From NCBI RefSeq assembly GCF_011050055.1, contig NZ_DRGM01000076.1, forward strand, positions 62,001 through 126,000: a DNA stretch of 64,000 bases, in the 5' to 3' direction. The notes beneath the pieces are model-generated. The model had not been told where the DNA came from and did no database searches. It was given only the letters and a program-made list of their open reading frames with translations. Numbering within the stretch: the first letter of the stretch is position 1; the number at the start of each line of letters is the position of its first letter. Below, in pieces: positions 1-64,000 of this stretch. Both the position numbers and the translations under genes were made by a program. This stretch comes from Pseudoalteromonas prydzensis (GTDB lineage: Bacteria; Pseudomonadota; Gammaproteobacteria; Enterobacterales; Alteromonadaceae).

Positions 1-372
1 ATAATCACGCGCGACCTTGATCACCGCAGGGTCTATTTCAACATTTTCAATGTTAGCAGCAGGGTATAGCTCATGGATCACATTTGATAAAGAGCCACCG
101 CCAAGGCCTATAATCAGTACATTTTGCGGATTATCTATCATCAATAAACTGGCAAAGGTGAGCTTAGTATAGTTAAACACTAACTTTTGAGGCTTGCTTT
201 TATACATGCAGCTTTGGCTACTGCTACGGGTTTTTTCGTCAAACTTTAAACAACGTAAATCACCGTTTTCTTCCACCAAAATATTACGATAAAGCGAACG
301 CTCTTGGTGAATAACGTCAGCGTAAGCACTAAAAGCTGTTAACAATAAGGCAGCCATAACCCACTTAAACAT
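1..372 (-). CDS. Spermidine synthase-like protein, N-terminal part (runs off left edge)
   Basis: The reading frame starts at the ATG complementary to 370-372 and stays open to base 1, so only 124 residues are visible. The first 18 or so residues (MFKWVMAALLLTAFSAYA) look like a signal peptide. A glycine-rich nucleotide-binding motif (IIGLGGGSLSNVI) follows, then an acidic strand end (VEIDPAVIKVARDY), as in the Rossmann methyltransferase-like fold of spermidine synthases. The start codon overlaps the end of the upstream membrane-protein gene by eight bases, so translation is probably coupled. Many bacteria have one fused protein with a membrane domain and a spermidine-synthase-like domain; here the two parts are separate genes. 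True polyamine synthesis is not shown, and an exported location would argue against it. Confidence 0.75.
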   Translation of the reverse strand, partial: MFKWVMAALLLTAFSAYADVIHQERSLYRNILVEENGDLRCLKFDEKTRSSSQSCMYKSKPQKLVFNYTKLTFASLLMIDNPQNVLIIGLGGGSLSNVIHELYPAANIENVEIDPAVIKVARDY

Positions 373-985
373 GTTTACTCTCCTTGTTAGTTAATTGATT
401 GACTGCAATCGCCAGCAAACCTAGGAACCCCAAGGTAGTGGCGAAGCCTAAAATAATGGTATTCACATCAAACGCGAGCACCATATAAAACGAGGTAATA
501 ATAGTGCCGAGCGCACTGCCTAAGGTGCTGACAAAATATAAACCACCCGCAACTTGGCCGCTGTGTTCGCTATCGGTCACTAATAAACGCACTGAATAAG
601 GAGAGATCATGCCAAGGATGATCGTTGGAATAAAAAATAACGCGGTAGAAGCTAGCAATGAGCCATAGCGGCTATCTTCAATGTGAGTAAAAATAAACGC
701 CATTATCGGCTCTGCAAACAATGCAATGGGCACCACCATAACACTCGCCAATAAAAATATTAAGCCGTATTTAGTTAACGAAGGGCGTTTAATTGATAAC
801 TTACCACCAAGCAGATAGCCAAACGATAAACTAAGCATAAACACCGTAATAATACTGCCCCAAATATGCACACTACTGCCAAAAAATGGCGCTAAAATTC
901 GCCCACCTAACAGTTCAATACCCATGATACTAAAGCCGCTGCTAAAGGCTAAAAAATAAATTAATGCGTTGGTTTTATTTAACAT
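365..985 (-). CDS. Polytopic membrane protein, membrane half of a split spermidine-synthase-like system
   Basis: This 206-residue protein is almost entirely hydrophobic, with about six likely membrane segments. Its start (ALIYFLAFSSGFSIMGIELLGGRILAPFFG) is the typical beginning of the membrane domain in fused MFS/spermidine-synthase proteins. The reading frame ends inside the start of the downstream soluble gene (overlap 365-372), so the pair is almost certainly one operon. The family function is unsettled; it is often annotated as fused spermidine synthase or MFS transporter. I infer that it anchors or delivers substrate to the exported downstream protein. No terminator was seen between the two genes. 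Confidence 0.75.
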   Translation of the reverse strand: MLNKTNALIYFLAFSSGFSIMGIELLGGRILAPFFGSSVHIWGSIITVFMLSLSFGYLLGGKLSIKRPSLTKYGLIFLLASVMVVPIALFAEPIMAFIFTHIEDSRYGSLLASTALFFIPTIILGMISPYSVRLLVTDSEHSGQVAGGLYFVSTLGSALGTIITSFYMVLAFDVNTIILGFATTLGFLGLLAIAVNQLTNKESKHV

Positions 986-1130
986 TCATTTTAGTTCTTA
1001 TTATTTTAAGTAAACTCATCTTATCGTGATGAATAAAAACTGGCCAGCTTTTATACTGTAAAGGGCGTTTACAGATTGTGCTAAGCATTGCTAAATCAAG
1101 CAACATCAGCTTTGTATCAATAAAATAGGA

Positions 1131-1150
1131 TGCAGCCACACAGGCTGCAT
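1131..1150 (-). terminator. Likely terminator of the VOC gene
   Basis: A perfect 7-bp stem (TGCAGCC / GGCTGCA, loop ACACA) lies 10 bases past the stop of the VOC gene. On the minus strand a moderately U-rich stretch follows it, so it is a plausible but not strong intrinsic terminator. Confidence 0.55.
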
Positions 1151-1160
1151 TATTCTCAGT

Positions 1161-1661
1161 TTAATACGCACCTTCGCTATAAATAAGCTCATAACTGTGA
1201 CTGTATATCTCTAGGATATTGCCAAACGGGTCTTCCATATAAATCATGCGGTAGGGCTTTTCGTCTGGGTAATAATAACGCGGCTCTGCCATACGTTTTT
1301 TGCCACCGGCTGCAACAATGCGCTCAGCAAGTTCTTCTAGATGAGGGTCTTGCACACAGAAGTGGAACACGCCGGTTTTCCAATACTCAAAGTTATCGTC
1401 TGGATTTTTTTGGTTTTTAAATTCAAACAGCTCCACACCAATTCGGTCGCCAGTTGATAAATGCGCGATCCGAAATTTATCCCAGTTGGCACCAAATACG
1501 TCAGTACACATTTGCCCAATTGCGCTATCGTCCTCAACTATTTCGGTTGGTTTCATAATTACATACCAACCTAAAACTTGAGAATAAAACTCAACGGCTT
1601 GTTCAAGATTTGGCACTGAAATACCAATGTGTGAAAAATTACGTGGGTAAACGTTGCTCAT
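1161..1661 (-). CDS. VOC (glyoxalase/bleomycin-resistance) family protein
   Basis: The 166-residue protein has the paired beta-alpha-beta-beta-beta modules of the vicinal oxygen chelate superfamily. Four candidate metal ligands sit at the expected places: His11 (FSHIGISV), Glu77 (RIGVELFEF), His100 (GVFHFCVQD) and Glu151 (GNILEIYSH). This is the glyoxalase I type His/Glu/His/Glu set, so it should bind a divalent metal. The length is close to a two-module VOC enzyme. The substrate cannot be told from sequence; lyase, dioxygenase or resistance roles are all known in the family. It is transcribed divergently from a LysR gene 103 bp away, which probably controls it. Confidence 0.85.
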   Translation of the reverse strand: MSNVYPRNFSHIGISVPNLEQAVEFYSQVLGWYVIMKPTEIVEDDSAIGQMCTDVFGANWDKFRIAHLSTGDRIGVELFEFKNQKNPDDNFEYWKTGVFHFCVQDPHLEELAERIVAAGGKKRMAEPRYYYPDEKPYRMIYMEDPFGNILEIYSHSYELIYSEGAY

Positions 1662-1764
1662 AACCTATGCTCCTACTCACCAATATTTATTAGAGTGGTC
1701 ACTTTACGAACAACAATACATTAAGTAAAATTATCATTAAATATGATAATGAGTACACTTTGTT

Positions 1765-2634
1765 ATGATAAATCCCGTTTGGCTAAACACTTTTTGCACG
1801 TTAGTTGAAGTAAATCACTTTACCCGTACTAGTGAACGTTTGTTTATGACCCAGTCAGGGGTTAGCCAACATATCAAAAAACTGGAGCAACAACTTGGCA
1901 AACCACTATTAGAGCGTCACGGCAAACAATTTACGCTCACTGCGCAAGGGCAAAACTTGTATCGAAATGGCAGCCAACTACTTAAACAGTGGCAGTTTTT
2001 AGAGCAAGAATTGCACAACGATTCTCCATATAGCGGTATCGTAAAAATACAATCGCCAGGTAGTTGTGGGCTTAAATTCTATGAGCAGTTACTTAACTTA
2101 CAAGCCCAACACCAAGCACTGACAATTGATTATCGGTTTGCTCCCAACCACAGTGTTGAGCAAGCAGTGGCAAGTCATAATGCTGATTTAGGATTTTTAA
2201 CTCAAGCTCCAACGCTCAATGAGGTTGTCAGCTATAAGATCGGCCAAGAAGCACTGTTACTCATCACTCCAAAAGACAGCGATACACCAGATTGGCAAAC
2301 ATTATGTAAGCTAGGTTTTATTGCTCACCCAGATGCAAACCACCATGCGCAGCTATTACTCAGTGAAAACTACCCTGAGTTTGAACACATTGATCAGATA
2401 CAACGCACTGGTTTTTCAAATCAGATAAATTTAATTCTTGAGCCTGTAAGCCTTGGTTTAGGTTTTACGGTGTTACCTGCACATGCGGTGCGCGCATTTA
2501 GTAAACCACACTTGATCAGCGTTCATTCATTACAACATCCGATCAGCGAATCTATTTATGTTTGCCAGCATCGTAATCGCCCTTTAACAAAGCGGATCAG
2601 TAACGTGCTTGAAGTGATAAAAGCAGGGCTGTAA
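1765..2634 (+). CDS. LysR-family transcriptional regulator
   Basis: The 289-residue protein begins with a winged helix-turn-helix (residues about 4-63; FTRTSERLFMTQSGVSQHIKKLEQQLG is spread over 19-45), followed by a substrate-binding domain to the end. Length and order are standard for LysR regulators. It is divergent from the VOC gene, and the 103-bp region between them should hold the shared promoter and operator. By the usual LysR arrangement, it likely regulates that gene and itself. Confidence 0.9.
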   Translation: MINPVWLNTFCTLVEVNHFTRTSERLFMTQSGVSQHIKKLEQQLGKPLLERHGKQFTLTAQGQNLYRNGSQLLKQWQFLEQELHNDSPYSGIVKIQSPGSCGLKFYEQLLNLQAQHQALTIDYRFAPNHSVEQAVASHNADLGFLTQAPTLNEVVSYKIGQEALLLITPKDSDTPDWQTLCKLGFIAHPDANHHAQLLLSENYPEFEHIDQIQRTGFSNQINLILEPVSLGLGFTVLPAHAVRAFSKPHLISVHSLQHPISESIYVCQHRNRPLTKRISNVLEVIKAGL

Positions 2635-2694
2635 TTGGCTCCTCTTTATAAACAATGGAATAGGGGAGTGCTAACTCCCCAAAATAACAACTTC

Positions 2695-4623
2695 TTAAAT
2701 ACCCTGCACCATTAAACGAGTATCAGGTAAGTTAGCTAAGTGCGCTATTTCGACATCAGGTCTGGCGATCCGGCTAATTGCATTTAATGCCGCAGCAATC
2801 GCACCTTCTTGCCAGCCTGGCAGCGACGAGATCTGATCGCCAACCACAAAGAAGCAAGCATCACTGAGAGTGCCATCGCTAAGGTAAACTCCAGAGCCTT
2901 GCGCTATCGCGTTAAATTGTTTGGTTGCATAATCAGCATCGCCAACCGCTTGCCAATATGCCCAGCCGCCTTTTATATGGGGCATGTTTTGCCAAGCAAT
3001 TGCTAACCCGTCTTGCAGCCCCTCTGCAAATTGCTGGTTAAACTTTGCAGCACCATTACGGGCTTTAGCTAAACGCTCTGTTACTGACAACTTGCCCCAA
3101 TCAGAGGCTACTTTATCAAAGTTATATGCCCCCGTTAGCACTCCTTTTTCATCTTGATAGCCGGTAGATGGATACCAAATTTGCTGAATTTCATCATTTG
3201 TCCAAGAGATGCCACCAAAGATGGGAACTACACCTTGCTCCGAGCTTGGTACGGCCATCACTTTTGTCTGTAAGTCGTCATCATGGACGGTAGTAATTGG
3301 GCTTCCTTGCCACAAATTGCGATCTGCTTGCCAGCCTACTTTCGAAGTACTTGCAAGAAAATGTGATATATAGCCATTCTCACTAGGGGTATAACCGGGT
3401 GCTTGAGTAGGCTCAAACTGGCCAACAAACACGGCGTTTAGGGCATCTTTAAAGCGGCTTTCAAAACCACTACTGGCACGATTATTTTGCAATTTGTCAG
3501 TCAGCATCTTACTCAAAAATGGCATTGCCGCATTGCAAATACAATAATCTGCTTGGTATTCAATTAATGCCTCCGTGCCCACTTGCGATACGGTAATTTT
3601 GAATTGTTTTGTTGCCTCGTCCCAATCAATAGACTTAACAGGGCTATTTAAGTGAATGTCTCCACCAAGCGCTGCAACATGTTGTGCAAAAGCGTGCTGC
3701 ACTTGATCCATGCCCCCTACAGGCTGAAACAAGGTTGGTTGCCATAAGAAGTCAGCGGGTTGATAAAACCGGGTGCCTTCCCAAAAGCGTGCCTCCAGCA
3801 AGCTATCAAAACTCAACGCCTCAGCAACAATACCTGCTGCAACCCCCGGTAATACGCTGTAGCCAGCGCGAGTTTTACCATTTTCAAATCCTTCGCTGCC
3901 AGGCGTAACTTGATAATTACCTGCGATATCAAGTTCACCAAAATCTATCATTAAACTTTTTAATGCATCGACCCGCTCTTCAAACTGATCAGGATTAATA
4001 TTTAGACTCGGTTTTTTTAACAGCTCTTCTGCATTGGCATACACCACTTCAGCTAACCAACCGCGAGTATTATTATCAAGGCGACGATAAACAACAGAGC
4101 TGCCATTAAAGCTGCTGTCTTTTTGCACTAGATTGGATTGACTGTTCATCACATAGACTTCGACATCGACCGAAAACTTTTTCAAATATGATAACAACCG
4201 TTTATGGCTACTCGGAATACGGCCAGGCCCTGCATTGAGGTAAGGTTCGCTATCACCAATAGGACGTTTAAACCTAACCACCTGTGATTCACCTGGGGTT
4301 GAATTAAACAAATCACTATCTGCATCTTCGGTTAAAACATCGCCGGTGCGTAAACTTAAACAGCGCCCTCCCGTGCGATTTAATGCTTCAAGCACCGTTA
4401 CGATTGCACCCGATTGTTGCGCCAATATTTCATACGCCGCAGTTAAACCACCAACCCCGGAGCCAATCACCACTACTTTTTTCCCCGCTAATTGGCCAGG
4501 CTTGAGCTTTATGGCACTGTCAGTGACATTTTTTTGTTGTTTAGTTGCATCGGCTAATGCAGCAAATGCACTTGCACTAGGGTTGTTGCGAAGAAAATCA
4601 GCACGACTTTTAAAATTTGACAT
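2695..4623 (-). CDS. Flavin amine oxidase, probably L-amino-acid oxidase-like
   Basis: This 642-residue FAD enzyme opens with a dinucleotide-binding motif at about residues 51-65 (VVVIGSGVGGLTAAYE), followed by VLEALNRTGGR (about 77-87), the usual flavin amine oxidase pattern. The GPGRIPSSH motif near residue 133 resembles the arginine-containing substrate motif (GxxRxP) of L-amino-acid oxidases and tryptophan 2-monooxygenases. The C-terminal flavin motif is visible as VGDQISSLPGWQEGAIAAA. No signal peptide is evident, so it is probably cytoplasmic or exported by another route. Amino-acid oxidases of this type produce peroxide and are known antibacterial agents in marine Pseudoalteromonas. 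The substrate is inferred only; a polyamine or other amine oxidase is possible. Confidence 0.82.
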   Translation of the reverse strand: MSNFKSRADFLRNNPSASAFAALADATKQQKNVTDSAIKLKPGQLAGKKVVVIGSGVGGLTAAYEILAQQSGAIVTVLEALNRTGGRCLSLRTGDVLTEDADSDLFNSTPGESQVVRFKRPIGDSEPYLNAGPGRIPSSHKRLLSYLKKFSVDVEVYVMNSQSNLVQKDSSFNGSSVVYRRLDNNTRGWLAEVVYANAEELLKKPSLNINPDQFEERVDALKSLMIDFGELDIAGNYQVTPGSEGFENGKTRAGYSVLPGVAAGIVAEALSFDSLLEARFWEGTRFYQPADFLWQPTLFQPVGGMDQVQHAFAQHVAALGGDIHLNSPVKSIDWDEATKQFKITVSQVGTEALIEYQADYCICNAAMPFLSKMLTDKLQNNRASSGFESRFKDALNAVFVGQFEPTQAPGYTPSENGYISHFLASTSKVGWQADRNLWQGSPITTVHDDDLQTKVMAVPSSEQGVVPIFGGISWTNDEIQQIWYPSTGYQDEKGVLTGAYNFDKVASDWGKLSVTERLAKARNGAAKFNQQFAEGLQDGLAIAWQNMPHIKGGWAYWQAVGDADYATKQFNAIAQGSGVYLSDGTLSDACFFVVGDQISSLPGWQEGAIAAALNAISRIARPDVEIAHLANLPDTRLMVQGI

Positions 4624-4942
4624 CTGTTTATCCTTTTCAGTATTGATTGTGATATTTGCTGCTCAGCCACAGCTGACAGGCGGCATCAATGAAGTACCCG
4701 ATATAACCTGTCAAAAATTCTACTGTCGCTAATAAAACTACCACTTCAACAACAAACATATTCATTACACGGCATTACAGAAAATGAATAGTAAGCTTGC
4801 TAGATGCTCAACATCGTGGCTACCTAATAGGCTAGTTAAAGCAATATTTAGTTACTTCACAGCGTTAAGAAGCACATTGTATTTAGTTGTTGCTCGTTTT
4901 TCTGTTAAGTTAGTAGCGGTCATAAATAAGAGGGCAGTCACT

Positions 4943-5392
4943 ATGGAAGTAAAACAACTAGCAAGTAAGTCTTTAACTGGTTTAAAAGTAAGAACCTGTA
5001 ATGCTAATGAAATGAACAGTGGCACAGCAAAAATAGCTGAACTATGGCAAGCGTTTGGCGAAAAATACACAGCAAAACTCACAAAAAATAGCCACATTTA
5101 TGGTGTATATACTAACTATGAGAGTGATGTTACCGGTGATTTTGATGTGATAGCCTGTTGTGATGACTTATCAATTAAAGTGACTAATAGCGTACAGTGC
5201 AACACTGTTACGGGGCGTTATTTGGTGTTTACCGGCGAGGGGGAAATGCCCGATGCCATTATTGATTTATGGGGTGAGATTTGGCAATACTTCAGCTCTG
5301 ACGATTGCGCTCACACACGTACCTATACCAGTGACTTTGAATATTATAAAGGCGCAAATGAAGTAGAAATAGCGATAGCGATTGCTGAATAA
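4943..5392 (+). CDS. GyrI-like / AraC effector-binding domain protein
   Basis: The 149-residue protein matches a stand-alone small-molecule-binding (GyrI-like, SHS2-type) domain: MEVKQLASKSLTGLKVRT at the start and GRYLVFTGEGEMPDAIIDLWGEIWQYF near residues 94-120. An in-frame extension back to 4784 exists, but the ATG at 4943 follows a purine-rich ribosome site (AAGAGGG) and fits the domain start. Such proteins bind hydrophobic ligands and act as ligand sinks or transcription modulators; E. coli GyrI (SbmC) also inhibits gyrase. No DNA-binding domain is present. The specific role here is unknown. Confidence 0.75.
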   Translation: MEVKQLASKSLTGLKVRTCNANEMNSGTAKIAELWQAFGEKYTAKLTKNSHIYGVYTNYESDVTGDFDVIACCDDLSIKVTNSVQCNTVTGRYLVFTGEGEMPDAIIDLWGEIWQYFSSDDCAHTRTYTSDFEYYKGANEVEIAIAIAE

Positions 5393-5787
5393 ATACAGCA
5401 ATAATCGCGATTTTACGTGTTGTAAGGCTCATTATTTTTTTGGTGGGATGGCGAATTTAGCAGTTCGCCCCCCTTTTTGTTCATCCCTCCTTGCTCATTA
5501 AAAAAAGGCAACAGCGTGATAAATATCGACCTAGCCCTTTGAAAGCTGCTCAATAAATGCACACAAAATTATTTGAAATTAAAAAAGAAAAATAAATAAA
5601 GCTTGTTATGTAGTTTAAGTTGCTGTTATCCTGCTTGGCATCGGGTTGATAGAAAGCCCTGTTTATTTGTACGTACCACGTTGTTATTAGTAATAATCCT
5701 TCGCGTTATCCTCAGTTAAATACTTGTTTTCTTCCTGCTAAATTGCCTATTTAAAGGCGAATTTTTATTAATTCTTAGGATACTATT
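5393..5787 (+). promoter_or_regulatory. Upstream region of the first cold-shock gene
   Basis: This 395-bp AT-rich gap contains no credible gene. Its right part (5659-5787) is the leader of the cold-shock gene. The stretch 5659-5730 recurs nearly unchanged (70 of 72 bases) at 6055-6126 in front of the second copy. The motif TTTGTACGTACCACG in it resembles the cold box at the start of enterobacterial cspA messages. A long structured leader that stabilises the message in the cold is typical of cspA-type genes; here it is inferred from conservation between the two copies. Confidence 0.6.
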
Positions 5788-5997
5788 ATGTCTACTACAA
5801 CAACTGGTTCAGTAAAATGGTTTAACGAAGCTAAAGGTTTTGGTTTTATTGAACAAGAGTCTGGCCCTGACGTTTTTGCACATTTCAGTGCAATCGCAAG
5901 CGATGGCTTTAAAACGTTAGCCGAAGGCCAACGTGTACAGTTTACTGTTACTCAAGGTCAAAAAGGCCCGCAAGCTGAAAATATCGTTTGCATCTAA
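5788..5997 (+). CDS. Cold-shock protein, copy 1
   Basis: The 69-residue protein is a single cold-shock domain. Both RNA-binding motifs are intact: KGFGFI (RNP1, about residues 16-21) and DVFAHF (RNP2, about 29-34). CspA-family proteins bind single-stranded RNA and DNA and melt message structure, mostly after cold shock. The gene and its leader are duplicated in tandem with a 396-bp period. No terminator was seen between the copies, so read-through into copy 2 is possible. Confidence 0.95.
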
Positions 5998-6054
5998 TTT
6001 TTAATTAATGGGTTAGTAATAACCCGTTAATGCACTATAAGTTTGAAAGAAATT

Positions 6055-6126
6055 CTGTTTATTTGTACGTACCACGTTGTTATTAGTAATAATTCATCGC
6101 GTTATCCTCAGTTAAATACTTGTTTT
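6055..6126 (+). repeat. Repeated csp leader (second copy of 5659-5730)
   Basis: Seventy of 72 bases match 5659-5730. The repeat lies in the leader of the second cold-shock gene, at the same distance from its start codon. Conservation outside the coding sequence suggests a functional RNA element or promoter, or a recent duplication. Confidence 0.8.
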
Positions 6127-6182
6127 TTCAGCTAAATCGCCTGATTTTAGGCACACTTTTATTAATCTCTAGGATATCTATT

Positions 6183-6392
6183 ATGTCTACTACTACAACT
6201 GGTACAGTTAAATTTTTCAACGAAGCAAAAGGTTTTGGCTTTATCGAGCAAGAATCTGGTCCTGACGTTTTCGCACATTTCAGCGCGATCAGCGGTGACG
6301 GCTTCAAAACGCTAGCTGAAGGCCAACGTGTACAGTTTACTGTTACTCAAGGTCAAAAAGGCCCACAAGCTGAAAACATCGTTTGTATCTAA
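6183..6392 (+). CDS. Cold-shock protein, copy 2
   Basis: The 69 residues are nearly identical to copy 1, with KGFGFI and DVFAHF intact; most differences are synonymous or conservative (for example SVKWFN becomes TVKFFN, and IASDG becomes ISGDG). An upstream in-frame ATG at 6120 would add 21 residues taken from the conserved leader. The ATG at 6183 follows a TCTAGGATA ribosome site and matches copy 1, so it is preferred. The Trp-to-Phe change near residue 11 removes an exposed aromatic residue. A strong terminator follows. Confidence 0.95.
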
Positions 6393-6424
6393 ACGATTGT
6401 TTTAGTTAATGCGTTTAACGTATT

Positions 6425-6464
6425 AAAAGCCCACTGATATTAATTTATCAGTGGGCTTTTTTGT
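6425..6464. terminator. Bidirectional intrinsic terminator
   Basis: AAAAGCCCACTGAT pairs with ATCAGTGGGCTTTT around a short AT loop. With U-tracts on both strands it can end the cold-shock transcript (+) and the convergent esterase transcript (-). Confidence 0.88.
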
Positions 6465-6471
6465 ATCCGCG

Positions 6472-7293
6472 CTATTTTGCATATAGCCAATCTAAACCTT
6501 GGATCAGCGTAGTTGGAAATGCTGTGCTATGTTTTGCACCTTGGGTAATAGAAAACGCTAACTGCAGCTGGTTATTATCACTTTGCTTTATTTTATCGGC
6601 TAACTTTTTAGCCCCTGCAAGCATATCTTGCCCTTCGCCAAATTCAGGTGTTTCTTTACTACCTACCGATAAGTAAACCCTAACCTCTTGTTTAGCTGTG
6701 GTAATCGACTGAGATAATATGCGCTCATTATCAAACCACACCGACGGACTACCAATAATGTAACTTTCAAACATATTGGGTTGAGTAAAAAGCACATGAG
6801 CCGCAAATAAACCGCCAAGAGAGTTTCCCACTAAAGTACGTTGTTTTGGGTTAATTCGGTAGTTAGCTTTGATATGTTCAAACACCACATCAGCAATAAA
6901 AGCGATATGTTGCGCGGCTTTTCCTGTTTCGAGCTGCCAATCATTTACTTTACTTGGGGTGTAATCGCGTACTCGGCTTGATGACCCTTTTGAGCCTTGC
7001 GAATAACCAATAGCAACGAGTATTGCTTCGTCCATGGCGCCACTGTTCATAGCAAAACGAGTAGCCCCCGATGCTACTTGAAACGCATAAGAGCCATCAA
7101 GTAAGTAAACCACTGGGTATGTTTTATCTTTATTACGGCTGTAACTGCGCGGTAGTTTAATAAATACTGGGTAGCTAAGTTTGCTTTGTTGATCGGTAAG
7201 TTTAATCACCGAGCTTCTGGGGATTTCAAATGCCTGTTCAGCCGCGCCGCTAACAGTAAAAAATAGCGCCACGATCAATAGTAAATATTTCAC
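6472..7293 (-). CDS. Secreted alpha/beta-hydrolase esterase (Fes/IroE-like putative esterase)
   Basis: The 273-residue protein has a signal peptide (residues 1 to about 18, MKYLLLIVALFFTVSGAA), so it acts in the periplasm or beyond. The nucleophile elbow is GNSLGG with Ser158, and the catalytic His is probably His255 (GAKHSTAFP). The fold order (YPVVYLLDG near 59-67) matches the putative esterase family that includes IroE/Fes siderophore esterases and S-formylglutathione hydrolase. No siderophore gene lies beside it, so the substrate is open. It is a single gene whose 3' end shares the terminator with the csp genes. Confidence 0.82.
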   Translation of the reverse strand: MKYLLLIVALFFTVSGAAEQAFEIPRSSVIKLTDQQSKLSYPVFIKLPRSYSRNKDKTYPVVYLLDGSYAFQVASGATRFAMNSGAMDEAILVAIGYSQGSKGSSSRVRDYTPSKVNDWQLETGKAAQHIAFIADVVFEHIKANYRINPKQRTLVGNSLGGLFAAHVLFTQPNMFESYIIGSPSVWFDNERILSQSITTAKQEVRVYLSVGSKETPEFGEGQDMLAGAKKLADKIKQSDNNQLQLAFSITQGAKHSTAFPTTLIQGLDWLYAK

Positions 7294-7342
7294 CCTAATC
7301 CTTATTTAATTTTTGTTCTAATTTACAGCTTTAAATACCATA

Positions 7343-7984
7343 CTAAAAATCTTCACGACCTTTGAGCTCAGTAAAATCACTCATGATCCATTTTTGATAA
7401 CCCGCTCTGGTTTTTAGTAATGCAAACCACCGAGTCACTCGCTCCGGCAATGTTATTGCTAAACCCTGTGATGTTAGGCGATATAAAATTGCCCCCACAC
7501 AAATATCAGCCAGGGTGATTTTACCACCGGCAAGATAAGGGGCATGGCTTAGTTGCTGCTCAATTATCTGTAAGCATTGTTCACAGGCTTGTAAATCGCG
7601 AGTGATTTGCTCCATACAACGGTTGTTTTGCGCTTTGCGGTAATAGCCCCAAAATGTGGCCATAAAAGCGGGTTGAAAAATTACCTGTGACCAATCCATC
7701 CAACGCTCGTACAACGAACGCTGATAAGGCGATGCATAATACCAGTCTGTCGTACCATAACTTGCTGCCAAATAGCGCAATATGCTGTGCGACTCCCAAA
7801 TAACATTATCGCCATCCACAAGTACCGGCACTTTTTGCAGCGGGTTCAATGCTAAAAAGTCATCGCTATCAAGGCCACCAAAACGACCACCCACTTCAAT
7901 ATGTTGATAACTTAAACCAAGCTCGTCAACAAACCAGAGTACTTTTTGTACGTTAAACGAGGTTGTTCTTCCATAAACTTTCAT
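7343..7984 (-). CDS. Glutathione S-transferase family protein
   Basis: The 213-residue protein has an N-terminal thioredoxin-like domain (MKVYGRTTSFNVQKVLWFVDELGL) and the glutathione-binding cis-proline and Glu-Ser elements (KVPVLVDGDNVIWESHSILRYL, about residues 49-70), then an all-helical C-terminal domain. A GTG at 7996 would add four residues, but the ATG at 7984 has AAGTGAG about eight bases upstream and matches the family start. It is a cytosolic enzyme of unknown electrophile. It stands alone, facing away from katG, so a shared oxidative-stress role is only suggested by position. Confidence 0.88.
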   Translation of the reverse strand: MKVYGRTTSFNVQKVLWFVDELGLSYQHIEVGGRFGGLDSDDFLALNPLQKVPVLVDGDNVIWESHSILRYLAASYGTTDWYYASPYQRSLYERWMDWSQVIFQPAFMATFWGYYRKAQNNRCMEQITRDLQACEQCLQIIEQQLSHAPYLAGGKITLADICVGAILYRLTSQGLAITLPERVTRWFALLKTRAGYQKWIMSDFTELKGREDF

Positions 7985-10576
<2,592 letters not shown>

Positions 10577-10610
10577 TTAAAGCTTAGTTAAATATCTCGT
10601 AATAACGCAG

Positions 10611-10644
10611 GGCGCGAGGGTATTAACCCTCGCGCTTTTTTCTA
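10611..10644 (+). terminator. Intrinsic terminator of katG
   Basis: A GC-rich hairpin (GCGCGAGGGT / ACCCTCGCGC) is followed by a run of T residues 35 bases past the katG stop codon. Confidence 0.9.
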
Positions 10645-10654
10645 ATAAACCACC

Positions 10655-12472
10655 TTAATTTGCTGTGCAATCACGCAGCGCCATTTTTGCAGACATATCA
10701 ATAATCAAGCACTGATCAGGCAGGGCATGATTAAGGTTATCGTAAATACTGAATGCTTGAGTTAGGGCTGATTTTAGCTGACAAATGTTTTTACCTTTAT
10801 TGTCGTTGCTAGCGGCGCACTTTGTATTGTTATTTAATAACTTAGCCATTGTTTGATAAGATTGCCGAGTTGATTGGGTAATATCAGTAAAGGCAAGTGA
10901 GCCAGCATTGCGCACTAAGTAAAAGTCAGTGATAAAATCGAATATGGTTTTCGTTTGTAAATCTTGCTGTTGGGCTTCAGTTAACTGCCCGTCACTGTTA
11001 AACAACACAATTGCATCTAATAAAGTCATATTTAGCACTTCATCACGCACGCTCTGCGGCCATTCACGGGGTATAAACCGCCACTTCGCCAATGCCTGTA
11101 GATGCAACTTACTGTAACTATGGTAATCCTTAGCCGTTAAAATGCGTTTATCCCATACTTGCTCAGGGTGATTTTTTATCAGGTAATCATGCTCTATTTG
11201 GTAAGCGCTAAATAATCTATCAAAATGAGGCACATCATCAATCGTGATGGTATCCACTTTTGCAAACTGTTTATCCAGCGTTACTAATTTATAAGCTGGC
11301 CGATACGCGGCAATAGAAGGTGCCTGAATATTAAATAGCGTGTTATGTTCAGTTTCTATCACTGAGGTGTCATTCATATGCATATGACCGCCAATATGCA
11401 GCTTTAAACCGGTTTCCGCTAACAACTTACGAGTATTAAGTTCAGGCTCACGCGCTAGCTGAAATGCCGACTCACCAAATAAGGATTTAATCGACTGCGT
11501 TTGACCGTCGTAAAACTCTCCCATCGGAAAATGACTAAACGCAATCAGGGTTTTATTTTCAGCTTTCGCGCGTTGCACCACTTGCGTGATCCAGCTTAAT
11601 AAAAACGGTTTTTCTGTCAGGACTTTGTTATAGCCCGCATTGCCCGAGCCTTGAAACTGTAATACGCCATTTTTAAGTGCTGGTATATACACATTAGCAT
11701 CAATGGCTAATAGCCAAAGCCCTGGGATCGGCTCAACTAAATAACTGCTATCGGGCACGGTTGAGCAGCGTGTTTTATCGTTCTCTGCACATTGCATATA
11801 ACTGCGCTCAGCAAGCGCTGCACCTTTGCCAAATGGCGTTTCCCATAAAATATCACGGCTATTTGGCATTAAACCAAACGGCGCCATTATTTCAACAATC
11901 TCTTTATAACCTGCGTGAGCGATTTTATCACTGCATATTAACCAGTGGTTTTCGCCAGATACATTCTCACAGTACGGATGATCGGTTGAGTAAATCCCTA
12001 CTTGCTGCCCTTGCGCACCTAAAAAGTCAGCTTTTCCCCCCGCACTTTTAAACGGTTTCACTGGATCATGATTACCAGGAATAGCAAAAAAGCGCATACC
12101 GTATTTTTTTGCGTAATTGTCTAAAATAACGTTTAAACCGTTTAAGTGTACTGGTTGGCCGTCATCGCTAAAATCCCCTGGCAGCGCCACGAGCTTGACG
12201 CCTTTGGCGGCAATATCATCTAAGGTGGCGATTAACGCAAAATAGTTTTCATTAAATAAGCGCGTAGAATGAATTTGCGCTTGCATGCTACGAATACTGA
12301 CGGGGGCAGTGCCTTTGATCAGCTCAATGCCTTTAAATCCAGCATCAGCAAAATCCCCATAAATATCATGAAAGTGAATGTCGGGCACAAAGGCAATTTT
12401 TGTATTGCTAGGAAGGGCGGCGTGTAGCAATGTACTGCTTAGAAAAATCAGCAGTGATAACAGTAACTTCAT
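10655..12472 (-). CDS. Secreted calcineurin-like metallophosphoesterase
   Basis: The 605-residue protein begins with a signal peptide (about residues 1-19). The five metallophosphoesterase signatures are present: DIHFHD (Asp31, His33), GDFSDDG (Asp100), GNHD (134-136), a central histidine (FSHFPMG) and GGHMHMND near residue 360. It should be a two-metal phosphomonoesterase or phosphodiesterase in the periplasm or outside the cell. The last 200 residues have no domain I recognise. It lies 75 bp after a TonB-dependent receptor on the same strand, with a hairpin between them. I infer that the receptor imports what this enzyme releases, or its phosphorylated precursor. Confidence 0.85.
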   Translation of the reverse strand: MKLLLSLLIFLSSTLLHAALPSNTKIAFVPDIHFHDIYGDFADAGFKGIELIKGTAPVSIRSMQAQIHSTRLFNENYFALIATLDDIAAKGVKLVALPGDFSDDGQPVHLNGLNVILDNYAKKYGMRFFAIPGNHDPVKPFKSAGGKADFLGAQGQQVGIYSTDHPYCENVSGENHWLICSDKIAHAGYKEIVEIMAPFGLMPNSRDILWETPFGKGAALAERSYMQCAENDKTRCSTVPDSSYLVEPIPGLWLLAIDANVYIPALKNGVLQFQGSGNAGYNKVLTEKPFLLSWITQVVQRAKAENKTLIAFSHFPMGEFYDGQTQSIKSLFGESAFQLAREPELNTRKLLAETGLKLHIGGHMHMNDTSVIETEHNTLFNIQAPSIAAYRPAYKLVTLDKQFAKVDTITIDDVPHFDRLFSAYQIEHDYLIKNHPEQVWDKRILTAKDYHSYSKLHLQALAKWRFIPREWPQSVRDEVLNMTLLDAIVLFNSDGQLTEAQQQDLQTKTIFDFITDFYLVRNAGSLAFTDITQSTRQSYQTMAKLLNNNTKCAASNDNKGKNICQLKSALTQAFSIYDNLNHALPDQCLIIDMSAKMALRDCTAN

Positions 12473-12507
12473 GTAAAATGTCCTGTGGTCAGCACTCTAA
12501 ATAACCA

Positions 12508-12534
12508 AAAACCGGAAGCGTAAAGCCTCCGGTT
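12508..12534 (-). terminator. Hairpin between receptor and phosphoesterase genes (attenuator or terminator)
   Basis: On the minus strand AACCGGA pairs with TCCGGTT, followed by T residues, in the gap between the TonB-dependent receptor stop and the phosphoesterase start. It may lower expression of the second gene relative to the first. Confidence 0.6.
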
Positions 12535-12547
12535 GTTGCATCAACAA

Positions 12548-15316
12548 TTAAAAGATAGCCCGAACACCTAACGCCATGCGTCGGCCTGAGAACTCATACA
12601 TAGTTGGAAAAGCGGGATCTAAAGTATAACCTTGGGTTGCTTCATCCGTAATATTGATCCCTTCTAATGTCACTTTAACAACATCATTTATATTGTACCC
12701 AAGCGATACATCCATTTGCCCATACGCATCACGATAAACGGGGTACATATCACGCTCAATGTACTCTACGTATTTGTCTTTGTAGTTATATGAAATGCGC
12801 GCATCAAAGCTGTCGTTTTCGTAATAAAAAGTCAGGTTGTAAGTTTCATCAGCAAGCCCTTCTGGAGGCGTAGGAATGCCTAGATCAGATGCCCCCGTTA
12901 ATGAGTTTTCTAATGTGGTGTAGTTGGCATTAATACCAAAACCTTCCAACATACGATGAAAACGAACAAACGGAATTTGTGCAATAAACTCGATACCACT
13001 AACATCATACGAGCCTTCAGCATTGACTTTTTGATAAACATCAAAGTCATAAACACCGTCAACACTGCCGTTATCGTTGTATTTAGTAACGCCTTCGACC
13101 ACACCGGTGAGTGATTCACGCACGACGCCTTCGATTTCTTTTTCAAAGTAAGAAACAGCTAATAAGCCACCTTCTGCTAAATACCATTCAAGGCCTACTT
13201 CCCATTGATCAGCATAAGTTGGTTGTAAGTCTGGATTACCATCGCGGTATTTAAATTCGTTTAAACTCACAGTGCGTTTATAAGCAATATCAGTCAGTGC
13301 AGGGCGCATAAGTGTTTCAGATGCTGCGGCACGAAGTACTAGGTCATCAGTAAGCTCAAGGGTAAAGTTAACACTCGGTAGTAAATCGCTGTAATTACCA
13401 TTTTTTGACACTGGCGCTGAAGTGTAATCAGTTGAGCCATCATCATTTTGCACTTGATGATAACCCGATGAATTTACATCGGTATCAATATAGCGCACGC
13501 CAGTGTTAAGGGTTGCCGGCATATCACCAATATCAAAGGCAAAATCAGCCATAGCGTAAATCGCCGTGGTTTTTTCTTCTACTTGGTAGTATTGATCTGG
13601 TGTAAAATCAACCACAAAGCCTGTATATCTAAGCTGCTCACGGGCATAGCTATTTGAGATTTGGCGCCAATCAGCCTTAGCAGACACCTCAGATAAATAC
13701 TCTCCCCCATGGACCAGATCTGCAATGCTGGTCAGCTCGCTGTCAGCCAATGTACGCGTGCCTACCCAAGACGTGTCACCTGCTGATGGACCCGTTGCTC
13801 GATTAGTGCCATAGTTACGCTGTTTTGATTTATCGGTATAACGTGCACCAAATTGCACTTTAGTTAGCGCGGGGAAAAACGTTAAGTTTAATTGACGAGA
13901 AAAGTCTAGCTGCGCGGCATATTTGTCATCTGAGATTGCCTCAAGATTGACTTCGTTATAGTCGAATAAATAAGCGTCTGGTGAGTTATACATATCGAAG
14001 GTGTTGGCATTATCACTTGGGATGGTCTCGGCACCTGTACTGGTATAACGCGAGCGGGTAGCTCGGTATGCAGTATGCTTTAAATTAGTTGTTTCTGTTG
14101 ATTTATCAGCACCACTGTAACCAACCAAACCATACACATCCCATTCACCGACTAACCAATCCATCGCAATACTGAGTTGTTGATAATCCGTATCGCTGCT
14201 GTGTTCTTTACTTAAAAACTCGTGTTGTGTAGCAGCGTAATCAACATCGGTCAAAACCGTTATACCGTAATCTGCAAGCGTTGTGTTGTCGTATTGGTTT
14301 ACTCGCTCAAGCGAACTAATACTGGATGCGGTGTATGCTGCTGCATCGTATTCGTCTTCATGATCATCAAAATTGCCCAGTAAGCCATCAAAAGTTAAGC
14401 TAAATTCACTACTGGGTTTATATTGTAATGATAACGTTGCGCCCCATTTTTCTTGCTCTGTTAGGTAGGCACGGTCGCCCACTTTATCTAAAAACACCAC
14501 GCGACTGGTTTCGTCACTATTGAAGCGATCGTCAATTGTAATGCCCGTGTCCCGCGCTAACACATCAGCAGCTTGATCTGACTGCCACTGCGATGAGCCT
14601 TTCTTTTCTAACCAACGTGAAAGCGGGCGAAAGTTAATTCCCGAGTTACTATCGGTGCGGTTAGTACGCTCAGAATAAGCAAGCGAGGCAAGGGCGCCCC
14701 AATCACCAAATGTGTCGCTGGCCAAAAAGGCAAACTTAGGATCTGTTTGTTCAGATATTTCGTTATACGCCCCTTCAACCGAGGCAACTAACTTACGGCC
14801 GTCGTAATCAAAAGGCCTTGCCGTGGTGATAGCGACCGAACCTGCAATTCCCCCTTCTTCATCCGCAGCGGTGGGCGATTTTTTTACCGTGACACTTTGA
14901 ATAATCTCCGAGGCAAAAATATCAAACTCAACATCGCGCCCGCCACTGCCCGATGCCGTAGCTAGGTTATTGATTGATACAAACGTAAACTCGCTCGGTA
15001 AACTACGCACATTCACCTTTTGCCCCAAACCTTTATTACGCTCAATCGTCACTCCAGGCATACGTTGCAGTGCTTCCGCTAAGTTTTGCTCAGGAAAGTC
15101 CGCGATATCAGACGCCACTATTGAATCAGAAAAACCAATATTTGCCCGTTTTAAGTCTATCGCTTGTTCTAAACTTTTAATGTAACTGCCTGTTACAACG
15201 ATTTGTTCCATCGCATGCTCTTCATTTTCAGTGTCTTGTGCGTAGCTTGGCGCAACAAATAATGCGCTCAATGCTAATGCTAACGGTGAGAATGGGAAAA
15301 TTCGCTTAGTCATCAT
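12548..15316 (-). CDS. TonB-dependent outer-membrane receptor (no N-terminal signalling domain)
   Basis: The 922-residue protein has a signal peptide (to about residue 26, ending SYAQ), a TonB box (MEQIVVTGSY, about 36-45), a plug domain (EALQRMPGVTIERN, FDIFASEIIQSVTVKKSPTA) and a long beta-barrel ending in an aromatic/hydrophobic strand (RRMALGVRAIF). The plug pattern is typical of the TonB receptors for sugars or other nutrients common in marine gammaproteobacteria. It lacks the STN domain of regulated siderophore receptors. It heads a unit with the secreted phosphoesterase and is divergent from a FecI-like sigma gene 217 bp away. The ligand is unknown; a phosphorylated compound is a reasonable guess from context. 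Confidence 0.9.
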   Translation of the reverse strand: MMTKRIFPFSPLALALSALFVAPSYAQDTENEEHAMEQIVVTGSYIKSLEQAIDLKRANIGFSDSIVASDIADFPEQNLAEALQRMPGVTIERNKGLGQKVNVRSLPSEFTFVSINNLATASGSGGRDVEFDIFASEIIQSVTVKKSPTAADEEGGIAGSVAITTARPFDYDGRKLVASVEGAYNEISEQTDPKFAFLASDTFGDWGALASLAYSERTNRTDSNSGINFRPLSRWLEKKGSSQWQSDQAADVLARDTGITIDDRFNSDETSRVVFLDKVGDRAYLTEQEKWGATLSLQYKPSSEFSLTFDGLLGNFDDHEDEYDAAAYTASSISSLERVNQYDNTTLADYGITVLTDVDYAATQHEFLSKEHSSDTDYQQLSIAMDWLVGEWDVYGLVGYSGADKSTETTNLKHTAYRATRSRYTSTGAETIPSDNANTFDMYNSPDAYLFDYNEVNLEAISDDKYAAQLDFSRQLNLTFFPALTKVQFGARYTDKSKQRNYGTNRATGPSAGDTSWVGTRTLADSELTSIADLVHGGEYLSEVSAKADWRQISNSYAREQLRYTGFVVDFTPDQYYQVEEKTTAIYAMADFAFDIGDMPATLNTGVRYIDTDVNSSGYHQVQNDDGSTDYTSAPVSKNGNYSDLLPSVNFTLELTDDLVLRAAASETLMRPALTDIAYKRTVSLNEFKYRDGNPDLQPTYADQWEVGLEWYLAEGGLLAVSYFEKEIEGVVRESLTGVVEGVTKYNDNGSVDGVYDFDVYQKVNAEGSYDVSGIEFIAQIPFVRFHRMLEGFGINANYTTLENSLTGASDLGIPTPPEGLADETYNLTFYYENDSFDARISYNYKDKYVEYIERDMYPVYRDAYGQMDVSLGYNINDVVKVTLEGINITDEATQGYTLDPAFPTMYEFSGRRMALGVRAIF

Positions 15317-15533
15317 GTTGGTCCTGTTGTATGTATTACGACTTTAAATTGATTTCGCTTCTAAGACGTGGCTGAAAATGGATAGGGGACGTATTTAATT
15401 GATGAAGTTTTTGTGTCGGTTTTACGACAGGGCGCTCATAAAAATGTCATTAAATGATCATAAAAGTAGTGTCACCTTTGCTCTAGTATGAGCGTCTATT
15501 AAAGAATCTAATGCTGTAGATATCGATATAACA

Positions 15534-16073
15534 ATGCCCCAAACTAAAACGCCTCTATCGCTTGTAAGTAAACAAGGTCAATCCCACAGACCACTAGTAA
15601 AATGCTTTATGGCGAATCAAGATGCGCTCAAAAACTTTTTCCGTCGGGCAGTGGGTGAGCAGGCCGATGCCGATGATTTATTTCAAAAGCTACTATTGAA
15701 AGCATTAAAAACTGACAGTACTGCTCATATTGATAATCCGCTCGCCTATGGCTACCGCATGGCACATCACTTGGTGGTTGATCATCACCGCGAGCAAAAT
15801 AAATTACCCGAAAGCCTAGAGCACGAGCCATTAAGCGCAGAGCTCTCCTTAGAGAACTTACTTGATCATGAGCAACGCTTACGTTTATACCAACAGGTAC
15901 TCACGCAAATGCCTGCGCTACGTCGTGATGTATTTATACGCCGGCGTTTGCATGGACACAGCCGCCGACACATCTCGCAAAGCTTAGGGTTATCGGAAGA
16001 AGCGGTTAAAAAGCATATTTCCCGTGCTATGGATATGCTCAAAGATGCAATCAGCACATTTATTGGTGACTAA
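15534..16073 (+). CDS. ECF RNA polymerase sigma factor, FecI-like
   Basis: The 179-residue protein has sigma region 2 (ADADDLFQKLLLKALK, about residues 42-57) and sigma region 4 with its helix-turn-helix (HISQSLGLSEEAVKKHISRAM, about 150-170). It should direct transcription in response to an outer-membrane signal. Downstream lie a FecR-like anti-sigma gene (61 bp) and a TonB receptor with a signalling domain, the standard FecIRA order. The ATG at 15534 leaves about 25 extra residues before the core; a start at 15609 is less likely because it would trim region 2. Confidence 0.87.
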   Translation: MPQTKTPLSLVSKQGQSHRPLVKCFMANQDALKNFFRRAVGEQADADDLFQKLLLKALKTDSTAHIDNPLAYGYRMAHHLVVDHHREQNKLPESLEHEPLSAELSLENLLDHEQRLRLYQQVLTQMPALRRDVFIRRRLHGHSRRHISQSLGLSEEAVKKHISRAMDMLKDAISTFIGD

Positions 16074-16133
16074 TTGTCCCCTTAGTGAACGTTTACTCGT
16101 TATATTAGTAATACAGATAGATAGAGAAATAAC

Positions 16134-17009
16134 ATGGTCCCCTCATGCAAACATGACGATGAAAATAATGAGCCACTCAAACACGCTATTTGGCAAGACA
16201 CGGCACTTACCGAAGCATTACAAAAGCTAGATGCACAAGCCAAAGCAACGGCACCTGAACAACTAAAAGCAAAGCGCCATAGTCACTTTTGGTTGTGGGG
16301 CAGTGCGCTTGCGGCGAGCGTTATTATGGCGGTGATAGGGGGGATACAATTAACCCCAGAGCTTCCCCCTGCGAAAACAAATTTCGCTGCTGCACAGCAA
16401 TTTACTGCCAGCCAAGCCACCGATATTACGTTATCGGATGGCTCTGATGTTGCGTTAAACACACACACTAATTTGCAATTTAATGAAACCGACAAAGCCA
16501 GACAAGCTACGCTGAGTAAGGGCGAAGCTTATTTTAGCGTAAAACGCGATGAACAAAGGCCATTTACCATCAATACTGGCAACGCCACTATTCGTGTTTT
16601 AGGCACCGCCTTTAATGTCGATAAAACGCTGCGCGAAACAGTCATTGATGTCTTTCATGGCAAAGTCGCGGTAACCAGCAAAGATAACGCAAAACCGGTG
16701 GAATTAGTCAAAGGGCAACGTGCTCGCGTACATGATAAGCAAATTGTTGTCAGTACGTTTAAAGCACAGCAGCCTGATTGGCAACTCGGCTGGCTTGATT
16801 TAGACAATGTGACCATTAACGATGCTATCTTTCAACTTAATCGCTATAGCGACAAACCATTGGTATTGAGTAATGTGGATGCGAGTTTACGCGTCAGCGG
16901 GCGCTTTAAAACCGCCGATGTCATCGGCGCAGCCTCTTTGATAGCGCAATTAAATCAGCTTGCAGTGAATAACTTTGCCGATAGTGTTGTACTGTCGCCA
17001 ATAGACTAA
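16134..17009 (+). CDS. FecR-like anti-sigma / transmembrane signal transducer
   Basis: The 291-residue protein has a cytoplasmic N-terminal segment, one membrane helix at about residues 49-70 (HFWLWGSALAASVIMAVIGG) and a periplasmic FecR domain (DITLSDGSDVALNTHTNLQF; FTINTGNATIRVLGTAFNV). The C-terminal part (WQLGWLDLDNVTINDAIFQL...LVLSNVD) resembles the STN-binding region. FecR proteins hold the sigma factor until the receptor's signalling domain contacts their periplasmic part. It sits between sigma and receptor genes, as expected. Confidence 0.87.
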   Translation: MVPSCKHDDENNEPLKHAIWQDTALTEALQKLDAQAKATAPEQLKAKRHSHFWLWGSALAASVIMAVIGGIQLTPELPPAKTNFAAAQQFTASQATDITLSDGSDVALNTHTNLQFNETDKARQATLSKGEAYFSVKRDEQRPFTINTGNATIRVLGTAFNVDKTLRETVIDVFHGKVAVTSKDNAKPVELVKGQRARVHDKQIVVSTFKAQQPDWQLGWLDLDNVTINDAIFQLNRYSDKPLVLSNVDASLRVSGRFKTADVIGAASLIAQLNQLAVNNFADSVVLSPID

Positions 17010-17105
17010 TTTAATTATATATTTCTAAGTAATAGGTACTGTCATAAATTGTTCATTTATATTCTGCACACTGTAGTTTTAATGAAGTAAAAAGGTCGTT
17101 GATAA

Positions 17106-19961
17106 ATGTTACGTATAAGCAGTTTTTTATGTGTAGCATTATCGAGCTTTTGTATTACAGCGCATGCTGCAACGGCCAGTTTAATAGAGCAATTAAGCGA
17201 ACTTTCTAAGCAGTTCTCCACTGCGTTGATATACGACAGCTCATTGCTTGAAAGCTTAACCGTTGAGACAAGTGCAGTAACAACGCTTGAACAAACCCTA
17301 AATTTATGGCTTGCCCCTCATCAATTAAGCTGGCAAAAAACGGCGGCTGGCATTGTTATTTTTAAAACCAGCACGCCAACTCAAACAACAGCTAAAACTA
17401 ACAATGCCAAAATATTGGAAGAAGTCACAGTAACAGGGCAATTACCGACAACAACCTCAACACACGCATATAACACTAATTACCAACACGCTGTTAATTA
17501 CGCCCAACACGTTAAAAGTGAGTACACTGGCGAGAGCGAAATTGCCATAGGTGCTATGCTCACTCAGCTACCGGCAGAAAACCTAGCTGAAGCACTGCAA
17601 GCCATTCCTGGGGTAAGTATTACCCGCGATCGCGGTGAAGCACTTAATATCAATGCCATGGGGTTAGGGGCTGAGTATCAGCTAACGCTCTTTAACGGTC
17701 ACCGCCTGGCAAACACCGAAAACGTCCGTAACTCCAATCAATACGGCCAACAGCACCGTTTTGATATATTTAGCGCTGGTTTGTTCTCAAATATCGCCGT
17801 TTATAAAACCACTGAGCCAAGCCTACCCAGCGGGGCAATCGGCGCTACCGTCAATTTACTCAGTGATGATCCGCTCGCTTATCAAGAAAATAACCTACAA
17901 GTAATGCTCACAGCCGCCGCGCTTGAAGATGCAGGTAATTTTCAGCCAAGCTTTGGGCTTACCGCCAATGCTAAAAGCGCAGACGGTGATCTGGGTGTAA
18001 TTGTAAAAATGAATTACGAAAACCGGCTGCAACGGCAATTTCAGTTTGAAACTTGGCATTGGGGCGACAATAACGGGGCACCCATCGCCTATCAATGGCC
18101 TGACATTAACGATAACACCTTAGTGCCAACAGATGGCTTAGCGTTGACCATAGAAAACGAAGACCGTACCCGCGCAACGTATTATGGCGCTTTAGCGTGG
18201 CAAGCCACAGAGCGTTTAAATATCAATACTCTGTGGTTTAGATCCGATACTGATTTTTCGTTTGATGAGCACCGCCTGTCGATTAATCCACAAAGTCAGT
18301 CGGCTCAAGCCCGCGTGGCTAATAATAAAAACAGCTTAAATCAGTTGGTATTTAGCGAAGTAAATGCCAAAACCAGTCGAGAAGAGTCCAACTTATATTA
18401 CGCTAACCAAACCATCCAGATTGATGGCAACTGGCAACCAAGCCAACATGTACCTTTAACACTTTCTCCTTTTTACAGTCGCAGTACAGCAAACAGCCAT
18501 ACGCAAAAGCCAATCTCTCGCGTCCATACTGTACTTTCGCCTATGCAAGCATTTGTTGCATTACACAATACCGCTGTAGATGACTTTAGCTTTACCAGCA
18601 ATTTAGGGTTAGTAAGTAGCTACTCACATATTAGCCAAATGAGTAAGCGCACTATCAATGTGCTTAACCAAGTGGATGAATGGGGCCTTGATAGCAGTTG
18701 GAATAGTGCAACCCATTGGGGCTTACAACAACTAAAATTTGGTTATTTACATTCAACACAAGACTATAATTACACTCGCCAAGATGTGAGTTTAGAGTCT
18801 TCATCATTGCAAGCATTACCTAATTTAGATGGTCGTTGGCTTGAACCAATGCCTCATCGTTTTTCAGCAGGATTCATGAACTCAGATGTGCAGCCTTGGT
18901 TGATCCCAAAAAGCGATCTATTTCAGCTGTATGATATTGATTTGCCCTTTACTGATGTAAGCGCTAATGATCGCCTCAATAGCTACAAAGTGAAGTTTAC
19001 ATCGCAAGAAGGGTATCTGTCTTCGCGATGGCAATTAGCGCAGTTTGCGTTAAACGCAGGCCTACGTTACAGCGATACACTGAGTCAAACGCAAGGCACG
19101 CAGCTAACCAGCCAAACAGAATTAGCAGCAATAACGAATCGTCGCAATGACCGCGCTTGGTTTCCGTCACTTCATATTAAATGGCAACCTTCGCAATATT
19201 GGCAATGGCGGGCGGGCTATAACCGCTCTTTAAATCGGCCTAATTACTCTGATTTAAACCCGAAACTGCATGTAAACTCTGGCGGCTTACCTTATGCTGA
19301 ACTTGGTAACCCCAATTTGCAGTCCGTTATCGCTGATACCAGCACTTTGTCTGTCACTTGGTTACAAGATGATATAAGCACTCAGTTGCTTGGTTTTAAT
19401 CACCATATGGATAACTTCATTGTCAAACAAAGCAAAACCGTTAACTACCTAGGCCAGCCCTATAACTCAATACAACGCAGCAACAATGGCAAAGCCAATA
19501 TAACTGGGCTGCAAGCAAGTACACAGTGGCAATTACCATTTTACAGCGCATGGTCTTTACAAAATCAATTATCGGCAAGCTTAACCCATATAATCAACGC
19601 AGCAGTAACAACGCCTAGCGAAGACGCTTTTGATGTTGAAGGGGTCTCCGATTGGACCGCAAACCTGCGCTTTTTAGTAAGCGAGGACCAATGGCAAGCC
19701 GCATTTAATATCAACTATCGCAGCGAGTTTCTTGAACAACGCGATATTAGCAACAACGCCGATACCTATGTTGCAGCCTACACCAGCACGGACTTAAGCT
19801 TCAGCTGGTTTTATTCAGCCAATGTTAGCCTGCGTTTAGATATATTTAATGCCACCGATGAGCCTCTTATTCGCACCGCTAAAAGCGACGATGCTAGTTC
19901 ATTAATGAAAGCAGAAGAATTTGGCCGTCGCTTTGTTGTTAGCCTGTTATTGAAGATATAA
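17106..19961 (+). CDS. TonB-dependent receptor with N-terminal STN signalling domain
   Basis: The 951-residue protein has a signal peptide (about 1-21), then a secretin/TonB short N-terminal (STN) domain at about 25-88 (IEQLSELSKQFSTALIYDSS; LAPHQLSWQKTAAGIVIF). A TonB box follows (EEVTVTG, about 105-111), then a plug (EALQAIPGVSITRDRGE) and a barrel to the C-terminus. The STN domain passes ligand binding to FecR-type proteins, so this receptor is the sensor of the sigma/anti-sigma pair just upstream. The ligand is not identifiable; its plug resembles non-siderophore nutrient receptors. Confidence 0.9.
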   Translation: MLRISSFLCVALSSFCITAHAATASLIEQLSELSKQFSTALIYDSSLLESLTVETSAVTTLEQTLNLWLAPHQLSWQKTAAGIVIFKTSTPTQTTAKTNNAKILEEVTVTGQLPTTTSTHAYNTNYQHAVNYAQHVKSEYTGESEIAIGAMLTQLPAENLAEALQAIPGVSITRDRGEALNINAMGLGAEYQLTLFNGHRLANTENVRNSNQYGQQHRFDIFSAGLFSNIAVYKTTEPSLPSGAIGATVNLLSDDPLAYQENNLQVMLTAAALEDAGNFQPSFGLTANAKSADGDLGVIVKMNYENRLQRQFQFETWHWGDNNGAPIAYQWPDINDNTLVPTDGLALTIENEDRTRATYYGALAWQATERLNINTLWFRSDTDFSFDEHRLSINPQSQSAQARVANNKNSLNQLVFSEVNAKTSREESNLYYANQTIQIDGNWQPSQHVPLTLSPFYSRSTANSHTQKPISRVHTVLSPMQAFVALHNTAVDDFSFTSNLGLVSSYSHISQMSKRTINVLNQVDEWGLDSSWNSATHWGLQQLKFGYLHSTQDYNYTRQDVSLESSSLQALPNLDGRWLEPMPHRFSAGFMNSDVQPWLIPKSDLFQLYDIDLPFTDVSANDRLNSYKVKFTSQEGYLSSRWQLAQFALNAGLRYSDTLSQTQGTQLTSQTELAAITNRRNDRAWFPSLHIKWQPSQYWQWRAGYNRSLNRPNYSDLNPKLHVNSGGLPYAELGNPNLQSVIADTSTLSVTWLQDDISTQLLGFNHHMDNFIVKQSKTVNYLGQPYNSIQRSNNGKANITGLQASTQWQLPFYSAWSLQNQLSASLTHIINAAVTTPSEDAFDVEGVSDWTANLRFLVSEDQWQAAFNINYRSEFLEQRDISNNADTYVAAYTSTDLSFSWFYSANVSLRLDIFNATDEPLIRTAKSDDASSLMKAEEFGRRFVVSLLLKI

Positions 19962-20051
19962 ATACCATCAGGTTTGTGCGCGTAAAATAACGCGCCACAA
20001 ACCTAACACTTTTTATTTAAACCACTTCGCTCGGCGCATTACAGCCAAAAG

Positions 20052-20729
20052 TTATATACGGTACTGTTTATTAAATGCATTTAAACCGCTTGCGGTAAAT
20101 TGAATGGCTCTGGAATCTAAATCTTGATGTGCCCATTGGCGTTTTAATGCGTCGTTTAAAATCCATTTCCCAATACTTCCAGCAAGGTGAGTGCGCCTTT
20201 CACTCCAATCTAAACACGCTTTGCATAGCGGTCGTCGGCTTTTATTTAAAACCTCAAAATCGATGCCTAACTGACTCAAGGAGCGATGTCCTTGCGCTGT
20301 GAGTACAAGTTCTTCCGAACCACGCTCTAATATCCAACCTTCACGCACTAAAGCATCAAAAAGTTTAACGCCTAACTCTCCCGCTAAGTGATCATAACAA
20401 ATACGCGCTTTTCTTAATCTTTCATTACTTGGCCCGGTAACAACCTTAGGGCTTGATATGCTCGCACTAACATTGAGCATATGCTCAATTAACTCCGCAA
20501 TCTGACGATTTTTTAACTGAAAATATTTATGCCGCCCTTGTTTTCTAACAATTAATAATTCGCCATCGAGCAATTTATTTAAATGACTACTTGCTGTTTG
20601 CGGTGTTATATCGGCTTCAAGTGACAATTCGGTCGCGGTAAGCGCCTTGCCAGCCATTAAAGCGGTAAGCATTCTGGAGCGAGCAGTATCTCCGATCAGG
20701 TTTGCGATATAAGCAATATTAGGTTCCAT
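20052..20729 (-). CDS. ArsR-type winged-helix transcriptional regulator
   Basis: From the ATG at 20729 the protein has 225 residues. The N-terminal winged helix is clear ([58 protein letters not shown]). The long C-terminal extension ([24 protein letters not shown]) contains two cysteines and recurs in one ArsR subgroup. A longer frame to 20768 exists, but the ATG at 20729 has GGAAAA upstream and begins at the natural domain edge. It is divergent from the NIPSNAP/ABM gene pair and probably controls it. Confidence 0.85.
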
Positions 20730-20816
20730 GACAACTTTTCCATAGTTCGAGCAACATCGAAGCATCAATATTTGAGCCTAGTAGACTGCCGAAAAACTAA
20801 AAAAGAGGCAACTACT

Positions 20817-21173
20817 TTGAAAATTACTTGTTTTATTGAATACCGTATTGATCCCTTTAAGTTAGAGCTATTTCAACAATACGCTGAAAACTGGGGAAAA
20901 ATTATTCCACAATGTGGTGGCGATCTACTCGGCTATTTTATACCCCATGAAGGAACCAATAATATCGCTGTTGGGCTGATTAGTTTTAACTCTCTGGCTG
21001 ATTACGAACGATACAGAGCAAAGCTTCGTCAATCAGAGTTAGGCGCAGCCAACTTTCAGTTTGCCAAAACTAACAAATTTATCATCGCTGAAAAAAGGAC
21101 ATTTTTACAAGCTGTTGCTTCCACATACAAACAAGAGCCAGAAGGAGAACAACATGTTAGCTGTAATATTTGA
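20817..21173 (+). CDS. NIPSNAP-family protein
   Basis: The product is about 118 residues, a dimeric alpha/beta-barrel domain of the NIPSNAP type ([39 protein letters not shown]). The likely start is the TTG at 20817, seven bases past AAAAGAGG; an earlier TTG at 20772 has no ribosome site. It overlaps the next gene by 20 bases, so the two are cotranslated. The role in bacteria is undefined; these domains often bind small aromatic compounds. Confidence 0.75.
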
Positions 21174-21453
21174 AGTAACCCCAAAACACCAAGGTAAAGC
21201 AATCTACTTTGAAATGGCGCAAGCGTTGAAAGCGTCATTGACCAACATAGATGGTTTTATTTCCATTGAGCGTTTTCAAAGTCTGTCGGATCCAGATACC
21301 TTTTTGTCTTTATCATTTTGGCAAAATGAAACCGCAATTAAACAATGGAAAGAGCACCTTGAACACCGCATTGCACAAGAGCAAGGAAAACAAACCCTGT
21401 TCAGTCATTACCGAATAAGAGTCGGCAATATTATTCGTGACTATGGCCAGTGA
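21154..21453 (+). CDS. Antibiotic-biosynthesis-monooxygenase (ABM) domain protein
   Basis: From the ATG at 21154, preceded by GAAGGAG, the protein has 99 residues with the ABM fold ([47 protein letters not shown]). Members are small cofactor-free monooxygenases or degraders of reactive aromatic compounds. The frame overlaps the NIPSNAP gene, and the two related ferredoxin-like folds may work together. Both are probably under the divergent ArsR-type gene. Confidence 0.8.
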
Positions 21454-21658
21454 GATGTAATGCTACGTTAAAGGCGCTAGCAAGCGCTCCCTAACAGACG
21501 GGGGCGATTGCTGATCCAAATATCAATAAGCTAAACACTCACCTGCTTAATCACTTCAGGTGAGTAATAAAATAACGGTGCTACTGTCATGCCCCTTTAC
21601 AAATAACTAAAACCGCATAGCTCGTACAATCCATTGTGTTTTAGTGCTTCTTGTTATT

Positions 21659-22534
21659 TTATAGTAGGTTGCGCAATAAATGTCGGAGTACTTTAAATAC
21701 GGCTAAATTACTATGGCGTTGGTGTTGTAATACGTCAACATTTGCTTGCCAGCCCATTTCTTCAAACTCGAGTGGCAACTTAACTAAGCGACCATTTTCA
21801 ACAGCTTCAACGGCCACATGATCTGGTAACAAACACCAACCATGACCTTGTAATGCAAGTTCCAGTAATAAAAAGTAATTATCTGCATACCAAATATCTG
21901 GGCTTACTTTTAATTGAAAACTACTTGTTTGCGTATTCCGAGAGCGAATAAGCAACTGACGATGCAATCTTAAAATATCCATATTTTCACAAACCTGATC
22001 CGCTAATGGATGAGACTTCGCAACATATAAATCAAACTTAATTGTGCCAATACATTCAAAATCTAAATAGCTCGGGATCACTAACTCACTAAAAATAACA
22101 CCAGTGAGTATTTTTTCATTTTTTAGCATATCAATAATATCTAAACTCGATGCATTTAAAAATTCCAGTGTGATATTTGGATATTTAATCTGTAATTCAT
22201 TAATTGTATTAGCAATATTCTTAAATGGTACACCTTCATCTAAAGCGATGGTGATTTCTGTTGGCGTGTTATCTGTTAATGATAGCGCTGTATTTTGTAG
22301 ACGCTGGTGCTGGCTTAGTAATGCGTGAGCGTGCGGGAGTAGCTTTTCACCCGCTGCTGTCAGCTTTGGATAACGCCCAGAGCGGTCAAATAAGGCTGTA
22401 TTGCAGTCTATTTCTAAATTAATAATATGCTGGCTCACCACCGACTGAACTTTACTTAGGCGACGAGCCGCCGCCGAAAATGAACCGGCTTCTACAGTGG
22501 CAATAAATGCATGCAATTGATCAATACTAAACAT
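21659..22534 (-). CDS. LysR-family regulator, AceR-like by context
   Basis: The 291-residue protein has the LysR helix-turn-helix at the N-terminus (GSFSAAARRLSKVQSVVSQH, about 17-36) and a ligand-binding domain after it. It is divergent from a PACE efflux gene, 91 bp apart. In Acinetobacter the PACE pump AceI is controlled by the LysR protein AceR, so the arrangement suggests the same logic, induction of the pump by its substrate. That function is inferred from position. Confidence 0.88.
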   Translation of the reverse strand: MFSIDQLHAFIATVEAGSFSAAARRLSKVQSVVSQHIINLEIDCNTALFDRSGRYPKLTAAGEKLLPHAHALLSQHQRLQNTALSLTDNTPTEITIALDEGVPFKNIANTINELQIKYPNITLEFLNASSLDIIDMLKNEKILTGVIFSELVIPSYLDFECIGTIKFDLYVAKSHPLADQVCENMDILRLHRQLLIRSRNTQTSSFQLKVSPDIWYADNYFLLLELALQGHGWCLLPDHVAVEAVENGRLVKLPLEFEEMGWQANVDVLQHQRHSNLAVFKVLRHLLRNLL

Positions 22535-22625
22535 ATCGCTTTTCCAGATACTATGTAACTATTTAATATCTTTATTTTGGATGAAAATAACCATATCGTC
22601 ACTAAATAGAGGAATAAATTAAAAC

Positions 22626-23063
22626 ATGAATACCATCGAGCGAGTTTTTCAGGCCATTCTTTTTGAACTAACAACACTGGCAATCGTGATACCCATGACA
22701 GTTTTAATTGCTGGCTACGAAACGGGAAAAATGGCAATGGTGGGTATTAGCTTATCTATGTTCGCGATGCTTTGGAATTATATTTATAATTTACTGTTCG
22801 ATAAATTAGCGGGCTATGAGCGTATAAACCGTGGCCTAGCCTTACGTATTTCTCATGCCCTTGGCTTTGAATTGGGGATGGTTATCATCACCTTGCCAGT
22901 GCTCGCTTGGTATTTAAATATAACTTGGCTAGCAGCAGCAATCTTAGAGGCTGGTTTTTTAGTCTTTATTTTAATTTATACTCTAGTATTTAACTGGCTA
23001 TACGATAAATATCAGCCTTACAAAAAATGGGTTAGCAATGAAAAACATGTAGCAACTACATGA
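22626..23063 (+). CDS. PACE-family efflux transporter
   Basis: The 145-residue protein has four predicted membrane helices in two similar halves, the layout of the proteobacterial antimicrobial compound efflux family. The conserved glutamate of helix 1 is present as Glu14 in RVFQAILFELTT; in AceI the matching residue is needed for proton-coupled export. Family members export chlorhexidine and other biocides, and natural substrates include polyamines. Both halves keep the family patterns (LFDKLAGYERINRGLALRISHALGFELGM and FNWLYDKY). It is a complete gene paired with a divergent LysR regulator. Confidence 0.88.
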   Translation: MNTIERVFQAILFELTTLAIVIPMTVLIAGYETGKMAMVGISLSMFAMLWNYIYNLLFDKLAGYERINRGLALRISHALGFELGMVIITLPVLAWYLNITWLAAAILEAGFLVFILIYTLVFNWLYDKYQPYKKWVSNEKHVATT

Positions 23064-23106
23064 TTTTATAGCTCATATTGATGGCATTTTCATACCTTTG
23101 CATATT

Positions 23107-23140
23107 GTATTAAGCCACGTCGGAATTTGTGGCTTAATAC
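23107..23140. repeat. Perfect inverted repeat between convergent genes
   Basis: GTATTAAGCCAC and GTGGCTTAATAC form a 12-bp stem around a 10-base loop, between the PACE gene and the convergent azoreductase gene. There is no T-tract after the stem on either strand, so it is a weak terminator at best, or a message 3'-end stabiliser. Confidence 0.6.
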
Positions 23141-23169
23141 AAAAAACACAATTCAATGTAAAATAACTG

Positions 23170-23859
23170 CTATACACAGCCCACACTTACCATATTGCTT
23201 GATGATAGCTGTAATGCTAGCGCTTGCGCTTTAGTGTAAGCTTTGGCTAATGACTGACGATGGCGTTGATCTGCAAACTCTTGATACTCTGAGGCGATTT
23301 CGTGAATCGTTGTCACGCCTAAATATTTGCTTAAAGTGCGTAAATGCGGCACTAAATGGCTCATGTGTTCGCGTATACCGCCTTGTTCAAAACCAAACTC
23401 ACCGGTTGAGGTGATCGCAATCAGTGTTTTACCTCCCAGCAAAGGCTGCAGTGGGAAATCACCACGGGCCAGATCAAAGTCAAAGGTTTTATTGATTCTA
23501 ACGACTTGATCAAACCATGCTTTAAGCTGCGCGGGCATACCATAGTTATACATGGGCGATGAAATAACAATAATGTCAGCCGCAGCGATTTCTGCAATTA
23601 AGGTGTCTGACAACGCTAGCAATTGCTTTTGCTCAGCTGACTTTTTATCGTCTGGAGTAAATACTGCGCCAATCCACTCTTGAGTAATAAAAGGCGGTGG
23701 GTTCACACCTACATCACGGTAAATATACTCATCTATAGGTTGTTGCTGTGCAAAACTATCTATAAAACGTTTAGCAATATTTTTAGAGATAGAATCGTGA
23801 TCTAGATTGTCGTTTTTTGCGGCTCTTACGCTTGCATCTATATGCAGTAGGGTGGTCAT
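23170..23859 (-). CDS. azoR: FMN-dependent NADH-azoreductase
   Basis: The 229-residue flavodoxin-fold enzyme begins LLHIDASVRAA and has the family's flavin-binding motif ISSPMYNYGMPAQLKAWFDQVVR (about residues 99-121). AzoR enzymes are cytoplasmic quinone and azo-compound reductases that protect against thiol and electrophile stress. It is somewhat longer than E. coli AzoR (about 201). It is divergent from a LysR gene that probably senses its substrates. FMN is inferred from the family. Confidence 0.9.
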   Translation of the reverse strand: MTTLLHIDASVRAAKNDNLDHDSISKNIAKRFIDSFAQQQPIDEYIYRDVGVNPPPFITQEWIGAVFTPDDKKSAEQKQLLALSDTLIAEIAAADIIVISSPMYNYGMPAQLKAWFDQVVRINKTFDFDLARGDFPLQPLLGGKTLIAITSTGEFGFEQGGIREHMSHLVPHLRTLSKYLGVTTIHEIASEYQEFADQRHRQSLAKAYTKAQALALQLSSSNMVSVGCV

Positions 23860-23989
23860 GATGTTTATCCTCGTAGTGAATGTGAGGCAATCATCTAACT
23901 TAAAAGTGCTTTATACAAACGAGTTAACCTCAGCTATAAATAAGTTATACTCATCTATAATTGTTCTTATTAGTTGCGAATGCTACTTT

Positions 23990-24841
23990 ATGCAAGTATC
24001 ACTACAAGCGCTTAAAGCCTTTGAATCAGCGGCGCGTTTAGGCAGTTTTAAAGCCGCGGCCGATGAACTATCGATCACCCCAACCGCGATTTCTCATCAT
24101 ATAAATAACCTTGAAAGCCGCTTAAATGTGGATTTGTTTTACCGCCAAGTAAGAAAGATCACCCTCACGCCAACCGGTGAATACTTAAGTGCAGCCACAA
24201 GCGATGGATTTAACCGCATTGACCAAGCCTTAGCAGCAGTTCACGCAGCCGGTGCAACAGTTAAAATAACCACTACCTCATCACTCGCGGCACTGCGGTT
24301 AATACCGGCATTACAGGAGCTAGCGGTTAGCCAGCCTAATCTTAAGGTGGATATATCAACCAGTGAATCAGTTGATAAACAATCGCACACCTTGCCCATT
24401 CGCTTTGGTCAGCAACACAATACAAACGCTGATGACATTATTAAAACCGAGCAATTTAACGTATTCGGCTCATACAAAGCATCAGATACCCCTTGGCAAA
24501 ATGGCCCTGTTACGCTGTATACTACAAAATGGAAAAACAACGCCCTGAGTGAGCCACCACTTAAACAATGGCTTACTCAAAACAACTTAGATCCTGCGTT
24601 ATTTATTATCAAAACCTTTGACCAAGAGCTATTTGGCATTCAAGAAGCCATGGCAGGCAGTGGACTGGTATTTTGCTCAACTACTCTTGTGCAACGGCTA
24701 TTAAATACCGAGTTACTCAAGCACTGTAACACTCAACCAATTGCATCTGAGTTTTGCTACTACGTGCCTAATAAACAGCGCTTTCAAACCCGCGATACAC
24801 ACTTAGTTTTAGAATGGCTAGAAGAGTTGTTGAACTTGTAA
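23990..24841 (+). CDS. LysR-family regulator (GcvA/AmpR-like)
   Basis: The 283-residue protein starts at the ATG at 23990 (MQVSLQALKAFESAARLGS); a long upstream extension in frame (to 23807) runs through the promoter and into the azoreductase gene and is rejected. The helix-turn-helix is KAAADELSITPTAISHHINNLES (about 20-42). The beginning resembles the GcvA/AmpR branch of LysR regulators. It is divergent from azoR with about 130 bp between starts. Confidence 0.88.
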   Translation: MQVSLQALKAFESAARLGSFKAAADELSITPTAISHHINNLESRLNVDLFYRQVRKITLTPTGEYLSAATSDGFNRIDQALAAVHAAGATVKITTTSSLAALRLIPALQELAVSQPNLKVDISTSESVDKQSHTLPIRFGQQHNTNADDIIKTEQFNVFGSYKASDTPWQNGPVTLYTTKWKNNALSEPPLKQWLTQNNLDPALFIIKTFDQELFGIQEAMAGSGLVFCSTTLVQRLLNTELLKHCNTQPIASEFCYYVPNKQRFQTRDTHLVLEWLEELLNL

Positions 24842-24859
24842 GGTTAGTTAGATTTGCTG

Positions 24860-24895
24860 CCACCTAAATTCACAGTTAATTGTGAATTTAGGTGG
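24860..24895. terminator. Long perfect hairpin after the LysR gene, containing the first hip-type operator
   Basis: A perfect 15-bp inverted repeat (CCACCTAAATTCACA / TGTGAATTTAGGTGG) has its centre inside the first of four ATTCACA-TGTGAAT palindromes. It may end the LysR transcript, though there is no good T-run, and it also fits as an operator. Confidence 0.5.
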
Positions 24896-25036
24896 TTTCG
24901 AGTTCGTTTTGACAATAATTCACAAAATACTGTGAATTCCCTTTTACCTAGTTACTTTTCTCTAAAATTCACAAAATAGTGTGAATTATTCGCTTTTCAG
25001 TACATTTTTAACTATTATTCACAAAATAGTGTGAAT
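24868..25036 (+). promoter_or_regulatory. Four regularly spaced palindromic operators of hipBA
   Basis: ATTCACA followed by six bases and TGTGAAT occurs at 24868-24887, 24918-24937, 24967-24986 and 25017-25036. The spacings are 50, 49 and 50 bp. The last three are nearly identical (ATTCACAAAATAGTGTGAAT with one change). HipB repressors bind several palindromes upstream of their operon, so these are the probable operators. The last palindrome ends 12 bases before the hipB start. Confidence 0.8.
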
Positions 25037-25048
25037 TTAGGATTGGTA

Positions 25049-25336
25049 ATGGAAGTCACAATAAAATCAGCAAAGCAATTAGGTAAACTGGCAAGTATTG
25101 TTAGAAAAAGCCAAAAGCTTGATCAAAAAACGGCAGGGGATTTCTCCGGCATTAGCATTAATACTGTAAGTGACTTTGAAAATGGCACCGGCTCGTTATC
25201 TATTGGCCGCGTGTTCGACTTAATGGAAGCCTTAGGTTTAGAGGTAAAAATAGATGTTGTTATACCTCAACACGATGAGCATGCTAAAAATAAATTAATA
25301 ACTCAAATCCAGAATATGGTTGCGGATCATGAATAA
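25049..25336 (+). CDS. hipB: HipB-like antitoxin, XRE-family repressor
   Basis: The 95-residue protein has an XRE helix-turn-helix (LDQKTAGDFSGISINTVSDFENGTG, about 25-49). It is the antitoxin and repressor of the HipA kinase toxin. The ATG at 25049 is chosen over the GTG at 25031, because the latter lies inside an operator palindrome and has no ribosome site. It overlaps hipA by eight bases. It is expected to bind the four upstream palindromes and to sequester HipA. Confidence 0.88.
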   Translation: MEVTIKSAKQLGKLASIVRKSQKLDQKTAGDFSGISINTVSDFENGTGSLSIGRVFDLMEALGLEVKIDVVIPQHDEHAKNKLITQIQNMVADHE

Positions 25337-26597
25337 TAGATCACTCGATGTTTATGCTGGCAAACAGCTCATGGGCCAATTACAAGATAATAACGGTTTT
25401 TGGTCTTTTAAATATGATCAAGCCTGGCTTACCTCTGCTAATAAATTCCCCGTAACCCCAAGTATCCCATTACAAGAGCAAGTGATTCTGGATTCTGGTA
25501 CTACGCGCCCTGTGCAACAGTTTTTTGATAATTTACTACCAGAAGAAAACGCTCGTGAATTATTGGCAAAAGAAGTAAGAGTTGATCATGGGGATTCATT
25601 TGCTCTGCTTACTGCATCAGGTATTGAGTCTGCGGGTGCTTTAACTCTGTTACCAGAGCATGTTGATTTTCCAAGCCCTAGCGCAATACCGTTAACTTTT
25701 GCCGAGCTTGCTAGTCGTATTAAAAACTTACCCAGAGCACTGTTAAATAGCCGCCAAGGTAGCCGTATGTCGCTTGCTGGCGCACAGCATAAAATGCTGG
25801 TTATTAAGCTTGGTGATGAATTATTTGAAGGCAATGAAGGCACACCTTCAACTCATATACTCAAGCCCGATCATTCTGAGCCTGACCAATATTGGCAAAC
25901 GACCTGCAATGAATGGTTTATGATGAAACTAGCAGGGCGACTAGGGATAGATGTACCCAATGTAGAACTCATTTATACGCCCGAGCCGGCCTATTTAGTT
26001 GAGCGCTTTGACCGCACAGGAAGTTACCCTGATCAAGAGCGTAAGCATATTATAGATAGTTGCCAGTTATTAAGTTATAGCAGGCACTCCAAATATTCTG
26101 CATCAACGGTTGAAACATACCAAAAAATACTTAATAACGTACGTCCCAAAGCGGCAACAGCCATTAAGTTATATCAATGGGTGATTTATAATTTATTGGT
26201 TGGTAATGGGGATGCGCATTTAAAAAATATCAGCTTTTACTACGAAAATGGGTCTGCGCAAATAACGCCATTTTATGATTTATTAAGCACCATTATTTAT
26301 GTCCCAGAAGGTGTAAAGCCTCTAGAAGAGGCGCTATCAGTTCCTATCAATGATAAAAAACGTTTCTGTGATGTCACCAAAGCTGATGTTATCGCTTTTG
26401 CAAAAAGGCTTGGTATTCCAAGCTCTGCAGCAGTAAAGCAGCTAAGTTATTTTGTAGGAAATATAGAGGGTGAATTTAGTAACTTGTACCAAGAAGTTGA
26501 AAATATGCTACCTTCAGATGTGCGTGCAGCGGAATTAAGAATGTTAAGACAAGTACAGTTTTTAGTGGTTAAAGAAATGGTTGGGCGGCTGAGTTAA
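25329..26597 (+). CDS. hipA: HipA-family serine/threonine kinase toxin
   Basis: The 422-residue protein has the full HipA fold. The glycine-rich loop with the regulatory serine is MSLAGAQHK (Ser148). The catalytic loop is NGDAHLKN (Asp295), and the metal-binding PFYDLL has Asp317. HipA of E. coli phosphorylates glutamyl-tRNA synthetase and causes growth arrest and persistence; related HipA kinases differ in substrate. The start at 25329 overlaps hipB, so the two are coupled. All active-site motifs are intact, so the toxin is probably functional. The locus is a typical mobile or accessory element with its own promoter. Confidence 0.93.
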   Translation: MNNRSLDVYAGKQLMGQLQDNNGFWSFKYDQAWLTSANKFPVTPSIPLQEQVILDSGTTRPVQQFFDNLLPEENARELLAKEVRVDHGDSFALLTASGIESAGALTLLPEHVDFPSPSAIPLTFAELASRIKNLPRALLNSRQGSRMSLAGAQHKMLVIKLGDELFEGNEGTPSTHILKPDHSEPDQYWQTTCNEWFMMKLAGRLGIDVPNVELIYTPEPAYLVERFDRTGSYPDQERKHIIDSCQLLSYSRHSKYSASTVETYQKILNNVRPKAATAIKLYQWVIYNLLVGNGDAHLKNISFYYENGSAQITPFYDLLSTIIYVPEGVKPLEEALSVPINDKKRFCDVTKADVIAFAKRLGIPSSAAVKQLSYFVGNIEGEFSNLYQEVENMLPSDVRAAELRMLRQVQFLVVKEMVGRLS

Positions 26598-26762
26598 AGT
26601 ATGTTTAGTGACAACGTGCGGCAAAACTTATTTAAGCTATGATTTAAACAGGTATTGCTGAATAATACTATTAAGCATACCCTTATCGCAAAGCGCTGTT
26701 GAAAATAATACAAATTATGAAAGCTGCACTGACTACCAAGGATAATGATACAAAGGAAAGAC

Positions 26763-27422
26763 ATGCCCATTTCACCGCATCAAAAGATTATTAATACAAT
26801 TGCAAGGGAAGCATTTAAACCAATGGGAGTTGAAAGAAAAGGGCAATCAAGAACCTGGCTTGATGATAATGGCCTTTGGACAACTGTAATAGAATTCCAG
26901 CCCTCAAGATGGACAAAAGGCACCTCACTTAATATTGAGGTATGCTTTCAATGGTATCCAAAAGAATATTACTCGTTTGATGTAAGTTTTTTTAGAGGAA
27001 TAAAGTTTGTTGAGTTTGAATCAGAAGAACAATTTAAACATGAAGTTCAAGTATTAGTAGATGAAGCAAAGCCTATTATTTTGGACATTAGAAATTTATT
27101 TTCCGATCAAAAATCTTTAAAAGAGCATGTAATTAACGAGCTCAGCCACAATAGCTCTATATGGTCAAAGTATAATAGAGGAATGGCATGTTTAATAAGT
27201 GGTGACATAAAACAAGCTATAAATTTTTTTCAACAAGTTACTGGCGATATTGAGGATAGAGAATGGGCTAAAGAAGTAAAAAGTATAACTCAAGAACTGC
27301 TAAAAATACTGATATCAAAACAAAACTATTTACCTTTTATCGAGAATTTAGTTAACAGCTCTAGAGAGCTTAAAAAATTAAAGCCTTACGATGTCTCAAA
27401 AATATTAAAGAACAATAACTAA
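26763..27422 (+). CDS. DUF4304-like hypothetical protein
   Basis: The 219-residue protein (start at the ATG at 26763 after AAAGGAAAG; a start at 26745 is also possible) has an N-terminal region resembling DUF4304 (INTIAREAFKPMGVERKGQSRTWLDDNGLWTTVIEFQPS). The C-terminal half is helical and lysine-rich (LKEHVINELSHN; INFFQQVTGDIEDREWAKEV). It is more AT-rich than its neighbours and has no operon partner. It follows hipBA by 165 bp, so it may belong to the same acquired segment. I can assign no function. Confidence 0.6.
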   Translation: MPISPHQKIINTIAREAFKPMGVERKGQSRTWLDDNGLWTTVIEFQPSRWTKGTSLNIEVCFQWYPKEYYSFDVSFFRGIKFVEFESEEQFKHEVQVLVDEAKPIILDIRNLFSDQKSLKEHVINELSHNSSIWSKYNRGMACLISGDIKQAINFFQQVTGDIEDREWAKEVKSITQELLKILISKQNYLPFIENLVNSSRELKKLKPYDVSKILKNNN

Positions 27423-27574
27423 AAAACCGTGAGTCATATCTACCTTAAGTTAATCTCGTTGGGTTTCATTGCACTCTACCAGAGCAATATGTGACTTCAA
27501 GCTCCCCAACACTTATCCCCTTGAGCCTTTTCTCTTTCAACTTGTTTTTGTAAACCCCCCTTACATTTTGATTA

Positions 27575-27618
27575 AAAAAGCCACACGCTAACAACGGTTA
27601 ACGTGTGGCTTTTTAGTC
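27575..27618. terminator. Bidirectional intrinsic terminator
   Basis: AAAAAGCCACACG pairs with CGTGTGGCTTTTT around a short loop between the DUF4304-like gene (+) and the peptidase gene (-). U-tracts occur on both strands. Confidence 0.88.
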
Positions 27619-27639
27619 TTTAACTTCGTTTTGAAGTAA

Positions 27640-29970
27640 TTATTTTTTCAATAAGTGCTTTTCAAAAAACTCGGCCATCATAGTGTGATAGTGCAGGGTA
27701 GTGCCTTTGCCTTCTCGTAGGCTGTGTGAACGATTAGGGTATGAGAAAAACTCAAACTGTTTGTTGTGTTTAACCAGCTCGTCAATTAAGCGTTCTGAGC
27801 CTTGGTAATGCACGTTGTCGTCACCGGTGCCGTGGATAAGCAATAACTTACCGGTTAGGTTTTTAGCAAAGGTAATCGGCGAGGTATTGTCGTAACTTTC
27901 AGGATCGATATTGGGGTTACCCGCATAACGTTCTTGGTAAATAGTGTCGTACAAGCGAATGTCTGGCACCGGTGCAGAAGCAATACCTACTTTGTATTTA
28001 TCGCCGTGGCGAAATAATAAGTTAAGGGTTGAACTTCCACCCCCAGAGTGGCCCCACACGCCTACGCGGTCGGTGTCGATTACATCCCAGCGTTTTGCCA
28101 TGGCATCTAGTGCATCAACTTGGTCTTGCACTGTGATAGAGCCAATTTTTTTATAAATCGATTTGCGCCAATCACGGCCTTTGGGTGCGCGTGTGCCACG
28201 GTTATCAACCGATGCGACAATAAAACCCTGTTGAGTTAAATAAGACTTATACAAATAGCTGTCACCTTCAAAGCGGTCTTGTACCGTTGAGCCCCATGGT
28301 TCGCCATATACATAAAAAACAATAGGATATTTCTTACTGTTATCCATGTTGTTAGGGAACATAATGTAGCCATCAAGCTCGGTGCCATCTTGCGCATTTA
28401 CTTTAAAAAACTCATGTCTTGGTAAGCTTTGCTTAGCGAGCTTTTCTTTCAGTTGGTTATTTTCAACTAAGGTTTTTACATTACTGTGATCGCTCACTTT
28501 AATAATTTCTTTAGTTGGCGGGGTGCCAAATTTTGAGTAAGTGTGCATAGCCCACGAAGTATCTTTTGACATGTAATAGCTGTTTGAGCCGGCAAACTCA
28601 GCTGGTGTTACGCGCACCGGTTTACTGCTACCATCCAATGACGTGCGGTATAGATAACGCTGATTCGGATCATTGGGCGAGGCGGTAAAATACATCACAT
28701 TTTTATCTTCATTAAGCGCTAGCATGTCGATAATGTCGTACTCGCCAGGGGTTAAATCAGTAATCGTTTTACCATCACGGGAAACGCGATAAAGATGACG
28801 CCAACCGTCACGTTCGCTGTGCCAAATAAAAAACGTGCCGTCTTTTGACCAATTGGCTTTATAAAACCACTCAATAAAGGCATCGTCTTTATCTTCTAAA
28901 ATTTTAGTGAGTTGCTGTTTTTGCCAGTCAAATAACCATAATTTGTTATGATTTTGTGGCCGATTTAGATCTTGGATCATCAGCGATTCACCCGTACCCG
29001 CCCAGCTAATACGCGGAATGTAACGGTCACGGTTATCGCCTTCAAGTGCTGCCCAACGGGTTTTCTTATCGGCAAGGCTTACTACACCAACGCGCACGGC
29101 TGAGTTGGTTTCACCCGCTTTTGGGTAAGGAAACTCTTTTAGAGTCGGGTACAACTCGTCGGTATTGTTAATCATGGTGAAGTATTTAACATCACGGGTA
29201 TCAAGCTGCCAATAGGCAATTGATTGGTTATCTGGGCTCCAACGAAAGCCATCTGCAATGCCAAACTCTTCTTCGTAAACCCAATCAAAATTACCATTGA
29301 CTAAGGTGGCGCTGCCATCGCTAGTTAATGCGCTTACCACATTGCTGCCAACCGCTTGCATATAAATATTATTGTCGCGCACATAGGCTATTTTGCTGCT
29401 GTCTGGCGAGAACTTCGCAAACATCAGTTTTTTAGGCTCTGGCTGCTCACCACCGAGTTGATAAAGCCGATTGTTGTCTAAATTAAGTAACCAAAAATCA
29501 CCGCGACTACGTGAGCGCCACACTTGCTCACCATTACTAAACAGCATTAGCCATTTACCATCTTTTGACCACTGATAGCTTTCCACGGTCAGTGGTTCTT
29601 TTTGCCCTTCAGGGATCAATTTTTCATAATTTACCAACACTTTTCGGCCAGTGCCATCGGCATTGTAAAACACAATGTCATTGCCTTTTACACCGTGCTC
29701 TTCGTCTGCTGTATCTTGGTCTTTATTATTGTTCTTATCGACTTCGCGTTGCTCAAGTACGGTGTAACCTGTGCCATCATCAAGCCACGTAAAATAACTG
29801 CTTCGCTCGGCTTTAAAGTCTTTCTCTTTATAAATTTGCGCAAGACTGAGTGGATTATTAATCGTGCTGCTCCTTGTACTTTGCACTGCATTTTCGCTGC
29901 TTGAACATGCTTGTAGGCTCATACCAACAATAGCAGCTAAAGCAAACCCTGATATTTTTATTATATTCAT
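27640..29970 (-). CDS. Dipeptidyl-peptidase IV-like S9 peptidase, lipoprotein
   Basis: The 776-residue protein has a lipoprotein signal (lipobox LQAC near residues 19-22), so it is anchored to a membrane. The middle is a DPP-IV-type beta-propeller (DPP4_N region), followed by the S9 alpha/beta-hydrolase. The catalytic serine lies in GVWGHSGGGS near residue 643 (GHSGGG where GWSYGG is more common), with the Asp near 718 (HGTGDDNVH) and the His near 748 (NRSHSLREG). It should release dipeptides with proline or alanine in position 2 from peptides taken up from the surroundings. The gene stands alone. Confidence 0.92.
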   Translation of the reverse strand: MNIIKISGFALAAIVGMSLQACSSSENAVQSTRSSTINNPLSLAQIYKEKDFKAERSSYFTWLDDGTGYTVLEQREVDKNNNKDQDTADEEHGVKGNDIVFYNADGTGRKVLVNYEKLIPEGQKEPLTVESYQWSKDGKWLMLFSNGEQVWRSRSRGDFWLLNLDNNRLYQLGGEQPEPKKLMFAKFSPDSSKIAYVRDNNIYMQAVGSNVVSALTSDGSATLVNGNFDWVYEEEFGIADGFRWSPDNQSIAYWQLDTRDVKYFTMINNTDELYPTLKEFPYPKAGETNSAVRVGVVSLADKKTRWAALEGDNRDRYIPRISWAGTGESLMIQDLNRPQNHNKLWLFDWQKQQLTKILEDKDDAFIEWFYKANWSKDGTFFIWHSERDGWRHLYRVSRDGKTITDLTPGEYDIIDMLALNEDKNVMYFTASPNDPNQRYLYRTSLDGSSKPVRVTPAEFAGSNSYYMSKDTSWAMHTYSKFGTPPTKEIIKVSDHSNVKTLVENNQLKEKLAKQSLPRHEFFKVNAQDGTELDGYIMFPNNMDNSKKYPIVFYVYGEPWGSTVQDRFEGDSYLYKSYLTQQGFIVASVDNRGTRAPKGRDWRKSIYKKIGSITVQDQVDALDAMAKRWDVIDTDRVGVWGHSGGGSSTLNLLFRHGDKYKVGIASAPVPDIRLYDTIYQERYAGNPNIDPESYDNTSPITFAKNLTGKLLLIHGTGDDNVHYQGSERLIDELVKHNKQFEFFSYPNRSHSLREGKGTTLHYHTMMAEFFEKHLLKK

Positions 29971-30101
29971 TTTCTATTTCCTAGGAAGGCGATTAACGCA
30001 TTTAACGCTGTTACTGTAACAAATTAAAACGCTTAATATCAGCACCTTTAACGCAATAAGCAATGTGTTAAACCCAAACTTCATATAGGCCTAAGTCATT
30101 T

Positions 30102-30983
30102 TTAGGGGGTCGTAAATGCCGCGCTCAGGGTGTCAATTAAGGCGCGTACCGTGGCTGATAAGTGTTTACGAGACGGGTAAAGCACATAAATTTTCATCGG
30201 GTTTAACGTCCACTCGGGCAATACCTGCTGTAAGCGTCCGTCACTAATAAATGGATCAGCTAAATAGTTTGGTTGCACAGCAATCCCGCCATCATGCACA
30301 GCGGCGTACAGTAGGGTGGTGGCCTCGTTAGCGGTGAGCTTGCACTTTACATCAACAGATTGAAACTGCGCCTGCTTACGTAAATGCCAAACATGACGGT
30401 CAAAATTTTTATAACCTAAACACTGATGAGTGGTTAATTGTTTTGGTTCAGTGATTGGCGGATAGTCGCTTAAATAACGCGGTGATGCCACCAATATCGA
30501 GTCGCAAACAGCAATGGGTTTACCAATTAACGATGGATCAGGATTAGCCGCTATGCGTATCGCAAGATCAATGCGCTGTGCAATAAGATCCGTGGTCGAG
30601 TCTTGTAAGTCAATATCAATGTGTACCTTAGGATGGCGCTTCATAAACTCGGTAAACACTTTAACCAACTGCGCATAACCCAGTGACATACTGGTTGCAA
30701 CCCTAATTTGCCCCGACAGCTCATGTTGATTTTGAGTTTGCAAAACCAAGCTATTCGCTTGCGCTAACCACTGCTCTATTTCTGGCAAACAGGCTGCCCC
30801 TGCTGATGTGAGAGTCACTTTGCGGGTAGTACGATGCAGTAATCGGGTATTGAGCCACGCTTCTACTGATTCAATATTGCGCGTAACCATAGGCCGCGAC
30901 ATTTCTAGCCGCTCTGCGGTGGCAGTAAAGCTGCCGGAATAGGCAACATCAACAAATACCCTTGCAGCAGTGAGTTTATCCAT
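30102..30983 (-). CDS. LysR-family regulator
   Basis: The 293-residue protein has the LysR DNA-binding domain at the start (MDKLTAARVFVDVAYSGSFTATAERLEM; RPMVTRNIESVEAWLNTRLLHRTTR). It resembles the large AaeR/PA0477 group, whose members control a nearby divergent gene. The divergent gene pair 31087-32564 (MBL-fold and DsbA-like) is about 100 bp away and is its likely target. Confidence 0.88.
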   Translation of the reverse strand: MDKLTAARVFVDVAYSGSFTATAERLEMSRPMVTRNIESVEAWLNTRLLHRTTRKVTLTSAGAACLPEIEQWLAQANSLVLQTQNQHELSGQIRVATSMSLGYAQLVKVFTEFMKRHPKVHIDIDLQDSTTDLIAQRIDLAIRIAANPDPSLIGKPIAVCDSILVASPRYLSDYPPITEPKQLTTHQCLGYKNFDRHVWHLRKQAQFQSVDVKCKLTANEATTLLYAAVHDGGIAVQPNYLADPFISDGRLQQVLPEWTLNPMKIYVLYPSRKHLSATVRALIDTLSAAFTTP

Positions 30984-31086
30984 AGCATTTGCTCGATTTA
31001 AGAAACAATGATGCTAATTATTGGTTGTTTTTCTGAACATATCAAACCTTTATTATGCTCTCATTCACAACCAAGCAGAGAAAATA

Positions 31087-31950
31087 ATGAAAACACTTAC
31101 ACTTTTGCTCAGTACACTATTAGCAACTAACATCGCAGTCGCAAAAGATAATCAACTCACCCTTGATGTATACAATGCCGACAGCAACAGCTTTCATGTA
31201 AATGCCACGCTTGTTTATGGCGAGCGCGATGCAATATTAGTTGATACTGGTTTTACTAAAGCCGATGCGTTGCGCATTGCCGCTAAAGTAATTGATTCAG
31301 GCAAACAGCTAAAAACGATTTTTATTAGCCAAGCCGATCCTGACTACTACTTTGGCGCAGAAGTGCTGCATCAGCTATTTCCTGAAGCAAACATAATTAC
31401 TACGCCAGCAGTACAAAAAGTCATTGCAGCAAAAAACCAAGATAAAGTGGCATATTGGGCGCCGAAAATGGCGAGTAATGCTCCTCAAACACCGATATTG
31501 CCAACCGCCTATAACGGCAATACGTTGCAATTAGAAAGTCATACGATTGAAATTCGCGGCACTAACGGTGAGCAAAGTCATCGTCCTTACTTATGGATAC
31601 CCGACAACAAGACTATTTTAGGTAATGTTGCCATTTATGGTGACGTACACTTATGGATGGCAGATGCACAAACAGACGCAGAGCAAACCGCTTGGGCAAA
31701 GCAGCTGCAAGAGATGCAGGCGCTGCAACCCGATATAGTGATCCCAGGTCATATGAAGCCAGGCAGCAAACTTGACGCCAGTCATATCAACTTTTCTAGC
31801 ACTTATTTAAAAGACTTTGCCCAAGCGAAGCAGCAAAGCAATAACAGCAAGATGTTGATAGACAAAATGACTCAATCATACTCTGACGCTATATTGCCAA
31901 TGGCATTATCAATTGGCGCTCAAGTACATACAGGTGAAATGACATGGTAA
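31087..31950 (+). CDS. Exported metallo-beta-lactamase-fold protein with degenerate metal site
   Basis: From the ATG at 31087 the protein has 287 residues and a signal peptide (about 1-19, ending VAVA-like: NIAVAK). The fold is of the MBL type (ILVDTGFTKADALRIAAKVI; WIPDNKTILGNVAIYGDVH; VIPGHMKPGS). The metal motif HxHxDH is read as SQADPDYY (81-88), so three of its four usual residues are changed to Gln82, Asp84 and Tyr87. It may have lost catalysis or use another metal arrangement. It overlaps the next gene by seven bases, indicating one operon. Confidence 0.8.
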   Translation: MKTLTLLLSTLLATNIAVAKDNQLTLDVYNADSNSFHVNATLVYGERDAILVDTGFTKADALRIAAKVIDSGKQLKTIFISQADPDYYFGAEVLHQLFPEANIITTPAVQKVIAAKNQDKVAYWAPKMASNAPQTPILPTAYNGNTLQLESHTIEIRGTNGEQSHRPYLWIPDNKTILGNVAIYGDVHLWMADAQTDAEQTAWAKQLQEMQALQPDIVIPGHMKPGSKLDASHINFSSTYLKDFAQAKQQSNNSKMLIDKMTQSYSDAILPMALSIGAQVHTGEMTW

Positions 31951-32564
31951 CAATTCATTATTTTTATGATCCCATGTGTGGCTGGTGCTATGGTGCCACA
32001 CCTTTAATTGCTGCGCTCGCTGAGAATAAAGACGTGGCACTGCATTTTCATGCTGGCGGGATGATCGATAATACACTGATAGCAGCTAGTTTTCGTCAGC
32101 ATATTTTAGCCAGCGATACGCAAATAGCGCAGCTGACAGGTATGCCATTTGCTGCAGCCTATAAGCAACGTATAAAAGCTGAAAAAAACGTTATTTTTGA
32201 CTCGTACTTGCCAATACAAGCGATTATTGCGGCAAAAGAGCAAGGTATTACAGAATACACAACACTGAGTGCAATACAGCAATGCCACTATGTAAAAGGT
32301 TTGCCGGTTAATGAATTAACAACCCTAGTAACAATAGCTGAGCAGTTGGGCGTTGATGCAAAGCAATTTAAAACCGACATATTGGCAAATAAACAACCGG
32401 CTCTAGCACACATAGCGCATAGTAAAACCATGATGGCGACGTTGGCAGTACAAGGTTTTCCAACACTGTTAATTGAAACAGCAAATGGCTTTGAGCGCTT
32501 AGCACATAATGACTTTTATGGTGATATAAAACAGTGGCAAAGCTATATTAACAGTTACCTTTAA
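31944..32564 (+). CDS. DsbA-family (FrnE-like) thioredoxin-fold protein
   Basis: The 206-residue protein has a CGWC active site (Cys12, Cys15) at the start, a helical insertion, and a cis-proline region VQGFPTLLIE near residue 170. There is no signal peptide, so it is a cytoplasmic oxidoreductase like FrnE, which is linked to disulfide handling and stress. It overlaps the MBL-like gene by seven bases and is followed by a bidirectional hairpin. The regulator is probably the divergent LysR. Confidence 0.85.
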   Translation: MVTIHYFYDPMCGWCYGATPLIAALAENKDVALHFHAGGMIDNTLIAASFRQHILASDTQIAQLTGMPFAAAYKQRIKAEKNVIFDSYLPIQAIIAAKEQGITEYTTLSAIQQCHYVKGLPVNELTTLVTIAEQLGVDAKQFKTDILANKQPALAHIAHSKTMMATLAVQGFPTLLIETANGFERLAHNDFYGDIKQWQSYINSYL

Positions 32565-32575
32565 TAATATAAAAC

Positions 32576-32610
32576 AACACGCTTAACAGCAAAGCTAGGC
32601 TAAGCGTGTT
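32576..32610. terminator. Hairpin between convergent genes
   Basis: AACACGCTTA pairs with TAAGCGTGTT around a 15-base loop between the DsbA-like gene and the convergent LigB-type gene. The T-tract is weak, so it is a moderate terminator. Confidence 0.55.
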
Positions 32611-32615
32611 TGCTA

Positions 32616-33413
32616 TTATTGCCACAAATACATACTGGCTTGCTTATTAGCAATATTCAATTCAAACACCTCGCTACTTGCTCGCATAGCAGCACCATAA
32701 CACACATGCAGCGGTAACAAGTGTTCTTCTCTGGGATGATTAAAGCGTGCAGCAGGGGCTTGGCTCCACATTAATAGTTGCTGCTCGCGCTGTTGCTCGG
32801 TTAATGTTTGATCCGCGACTGTGTTTACCAGCCAATTTTCAAACGCCTGATTTTGCTGATTAACATCGCTTGATTGGGTCGTACCAAAAGCTCGCATATT
32901 ATGAAATGTAAAGCCTGAGCCAATAATTAAGAGATTATCGTAATCTACACTTTGCAGCGCTTTACCCAGTTGAAGATGTAGCAGAGGATCGAGGCTTGGA
33001 TGCAAGGATATTTGTACACATGGAATATCGGCCTCAGGAAACATTATTTTTAATGGTACAAACATGCCATGATCAAAGCCACGCTGGGTATCAAGGTTTG
33101 CAGCAATACCGTTACTTTGTAAGGCCTGCTGCACCTGCTCAGCAAGCTGAGGCTCACCAGCACAAGGGTAAGTTACTTGATACGCCTGCTCAGGAAAGCC
33201 GTAGTAATCATAAATCAACTTTGGTGTTGTTGAGGCTGTAATTGTAATAGGGTCTGCTTCAAAGTGAGCGCTGATCATTAAAATAGCACTAGGCTTGCTG
33301 ATTTTAGCAGCCACAGATTGCAAACAAGTCACCATCTCTTTATGGCTGGGTTCACCTAGCAGCGGTAATGGGCCGCCACCATGAGATAAAAAGAAAACAT
33401 TTGGTTGTTGCAT
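32616..33413 (-). CDS. LigB-type extradiol dioxygenase (4,5-DOPA dioxygenase-like)
   Basis: From the ATG at 33413 the protein has 265 residues and belongs to the class III extradiol dioxygenase family that includes E. coli YgiD. Conserved histidines are visible: His11 (LSHGGG), His50 (SAHFEADP) and His115 (FDHGMFVPL), with a later HNMRAFG. They should bind a zinc or iron that opens a catechol-type ring. The longer frame to 33500 has no ribosome site and runs against the downstream end of tpm. It belongs to a minus-strand group with tpm and a DUF2938 gene; the physiological substrate is unknown. Confidence 0.83.
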   Translation of the reverse strand: MQQPNVFFLSHGGGPLPLLGEPSHKEMVTCLQSVAAKISKPSAILMISAHFEADPITITASTTPKLIYDYYGFPEQAYQVTYPCAGEPQLAEQVQQALQSNGIAANLDTQRGFDHGMFVPLKIMFPEADIPCVQISLHPSLDPLLHLQLGKALQSVDYDNLLIIGSGFTFHNMRAFGTTQSSDVNQQNQAFENWLVNTVADQTLTEQQREQQLLMWSQAPAARFNHPREEHLLPLHVCYGAAMRASSEVFELNIANKQASMYLWQ

Positions 33414-33503
33414 AATAACCCTTAATTGATCTACGTGGTTATTATAATGCATGCACAAATCGCAATTAACTAGCCACAAAAATGCACAGCTAAAGTGCAA
33501 ATT

Positions 33504-34148
33504 CTAAGAAGCGCCAGAACTCATCAACCAAACAGTGATACTTGCAGGGGTAACGCCTTTAATACCTTGGCTTAATTTCTCGCAGCTGAGCATGTTTAAT
33601 GTGTACTGCTTTGCATAAATACTCTGTACTTCAGCCGCTGGTACACTATAAGGCGTGCCACTGCGCTGCGATTGGTCATACACACAGGTGATCAATAATT
33701 GCGGCGCAGCATGACTCAGGGTAATCAAATGTTGGGCGTATTGATTACGAATAGCGAAGGGCTGCGCCACCAATGCGCCGCGATCATAAATTGCATCAAC
33801 ATGATCTAAATGATCCGCTGTTAAAGCAAATACATCCCCTACCCAAATACAGATGCCCTGAGCCTGATACGCGGTAAGTAAACCGTGCTTAGTTACTTTT
33901 GGCGTGAGCGCTAATTCAATAAATAATTGCCGAATAGCAAGCTCACTGAGTTCAACACCCACCACGTACATGCCTTTATTAAGCAAATAATGAATATCGA
34001 CTGTTTTGCCACACAAAGGTACAAACACACGGCTATTTACAGGTAGATTTAAGTTAGTAAAATAACGATCTAAGCTTGGGTTTATATTACCGCTATGAAA
34101 GCCAATATCGTTACTTTGCCAGCGGTTTAGCCAATATTCTGCATGCAT
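33504..34148 (-). CDS. tpm: Thiopurine S-methyltransferase
   Basis: The 214-residue protein matches the bacterial thiopurine methyltransferase (TPMT) family from start (MHAEYWLNRWQSNDIGFH) to end. The SAM-binding region is RVFVPLCGKTVDIHYLLNKG and VVGVELSE (about 40-69). The family methylates thiopurines and selenium or tellurium compounds, and the tpm gene of Pseudomonas gives tellurite tolerance. It is followed by the LigB-type gene and preceded by a DUF2938 gene, nine bases apart, consistent with an operon. Confidence 0.9.
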   Translation of the reverse strand: MHAEYWLNRWQSNDIGFHSGNINPSLDRYFTNLNLPVNSRVFVPLCGKTVDIHYLLNKGMYVVGVELSELAIRQLFIELALTPKVTKHGLLTAYQAQGICIWVGDVFALTADHLDHVDAIYDRGALVAQPFAIRNQYAQHLITLSHAAPQLLITCVYDQSQRSGTPYSVPAAEVQSIYAKQYTLNMLSCEKLSQGIKGVTPASITVWLMSSGAS

Positions 34149-34157
34149 AGCGTCTCC

Positions 34158-34649
34158 TTAAAACTGTAATAACACAATTGCACTGAGATACAACCCCACG
34201 CCAAACACAGCATGAGATAAAATGCTTTTTCCGCGTGCAGCCATTGGTGCGGGCGTTTTAGCCGCAGCAATACCAAGCCCAAGGGCAGGCTGCATAACAA
34301 AAAAGGGCATAGCAACACTCAGCAGTCCAAACAACAGGGCAGGGGCTAAGCTCGGCGCAGCTAACCAGCTACTTGGCATCAATAATAAAAATAGCAGGGC
34401 AAAAATAACCCCAATTAAATAATGGCTAATCCACCCGATAGCACATTCGTTTTGCTGCGCAGCGGCATTATTAATAGCAAGGTGTTTAAACTGCCCATAG
34501 CGCATTAAACTTAACCAGCGACCCACCATACAATAATTTAAAGAACGTATAGCAAATTTGCTTAGCAATAATCCCCACACATCGAGTAACGCCGTTGCAC
34601 CAACTCCCATCACTATCACCGCCCACCAATCAATCGTTGCAAACATCAT
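34158..34649 (-). CDS. DUF2938-family membrane protein
   Basis: The 163-residue protein has four hydrophobic segments: the N-terminal one (WWAVIVMGVGATALLDVWG), a central pair (SHYLIGVIFALLFLLLMPS, PALLFGLLSVAMPFFVMQP) and a C-terminal one (HAVFGVGLYLSAIVLL). This pattern with NAAAQQNECAIGWISHYL fits DUF2938. The function is unknown. It is the first gene of the group with tpm and LigB and is divergent from a LysR gene 95 bp away, its likely regulator. Confidence 0.8.
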   Translation of the reverse strand: MMFATIDWWAVIVMGVGATALLDVWGLLLSKFAIRSLNYCMVGRWLSLMRYGQFKHLAINNAAAQQNECAIGWISHYLIGVIFALLFLLLMPSSWLAAPSLAPALLFGLLSVAMPFFVMQPALGLGIAAAKTPAPMAARGKSILSHAVFGVGLYLSAIVLLQF

Positions 34650-34744
34650 CTTCTCCTGTGCTGAAAATCTAAGCGCTATGATATAGAATTACAAAAACGT
34701 TAAATACAAAACTTTAATCAAACTTAAATTGCAAAAGTGGAATT

Positions 34745-35635
34745 ATGTTAGATGATATCGTGTTGTTTGTGCACATAGTGCAACAAGGTGGCTTATCTCA
34801 AGCGGGGGAATATTTATCTTTGCCTGCGGCAACCGTTACGCGGCGCTTACAGCGTCTGGAGTCACGCCTTGGCGAAAAGTTACTACACCGCTCGGCGCGC
34901 CAATGCACACTCACCCAGCAAGGGCAGGTTTACTATCAAAGTTACGCAAACTTAGTTGAGCAATTTGAACAAACTAGCCATCAACTCAATCAACAAAAAG
35001 AGCAACTTAGCGGAAAACTCAAAGTACTTGCGCCACTTAATATTTGTCATGGTTTTTTAAAGCCAATGTGGTTGTCGTTTTGTAAACAATACCCTGATAT
35101 ACAACTGGAGCTGATTTTAAATAACCAGCTTGAAGACATTATTAAAAGCCAAGCCGATTTAGCACTAAGAATAGGCCCACAAGTTGACTCGTTATTACAG
35201 CAAAAAAAGCTCGGCCAGGCTGATTCTATTTTAGTAGCGACACCCCATTATTTAGCCAGTGCCGCAGCACTCACTGAGCCAAGCGATCTTAAGCTGCATC
35301 GTTTAATTGGCACAACACTGAGAAATAAATGGCCGTTAAGCAATGTAAAAACACGCGCAAGTTATACGCATATGTGCCGCTTTAATAGTATTTATAACGA
35401 CACAAGCTTTGTAAAATACCAAGTCGCTGATCACCAAGGGGTAGGCTTGTTACCGCGTTTTGAAATTATCAACGAGCTAGATACGGGTGAATTAGTAAGG
35501 GTGTTGCCGATGTGGCAAAGCCACAGTCGCGAAATTTATGCTATTTGGCCAAGTGGTCGTTTACTTAGTAAAAAAGCGCTTTGTTTACGCGACTATATGC
35601 ATGCTTTTATTCAGGAGCAACTACCGCACGGTTAA
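34745..35635 (+). CDS. LysR-family regulator
   Basis: The 296-residue protein has the LysR helix-turn-helix (GGLSQAGEYLSLPAATVTRRLQRLE, about 15-39) and an effector domain. It is divergent from the DUF2938-tpm-LigB group and probably controls it. Its last four bases overlap the end of the convergent DJ-1-type gene. Confidence 0.88.
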   Translation: MLDDIVLFVHIVQQGGLSQAGEYLSLPAATVTRRLQRLESRLGEKLLHRSARQCTLTQQGQVYYQSYANLVEQFEQTSHQLNQQKEQLSGKLKVLAPLNICHGFLKPMWLSFCKQYPDIQLELILNNQLEDIIKSQADLALRIGPQVDSLLQQKKLGQADSILVATPHYLASAAALTEPSDLKLHRLIGTTLRNKWPLSNVKTRASYTHMCRFNSIYNDTSFVKYQVADHQGVGLLPRFEIINELDTGELVRVLPMWQSHSREIYAIWPSGRLLSKKALCLRDYMHAFIQEQLPHG

Positions 35636-36210
35636 ACATTTTTATGCCACTGATATTCCATTTGCTTTGCTGTAAGCTCGGCATGTTCAGGGCCTATCAA
35701 TTCTGCAACTAGCTGCAAACTCATATCAATGCCCGCAGAAATACCGCCAGAGGTGGTAAATTTACCTTGTGACAGCCAACGTTTATTGCTGATCACCGTT
35801 AAAGCTGGGAACATATCCGCGAGATCGCTTTGATCTTCCCAGTGTGTCGTCACCGTTAAGCCATCAAGTAAACCCGCTTTGGCCAGTAAAAATGCCCCCG
35901 TACACACGGAGGCGACCTTTGTAGCAGATGCTGCTGTTTCTCGTATCCAGTTAATTACATTTGGCTTTTCCAGCTCATGGCTATGCACCCCCCCTACAAC
36001 AATGAGTAAGTCAATCTGAGGATGATCGGCAAAACTGTAATGGGGGTTTACACTAAAGCCGCCACGCGCCATAACCGGCGTATTACTTTCAGCAATCAGG
36101 CTCACCTGCCAATCATTATTCGCTAATCGTTTCGCTGTACTAAACACTTCAAAAGGCCCTGAAAAATCCAATACCTCAGCGTCATCATAAATATAAATAC
36201 CAATGTTCAT
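35632..36210 (-). CDS. DJ-1/PfpI-family protein (isonitrile hydratase-like)
   Basis: From the ATG at 36210 the protein has 192 residues. The nucleophile elbow cysteine is Cys103 in KVASVCTGAFLLAKAGLLDG, with TTHWED following. This arrangement, with the DGLTVTTHW motif, matches the group of DJ-1 proteins that includes isonitrile hydratase and the N-terminal domains of AraC-type regulators. A TTG five codons upstream is less likely because the purine-rich GAGGGAAG lies within that stretch. The substrate is unclear. Confidence 0.82.
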   Translation of the reverse strand: MNIGIYIYDDAEVLDFSGPFEVFSTAKRLANNDWQVSLIAESNTPVMARGGFSVNPHYSFADHPQIDLLIVVGGVHSHELEKPNVINWIRETAASATKVASVCTGAFLLAKAGLLDGLTVTTHWEDQSDLADMFPALTVISNKRWLSQGKFTTSGGISAGIDMSLQLVAELIGPEHAELTAKQMEYQWHKNV

Positions 36211-36300
36211 TCGCTTCCCTCTCAAAAAGTAATTATTTAATATACGTGAGCCAAGATAACAAAGCCAAGTGCAATAAATTAATACAGCAAGCTGTATAAG

Positions 36301-37557
36301 TTAGCGTATTAATAAGCGAAAGGCTTTTTTACCCCGTTGTATAATCCAGTAGTGATCAAATAAAGCAAAACACTGGCTTAAAAAGTCGCTAGTCACAATA
36401 TCGCCATTAATTTTAATAGCCCCCTCGGCGAGTAATTGCTTCGCGATGCGTTTTGATTTTGCTAAACCGCAGGTGACCAACAGCGCTGACAACGCCTGCT
36501 CATTACCGACCTGATAGCGTTCTAAGCCGTCTAAAGCAAGCTGCTTAATATCGGTAATCGATAATTTTGTAGGCTCACCAGCAAACAATATATGTGTTAT
36601 GCGTTGTGCTGTTGCTAATCCTTGTTCACCATGAACAAATTGCGTAACTTGCTCAGCAAGAATTTGCTGTGCTTGCGGTTTGCCAGTTCGAGCGTGATCT
36701 TGACGTTCAATATGCGCTATCTGCTCTGTAGATAAAAACGTGTAGTAATTAAGAAAACGATAAACATCTTCATCTGGGGTATTAAGCCAAAACTGATAAA
36801 AAGCATAAGGCGACGTTTTAGCGGGATCGAGCCACACTGCACCACCTTCTGTTTTACCAAATTTAGTACCATCGGATTTAGTGATCAATGGCAACGTTAA
36901 GCCATACACTGCGCTATGATTAATGCGTCGAGTTAAATCAATGCCACTGACAATATTACCCCATTGGTCGCTGCCGCCAATTTGTAATTTACACCCAAAC
37001 TGCTTATTTAACTTAACAAAATCATAAGACTGCAATAAAGCATAGCTAAATTCAGTATAAGAGATCCCTTGCTCGGGACGCTGTAAACGCGACTTGACTG
37101 AATCACGATTGAGCATTGCATTAATCGTAAAGTGCTTACCAATATCACGCAGAAAATCGATAACATTAATGCCTGAAATCCACTCGGTATTATTAACTAT
37201 TGTCACGTTAGACCCACAATGCGTAGCCAATACACTGTGTATTTGCGTTGCAAGTTGACTCACCCAGTCTGCTACGGTTGCAAAGGTGTTTAAGTGACGC
37301 TCTGTTGCTTTAAAGCTAGGATCGCCAATCATGCCCGTCGCACCACCAATTAAGGCGATAATTTGGTGACCCGCATCATTAAAGCGTTTTAGCATCATAA
37401 GGGGGACTAAGTGGCCAATGTGCAAACTACCGGCTGTGGGATCAAAACCGCAATATACCGTTTGTGGCTGTTGAAGTAATTCGTTAAGCGCTGAAAAATT
37501 TGTGGTTTGTGCAATTAAGCCGCGTTGTTGCAGCTCTGCCATCAGTGTTTTGTTCAT
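36301..37557 (-). CDS. tyrS: Tyrosyl-tRNA synthetase
   Basis: The 418-residue protein charges tRNA-Tyr. The ATP-binding HIGH motif is His46-Ile-Gly-His49, and the KMSKS-type motif is [14 protein letters not shown] near residues 230-243. The C-terminal S4-like RNA-binding domain is [21 protein letters not shown]. It matches the E. coli type (424 residues) end to end. The ATG at 37557 is chosen; the frame extends to 37635 but without a start signal. It follows a LuxR-type gene with an 80-bp gap. On a chromid this may be either the only copy or a second tyrS. Confidence 0.96.
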
Positions 37558-37637
37558 AGTAACCTCTACTGTGTGAATAAGTAGAGTAACGAGGCATAGT
37601 AACGAAAACGATATCCCTAAAGGGACACATATCAATA

Positions 37638-38435
37638 TTAGTCTGCAACAATTAAGTAACTAAGAAAGAACTGAAATAACTCACTCAATGATGACACATT
37701 CAGTTTTTCATAAATTTTTTTACGATGATTTTTTACCGTGCCAATCCCTATCCCCAATTGCCATGAAATCTCTTTAGAATCGAGTCCTTGCACTAATAAC
37801 GCTGTAATTTGCTGTTCGCGCTTTGTTAGTACCTGGCTGCCAATAGAAGTTAATGCGTGGGCAATTAGTTGACGAACTTCCAGCCGCTCAATAGGAGCAT
37901 CGGGCAAGCTAAATGGTGCATGTGCCCACTGCTGATGACACAAACTGCTAAGCAACTCAAACCCTGCCGTTAACCCATTAATGTCGTTTGCAGTAAAATG
38001 TGGTGTTTGTGTACGGCCAATATAAACCGCCACCCAGCGGCTCTGATCCAGTTTGACAGACAAACACAACTCATCGTGCCACGCCGTGTGTGCATAAAAC
38101 TCTCGCCGGTAGCTTTTATAATCAGCTAACGAGCCCGACACCTCTTTAAGAGTATAAACGCCTCCTGCGGATGCCTGCTGTATCGCTAGATAAAATGGGT
38201 CGTGCAAAAATGCATCGGTTAAGTAACGCTGGAACAGTAGTTCACGTGATTGATTAATCGAATCATAAAGATAAATAGGCCGTTTCGCCTCTTTGTAACC
38301 AACGATCACCGCTTCATCAAAAGCCACTATATGTTGTAATAAAGCGCAAAAATGATGGCTAAATATTGCGCTGTGCAATGCTGCAACAGCCTTGGCTATC
38401 GCTGCATAGTGATTTTGCGTTATGTTTACGCTCAT
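37638..38435 (-). CDS. LuxR-type helix-turn-helix regulator
   Basis: The 265-residue protein ends in a LuxR helix-turn-helix at about residues 200-258 ([47 protein letters not shown]). The N-terminal 190 residues have no autoinducer-binding signature I recognise. It lies between a cupin gene and tyrS on the same strand; the gap to tyrS is 80 bp. The effector is unknown. Confidence 0.85.
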
Positions 38436-38480
38436 TTTTGATAAAAGCCTGTAAGGTATAGCTAAAAGGCAAAAGCAGGT

Positions 38481-38792
38481 TTAAACACTGCCAGCAGACT
38501 CCACCACTAAAATACGTGCTTCGCCAATCGGGTGGGCGACATGCTCTGTACCGACCGAGGCATAAAATATATCACCGCTTTGCAATAACGCAGAATGGGT
38601 AACATCTGCAACTTTGTAAAACATATCAACTTCACCATCGAGTACCACAAACACTTCTTCGCCATCATTGATATGCCATTTATACGGCTGATCAGTCCAG
38701 TGTAAGCGGGTAGTAATACCGTTCATCGTTGCGATGTCTTTTGCTCCCCACGCCTTTGCTGCGGTAAATTGTTTAGCACGGATAATCTCCAT
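38481..38792 (-). CDS. Small cupin-domain protein
   Basis: The 103-residue protein is a single cupin barrel with both motifs recognisable: HINDGEEVFVVLDGEVDMFY (about 40-59) and ALLQSGDIFYASVGTEHVAHPI (about 68-89). These histidines and glutamates could bind one metal. It is on the same strand as the LuxR gene (45 bp away) and directly after rmuC (nine bases), so it may share their transcript. Function unknown. Confidence 0.82.
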   Translation of the reverse strand: MEIIRAKQFTAAKAWGAKDIATMNGITTRLHWTDQPYKWHINDGEEVFVVLDGEVDMFYKVADVTHSALLQSGDIFYASVGTEHVAHPIGEARILVVESAGSV

Positions 38793-38801
38793 TTATTTTC
38801 C

Positions 38802-40271
38802 TTATTCATCTAACTCTAATTGTGCCCGCTCTAGGGTTTCTGCGGGTAATTCTTTTTGTACCGACACCCCTAATTCTTTAAACTCAGAGGCTTGTTTAAT
38901 CAAGTTACCTTTACCTCGATATAACTGCGAAAACGCTTTATCGTAACTTTCTTTGGCTTTATCGAGTTGCTTACCAACGCCTTCCATACTGGTTAAAAAG
39001 CCGTTGAGTTTACTGTAAAAGCGCTCGGCACGGCTCGCCAGCTCTTTCGAGTATTTCGTTTGCTCTTCAAAACGCCATAACTGTTTAACAATATTTAAGC
39101 TGGTTAATAAGGTAGTGGGAGTGGCCACCAAAATATTTTTTTCGATTGCTTGCTGGTAAATATCGCTTTGGTATTTAAGTGCTTCAACAAAGGCTGATTC
39201 TATCGGTACAAACATCACCACCACTTCAGGAGAATTAAGCCCAGGTAAGCGATCGTAAGATTTACTCGCCAGCTCATTAATACGCGCTTTAACCGCCTCA
39301 ACATGCTCTTTAATTGCCTGTTGTGCTTCGAGCTCGTTGTCGGCATTAACGTAGCGTGTATAAGCGTTTAGCGAGGTTTTCGCATCAATCACTAAGTGCC
39401 GACCTTGTGGCAAATACACCACCACATCGGGGCGCAAGCGGCCATCTTCGGTATTAAACGACACCTCGCGCTTATAATCAGTACCAGCACGCAACCCCGC
39501 GCTGTCTAACACGTTTTCGAGCATTAACTCGCCCCAATTACCTTGGGTTTTCTTTTGTCCTTGGAGGGCGTTACTGAGCTTGTCGGCTTGTTCGGTGATG
39601 GCTTGGCTTTTCGCTTGTAAATGCAGTAGCTCGGTTTTTAACGCCGCACGTTGTTTTAAGTCTTCAACATGGATTGATTCCATTTTATCGCGAAAACCTT
39701 TTAGCTCGCCCTGTACTGGTTTTAATAACTGTTCAATACTTTCTTGGTTAAGCACTTTAAAACGTTGTGATTTTTCTTCGAGGATTTGATTAGCTAAATT
39801 TTCGAACTCTTTTTTAAGCTGCTCTTTGCTTTCTTTAATATGATTAAGCTGTTCTTTAAAATGCAGTTCTTTTTGCTCAAGCGTATTACGTTGGGTGCTA
39901 AGCTCTACATCACGTTGATTTAACTCGTTGCGTAGTTGCGCCAGCTCAGCGTCAGCCTGTTGCCAAAATTGCTTATACTGTTGGCTATGCTTTTCTTGCT
40001 CAACAAAACGGGTTTTAAAATGCTGGGTTGCGTCGCGTTGCTCTTGGTAACTTTGCACTAGTAAGTCGTGCTCATCAAGCAGTGAAATATGCTGTTGTTG
40101 TTTCTCAGCTAGTTGCGCTTGCAACAGCGTTTGTTGTTGTTCTAGCTCATTTAATTGCCGAGTCAGGCGTGCACGTGTTTGGCTAAAAGCAATTCCTAAT
40201 AATGTCCCACCTACTAAAAATCCGATACCAACATTGAGCCAATCGATATTGGTAAGTAACTGTATAGACAT
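38802..40271 (-). CDS. rmuC: DNA recombination protein RmuC
   Basis: The 489-residue protein has one N-terminal membrane helix (about residues 12-28), a long coiled coil (about 30-190) and the RmuC domain (about 220-450; KTQGNWGELMLENVLDSAGLRAGTDY; RLRPDVVVYLPQGRHLVIDAKTSLNAY). The DVVV-VIDAKT core resembles a PD-(D/E)XK nuclease. RmuC limits inversions at short inverted repeats. The gene is complete and has its own 211-bp upstream gap. Confidence 0.93.
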   Translation of the reverse strand: MSIQLLTNIDWLNVGIGFLVGGTLLGIAFSQTRARLTRQLNELEQQQTLLQAQLAEKQQQHISLLDEHDLLVQSYQEQRDATQHFKTRFVEQEKHSQQYKQFWQQADAELAQLRNELNQRDVELSTQRNTLEQKELHFKEQLNHIKESKEQLKKEFENLANQILEEKSQRFKVLNQESIEQLLKPVQGELKGFRDKMESIHVEDLKQRAALKTELLHLQAKSQAITEQADKLSNALQGQKKTQGNWGELMLENVLDSAGLRAGTDYKREVSFNTEDGRLRPDVVVYLPQGRHLVIDAKTSLNAYTRYVNADNELEAQQAIKEHVEAVKARINELASKSYDRLPGLNSPEVVVMFVPIESAFVEALKYQSDIYQQAIEKNILVATPTTLLTSLNIVKQLWRFEEQTKYSKELASRAERFYSKLNGFLTSMEGVGKQLDKAKESYDKAFSQLYRGKGNLIKQASEFKELGVSVQKELPAETLERAQLELDE

Positions 40272-40482
40272 AAATAAAACTCAATAACAAAAAGACAACT
40301 TATCATAGCGAATATAAAACCCCCTAGATAGCTGTTTTTATTATCACGAATACTAAAAAAATATTACATCGCATTACAAATCACTTGGACAAACTCGTTT
40401 TCTAGAAAGTTTTCTTCTACACTGAAATGCAATGATTAAGAATGATTAAAAATAACGACTCCTCAACACAAGGAATGATCAC

Positions 40483-41031
40483 ATGAACGATATAAAAACA
40501 CCCGATATTGAAGTGCAATGCCAAGCCGATAACTACTTTTCAGTTAAAACACTTACCGTTTTGCCACATACGCATGAAAGCTGGTTGACGTTTTTTAATG
40601 GTGAAGCAACACCAACAGACTCACTCAGTGTGTATTTCAACAATGCGAGTGAAAGCCACTCTACAAGTATTGAGAAAAAACAGTTCCTAGAACTTATCAT
40701 AAATATTGATCCTTCCGTTGCTGCTGACTGGGAGTTTTACGGTAATGGGGTGGAGTATTGCGGCGCCGATAGCAACTGCCAATATAATATTTCAACACTC
40801 ATCATGGATGACGACACTTTAGTGTTAAGAATAACCCAAGTTGCGCCAACCTATGAATTTTTAGGCGTCGATAAAGATAACCTTGATCAGGTAATTGAGG
40901 TAACAGAAGGTCAAGAAACCGAGTATTTACCTATTTCGTTTAGGTATACAGCTAAGCATTTACCTTCTGGCAAAATTTATATGTCACAAGATCCTAAAAT
41001 CGTGGTTCGTAGACCTGGCGCAACGCTTTAA
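40483..41031 (+). CDS. Hypothetical protein, possibly DP-EP family
   Basis: The 182-residue protein has no signal peptide or membrane helix. It looks like two beta-rich halves (ELIINIDPSVAADWEFYGNGVEYC; LPISFRYTAKHLPSGKIYMSQDPKIVV) and ends in a basic stretch (RRPGATL). The sequence DPKIVVRRP with earlier acidic prolines reminds me of the small DP-EP family of marine gammaproteobacteria, but I am unsure. Its stop codon overlaps that of the convergent kinase by four bases. Confidence 0.6.
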   Translation: MNDIKTPDIEVQCQADNYFSVKTLTVLPHTHESWLTFFNGEATPTDSLSVYFNNASESHSTSIEKKQFLELIINIDPSVAADWEFYGNGVEYCGADSNCQYNISTLIMDDDTLVLRITQVAPTYEFLGVDKDNLDQVIEVTEGQETEYLPISFRYTAKHLPSGKIYMSQDPKIVVRRPGATL

Positions 41032-43622
41032 TTTAAAGCGCTACGACAGCTGAAAGAAGGGTCATATTGTTGCATTAACACAATAAACTCTTCTTTTTGA
41101 CACCAAGGTGTAAACCAAGGTAATTGAAACCACATTGGGTGGTAGCCTATGGTGAGCGATTTTTCTATGTACATAAGTGCTGACTGATACTCACCAATCA
41201 CACTATAAACAAGTGCCGCGGTAAATACGTACTCGTAATGATCGGCGGCAATACTTATTGCTTTATTAAGAGCTTGTAGTGCCAGTTTTGCTTCGCCTAA
41301 CTGGCTATAAGCTTGAGCTGCTTCCAAAAGACTACCAAGGGTCTGCTGTGTTTGCGTCAGCTCAACCACTTTTAGATAGTTAATAGGGTAGGATTCACTG
41401 AGTCCAAGGGATTTTTCAATATCCGCTAGGTTAAGCCGAAAGCTAACATGCTCTGGGTTCATATCAACCGCTTGCTGGGCAACAATTAAAGCTTGCTCAA
41501 ACTCTCCTTGTAAAGAATAGGCAATACTTAAATTACTTAAATCAATGCTATCAGCTTTAATCTCTATAGCTTGTTTATATTGTTTGATTGCAACCGTTAA
41601 ATCGCCTTCAGTTAGGGCTATATCTGCCAGCAATTGGTTGGCCATATAATTTTGCGGACTGACACTAATTACCTCATTAAGCAATTGCTTAGCTTCAACT
41701 ATTTTCCCTTGCCACCACAGTACCTGTGCTAAATTTTGCTTTATGATTGGGTTAGCTCGTATTGTTAACGCTAACTCAAAAGCCTGTTGTGCCTCAGCTA
41801 ATTGGTCTTGTTGTAAATATAATAAACCTTGTAACTCGTAAAGGGCTAACGGACTGGCACCAACTTGCTCTGCTTTGGTTAAATAATGTTTTGCAGCGCT
41901 CCAATCTTGCTTAGCAACCGCTATAAGCATAGCGTTCTTCGCAAAGGCGGGCGTATTTTGGTACTCAGCAGGGGCACTGAATAATAGTTTACTGGCAATC
42001 TCTAAGTAATCAGCTTGCTGCGACTGTTGATATAAACCAAGCGCGACTTCGCGGAGCAACTCATAGTTAGCATATAGCTGAGGAGTTACCTCAACAGTTT
42101 GAGCTATCTGATTAAGTAATTCATCGGTATATTCACCCGCTAACTGTACCTGTTGATATAACTTAATATGCTGTTGTTGCACTTCATCACTAAGCTGCGC
42201 CAAAGCGATATATTTGCTGTCAAAATCAGGGAATAGTGCCGTCAGTTGTTGGTTGCTTAAATGATACATTTGGCTGTAATTATCAATCACAATAGGCCAT
42301 TGTTTACGCGCTTTAACCGACCACTTTGGTGCCTCTAAGCGTACTAACGTTAAATAGCATTGCGGTTGCATGCAATTAAGCTCTGCTGTTACGACTTCTT
42401 GTATACCGGTTGCTTGATTTAACTTAGTTAACTTCTCAATAAATGTGAGCTCGGTGCTGGCACCTTGCTCTATGATTTCTATTTCATCCTGTGAAATAAG
42501 ATTTAACCGCTTACTATTGATAATACCTTGCCTGATCGCATCATCAATTGTCGCTTTAAGCATGCCTGTATCTACAGATAAAAGCCCTGCTGATTTAACA
42601 ACCGGCGGCAAAAACGCCACATAATGCTCATTGGCTTGGTGTACTTTAAATTGATATATTAAACCGCCAGCAACCAATGCAACCCCCGTTAACAGTGCAA
42701 AAAATAACGTTTTTTTAACGGTTCTTTGCGGTTGTACAAGTTGCTCGATTGGCAGCGTTGCTTGTGCCAAAATCTCTTGTTGGGTTATCGCGATTATCAC
42801 GTTTTGCAGCTTACGCGCAGTCGTGGCAGCATCAACTGGACGACGCTCCTTTTTGCGTTGTAATAACTGATTAAGTAAATCACATAACTCATCAGGTAAC
42901 TTAGGCGTGATCTCGTATGCATCAATAGCTTTAGTGTTGGTGATGTTATGCGCGATTGCTTGCGCTGAACCATTGCCAAACGGATGACGGCCACTGATAA
43001 ATTGAAAAGCAAGCATACCAAAAGAGAATAGATCACTGCGAAAGTCTAGTGGCTGTTTATTTAACTGCTCCGGAGACATCGCACTGGCACTGCCAAAGCT
43101 AGGTATCTCAACTTGCTCGTTGGAAGGATTATTCTGTAATGTCGCTATGCCAAAGTCAGTAATTTTTAGCTTGTGCTTATCGATTAAGATATTTGCAGGT
43201 TTTAGATCGCAATGCATCACCCCCTCTGCATGGGCGTGCACTATGCCATCACATAATTGGGCCAAAAGAGTTAATTTTTCAGATAGGGTGGTAATATGTT
43301 GATGCTGAAACTGTTGTAAGGTTTTACCTTTTAAGTATTCCATGACGATACAAATTTGCTTGTCGTACAACAATACATCATGAATTTGCACAATATTAGG
43401 GTGATTAAGCCGAGCAAGTAACTGAGCTTCAACTAAAGGATCGCTAAACGGCGCTGCAGACTCAGTTAACTTTAAAAACTTGATAGCTACATAACGCTTT
43501 AAACGAATATCTTCTGCTAAATAAACACATCCCATCCCTCCTTGGCTAAGTAACTTTATTAATTTGTAGTTGGTTGTTACTTTATTAAATTGTAATACTA
43601 TTTTTTCTTGTTCTAGCGACAT
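41028..43622 (-). CDS. Ser/Thr protein kinase with TPR receptor domain
   Basis: The 864-residue protein starts with a Hanks-type kinase (about 18-275): a glycine loop SQGGMGCVYLAE, catalytic Lys48 (VAIKFLK), catalytic loop HCDLKPANILID (Asp139) and KITDFGIA (Asp156). The HRD arginine is Cys138, so it is a non-RD kinase. One membrane helix lies at about 305-323. The remainder, including TPR repeats from about residue 590 to 850, is then on the other side of the membrane. It overlaps the upstream FHA gene by 38 bases, which suggests that the two are translated together and that the FHA protein binds its phosphorylated targets. Confidence 0.9.
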   Translation of the reverse strand: MSLEQEKIVLQFNKVTTNYKLIKLLSQGGMGCVYLAEDIRLKRYVAIKFLKLTESAAPFSDPLVEAQLLARLNHPNIVQIHDVLLYDKQICIVMEYLKGKTLQQFQHQHITTLSEKLTLLAQLCDGIVHAHAEGVMHCDLKPANILIDKHKLKITDFGIATLQNNPSNEQVEIPSFGSASAMSPEQLNKQPLDFRSDLFSFGMLAFQFISGRHPFGNGSAQAIAHNITNTKAIDAYEITPKLPDELCDLLNQLLQRKKERRPVDAATTARKLQNVIIAITQQEILAQATLPIEQLVQPQRTVKKTLFFALLTGVALVAGGLIYQFKVHQANEHYVAFLPPVVKSAGLLSVDTGMLKATIDDAIRQGIINSKRLNLISQDEIEIIEQGASTELTFIEKLTKLNQATGIQEVVTAELNCMQPQCYLTLVRLEAPKWSVKARKQWPIVIDNYSQMYHLSNQQLTALFPDFDSKYIALAQLSDEVQQQHIKLYQQVQLAGEYTDELLNQIAQTVEVTPQLYANYELLREVALGLYQQSQQADYLEIASKLLFSAPAEYQNTPAFAKNAMLIAVAKQDWSAAKHYLTKAEQVGASPLALYELQGLLYLQQDQLAEAQQAFELALTIRANPIIKQNLAQVLWWQGKIVEAKQLLNEVISVSPQNYMANQLLADIALTEGDLTVAIKQYKQAIEIKADSIDLSNLSIAYSLQGEFEQALIVAQQAVDMNPEHVSFRLNLADIEKSLGLSESYPINYLKVVELTQTQQTLGSLLEAAQAYSQLGEAKLALQALNKAISIAADHYEYVFTAALVYSVIGEYQSALMYIEKSLTIGYHPMWFQLPWFTPWCQKEEFIVLMQQYDPSFSCRSALN

Positions 43623-44589
43623 CCGAGGTACTCTCTAATTCACACCCTTTATAGATCATAAAGGATGCGCCAGCAAAACGCACTTTTCGCAGTTGCCTTT
43701 CAATTATATTTTCAGCGTCATGAACATTAGTCAAAACCTCTGAAAATTGCTTTCTAGCGCGATGGATTTGAATATTTAAATAGCGCATATCAACGCCTAA
43801 ATCTTTCACTAATTGTTCGGTATTGACCCAACCTTGATTTGCCGGTAGCACGCCTTTTTTAGCATCCGCAGCACGATATCTGGCCAAATTTAAGGTCAGA
43901 TAATGATGACAGCGAACATGTAAATCAACGTCTTTATTATGATGATGGATTTTTAGTTCTGACGTTTCTTCATCTAAGCTTAAATTAAAAATGAAATCTA
44001 ACTCATGAATATAAAGCTGCGGCACACTGCTCACCTGGGTGTCTAGTTCCAAATGGCTTGAAATAAAAACCCATTGCTCATTAGCAAAACTAATAACACT
44101 GTTATCTTGTAGCATTTCACGCGTGTTAAATTCATCATCATGTAATGATTCAAGATACCATTGGCCGCTGTTTGGCTGATAAATAATGGCCCATTCAGGC
44201 TGTTCAGCAGGTAACAAATGATAATTGTTAAGTACGATGGTTTCTGTGGTTTTATTTTGCTGAGCGTCGAGTTTGACCAGTTGATCAACTGGCGCACTTA
44301 AGTCCTTAACTACATAAGTAACTTGAGAGTTACCAGCAAAATAAACTTTATCACCAATGTGTAATTCTTCCGCGCTATCTTTTTGTAACCGCTTATGATT
44401 TAGCCAGGTACCATTGAGGCTTAAATCCCTGATGTACCATTTACCATTTAACCACTCAATAATGGTGTGGATTTTAGATACACTCAAGTCATTGACTAAA
44501 GTATCAACCGAGTATTGAAAACGGCCAAAGCTATGGTGCGCATATAAAAAGCAACATTCATTCGAATCTTTATTTAATAAATAAGCCAT
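43585..44589 (-). CDS. FHA-domain protein with C-terminal DNA-binding-like domain
   Basis: From the ATG at 44589 the protein has 334 residues. The N-terminal FHA domain (about 15-90) has the phosphothreonine-binding pattern FGRFQYSVDTLVNDLSVSKIHTIIEW and LSLNGTWLN. The C-terminal part (VNTEQLVKDLGVDMRYLNIQIHRARKQF) looks like a winged-helix-type domain. Phosphothreonine recognition is the FHA role, and the kinase gene overlaps its end by 38 bases. The pair may be a phospho-signalling module controlling transcription; this is inferred. Confidence 0.83.
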   Translation of the reverse strand: MAYLLNKDSNECCFLYAHHSFGRFQYSVDTLVNDLSVSKIHTIIEWLNGKWYIRDLSLNGTWLNHKRLQKDSAEELHIGDKVYFAGNSQVTYVVKDLSAPVDQLVKLDAQQNKTTETIVLNNYHLLPAEQPEWAIIYQPNSGQWYLESLHDDEFNTREMLQDNSVISFANEQWVFISSHLELDTQVSSVPQLYIHELDFIFNLSLDEETSELKIHHHNKDVDLHVRCHHYLTLNLARYRAADAKKGVLPANQGWVNTEQLVKDLGVDMRYLNIQIHRARKQFSEVLTNVHDAENIIERQLRKVRFAGASFMIYKGCELESTSDVARTRKNSITI

Positions 44590-44604
44590 TTTAATACCCT
44601 GCAA

Positions 44605-44838
44605 TAATTAGGTATGCGTCTAATCGTTGATATTACAATGATTTTATAACAATAGACACAAACAAAAGAAAATAAACACAAAAATTTAACATTTATTTTG
44701 TGAAACCACCAAATAGTAAATTATTACTACTGGTAACAGTATTTTAGCGACAATATGATGAAATAAATATTACGTGTGATTACATAAGCTGAACTCTGGT
44801 TAAGAGATTTACTATCCGCAGTTCAGGTTACAGCAGGG
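44605..44838. other. Intergenic region upstream of the FHA gene
   Basis: This AT-rich stretch has no credible gene. It must contain the promoter of the FHA-kinase operon on the minus strand. I could not pick a clear -10/-35 pair. Confidence 0.4.
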
Positions 44839-45011
44839 CATAAAAAAAGCCAGCTCAAGGTGAGCTGGCTCAATCATTACTAAATATAGTAACCAAATGG
44901 GAAATCAACATGATGCCTGTGCAAACTGCAATTTAACAACAAGCATAATAGTAGACGTGGGTAATTAAATTTAGTTCAAAAATAATTTCAAAATTTTGAA
45001 TTTTCCGCAGC
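44839..45011 (-). repeat. Tandem ~174-bp element, copy 1
   Basis: Copy 1 of three direct repeats (others at 45012 and 45187; periods 173 and 175 bp). It contains a 9-bp stem AGCCAGCTC / GAGCTGGCT (44848-44870), preceded by seven A residues, which on the minus strand makes an intrinsic terminator. The next ~85 bases are also conserved among copies. Confidence 0.88.
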
Positions 45012-45186
45012 CATAAAAAAAGCCAGCTCAAGGTGAGCTGGCTCAATCATTACTAAATATAGTAACCAAATAGGGAAATCAACATGATGCCTGTGCAAAC
45101 TGCAATTTAACCACAAGCATAATAGTAGACGTGGGCAATTAAATTTAGTTCAAAAATAATTTCAAAAATTTTGACATTTACGCAGC
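45012..45186 (-). repeat. Tandem ~174-bp element, copy 2
   Basis: Copy 2 matches copy 1 with only scattered changes, including the hairpin at 45021-45043. The longest identical block includes the hairpin and the sequence after it. Confidence 0.9.
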
Positions 45187-45330
45187 CATAAAAAAAGCCA
45201 GCTCAAGGTGAGCTGGCTCAATCATTACTAAATATAGTAACCAAATGGGAAATCAACATGATGCTGTCGTAAACTGCAATTTAACCACAAGCATATTAAT
45301 AGACTGAGTTAATCAAATTTAGTTCAGAAA
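45187..45330 (-). repeat. Tandem ~174-bp element, copy 3 (shorter)
   Basis: Copy 3 keeps the hairpin (45196-45218) and conserved centre but diverges and stops about 25 bases before the stop of the SNF2 gene. On the minus strand the first transcript to meet it comes from that gene, so it also serves as its terminator. Confidence 0.85.
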
Positions 45331-45355
45331 AAAAGACACTTTTTTACAGATAATT

Positions 45356-48300
45356 CTAACTTTTAATTAAAGACAGCATTTGCTCTTCATCAAACTTAGT
45401 GAAACTCATTGATTTTTCAGTAAATAATGCATCAACAAGGGCTTGTTTATGTTGCTGCATTTTAAATACTTTTTGCTCGATTGAATTAGCCATAATTAAT
45501 TTATACACAAAAACAGGATTGGTTTGGCCAATTCGATAAGCACGATCTGTCGCCTGCTTTTCAACAGCTGGGTTCCACCATGGGTCAAAATGGATCACGG
45601 TATCAGCTTGGGTTAAGTTAAGCCCTGTGCCGCCAGCTTTTAAGCTGATCAAAAACACCGAGGTTTGGCCACTGGTAAATTCAGCAATCACTTTATCGCG
45701 ATGCCTTGTTTGCCCAGTTAACAAGCTGTAATTGATGCCAAGTGCAGTTAATTGTTCAGCAATAATATCAAGGGCAGAGGTAAACTGACTAAAAATAATG
45801 ATATTACGATCTTCATCTAACATCACCGGCAAATGCGTACTTAACCAATCAAGCTTGGCACTTCTGGCCGCGGTGCTTTCATCAATTAGACGCGGGTGGC
45901 AACATATTTGCCGTAATTTCAGTAGTGCTTCTAAAAACACCAGTTTGCTTTTTTGCGCGCCTTGCGAGGCAAACAGATCAACCATTTTCTCTTCAAGTGA
46001 ATGAGTAATGCTTTGATAAAGCTCTTTTTGCTCAGCTTCAAATTCAAACTCTTTGATCAACTCTGTTTTGGGCGGCAGCTCCTGGGCAACTTCGGCTTTA
46101 GTGCGGCGCAGAATAAAAGGTAGAATTAATGACTTAAGTTCATTGGCACGGTCAACATCAGCATCGCGTTCAATCGGGGTTTGAAAATGTTCTTTAAAAT
46201 GAGTTTGCGAACCAAGTAACGAGGGCATAGCAAAATCGAGTAATGATTTTAACTCAAACAAGTTATTTTCAATTGGCGTGCCGCTTAAACAAAGGTTAAA
46301 TTGTGCGTTCAAGCGTTTCACCAAACGGGTTACTTGCGCACTGTCGTTTTTAATATATTGCGCTTCATCAAGAATAATATTTTCAAAATATAACGGCGCA
46401 TAATAAGCAATATCACGCTTTAATAATGGGTAGGTAGTCAAAATACAATCAGCCTGAGCTAGCTGCTGTAATTGTTCTACACGGGCAGATCCAAAAACAG
46501 TGGTCACTTTAATGCTGCTGGCAAATTTACTCATTTCATTTTGCCAATTACTAACAAGACTGGTTGGGCACACAATCAAGGTAGGGCCAGCTTGCACGCG
46601 CTGTCGCGCATTTGCTAAAAAAGCAATCACTTGCAGGGTTTTACCTAAGCCCATATCATCGGCCAAAATTCCACCAAGCTGATGGCGCTTTAAAAACTGC
46701 AACCACTGCACGCCTTGTTGTTGATATTCACGTAATTGCACATCATCATTTAAGCCATGTAACTGCGTACTCTCAACTCTGGTAGCGTTGTTTAGCTCTG
46801 CAAGGTAAGACTCCAAGTTGTCATCCACTAACGTAACTTCTAAGCTACTGTAAGCAATTAAATGCACTAAGAAGGACAGTGGCATTAATAATTCGTCGCG
46901 AGTTTTCACAAGTTCAAACCGTTGCTTAAAATCAGCTAATGCATTAAACGCAGCTTTGCTAATAACAGCAAACTTTTTACCATTAGCATAATAGTAAAAG
47001 TGCTCGCTTTGGCGATTTAACGATTCAAATTCAGGGTTATCATTGGCTAGTACAATTGCCGCCTTAACTCCTGGGATCAGTATTTTACTAACAATTTGAT
47101 GGCCTTTACCGCGCTTAACCTCCAAATTGACGTTGCTGATCGCTTTTTTAACCACTAATTTTTTGTCTGTTATTTTCCAACCACGCTGTTTAAGGCTAGG
47201 AATAACTTCATATTTAAACCAATGCTGATGAATAAATGATTGTTTATTAAAAATAAATTCATTTTGTAAAGCCCCTTTACATAGCACAAAGCCTAAATTA
47301 GTAAGCTCAGTGATCACCGTATTCTCAAGCGAAGTATTCAGCAAATGTGCAGGAGCGGCATTGGGAGAATAATGCTGCCCTTGATAATTGAATTTAAGTG
47401 TCAGTTGTAAATCATTATTACTATTACTTACTTCAACAACAGCTGATGCATCCGCAACTCGCTTTATTCTTTTTCGCTCTGATTGTTGATAATGAGGGAT
47501 CACCCCATCGCCAAAATTAGCAGCTAGTTGTTTGTATACACGTTCAAAATTGGCGGTATGAATTGCAGGGATAGCACGTATATGTGCAACTTCTTCACCG
47601 CTCAATGGCGTACGTAAACGGCCGATCCGTAATTGTTCAGTATCAAGGTAAGTGGGTGGTGTGGTTTTCAGTAATAACCAAGACTCTCTACTACTTATGC
47701 TCACATTTAATTGCGTGAGGTCATTTTTGTGCGACCAAGAAAAACGGAGGTCCTCTGCGCTATCTGCTTTAATCGCCTGACGTGAACGACCAAAGAACAA
47801 ACGTTGAGAACTAAGCAGCTGTTGTAATGCATTAAAACCCCATTGCCCTTTGAGCTCAAGGTTACCCAGCGCATTTTGCGAACGTATCCAACTATATAAA
47901 CGAAAATCAGATTCGAGCAAATCCGAAGGAGTAACAAAGCTGTTGAGCTGCTGATCCGTTAAATTGCGGCCAAGGGTATAATTATGTTCAGTAGAAAAAG
48001 CGGCAATTTTAGGCGTTAAAATAACTCGTGAATTTTCCACATCTAATACAAACAACAAAACATTTTTTGCTGGTTGGGTTTGGGTTTGTTTAAGTGTTGT
48101 AAGCTCTTCAAACCAGTCATTCATTATATAATCTTGACCATAATCACCCGAGTGATCTATTTTTAGCTTCAACAACACAGCAGCTAAATGGCGACAATTA
48201 GCTTTCGCATCACACGAGCAGTGGCGATCAACTGCAAAACCATTTGCTAATTTTCTAATCTCTATATGCTGCGAAAATGTTGTGCCTTGATTACCGAACA

Positions 48301-48508
48301 TCGATGCATCAATCACTGAAAAATCATCATTATGTTCTAACCAATTAATTTGTCCATTTGCGACATACTCTTTTGCTTTACTGAGTACATGCGGTTTAAA
48401 CAGTTGTTTAATAAACCGTTCAGATAAAGGGAATTGAGTCGCTTGTTCTTGTTTTATCTCTTCAAAAATAGCGAGTAAATCATTCTTAGATAAGTTAGTA
48501 GCAGACAT
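45356..48508 (-). CDS. SWIM zinc-finger SNF2-family helicase (HepA-type)
   Basis: From the ATG at 48508 the protein has 1050 residues. The N-terminus has a SWIM-type zinc finger (CSCDAKANCRH, about 92-108). The two RecA-like helicase lobes follow: Walker A DDMGLGKT near 617-624, DEAQ near 713, SGTPIENN, LRRTKAE, and the C-lobe motifs SLKAGGTGLNLTQADTVIHFDPWWNP and TDRAYRIGQ. SNF2 ATPases move along duplex DNA and displace proteins. Its start lies 450 bp from the parB end, so it borders the partition region. A TTG eight codons upstream is less likely. Confidence 0.94.
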   Translation of the reverse strand: MSATNLSKNDLLAIFEEIKQEQATQFPLSERFIKQLFKPHVLSKAKEYVANGQINWLEHNDDFSVIDASMFGNQGTTFSQHIEIRKLANGFAVDRHCSCDAKANCRHLAAVLLKLKIDHSGDYGQDYIMNDWFEELTTLKQTQTQPAKNVLLFVLDVENSRVILTPKIAAFSTEHNYTLGRNLTDQQLNSFVTPSDLLESDFRLYSWIRSQNALGNLELKGQWGFNALQQLLSSQRLFFGRSRQAIKADSAEDLRFSWSHKNDLTQLNVSISSRESWLLLKTTPPTYLDTEQLRIGRLRTPLSGEEVAHIRAIPAIHTANFERVYKQLAANFGDGVIPHYQQSERKRIKRVADASAVVEVSNSNNDLQLTLKFNYQGQHYSPNAAPAHLLNTSLENTVITELTNLGFVLCKGALQNEFIFNKQSFIHQHWFKYEVIPSLKQRGWKITDKKLVVKKAISNVNLEVKRGKGHQIVSKILIPGVKAAIVLANDNPEFESLNRQSEHFYYYANGKKFAVISKAAFNALADFKQRFELVKTRDELLMPLSFLVHLIAYSSLEVTLVDDNLESYLAELNNATRVESTQLHGLNDDVQLREYQQQGVQWLQFLKRHQLGGILADDMGLGKTLQVIAFLANARQRVQAGPTLIVCPTSLVSNWQNEMSKFASSIKVTTVFGSARVEQLQQLAQADCILTTYPLLKRDIAYYAPLYFENIILDEAQYIKNDSAQVTRLVKRLNAQFNLCLSGTPIENNLFELKSLLDFAMPSLLGSQTHFKEHFQTPIERDADVDRANELKSLILPFILRRTKAEVAQELPPKTELIKEFEFEAEQKELYQSITHSLEEKMVDLFASQGAQKSKLVFLEALLKLRQICCHPRLIDESTAARSAKLDWLSTHLPVMLDEDRNIIIFSQFTSALDIIAEQLTALGINYSLLTGQTRHRDKVIAEFTSGQTSVFLISLKAGGTGLNLTQADTVIHFDPWWNPAVEKQATDRAYRIGQTNPVFVYKLIMANSIEQKVFKMQQHKQALVDALFTEKSMSFTKFDEEQMLSLIKS

Positions 48509-48761
48509 ATTGCTCAAGGCAGTAAAAATCAAAAATAATTTTACCAGTATATGATTTATCAGCGCTGAGCTAAAGCATTAAAATGCTTAATCGGACTGGT
48601 TGGAGCTGCTAAAAAGCCCCACTTACAAGTAACTAAAGGCGCTAGCAACAGATAGAGGAGTTGGTAAAAAACCGGTTTATAGCAAAAAACAGTGCACACT
48701 ATCATTTAATGAACAGCAAGCACACAAGATATAAACAACTTAATCACAACGAAGGACCTTT
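48509..48761. other. Intergenic region between SNF2 gene and iteron cluster
   Basis: No credible gene occurs here. Its left end should carry the SNF2 promoter (minus strand). I saw no clear parS-like palindrome. Confidence 0.4.
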
Positions 48762-48960
48762 ACAGATCATATTTTTACTAAGCAAAATACTATTTGCTAA
48801 AAATAGCCAGTGTAATGGGGGTTAAGTTAGTAAAATAATGATCTAAGAGGGGAGAAATACTAAAAATAGTCGAACTTGGATCACGATTTTACTAACTAAA
48901 AGGTAAAATAGATCATGATCTTACTAACTTAGAAAGGGTTCAGATCAGATTTTTATCAAC
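48762..48960. repeat. Left iteron cluster, downstream of parB
   Basis: Five near-copies of the iteron GTTAGTAAAAANNTGATCTG occur: minus at 48762-48781, plus at 48826-48844, minus at 48878-48896, minus at 48910-48928, and a weaker minus one at 48941-48960 whose last base overlaps the parB stop. Each includes a GATC site. The same motif occurs in the origin region 2.6 kb away on the other side of parAB. Such distant clusters in plasmids and Vibrio chromosome 2 bind the initiator and control copy number. Confidence 0.8.
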
Positions 48961-49922
48961 TAATTAAAGGCATTTAAAAGCTTAGTTAATTGCTCTAAGC
49001 GCTTGTCTGTCATAACTTTATTGTCAATTTTAATGGAAACATCACCACTTTTTAAATTGCGTTGTACACTGATATAGTCATTTTCTAACAAAGCTTCACG
49101 GCGTTGTGCTGATTGCGGCTCAGCGGTGAGCAGCTTAGTGATCGCCATTGCACGCTTATCATCACCAGTGATTTCTTGTAAACTTTGCTCATGAGTTAAA
49201 TGATCAACCAGTTGATTAAAGGCATGTTCATCACGCTCTTTCGCTGCGATCAATTTTTTAGCGACTTCACGGCCAACATGGTTAGCGGTAGGGTATAGCG
49301 AAAGCACCGTAGCAGGGAGCTTCTCATAGGCTTTAATTGCATCCGCTATGGCAGTATGAGATACCCCTTCAATCGCAGCGACTTCACGATAAGAGCCTTT
49401 TTTGCCTTGCTCAACTAACTCATCTTTGGTTTGCTGATAAGCTTGACCAAGTTCCCATAAGCTCGGAGCAATATATTGATCCGATGAAATAGCTAAAATC
49501 TTAGCATCTTGTTCAGTAAAATCTGATGAACTTAACACCATGTAATCAGCCTGACCTAAAATACAGGCCATACGACGTCGTGAGCCTGCCAGTACCAGTG
49601 TTTCATCACCTTTGTCCCAACATAGGGCTGGGTGTTGGTTGCGCCCGTCTTCGCGGATTGCAGGAAGGATATCGGCGACTGATTTTTCATTCAGCAATAT
49701 CTGAACACGGCGATTTTTAGCATAAACCTTAGTGCTACTTTCAATCTCTGCATGGGGGATCACTTTACAAACAAGGGTGATCTGACGCTTTGGATCACTC
49801 GGTGCAGGCATTTTGATCACATCACCAGCGCTGGCTTGCTCCAGTAACTCATCTAAACTACTGCTACCAATTGAAGTTGCAAAAGGATCTAAGCTGGTGT
49901 CATTTTTACGTTTTTTAGCCAT
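48960..49922 (-). CDS. parB: Partition protein ParB (P1/SopB-like)
   Basis: The 320-residue protein has a ParB core with LAGSRRRMACILG (about 111-123), a helix-turn-helix (GSYREVAAIEGVSHTAIADAIKAYEKL, about 176-202), and a C-terminal dimer region. The pattern is that of the type Ia family of P1 and F, which uses a large ParA. It should bind a centromere-like parS site, which I could not identify. It starts 15 bases after parA on the same strand, so the two form one operon. Confidence 0.92.
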   Translation of the reverse strand: MAKKRKNDTSLDPFATSIGSSSLDELLEQASAGDVIKMPAPSDPKRQITLVCKVIPHAEIESSTKVYAKNRRVQILLNEKSVADILPAIREDGRNQHPALCWDKGDETLVLAGSRRRMACILGQADYMVLSSSDFTEQDAKILAISSDQYIAPSLWELGQAYQQTKDELVEQGKKGSYREVAAIEGVSHTAIADAIKAYEKLPATVLSLYPTANHVGREVAKKLIAAKERDEHAFNQLVDHLTHEQSLQEITGDDKRAMAITKLLTAEPQSAQRREALLENDYISVQRNLKSGDVSIKIDNKVMTDKRLEQLTKLLNAFN

Positions 49923-49937
49923 TATTTGTTAACTACC

Positions 49938-51176
49938 TTACTTAGGTTCATTCAATTGAGATTGGGTTGAAAGCCAATTCGAGCGGATCAACATTTCAAG
50001 TTCATCGACCACATCTTTAATGTTTTCTTGAGCGCGCAATAAAGACTCACGACTAGCAAGACTATCAGATGTTTTTTGATCAAAGATGGTATTAAATGAT
50101 GACGAACTGGCGGTAATAGCTGAACTATGATTGATAGGGTAACTCATCACTTGACGACCAAAAGCACTACGCACATCTTTAACAATGTCACGCTGCGAAT
50201 GGTTGCCTTTAACGTAATTAGTCACTAAAAATTGCATAAAGTCCCAGCCTTCATGGCCTAAAGAAGCCACTGTGTGGTAAATCTCACCTAAGCGTTTAAG
50301 GTATTTATTGTTCGCATCAAAGTCGACTGCTTCTGGATGCACAGGAATGAGCATTGCAGTAGATGCCATTAAAGCATTATAAAACATAAAGTTAAGTGAT
50401 GGAGCTGTATCAATTAAGATGATGTCAAATTGGTCTTTAACAGGCTCAATTACTTTTTCGAGCAATTTATGATAGTGACGAGTAACGTCGTAACTTGAGC
50501 TATCTTTTAGCAATGTTGCTGTTTCATGCTCAAAGTAAAAATCATCCATTCCTGACGGTAATATACGAATATTTGGAATATGCGTTGGTAAAAATGCATT
50601 AGTAACCAGTTGTTGCCAGGTTTCATCCGCATCTAAATCAATACAATCACGCATTAAATCGCCAACAGTAATTGGCTCAGGTTCGCTAGGTGGAAAAAAA
50701 CTTGAAGAAGAGCCTTGTGGATCTAGATCGATAATACCAATGCGGTAACGCTTAATATTAGTCGTTGCTAACGCAGCTGCAATATTCACCATACTGGTGG
50801 TTTTACCACAACCGCCTTTTAATGAGTTGATCACAATAACCTGTAATTTGTCGTCAACATTACGATGATCTGGCTGAATATCCATGATTTCTGCCATCGC
50901 AAAGATATTCACTAGGGTATAAGCGTAATGGCCGTTAGCACCGCGTTTGATGTTTAACTGATCAAAATCGCCATTATCATGTCTGCGTTTTAGAGTTCGA
51001 TTATTACAGCCTAATAAATCTGCTGCAGCCTTTTGTGTATAGGTGCGGAGTTCTTTTTCTTCTGATTTTAAATGGGCACGATAATGCTGAATACGTCCTG
51101 CTAATGATTTTTCTGCTACTTCTGCAGTTGCTTTTAAAAGCCGATAAGTGGAGAGTGCATTATTATGAATTGACAT
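49938..51176 (-). CDS. parA: Partition ATPase ParA (type Ia, with N-terminal DNA-binding domain)
   Basis: From the ATG at 51176 (after GAGGAAGAAAG) the protein has 412 residues. An N-terminal domain with a helix-turn-helix (AAADLLGCNNRTLKRRHDNG, about 50-69) precedes the Walker ATPase: deviant Walker A KGGCGKTT (120-127), then DLDPQGSSS and DIILIDTAPSLNFM. This is the P1/F-type large ParA, which both segregates DNA and represses its own operon. The upstream gap (51177 to 51400) should hold its promoter; an AAGGTTA / TAACCTT inverted repeat is seen at about 51350-51388. Confidence 0.94.
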   Translation of the reverse strand: MSIHNNALSTYRLLKATAEVAEKSLAGRIQHYRAHLKSEEKELRTYTQKAAADLLGCNNRTLKRRHDNGDFDQLNIKRGANGHYAYTLVNIFAMAEIMDIQPDHRNVDDKLQVIVINSLKGGCGKTTSMVNIAAALATTNIKRYRIGIIDLDPQGSSSSFFPPSEPEPITVGDLMRDCIDLDADETWQQLVTNAFLPTHIPNIRILPSGMDDFYFEHETATLLKDSSSYDVTRHYHKLLEKVIEPVKDQFDIILIDTAPSLNFMFYNALMASTAMLIPVHPEAVDFDANNKYLKRLGEIYHTVASLGHEGWDFMQFLVTNYVKGNHSQRDIVKDVRSAFGRQVMSYPINHSSAITASSSSFNTIFDQKTSDSLASRESLLRAQENIKDVVDELEMLIRSNWLSTQSQLNEPK

Positions 51177-51454
51177 ACTTTCTTCCTCAAAGTTAGGCAT
51201 TTAGTATAATGTCCATTCAAATGACTGTAAACAACTATTTAAGACGACATGACTTTTAATAACAAGACATTAAAAAAACTGATTGGAAACTTAAAATCGC
51301 TTAGTATAAATAAAGAAGTTTAAAGGTGGTTAAATATATAAGGTAGTAAAGGTTAAGGGCCCTGAATATGAATATAACCTTATGAAATATATAAATAATA
51401 GTAAAAAATGCAGATCAGGTTTATACTTGGTTAAGATCAGATCTTTAGTTACTG

Positions 51455-51475
51455 ACAGATCGCTATTTTACTAAC
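51455..51475 (-). repeat. Iteron copy, origin cluster (minus)
   Basis: Reads GTTAGTAAAATAGCGATCTG on the minus strand, a near match to the shared iteron. Confidence 0.7.
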
Positions 51476-51494
51476 CGGAAATTTAATTATTTAG

Positions 51495-51503
51495 TTATCC
51501 ACA
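51495..51503 (+). promoter_or_regulatory. DnaA box
   Basis: TTATCCACA, a perfect high-affinity DnaA box. Confidence 0.85.
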
Positions 51504-51538
51504 GTTTGAGCACAGTATTATGCACAAAAAGTGTTGCT

Positions 51539-51558
51539 TAGATCAGTTTTTTACTAAG
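51539..51558 (-). repeat. Iteron copy, origin cluster (minus)
   Basis: Reads CTTAGTAAAAAACTGATCTA on the minus strand, close to the shared iteron. Confidence 0.75.
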
Positions 51559-51570
51559 TAAATTAAGATG

Positions 51571-51579
51571 TTATCCACC
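51571..51579 (+). promoter_or_regulatory. DnaA box, one mismatch
   Basis: TTATCCACC, differing from the consensus in the last base. Confidence 0.6.
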
Positions 51580-51611
51580 TTAGATCGGGAAAAACAGTGA
51601 CTTTAATTGGT

Positions 51612-51648
51612 ATAGATCTGATCTGTAGTAGGTATAGATCAGATCTAT
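51612..51648. repeat. GATC-containing palindrome in the origin
   Basis: A 13-bp inverted repeat (ATAGATCTGATCT / AGATCAGATCTAT) with 11 bases between arms carries four GATC sites. It sits between the DnaA boxes and the direct iterons and may be an initiator dimer site or a rep operator. Confidence 0.75.
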
Positions 51649-51665
51649 GCTAACTGATCTGCTAA

Positions 51666-51674
51666 TTATCCACA
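51666..51674 (+). promoter_or_regulatory. DnaA box
   Basis: TTATCCACA, a perfect DnaA box just right of the GATC palindrome. Confidence 0.85.
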
Positions 51675-51781
51675 GCCTAGTTAGAAAAAACATCATTATG
51701 TCGTGTATTTAATTGTAAAAAATGAAAATAGACGGACAAAATTTTAGTTGAGTTAGTAAAATTTAGACTTATAACCCCTCA

Positions 51782-51880
51782 GTTAGTAAAAAAGTGATCT
51801 GAAAACATCAAAGATCATGTTATGTTAGTAAAAAAGTGATCTGAAAATATATTTTAAACTCAGATCAACTTTATACTAAC
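51782..51880 (+). repeat. Direct iterons in front of rep
   Basis: A 24-bp sequence (GTTAGTAAAAAAGTGATCTG followed by AAAA) occurs exactly twice, at 51782-51805 and 51824-51847, 42 bp apart (four helical turns). An inverted, weaker copy is at 51861-51880, and a partial one without GATC at 51752. The direct repeats are the likely main initiator-binding sites. Confidence 0.88.
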
Positions 51881-51949
51881 TTAAACATTTAACTTTTACA
51901 GTTTAATGTGTTGTTATTAGCTGTCGCAACAAATTTGGAAATAAGAACA

Positions 51950-53164
51950 ATGAACCGAAAGGTCAACATCTCGGTAGATAACTTACCCGATACATTACGG
52001 GGACAGATCCACGGGGTGGAAAGTGCAATTGATAACGAAAGCCTCGCATTATTTACAGATAATAAAGATGTACGCGTATCATTAGAAAATGCAGCGCATG
52101 GCTTACGTGCCTATTCAAATACATTCAATCATTATGATTTATGGGGACGTTTTGTTCGCTCTGGTCATAAAAAATTACCTTTAGAAGAAGCACCGAAAAA
52201 AACCATCATAACGCGAAAAATATCAGAGAAGGTTGATGGTATTTTATATGATGGTGAAATTAAGATCACACCTGCTGTAGTCAGTAGTCGCAAAGATGGT
52301 GAAGATGTTGAATATTTAGTATGGCCATCAGATCGTGAAGAAAAAGTTGAACGTGCACTGATTCGTTTAGCGTCAAAAGGTAAGATCGTAAAAATTAATT
52401 TTAAGTCCGGTATTCAATATGCTGTGGTTTTTTCGATGAACGAATTGGCCCAAGAACTTAAAGCGGTCGGGCAATCAATGCCTTATCCACAAATCAAAGA
52501 AGCATTAGAAGCACTGCAAGGTTCAAAGTTATCATTTAAGTATTCTGCGACAGATACAAAAAATACAGATATCGATGATTCATTTTACGAATCGAATATG
52601 AACTTCTTGTCGTCTCTTCATTTTAGTGGAAAAAAAGGGCAGGGCGGAAACGTAAAATGTGTGGCATGTTTGAATGCGTTTGTGCATAACATGATCGATA
52701 ATCTCGAGTACAAAGGTTATTACTTTAATAGTGCACAAGAATTAAAACGCGGTTTATCGCGTTGGATGATGCTTCGTCTTTATCATTTATGGCGTTATGC
52801 AGCACCTGGTAAAACATATCATTTTAGATTGCTTTCTATCATGGAAAAATATGGTTCAATATATTCAACCGATGATATTACGGAAAATAAATTAAAAGCA
52901 CTACGTCGTGATATGACAACAACAATGAAAGATTTAATTGAGAAAGGTGCAATTTCAGAATACAGCATCACCAATGTTAAAGAGGATAAAACCGGTAACA
53001 TTATTGACTACACCTATGAAATGCATCCGTCTGATCAATTCTGTGATGAAATACTAACTTTGAATAAGCATAACAAACGTATTGAAATTCAAGGCGGTAA
53101 ACGCATTGTTGAAAATGTAGTTTTAATCGATGAAGATAAAATTGAAGCTATTGTAGAAGATTGA
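51950..53164 (+). CDS. rep: Plasmid-type replication initiator protein (Rep)
   Basis: The 404-residue protein has no signal peptide and looks like two winged-helix initiator domains in the N- and C-terminal halves (SDREEKVERALIRLASKGKIVKINFKSG; AQELKRGLSRWMMLRLYHLWRYAAPGKTYHF). The ATG at 51950 is used; the frame extends to 51908 without a ribosome site. Its position next to iterons, DnaA boxes and parAB makes it the initiator that opens the origin. It resembles the initiators of large plasmids and of the second chromosome of Pseudoalteromonas; the exact family cannot be named without a search. It ends at a bidirectional terminator facing tus. Confidence 0.85.
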   Translation: MNRKVNISVDNLPDTLRGQIHGVESAIDNESLALFTDNKDVRVSLENAAHGLRAYSNTFNHYDLWGRFVRSGHKKLPLEEAPKKTIITRKISEKVDGILYDGEIKITPAVVSSRKDGEDVEYLVWPSDREEKVERALIRLASKGKIVKINFKSGIQYAVVFSMNELAQELKAVGQSMPYPQIKEALEALQGSKLSFKYSATDTKNTDIDDSFYESNMNFLSSLHFSGKKGQGGNVKCVACLNAFVHNMIDNLEYKGYYFNSAQELKRGLSRWMMLRLYHLWRYAAPGKTYHFRLLSIMEKYGSIYSTDDITENKLKALRRDMTTTMKDLIEKGAISEYSITNVKEDKTGNIIDYTYEMHPSDQFCDEILTLNKHNKRIEIQGGKRIVENVVLIDEDKIEAIVED

Positions 53165-53189
53165 TTTTTTTATAACGTACATCTTACTC

Positions 53190-53215
53190 AAAGGCCGCTA
53201 TCTAGCGGCCTTTTT
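53190..53215. terminator. Bidirectional terminator between rep and tus
   Basis: AAAGGCCGCT pairs with AGCGGCCTTT around ATCT, with T-tracts on both sides. It can stop both the rep (+) and tus (-) transcripts. Confidence 0.92.
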
Positions 53216-53222
53216 AACATAA

Positions 53223-54098
53223 TCACTTATCAACTTGTTCTAGGTATAACCTATCAACAAGAAAATCATATTCACGTTTTCGTGGGTGGCTTTCGGGTTT
53301 TTGATAATCTGGCAAGGTACCGAGTTTTACATCCGGATCAGGATTAATCAAAATAAAAGGTAATGCAGCACTAACATGATAACGATTTTGTGCTGTGTAT
53401 CTAACATTTACTTGCGGGCTTACTCGCGTTGGTCGGCGAATTCTTAATTTGTCTTTATCACCTAAACTTGCAACTCTTAACTGCTCTTGGGCAACCAGTG
53501 ATTGCCAACTGTGTTGGTCGATCATTCGTGGATTAGAGTAACCGGCCGATTTTTCGAGCATTGCCAGCGCCATTTTTTTTGTAAGAGTTTTGGTCGCATG
53601 CTTATGCATCCAAGTAAAACGAACTGAAAAAGGGGAGTTCATTTCAAAATGCACTTTTCGATATGCCGCAAGCGTTATTAAATTTGGAATAGCATTGTGC
53701 ACAGCTTCAAAGCGCGCATCATTATTATCGATTGCTAAAATACATTCTTTAAATGCGGCTTTAGCTTTATTTAATTGTTGAATTCGAGCAACGAGTTGTT
53801 TTTGATCTGCGTTATCAACAACCAATAGGCCAGGGTGGCGCTTTAAAACACGACTACTTAGCTCTGGTTTTTTATAAATATCTGTAAATGAATTTAATAT
53901 CGCCTTATGAGCTTCATCGCCAGTAACTTTTTTTACAGTAATAGACTGGGGAATAATTTTTTCATCGCGACTTTCAATATCTGGTAATTGGTAATACTCA
54001 GCCTTTTTATAGCCACTGGATTTTAGGTCATCAATAAATAAATTTGTTAAATCATTAAGCAAGTCGAACTGACTGCGAATTTGAACTTTAGTTACCAT
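53223..54098 (-). CDS. tus: Tus-like replication-fork arrest protein
   Basis: The 291-residue protein aligns with E. coli Tus (309) along its length. Shared blocks include LVARIQQLNKAKAAF (about 102-116), IPNLITLAAYRKV (137-149), RFTWMHKH (160-167), LEKSAGYSNPR (181-191) and the DNA-contacting KLRIRRPTRVSPQVNVRY (217-234). Tus binds Ter sites and blocks the replicative helicase from one side only. A Ter-like site ends exactly at its start codon (54099-54117, minus strand), so Tus probably represses its own gene, as at E. coli TerB. No Shine-Dalgarno sequence is visible, because Ter bases occupy that place. It is convergent to rep. Confidence 0.94.
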   Translation of the reverse strand: MVTKVQIRSQFDLLNDLTNLFIDDLKSSGYKKAEYYQLPDIESRDEKIIPQSITVKKVTGDEAHKAILNSFTDIYKKPELSSRVLKRHPGLLVVDNADQKQLVARIQQLNKAKAAFKECILAIDNNDARFEAVHNAIPNLITLAAYRKVHFEMNSPFSVRFTWMHKHATKTLTKKMALAMLEKSAGYSNPRMIDQHSWQSLVAQEQLRVASLGDKDKLRIRRPTRVSPQVNVRYTAQNRYHVSAALPFILINPDPDVKLGTLPDYQKPESHPRKREYDFLVDRLYLEQVDK

Positions 54099-54117
54099 AA
54101 GAACACATCATACTAAA
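54099..54117 (-). promoter_or_regulatory. Ter-like site 1, at the tus start
   Basis: On the minus strand TTTAGTATGATGTGTTCTT ends one base before the tus ATG. It shares AGTATG.TGT with the E. coli Ter core. By E. coli polarity it stops forks that move leftward (toward lower coordinates) and lets rightward ones pass. It also overlaps where tus expression must begin. Confidence 0.85.
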
Positions 54118-54231
54118 TTGAGATTGTTAGTTTATCATAGTGACAAATATATTCTATATTCAATTTCCGCACTTTCTCTTGGTTATTTTAAGTTAAGTTA
54201 TACTCGGTGTTTAGTTTAATATTAAATTTAA

Positions 54232-54250
54232 TTAAGTATGATGTGTTCTT
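54232..54250 (+). promoter_or_regulatory. Ter-like site 2
   Basis: On the plus strand TTAAGTATGATGTGTTCTT shares 16 bases (AGTATGATGTGTTCTT) with site 1, in the opposite orientation and 115 bp away. By E. coli polarity it stops rightward forks coming from the origin. Confidence 0.85.
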
Positions 54251-54332
54251 TGTTCAGTGATCGGTAAATTAATAAGTTAAATCTCTTCGATTTATTCCCC
54301 GCCCCTTGCTGTATAGTATTGAGTATATAAAT

Positions 54333-54660
54333 AAAAGCCGCAATGTGACCGTTTTACTTTATCGCTTAGTTTCATGTGGGAGCAGATAGGGCAATCACAG
54401 AAATTTGTGTTGAAATAGAAAAACGTTGCGAAATCAAATTTTTTAGAAATTGGGACGGATGAAGATCATATTCATTTTTTAGTTCAGTCAGTACCAACCT
54501 ACAGCATTACAAAGTTGGTAACGTTTAACGGCAAGAGAGGTTTCTAAAAAGTGCCCTCATGTTAGAAAGCAGTTATGGGGTGGAGTAGTACGGTAGGAAA
54601 ACATGGTGACGAATCAATGCTAAAAAAGTATCTAAAAGCCAAGGAAGTAATTATGACCAA
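54333..54660 (+). pseudogene. Decayed IS200/IS605-type TnpA transposase
   Basis: Translated fragments in shifting frames read as TnpA: EIEKRCEIKF, then EIGTDEDHIHFLVQSVPTYSITKLVT, then REVSKKCPHVRKQLWGG, then VGKHGDE. The HIH pair of the Y1 transposase site is present, but at least two frameshifts and the lack of a continuous frame show it is dead. An N-terminal KSRN-like start is seen near 54333. It lies between Ter sites 2 and 3. Confidence 0.75.
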
Positions 54661-55124
54661 CTCCATTCGGATCATCAGTTAGTTGTGCTCTAACTAAATA
54701 CCTCGCTCACGAAGTGAATTCAGCGTTAGCAGAAGGGCTTACCCCAGGAATGTTTATTAATAAGTTGATGCCTGCGTTTATAAGACAAATTCGCTGTTAA
54801 GGTTACTTAGTCAATGCTCGCTAAACATCATACACCAACTGATTCTTGCTCATTACAAACATTGCTAGGGGCTGTTTATCACAATGAGCAAGTCGAAGGT
54901 CGAAGGTCGATCAAATCTAGTATGGCGCTAGCCGTAATGCCAATCTAATTGATAGCGGAAATGTTTGTAAAATAGCGTTCCTTAGAGTTAGCAGCGAGCT
55001 TTATACTGGTTATAAGCACAAATAACAGCGGCCCATAGCATGCAAATCCACAACCAGCAAGTTGATTGTTAAAAATATTAAGAAATACCTGTAAAGCTCA
55101 GGTTACACTCTATATGAAATACGG
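54661..55124. other. Gene-free remnant between IS relic and Ter site 3
   Basis: No reading frame of credible length or domain occurs. The higher GC and patchy frames suggest old insertion-sequence debris, but nothing is identifiable beyond the TnpA relic to its left. Confidence 0.4.
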
Positions 55125-55139
55125 TATGATGTGTTCTTT
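55121..55139 (+). promoter_or_regulatory. Ter-like site 3
   Basis: On the plus strand ACGGTATGATGTGTTCTTT shares 15 bases (GTATGATGTGTTCTT) with sites 1 and 2. It has the same orientation as site 2 and would back it up against rightward forks. The flanking bases have drifted. Confidence 0.8.
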
Positions 55140-55396
55140 TCAATTATGCTAATAGCAATACCTTGCAAAGCAAACCTGACTCGCGAGTGTTTTATTATTT
55201 ATGTATTTAAAATTAGTCACTTAGGAATAAATATCAAAAGTTAATAGGCTAATAAAAACAGATTAATTATCAGCGAATTTCAATAATATTTATCTCATAA
55301 CTAAATAATTGATAATTAGCGAATATAGTCCTTGAACAGGGGGGCTGCATACGTTAATTTTCACCTAACAGGTAAATGTAGGAATGAGGAAATAAC
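55140..55396 (+). promoter_or_regulatory. Upstream region of the DAHP synthase gene
   Basis: An AT-rich leader without genes; a purine-rich AGGAATGAGGAA precedes the ATG at 55397. It should contain the DAHP synthase promoter; I saw no leader-peptide attenuator. Confidence 0.45.
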
Positions 55397-56746
55397 ATGC
55401 AGTCGTGGAACCCAAATAGCTGGAGAGAACTCCCAATACTTCAGCAACCACAGTACCCAGATCAACAAGCGCTTAAAAGCGTAGAGAGTCAATTGAAAAG
55501 TGCGCCACCTTTAGTTTTTGCTGAAGAGACCCGTAGTTTGTTTAAACAACTTGAAGATGTGTGCGAAGGTCGTGCATTTTTACTTCAAGGTGGCGATTGT
55601 GCTGAATCATTTAGTGACTTTAATGCAGCTAATATTCGCGACACCTTTAAAACCATTTTACAAATGGCGGTTGTACTTACCTATGGCGGTAAATGCCCAG
55701 TAGTTAAGATTGCGCGCATGGCTGGCCAATACGCAAAACCGCGTTCAGCTGATTTAGAAACCATTGATGGCGTATCATTACCTTCATACCGTGGTGATAT
55801 CGTAAACAACTTTGAGTTTACTGAACAAGCCCGAGTTCCAGATCCACAACGCTTAATGACTGCGTATCACCACAGCGCAGCAACGCTTAATTTGCTACGC
55901 GCGTTTGCACAAGGTGGCCTTGCTGACTTACACCAAGTAAACCGTTGGAATATGGGCTTTGTGGCTGCAAATCCACTGAAAGAAAAATACCAGCAATTAG
56001 CAGATAAAATTCAAGACGCACTTGAGTTTATGGAAGTGTGCGGGATTAACTCAACGATTGCACCAAGCTTAAAAGAAACAGCGTTATATACTTCACACGA
56101 AGCGTTACTACTAGGTTATGAAGAAGCACTAACACGCCGTGATCACTTATCGGGTGATTGGTATGATTGCTCTGCGCACTTTGTTTGGATCGGCGAACGT
56201 ACTCGTCAGCTTGATCATGCCCACATTGAGTTTTTCAAAGGCATTAAAAACCCAATAGGGGTTAAAGTTGGCCCAGGTATGGACCCAGATGAACTTATTC
56301 GTTTAATTGATGCCGTTAACCCAGATAACATCCCTGGTCGTTTAACGTTAATTACTCGTATGGGTGCAGATGTATTACCAGAAAAACTGCCAGCGCTAGT
56401 CCGTAAAGTACAGCAAGAAGGCCGTAAAGTAATTTGGAGCTCAGATCCAATGCACGGTAATACTGAAAAAGCCACATCCGGTTATAAAACGCGAAGCTTT
56501 GACAACATTCTTCGTGAGATCAGCCAATTTTTTGCTGTACATAAAGCCGAAGGCTCATACGCCGGCGGTGTACATTTAGAAATGACTGGTCAACATGTAA
56601 CGGAATGTACTGGTGGTGCGTATGGTTTATCTGACGATGATTTAGCACAGCGTTACCGTACACAGTGCGATCCACGCTTAAATGCAGACCAAGTATTAGA
56701 GCTTGGCTTCTTAGTAGCAGATCTATTAAAAGACGCACGTAAGTAA
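55397..56746 (+). CDS. Class II (plant-type) DAHP synthase
   Basis: The 449-residue enzyme joins phosphoenolpyruvate and erythrose-4-phosphate in the first step of aromatic amino acid synthesis. The class II signatures are clear: [11 protein letters not shown] (about 61-71), [17 protein letters not shown] (about 100-116), and [12 protein letters not shown] (about 347-358). The type differs from the E. coli AroF/G/H enzymes. It neighbours ppsA and ppsR, which set the supply of its substrate phosphoenolpyruvate. A terminator follows. Confidence 0.96.
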
Positions 56747-56760
56747 CAATTCACTTTAAT

Positions 56761-56787
56761 AAAAAGCCGCAACTGCGGCTTTTTTAA
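56761..56787. terminator. Bidirectional terminator
   Basis: AAAAAGCCGCA pairs with TGCGGCTTTTT between DAHP synthase (+) and ppsR (-). Confidence 0.9.
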
Positions 56788-56816
56788 TGTCCGATATTAT
56801 TTAAAAACAGCAGAAG

Positions 56817-57626
56817 TTAGTACTTACGACGCTCTAAACCTGTATCAGAAATGATTTTTGCAGAAATTTCTTCAACAGAGTGATGTGTTGAGTTCAAATA
56901 GGGCAGCTTATGTTTTTTATACAGCATTTCAACTTCACGCACTTCAATGCGACACTGCTTAAGTGACGCATATTTAGAATTTGCCATACGTCGTTGTCGA
57001 ATATCAGCTAAGCGTACAGGGTCAATGGTAAGGCCAAATAGTTTTTGTTTATACGCAGTTAAACAAGTAGGTAATTTCCCTGTTTCTAAGTCATCTTCTG
57101 TCAGCGGATAATTTGCCGCTTTAATACCGTATTGCAACGCTAAATATAAACTCGTCGGGGTTTTACCGCTGCGGCTAACACCGACTAAAATAATATCGGC
57201 CTCCGCGTAATTTTTAATGTTAGCGCCATCATCATTGGTCAGCGCGTAGTTAACAGCATCAATTCTAAAATCGTAACTTTTTTCATGCATCGAGTGAGTG
57301 CGATGTATTTTTGGCACTGGGGCAACTTTAAGTTCATCCTGAATTTTATCGCTAAACGCGGTTAAAAAATCATAACTTACAGCATCTGCCGAGCGAATAA
57401 TTTCACTTAAGCTATGATTCACAAAAGTAAAAAACACCAATGGTTTTTCACCTTCCCGTTGCGATGTTGCATTGATCAACGCTTTTACTTCTTTGGCTTT
57501 TGCCTCAGTTTCAACAAATGGAATGGTTTTATGGTTAAATTCAACGGGAAATAAAGACAAAGTCGCATGGCCAAATACTTCAGAAGTAATGGCTGTACCG
57601 TCAGAAATATAAAATGCAGTTCTCAT
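56817..57626 (-). CDS. ppsR: Phosphoenolpyruvate synthase regulatory kinase/phosphorylase PpsR
   Basis: The 269-residue protein is of the DUF299 type: MRTAFYISDGTAITSEVFGH at the start and a P-loop GVSRSGKT (149-156). PpsR uses ADP to phosphorylate, and phosphate to dephosphorylate, the active-site threonine of PEP synthase, switching it off and on. It is divergent from ppsA, 152 bp apart, which is the normal arrangement in gammaproteobacteria. Confidence 0.95.
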   Translation of the reverse strand: MRTAFYISDGTAITSEVFGHATLSLFPVEFNHKTIPFVETEAKAKEVKALINATSQREGEKPLVFFTFVNHSLSEIIRSADAVSYDFLTAFSDKIQDELKVAPVPKIHRTHSMHEKSYDFRIDAVNYALTNDDGANIKNYAEADIILVGVSRSGKTPTSLYLALQYGIKAANYPLTEDDLETGKLPTCLTAYKQKLFGLTIDPVRLADIRQRRMANSKYASLKQCRIEVREVEMLYKKHKLPYLNSTHHSVEEISAKIISDTGLERRKY

Positions 57627-57778
57627 ATTAACCTTTTTATTACGTTAAAGAGTAAATTGGGGTCCTTACGGTTTACGTAAGGTCTGTTGCCAGTGTAGAA
57701 TGAAGGGGACCTTTTTAGAAGGTTTTCTTTCTTAACTCTCACAGTTAATACGACAATTTGTTTTTTGGAGAAAGACCC

Positions 57779-60154
57779 GTGCAAGAATACGTTCTCTGGT
57801 ATCAAGAGCTTGGTATGCAAGATGTTCCACGAGTTGGTGGCAAGAATGCCTCGCTTGGTGAAATGATTTCTAACCTGGCTAACGCTGGTGTACAAGTGCC
57901 AGGTGGTTTTGCTACAACCGCCGACGCGTTTAATGAGTTTCTAGATCAATCAGGACTCAATGCAAAAATTCACAACATCCTCGACACACTCGATGTGGAT
58001 GATGTAAACACACTAGCCAAAGTAGGTGCTGATATCCGCCAATGGATTATCGACACACCATTCCAACCTAATTTAGACCAAGCAATCCGCGATGCATACA
58101 GCCAACTCCACGGCGACGCAACCGCAGATGTATCATTCGCAGTTCGTTCATCAGCAACCGCTGAAGACATGCCTGATGCATCATTTGCAGGTCAGCAAGA
58201 AACCTTTCTAAATGTTCGTGGTATTGACTCCGTAATGGTTGCCATCAAACATGTATTCGCTTCATTATTTAACGACCGCGCAATTTCATACCGCGTACAC
58301 CAAGGTTACGATCACCGTGGTGTTGCATTATCTGCGGGTATTCAGCGCATGGTTCGCTCTGACAAATCAGCATCTGGGGTGATGTTCAGTATCGATACTG
58401 AATCGGGCTTTGAAGATGTTGTATTTGTTACATCAAGCTATGGTCTAGGTGAAATGGTAGTACAGGGTGCGGTTAACCCTGATGAATTTTATGTTCATAA
58501 ACCAACACTTGCCAAAGGTAAGCCGTCAGTCGTACGTCGTAATATTGGCTCTAAAGCGATCCAAATGATTTACTCTGCTGATCAAGCACATGGCAAGCAA
58601 GTTGAAATTGTTGATGTAGAAACTGCACTTGCAAACAAATTTTCAATCACAGATGCTGAAGTTGAAGAACTAGCCAAGCAAGCTGTGATCATTGAAAAAC
58701 ACTATGGCCGTGCCATGGATATCGAATGGGCGAAAGACGGTAACGATGGCAAACTTTACATCGTACAAGCACGTCCAGAAACAGTTCGCTCAAACGAAGA
58801 CACAAACGTTATGGAACGCTTCCAATTAAATGGCAGCAGTAATGTTATTGTTGAAGGTCGCGCTATTGGTCATAAAATTGGTTCGGGCACTGTGCGTGTG
58901 CTTAATTCAATCAGTGAAATGGACCAAGTACAAGTTGGCGATATTTTAGTCACTGATATGACAGATCCTGATTGGGAACCTATCATGAAACGCGCTGCAG
59001 CGATTGTGACTAATCGCGGTGGCCGTACTTGTCACGCGGCAATCATTGCCCGTGAATTAGGTATTCCGGCTGTCGTTGGTTGTGGTAACGCAACGGATTT
59101 AATTAAAGCTGGCCAAGAAGTTACCGTATCATGTGCAGAAGGTGATACCGGTTTCATTTACGAAGGTATTCTAGACTTTGAAATCCTCACATCTCGTGTT
59201 GATAAAATGCCTGAACTACCAATGAAAATTATGATGAACGTGGGTAATCCAGACCGCGCGTTTGATTTTGCCCGTTTACCGCACGCAGGTGTTGGTTTAG
59301 CCCGTGTGGAATTTATCATCAACCGTATGATTGGTGTGCATCCTAAAGCATTGTTAAATTTTGACGCGCAAACTGATGCATTAAAAGCAGAAATAACCGA
59401 GATGATTGCAGGTTACGAATCACCGGTTGAGTTCTATATTGCAAAACTGGTTGAAGGTATTGCAACACTCGGTTGTGCATTTGCTCCTGAGCGCGTTATT
59501 GTTCGTATGTCTGATTTTAAATCAAACGAATACGCTAACTTAGTTGGCGGCCAACAATATGAGCCGGAAGAAGAAAACCCCATGATTGGTTTTCGTGGTG
59601 CTGCACGTTATATCTCGGAAGATTTCCGTGATTGTTTCGCGCTTGAGTGTGAAGCAATCAAACGTGTGCGTAACCAAATGGATATGACCAACATTGAGAT
59701 CATGATCCCGTTCGTACGTACTCTTGAAGAAGGTAAACGCGTTATTGAACTACTTGAAGAGCATGGCCTTAAACGTGGCGATAACGGCTTAAAAGTAATC
59801 ATGATGTGTGAACTGCCATCAAATGCACTACTTGCTGAAGAGTTCTTAGAATATTTTGATGGCTTCTCAATTGGCTCAAACGATTTAACCCAGCTAACAC
59901 TTGGTCTAGATCGTGACTCTGGGTTAATCGCTCATTTATTTGATGAACGAAATCCTGCTATCAAAAAGCTACTTTCAATGGCAATTCAAACAGCCAAAGC
60001 CAAAGGTAAGTATGTAGGGATTTGTGGTCAAGGTCCTTCAGATCATGAGGACTTTGCAGCCTGGTTAGTAGAGCAGGGCATTGATTCTGTTTCACTAAAT
60101 CCAGATACAGTAATCGAAACATGGTTATACCTTGCTAAAAAATTAGCAAAATAG
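57779..60154 (+). CDS. ppsA: Phosphoenolpyruvate synthase (pyruvate, water dikinase)
   Basis: The 791-residue enzyme makes phosphoenolpyruvate from pyruvate and ATP. The ATP-grasp domain opens the protein ([14 protein letters not shown]), and the phosphohistidine is His419 in [21 protein letters not shown]. The C-terminal PEP-binding barrel ends in [15 protein letters not shown] with the catalytic Cys. GTG at 57779 is the start; TTTGGAG lies eight bases upstream, and E. coli PpsA is 792 residues. It is controlled by PpsR. Confidence 0.97.
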
Positions 60155-60170
60155 CAGGTCAGATTAGTAT

Positions 60171-60202
60171 AAAAAATGCCAGCTTAGTTGCTGGCATTTT
60201 TG
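60171..60202. terminator. Bidirectional terminator
   Basis: AAAAATGCCAGC pairs with GCTGGCATTTTT between ppsA (+) and the small membrane protein gene (-). Confidence 0.9.
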
Positions 60203-60227
60203 TTTACTCAATTAATTCTAAACAAGT

Positions 60228-60437
60228 TTAACGGGCGAGTTTTTTATCTAAAAATGCACATGATTTAGTCAGCGCTTTTTGACATAGTGCCAGATAATGG
60301 CGTGCTTTAGGGTAGTAAAATGAAAAGCACATTAACCCAGCAATAAAAAATATCAATGACGGTCCAGGCACCACTGCAAAAAATAACCCCAACAACATAA
60401 ACATGCTGCCCACTAATAATAATAAACATTTTTTCAT
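60228..60437 (-). CDS. Small membrane protein, PGPGW-like
   Basis: From the ATG at 60437 (after AGGGAAT) the protein has 69 residues: two hydrophobic helices around VVPGPSLIFFIAGLMCFSF and a basic tail. The PGP turn between helices resembles the PGPGW family of unknown function. It is a single gene between two terminators. Confidence 0.7.
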   Translation of the reverse strand: MKKCLLLLVGSMFMLLGLFFAVVPGPSLIFFIAGLMCFSFYYPKARHYLALCQKALTKSCAFLDKKLAR

Positions 60438-60588
60438 TTTCAAATTCCCTGCAATTAAGCGTATAAGCATCAGTATAGGTAATCTGTTTATTATTACGAC
60501 AAAAAGAGTGTTACAAACTGTGAAATCTTCAATTTCTATTGCGCTTTAGCATGATATAATCTAGCAAATGTCTTAATTTATCACCGTC

Positions 60589-63500
60589 ATGATAGCAACA
60601 ATAAGCCAACAAGATGCCGCGACCGAGTTAGTCGCAAGTTACCTAAAAACAATAACTAAACAAGGGTTTACTGGCGATACAGATGCAAGTTACGGCACCC
60701 GTTTAACGGCATCAACCGATAACAGTATTTACCAACAATTACCGCAAGGTGTTATTTTTCCAAAAACCGAAAAAGACATTCAAATTGCCTTGCAAACAGC
60801 AGCACACGATCCTTTTTTATCGTTAACTTTTGGCCCTCGCGGCGGCGGTACAGGAACAAACGGGCAGTCTTTAACACCTGGTATTGTTGTTGATTTATCG
60901 CGTTACATGCGAGAAATTCTCGAAATAAATCCCGAACAAGGTTGGGTTAGAGTACAAACGGGGGTAATTAAAGATCAACTTAATGATTTTTTGCGCTCTT
61001 ATGGGTTTTTCTTTGCGCCAGATTTATCAACCAGTAACCGCGCAACCATCGGTGGCATGGTAAACACCGATGCATCAGGGCAAGGCTCTTTAGTCTATGG
61101 CAAAACCAGCGACCATGTTTTAGGCTTAACAACATACTTAATTGACGGTACACAAATGTCTACCAACCCAATTGAGATTGAAAAAGCCAAACTCATTGCC
61201 GAGCAAGACACCACAATCGGAAAACTGTACGCTACGGTTTTGGATATTTGCTTATCAGATCGAGATGCGATTTTAGCCAAGTTTCCACGTTTAAATCGGT
61301 TTTTAACCGGGTATGACCTTGAGCATGTGCTAAGTGATGACTTACAAACTTTTGACATGAGTCGCCTAATAACAGGCTCAGAAGGCTCCCTTGGTATTGT
61401 TACTGAGGCAAAACTCAACATAACCCCGATTGCTGAATTTAAAACCTTGATCAACATTAAGTACGACAGTTTTGATTCTGCGCTACGCCACTCGCCATTT
61501 TTAGTTGCGGCACGGGCAACCTCTGTTGAAACCGTTGACAGTAAAGTGCTTAACCTTGCACGCCAAGATATCATTTGGCATTCAGTATCGGACTTAATAA
61601 CCGATGTTGCAAATAAAGATATGCAAGGGCTCAACATGGTTGAGTTTAATGCTGTATCAGTTGATGACATAAAAGACAAAGTTGAAAGCTTATGTAAATT
61701 ACTCGATGATTGCGTAGCACAGCAAAAAAACGGCGTGATTGGCTATCAGCTTACCAGCGATAAAGCAGACATCTTAAAAATTTACGGCATGCGTAAAAAG
61801 TCAGTTGGCTTATTAGGTAATGTAAAAGGCACACAAAAACCACTGGCGTTTGCGGAAGACACCGCAGTACCACCGGAAAATCTCGCCGATTTCATCGTAG
61901 AGTTTAGAGCATTACTTGATAGCCACAATTTACAATATGGTATGTTTGGCCATGTTGATGCCGGTGTATTACATGTACGTCCAGCGCTGGATATGTGCGA
62001 TCCCGAACAGGAAAAATTACTACGGGTGATCTCTGATGAAGTTGTTAAGCTGACGGCTAAATACGGTGGCCTTATGTGGGGTGAGCATGGCAAAGGCTAT
62101 CGTAGCGAATACGGCCCTGAGTTTTTTGGGGAGCATTTGTTCAATCAATTACGACGTATAAAGGCTGCATTTGATCCAAACAATCGCATCAACCCAGGTA
62201 AAATATGCACACCCATTGACAGTGAGGACTCACTAGTTAGTGTTGACGATCAAAAGCGAGCATGGTTTGATAAGCAAATTTCTGTCAATGTGAAAACAAG
62301 TTTTAACAACGCCATGACCTGTAATGGTAATGGTATCTGTTTTAACTACGACGAAAAATCACCTATGTGCCCATCATATAAAGTAACCGGTGATCGTCGT
62401 AATTCACCAAAAGGTCGCGCTAGTTTAATGCGCGAATGGTTACGTTTACAACAAACTAAAAATATAGATTTATTAGCTGTAGAAAAAGAACTTAATAAAG
62501 GTGAAGTGATCACCTGGTGGGAACGTTACCAACATAGCCGCGATAAGAAAAAGGGCGTGTATGATTTTTCTCACGAAGTAAAACAATCGATGGATGAGTG
62601 TTTAGCGTGTAAAGCATGTACCACTGCGTGCCCAATAAAAGTAGATGTACCAACTTTTCGCTCACGCTTTTTAAATTATTATCACAGTTATTACGCGCGT
62701 CCACTGAAAGATTACCTAGTCGGGAATATTGAAAGCAGTGCGCCGCTAATGGCAAGCTTTTCGCGCGTCATTAATCCAATTGTAAAAACTAAACTCGTCA
62801 GTGCATTCATTAAAAAATCAGTTGGTTATGTAGATACGCCATTACTTAGTACGCCATCACTTAAAAAGCGTATTAAAAAACAACATCAGTTTAATTTTGC
62901 CCAGTTACAATCGCTAAGCGCTGAGCAACAAAATGAATATGTGTTGATTGTGCAAGATCCATTTACCAGTTTTTATGAAGCTGAGTTAGTCGAAAGCTTT
63001 ATACAAATTATTTCAGCGCTGGGGAAAAAGCCAATCCTATTACCATTTTTACCAAACGGTAAGCCACAACACGTCAAAGGCTTTTTGCATGAATTCAAAA
63101 TTACAGCTAAAAATGCCGCGGCGTTTTTAAATTCACTATCAGAAATTAATGCACCTTTAGTTGGTTTAGATGCTTCATTAGTCATGTGTTACCGCGATGA
63201 ATATAATTCTATTTTAGAAGATCAACGTGGTGAGTTTGAAGTGTTACTTGCCCATGAATGGTTAGCAACACAATCGTTTAAGCCACTGGCCGAAAAAGTA
63301 ACTAGCGATGCAGCGTTTACTTTGTTAAGTCATTGTACTGAAACAACTGCGTTACCAAAAGCGGCGAATGTTTGGCAAACAATCTTTTCAGATTTAGGTT
63401 TAACACTTAATACTACGGCAACCGGTTGTTGTGGCATGGCGGGTACTTATGGCCATGAAGCGCAAAACCAAAATAACTCACGGGCATTATATGAAATGAG

Positions 63501-63639
63501 TTGGCAGGGTGTTGTAGAAAAAAATAAACCTGAGCAATTATTAGCAACAGGATTTTCTTGTCGTAGCCAAGTTAAACGCTATGAGAAATTCAAACCTAAA
63601 CACCCGATAGAACTGCTAGCCGATAAGCTGATCTCATAA
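60589..63639 (+). CDS. ydiJ: FAD/Fe-S D-2-hydroxyacid dehydrogenase, YdiJ-type
   Basis: The 1016-residue protein fuses a FAD_binding_4 flavin domain (GPRGGGTGTNGQSL, about 83-96; TGSEGSLGIVTEAKL, about 262-276) to an Fe-S ferredoxin-like part (CLACKACTTACP, about 671-682) and a C-terminal CCG-like region (HCTETT, CCGMAGTYGHE). This is the YdiJ order; E. coli YdiJ (1018 residues) is associated with oxidation of D-2-hydroxyglutarate. Length and motifs match. It may feed electrons to quinones. A bidirectional terminator follows. Confidence 0.92.
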   Translation: MIATISQQDAATELVASYLKTITKQGFTGDTDASYGTRLTASTDNSIYQQLPQGVIFPKTEKDIQIALQTAAHDPFLSLTFGPRGGGTGTNGQSLTPGIVVDLSRYMREILEINPEQGWVRVQTGVIKDQLNDFLRSYGFFFAPDLSTSNRATIGGMVNTDASGQGSLVYGKTSDHVLGLTTYLIDGTQMSTNPIEIEKAKLIAEQDTTIGKLYATVLDICLSDRDAILAKFPRLNRFLTGYDLEHVLSDDLQTFDMSRLITGSEGSLGIVTEAKLNITPIAEFKTLINIKYDSFDSALRHSPFLVAARATSVETVDSKVLNLARQDIIWHSVSDLITDVANKDMQGLNMVEFNAVSVDDIKDKVESLCKLLDDCVAQQKNGVIGYQLTSDKADILKIYGMRKKSVGLLGNVKGTQKPLAFAEDTAVPPENLADFIVEFRALLDSHNLQYGMFGHVDAGVLHVRPALDMCDPEQEKLLRVISDEVVKLTAKYGGLMWGEHGKGYRSEYGPEFFGEHLFNQLRRIKAAFDPNNRINPGKICTPIDSEDSLVSVDDQKRAWFDKQISVNVKTSFNNAMTCNGNGICFNYDEKSPMCPSYKVTGDRRNSPKGRASLMREWLRLQQTKNIDLLAVEKELNKGEVITWWERYQHSRDKKKGVYDFSHEVKQSMDECLACKACTTACPIKVDVPTFRSRFLNYYHSYYARPLKDYLVGNIESSAPLMASFSRVINPIVKTKLVSAFIKKSVGYVDTPLLSTPSLKKRIKKQHQFNFAQLQSLSAEQQNEYVLIVQDPFTSFYEAELVESFIQIISALGKKPILLPFLPNGKPQHVKGFLHEFKITAKNAAAFLNSLSEINAPLVGLDASLVMCYRDEYNSILEDQRGEFEVLLAHEWLATQSFKPLAEKVTSDAAFTLLSHCTETTALPKAANVWQTIFSDLGLTLNTTATGCCGMAGTYGHEAQNQNNSRALYEMSWQGVVEKNKPEQLLATGFSCRSQVKRYEKFKPKHPIELLADKLIS

Positions 63640-63658
63640 CAGTTAATTTAATATAAAT

Positions 63659-63702
63659 AAAAATGCCGTACTCTTTTAAAAAGAAGTGCGGCATTTTTTT
63701 AG
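63659..63702. terminator. Bidirectional terminator
   Basis: AAAATGCCG and CGGCATTTT form an imperfect, longer hairpin between ydiJ (+) and the antiporter gene (-), with T residues on both ends. Confidence 0.85.
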
Positions 63703-63712
63703 AATGTGATTT

Positions 63713-64000
63713 TTATTTTAAATAACTATCAGCAATAGGCTTAGTACTCATACCATGAATAAAAACACTAAATAAAATAGTGGTCATAGCAATTGTAGCT
63801 ATAAGGTATTTATTTTCGATGCTGCTATCGATCACCATCAAAGTAAACACGATTGAAGCTAAACCTCGCGGACCAAACCATGCAAAAGTAAAACGTTCTT
63901 TCATTTTTAACTTAGTAAATTGTAATGACAACATCACAGGAATAATTCTAATCAGCGTTGAACTGAGTAATGCAAATACAACAAGTGCCCATGACAATTC
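63713..64000 (-). CDS. Cation/proton antiporter, C-terminal part (runs off right edge)
   Basis: About 95 residues of the end of a CPA1-type Na+(K+)/H+ antiporter are visible. FAWFGPRGLASIVFTLMVID carries the conserved transport motif (G-x-R-G), between membrane helices, and the last residues are ISSIENKYLIATIAMTTILFSVFIHGMSTKP-like. The frame is open to the edge. The substrate ion is not given by this fragment. Confidence 0.8.
   Translation of the reverse strand, partial: ELSWALVVFALLSSTLIRIIPVMLSLQFTKLKMKERFTFAWFGPRGLASIVFTLMVIDSSIENKYLIATIAMTTILFSVFIHGMSTKPIADSYLK

Follow-up and report, generated by a model that had tools for sequence, protein, structure and literature searches.

An origin-side Tus-Ter fork trap as the probable basis of one-way replication of a Pseudoalteromonas chromid

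Within a 64,000-nucleotide stretch of Pseudoalteromonas DNA, here called the window, we identified a replication origin and, beside it, a putative Tus-Ter fork trap that would make replication of the chromid one-way, in the leftward direction; we put the probability of this reading at roughly 85%. The polarity, position and conservation of the predicted trap support one-way leftward replication and, judged from the sequence, a roadblock beside ori2 very probably accounts for the one-direction copying of such second chromosomes. The evidence consists of Ter sites observed beside tus, of their polarity and conservation, and of the skew pattern observed in relatives. In a wider proposal, which we regard as likely, a single Tus would serve termination on both replicons: it would convert two-fork initiation at ori2 into one-way replication and would form a trap around dif1 on chromosome I. 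Relocation of Ter, rather than a change of initiator, would have switched the chromid of one lineage to two-way replication, and the shared protein would tie the main chromosome to a former plasmid.

One-way replication has been published for most Pseudoalteromonas chromids (PMC7858055), in line with the statement in a preliminary description of this DNA that chromosome II of the genus has been reported to replicate in one direction. The part of that paper considered here describes Pseudoalteromonas as the first instance in which one-direction copying of a chromosome was measured, with single-slope coverage in P. tunicata and seven other strains; excerpts of a second study document single-slope coverage for Chr2 of P. 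translucida (PMC13342612). The same part of PMC7858055 notes that tus adjoins ori2 and offers two options, one being that forks are blocked near ori2; since a search with the E. coli consensus had given no ter site, the mechanism was left open there. In the excerpts considered, a ter site beside ori2 is marked with a question mark in PMC10331603, and a site in the tus promoter is mentioned as speculation only in PMC8347550. The idea that Tus and ter beside ori2 cause one-way replication is thus not new. Our literature search in open-licence full texts found no report of Ter sites for either replicon of Pseudoalteromonas (one could exist). New here are the sites and their polarity, the connection of the sites with replication mode, and the pair on chromosome I.

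We place ori2 in the intergenic region between parA and rep (51201–51949), based on its base composition, GATC content, DnaA boxes and repeats. The G+C content of this region is 28%, as compared to 41% for the window, and its 749 bases contain 15 GATC, corresponding to 20 per kb as compared to 3.7. Exact DnaA boxes are located at 51495 and 51666, and the repeats GTTAGTAAAAAAGTGATCTGAAAA at 51782 and 51824. The region directly precedes the initiator gene rep (repA; 51950–53164, plus strand), which agrees with the earlier placement of the origin just left of rep. The 404-residue Rep was recognized from its orthologues, which showed 83–99% identity across the 45 other loci examined; it had no match among the Pfam and NCBIfam profiles, and an AlphaFold model based on 20 near-identical sequences reached a mean pLDDT of only 42.6. 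According to the part of PMC7858055 considered, the minimal replicon of both P. spongiae and P. tunicata consists of repA and ori2. To the left of ori2, both on the minus strand, are a parA2-type partition ATPase gene (49938–51200; PF13614, E=3.3e-27; TIGR03453, E=1.4e-61, under its cut-off) and a parB2-type partition gene (48960–49922; NF010252 plasmid ParB, E=2.5e-25, under the curated cut-off), the product of which had no match in a Pfam search. A fourth Ter candidate at 51900–51915 (AGTTTAATGTGTTGTT, three mismatches) was set aside; it has an inverted counterpart at 51257–51274 and is therefore more likely to represent an operator common to parA and rep than a Ter site. Besides the window, 21 of the 34 named loci have a match of this type close to rep.

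The gene for Tus, the replication terminus site-binding protein (291 residues), is located at 53223–54098 on the minus strand. Its product matched PF05472 with 298 bits (E=7.1e-89; gathering score 22) and E. coli Tus (1ecr) with E=1.4e-29, and missed the strict NCBI equivalog cut-offs, narrowly for NF002810 (317.6 of 323 bits) and with 125.8 of 178.3 bits for TIGR02648. The highest similarity among named relatives was to the Tus of P. prydzensis (93%). Equivalents of the E. coli residues F140, H144, L150, R198 and E49 are kept, and two residues that we take to belong to the C(6) pocket are unlike those of E. coli Tus (I79 to K, G149 to N).

Three near-perfect repeats of AGTATGATGTGTTCTT, resembling E. 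coli Ter, are found just right of tus, where the trap had been predicted, with 0–1 mismatches each. The first (54099–54114, minus strand) abuts the tus start codon and thus occupies a TerB-like place in the tus leader. The second (54235–54250) and the third, outer site (55123–55138; one mismatch in a flanking base, core exact) are both on the plus strand. The opposed polarity of the sites predicts a fork trap 2–3 kb from the origin. The scan of the window allowed up to three mismatches, with 100 shuffles as the control; shuffled windows gave 0.69 matches per window at this threshold, and four matches were reached in 2 of the 100 shuffles. With one mismatch allowed, the 15-base core matches five places in the 5.13-Mb draft genome, including the three at this locus, as compared to one for the reversed control. 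The AAGTATGNTGT half and the G(6)-containing end are common to the window sites and TerB of MG1655 (locus L189), and base 6, in a numbering that we presume, is G in 106 of 107 sites of the 34 named loci.

In the proposed mechanism, Rep would open ori2 in the parA–rep interval, launching two forks. The rightward fork would copy rep and tus, cross 54099–54114 from the permissive side and be halted by Tus bound at 54235, or else at the back-up site at 55123. The leftward fork would copy the remaining circle, cross 55123 and 54235 permissively and, having rounded the replicon, be halted at 54099–54114; one-way replication would end within a gap of roughly 120 bp. By analogy with TerB in E. coli, Tus may also repress its own gene via the leader site. 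Finally, chromosome I has a second Ter pair, opposite oriC around dif1, to which this Tus very probably binds as well; binding there would create a two-site terminus trap. Ter polarity, position and conservation support the earlier prediction that the rightward fork copies only rep and tus and the leftward fork the rest; polarity and conservation, together with the skew in relatives, likewise favor the trap as the direct mechanism of one-way replication. The preliminary description was silent on a site stopping the returning fork and on chromosome I. A dif-like site at C76:128888, equivalent to 66888 in the window frame, is located about 15 kb from the origin region, which fits the range of about 4–27 kb between dif2 and ori2 given for unidirectionally replicating chromids in the part of PMC7858055 considered. 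This dif2 lies outside the trap, about 12.6 kb beyond it, and not within.

The core GTAWGATGTGTTCYT was found as an exact match in 107 of 108 Pseudoalteromonas genomes, with no match to the reversed control in any of them. Among 279 genomes of the same family outside the genus it was found in two, with one match each, as compared to one for the control, which is the chance level. Exact sites are located within 60 kb of tus in 99 of the 107 tus-bearing genomes, and trap polarity is violated in none of the 99, among the matches listed. Both signs are present beside tus in 45 of these genomes, always in trap order, while 50 genomes have '-' sites only and four a single '+' site only, again among the matches listed. 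In a frame with tus on the plus strand, all 211 '-' sites among the matches listed are upstream of tus and face a fork leaving the origin; the '+' sites listed are in the tus leader (47) or just past tus (2). The leader site is the only exact site in four genomes, among the matches listed. Two genomes (G069, G070) are absent from the site listing beside tus, G010 has tus on one contig and its sites on another, and G054 has only 1-mismatch sites, arranged in trap order. No exact site was found on the tus contig of G096, and no site at up to two mismatches in the 18–20 kb around tus in G044, G099 and G062. The Tus proteins of the latter three form one clade with a support of 100/100, and the origin-side sites were lost in a single evolutionary event, a point that counts against the trap reading. 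Since their Rep is still 83% identical, ori2/Rep itself is suggested to be able to fire both ways.

That the sites adjacent to tus serve solely as operators through which tus is autoregulated, and take no part in fork arrest, has in our judgement hardly any likelihood. A site is found at the start of tus in most loci, as is TerB in E. coli, but further sites are located up to 14 kb upstream of tus, and the polarity is never broken among the matches listed, although operators need not be polar. Loci L031 and L032 have an inverted leader site together with a '+' site behind tus and still keep the trap order, which shows that autoregulation alone is insufficient to explain the layout. The core also recurs, with trap polarity, on chromosome I at the side opposite oriC.

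Whole-replicon GC skew was analyzed in relatives, the contig of the window being only 132,191 bases long and the chromid partly assembled. The single skew arm anticipated in the preliminary description was observed in chromids with an origin-side trap: the skew was negative in 20 of 20 sampled 20-kb blocks of the 1.10-Mb contig of P. prydzensis (three near zero), and one arm was seen in 20 of 20 blocks in G102 and 18 of 20 in G067. Two arms were observed in two 1.6-Mb chromids with Ter opposite the origin and none on the origin side. In these, the skew changes sign at or between the displaced sites, which are 825064- and 926045+ in G044, and 737390- and 849851+ (the latter with one mismatch) in G099.

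Raw GC skew is positive at about 48–63 kb of the window, as might be expected if the chromid of this strain replicated bidirectionally past a leaky or inactive trap, a scenario that we consider very improbable. Raw skew misleads as a local test over the roughly 15 kb nearest the origin, since most genes in this part are on the plus strand, and was for this reason replaced by third-position skew per gene strand. Right of the trap, this measure is negative in both plus genes (-0.199) and minus genes (-0.106), and it has the same sign left of the origin (-0.094 and -0.040, respectively). The positive raw skew thus looks like an effect of gene orientation, and the plus-strand genes at 55–63 kb, previously seen as a counter-argument to a leftward fork, lose their force. 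Fourfold sites of minus genes right of the trap gave a skew of only -0.012, on 164 letters. For the 34 named loci and the window, values beyond the trap were +0.092 and +0.207 in the tus-plus frame, which is negative in the window orientation, and about zero (0.004) for the long arm next to the origin. In P. prydzensis, raw skew is weak in the 80 kb past the trap (-0.001 to -0.025), and third-position skew there agrees with the long arm. Further evidence against bidirectional replication is that P. prydzensis is one-armed, and that the two-armed genomes are without origin-side Ter and belong to a clade that does not include the window Tus.

Skew alone gives the same picture if just one fork initiates. 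Rep might load a single leftward helicase, with the trap just stopping the returning fork and preventing over-replication; we consider this unlikely. The choice between one and two forks is left open in the part of PMC7858055 considered, and the tus-leader site alone would be enough to stop the returning fork. However, all 211 exact '-' sites beside tus, among the matches listed, face a fork moving from the origin to tus, which would be nonexistent under one-way initiation, and the relatives with an 83%-identical Rep and no origin-side Ter display two skew arms. Two-fork initiation followed by arrest of the rightward fork is the reading that we prefer.

Ter pairs were also found away from tus. 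A '-' site followed by a '+' site was observed on 51–52 non-tus contigs and the reversed order on none, among the matches listed; seven other contigs away from tus had one-sign clusters and 61 a single site. Chromosome I was surveyed in 33 finished or nearly finished genomes, of which 17 have an exact pair and at least six a pair with one 1-mismatch partner (G003, G007, G018, G031, G041, G051). The six looser pairs are weaker evidence, since the reversed control gave four matches at one mismatch in the same 33 genomes. All 23 pairs, exact and 1-mismatch, have trap polarity, among the matches listed. Circle position was computed for 18 of the 23 pairs, plus G003, leaving out G007, G018, G041 and G105 (in the last, dnaA and the pair are on separate contigs); in finished genomes, the distance of the 18 positioned pairs from dnaA is 0.471–0.527 of the circle. 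The dif search, at up to one mismatch, gave a site in 35 of 58 genomes, the rest being uninformative on dif1, and dif1 is inside the pair in all 16 pairs where it was found. Among the matches listed, chromosome I has a single site in G054 (one mismatch), G085, G100, G102 and G106. It has two '+' sites only in G046 and, among the 33 genomes, no exact site in G044, G060, G099 and G107. In G046, G085 and G106, which have no pair, the sites found have dif1 on the side where it is expected. These sequence patterns suggest that one chromid-encoded Tus probably serves both replicons and seems to protect the terminus of the main chromosome too.

Plasmid R1 depends on the Tus of its host. Its terRL and terRR sites beside oriR resemble the present arrangement in that two opposed Ter sites are located beside a plasmid-type origin, and in that one fork is stopped almost immediately while the other goes round, resulting in replication in one direction (PMC10331603, part considered). 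In contrast to R1, tus is here on the replicon itself, beside the origin, the replicon is chromosome-sized, Tus appears to serve the main chromosome too, and Rep is without a Pfam or NCBIfam match. With E. coli Tus-Ter and the two-site 'type I' trap of the Enterobacterales, as outlined in the part of PMC8707476 considered, the present system shares a Tus homologue, both conserved Ter portions described above, a site in the tus leader, trap polarity and a chromosome I pair opposite oriC around dif. It differs in the second half of Ter, which is GTTCTT here and AACTAA in TerB, and in that tus is on the chromid rather than at the chromosome I terminus, with the chromid trap beside the origin.

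Together, the 15-base core, its polarity and its position provide an exact, testable mechanism that predicts the replication mode from sequence. The lineage with Ter opposite the origin offers a natural experiment on the conversion of a plasmid-like replicon into a chromosome with two arms. As suggested by the pair on chromosome I, a plasmid device, once domesticated, came to act on the main chromosome as well, a point of relevance to the proposed plasmid origin of Tus-Ter.

In the 132,191-base contig that carries the window (C76, part of a 5.13-Mb Pseudoalteromonas genome of 224 contigs), parB and parA (left of 51201) read leftward, away from an intergenic origin stretch (51201-51949) that is A+T-rich and GATC-rich and contains two exact DnaA boxes. 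The stretch is followed by rep (51950-53164, plus strand, rightward) and tus (53223-54098, minus strand, leftward). One Ter site, AGTATGATGTGTTCTT, abuts the tus start codon (54099-54114, minus), a second copy is located at 54235-54250 (plus), and a third site, differing at one base outside the core, at 55123-55138 (plus). The gene order and the positions of these sites confirmed the preliminary description, which had placed the origin left of rep and tus, then a trap, to the right. The cluster agrees with the conserved ori2 cluster of PMC7858055, which also reports a minimal replicon of repA and ori2, demonstrated in two other species. Of the named Tus proteins, the one from P. prydzensis is closest (93% identity). 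The origin is flanked by an 18-bp inverted repeat with 94% complementarity, whose arms lie by the parA leader (51257-51274) and the rep leader (51902-51919); it is likely to be an operator common to both genes.

E. coli TerB, read from MG1655 as AATAAGTATGTTGTAACTAAAGT, is located immediately upstream of tus and on the tus strand, and a figure legend in PMC8707476 gives its position beside tus. TerB and the window sites have AAGTATGNTGT in common and diverge thereafter, which may be why no ter site was found in the search with the E. coli consensus described in PMC7858055. Alignment of the window Tus to E. coli Tus showed that F140, H144, L150, R198 and E49 are kept, and that I79 and G149 are changed. 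Base 6 is here taken to be the first G of the Ter core. In E. coli, the non-permissive end is the one that carries the GC(6) base pair (PMC8707476). By this rule, the sites at 54235 and 55123 are predicted to block rightward forks, and leftward forks are predicted to be blocked at 54099.

Of 108 Pseudoalteromonas genomes, 107 have the core, GTAWGATGTGTTCYT, at about four copies per genome, and the reversed control matched none of the 108. Among 279 members of the family outside the genus, 2 had a single copy each, and the control matched once. Across 34 named loci with 107 Ter sites, the core was almost invariant and the flanks variable. A tus gene was found in 107 genomes, 99 of which had exact sites among the matches listed within 60 kb of it. 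With tus turned to read plus, all 211 minus sites among these matches were upstream of tus and none was on the origin side, while 47 plus sites were located 30-43 bases before the start of the Pfam match and two more at +946. Both signs were listed in 45 of the 99 genomes, always with minus ahead of plus; where exact matches of one sign only were listed (50 minus, 4 plus), they neither break nor complete the trap. At two loci (L031 and L032, near 9985 and 10975-11008), the Ter next to the tus start has the opposite orientation and a plus site sits behind tus, so that the direction of the promoter site is altered but the trap order is retained. Ter-like arrays were observed between tus and rep at two other loci, L185 (10548-13075; G007:C2:745548-748075) and L186 (G061:C1:595512-597538), with 15 and 11 sites, respectively, within two mismatches and a 182-bp tandem unit in G007. 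All are oriented against a fork leaving the origin and all 26 have the G at base 6 replaced by A, C or T; they may bind Tus without locking.

The single monotonic skew arm expected from one-way replication was observed in three relatives, sampled over 400 kb per test (20 blocks of 20 kb). In P. prydzensis (G048, taken to be L001; 1,099,556-base contig), skew read in the window orientation was negative in 20/20 blocks, with values near zero in three. G102 (980,475 bases) had the one-fork sign in 20/20 blocks, with the opposite sign in the final 10 kb by tus, and G067 (664,854 bases) in 18/20, with the two exceptions around the origin. The second replicons of G044 (1,618,489 bases) and G099 (1,598,238 bases) have no origin-side Ter, and their skew is two-armed. 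The sign switches at or between the Ter pair at 825064 (minus) and 926045 (plus) in G044, and the pair at 737390 (minus) and 849851 (plus, one mismatch) in G099. Their sizes are consistent with the 1.60-1.67 Mb given for bidirectional chromids in PMC7858055. The Tus proteins of G044, G099 and G062 form a single clade on a long branch (support 100/100) and therefore represent one event only. Since Rep in these three genomes is still 83% identical to the window Rep, the comparison favours an origin able to send two forks, with the trap cancelling one.

Between about 48 and 63 kb, raw GC skew is positive; in this part, three of four ORFs right of tus are on the plus strand. Skew was also calculated at third codon positions, separately for each gene strand, and at fourfold sites. 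Right of the trap (C76 116250-132191), third-position skew was -0.199 (969 letters) and -0.106 (320 letters), and to the left of the origin it was -0.094 and -0.040; the corresponding fourfold-site values were -0.234 and -0.012 versus -0.141 and -0.043. Third-position skew switches sign between the arms of the two-armed chromids (+0.090/+0.108 versus -0.120/-0.043 in G044; +0.071/+0.135 versus -0.158/-0.058 in G099), so that it tracks fork direction. In P. prydzensis, it was -0.157 and -0.044 beyond the trap versus -0.128 and -0.036 in the long arm, so that the weak raw skew beyond the trap is no longer seen. Thus, the doubt raised earlier that the plus-strand genes at 55-63 kb misfit a leftward fork is not borne out; on this evidence, they would be copied last in the round, by the leftward fork. 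The minus-strand bias described left of the origin is only modest (24 of 39 ORFs). A dif2 site is found some 12.6 kb past the trap, at C76:128888 (66888 in window coordinates).

Earlier papers (PMC7858055, PMC6549158, PMC8347550 and PMC10331603) already describe one-way replication, the position of tus next to ori2 and the proposal of a block close to ori2, the last of them with plasmid R1 as precedent. The open-licence literature searched contained no report of the Ter sites, of their polarity, of a link between site location and mode of replication, or of the chromosome I pair. Tus binding, fork arrest, two-fork initiation and tus autoregulation are inferred. P. rhizosphaerae is listed as lacking a chromid in PMC12053903, whereas strain RA15 (L004) carries a rep-tus-Ter cluster on a 730,648-base contig.

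Away from tus, 59 contigs had at least two exact sites among the matches listed: 52 with minus before plus (51 off the tus contig and the G044 chromid), none reversed and 7 with one sign only. Pairs on the dnaA contig were placed in 18 finished genomes, 16 of them with an exact pair and two with one 1-mismatch partner; the two sites are 23-98 kb apart, and their distance from dnaA is 0.471-0.527 of the circle. All 16 genomes with a dif1-like site on the pair's contig have it inside the pair (12 exact pairs and four with one 1-mismatch partner). The present genome has such a pair at C46:7575 (minus) and C46:35749 (plus), with a dif-like site at 13902; by comparison with relatives, we infer that C46 belongs to chromosome I. 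The pair is not universal; for example, the two-armed genomes G044 and G099 have no site on chromosome I at up to one mismatch among the matches listed. G003, a single contig with neither tus nor MinC over the cut-off, has a pair at C1:2287512 (minus, one mismatch) and 2342679 (plus), at 0.48-0.50 of the circle. All eight further genomes checked have MinC, which in each of the seven finished ones lies on the contig with tus; the G003 chromid is probably absent from the assembly. An additional, divergent tus-like gene was identified on other contigs, perhaps plasmids, in 12 of 108 genomes (G005:C3, G037:C3, G013:C3, G007:C3, G020:C30, G069:C6 and others). In the 46 loci read, tus is next to rep. 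With tus beside rep and the chromosome I pairs in trap order, opposite dnaA and around dif1, the chromid-encoded Tus probably acts at a two-site trap of the main chromosome. This trap resembles the 'type I' trap of PMC8707476 in its two sites, but differs in that the Pseudoalteromonas trap would act in trans.
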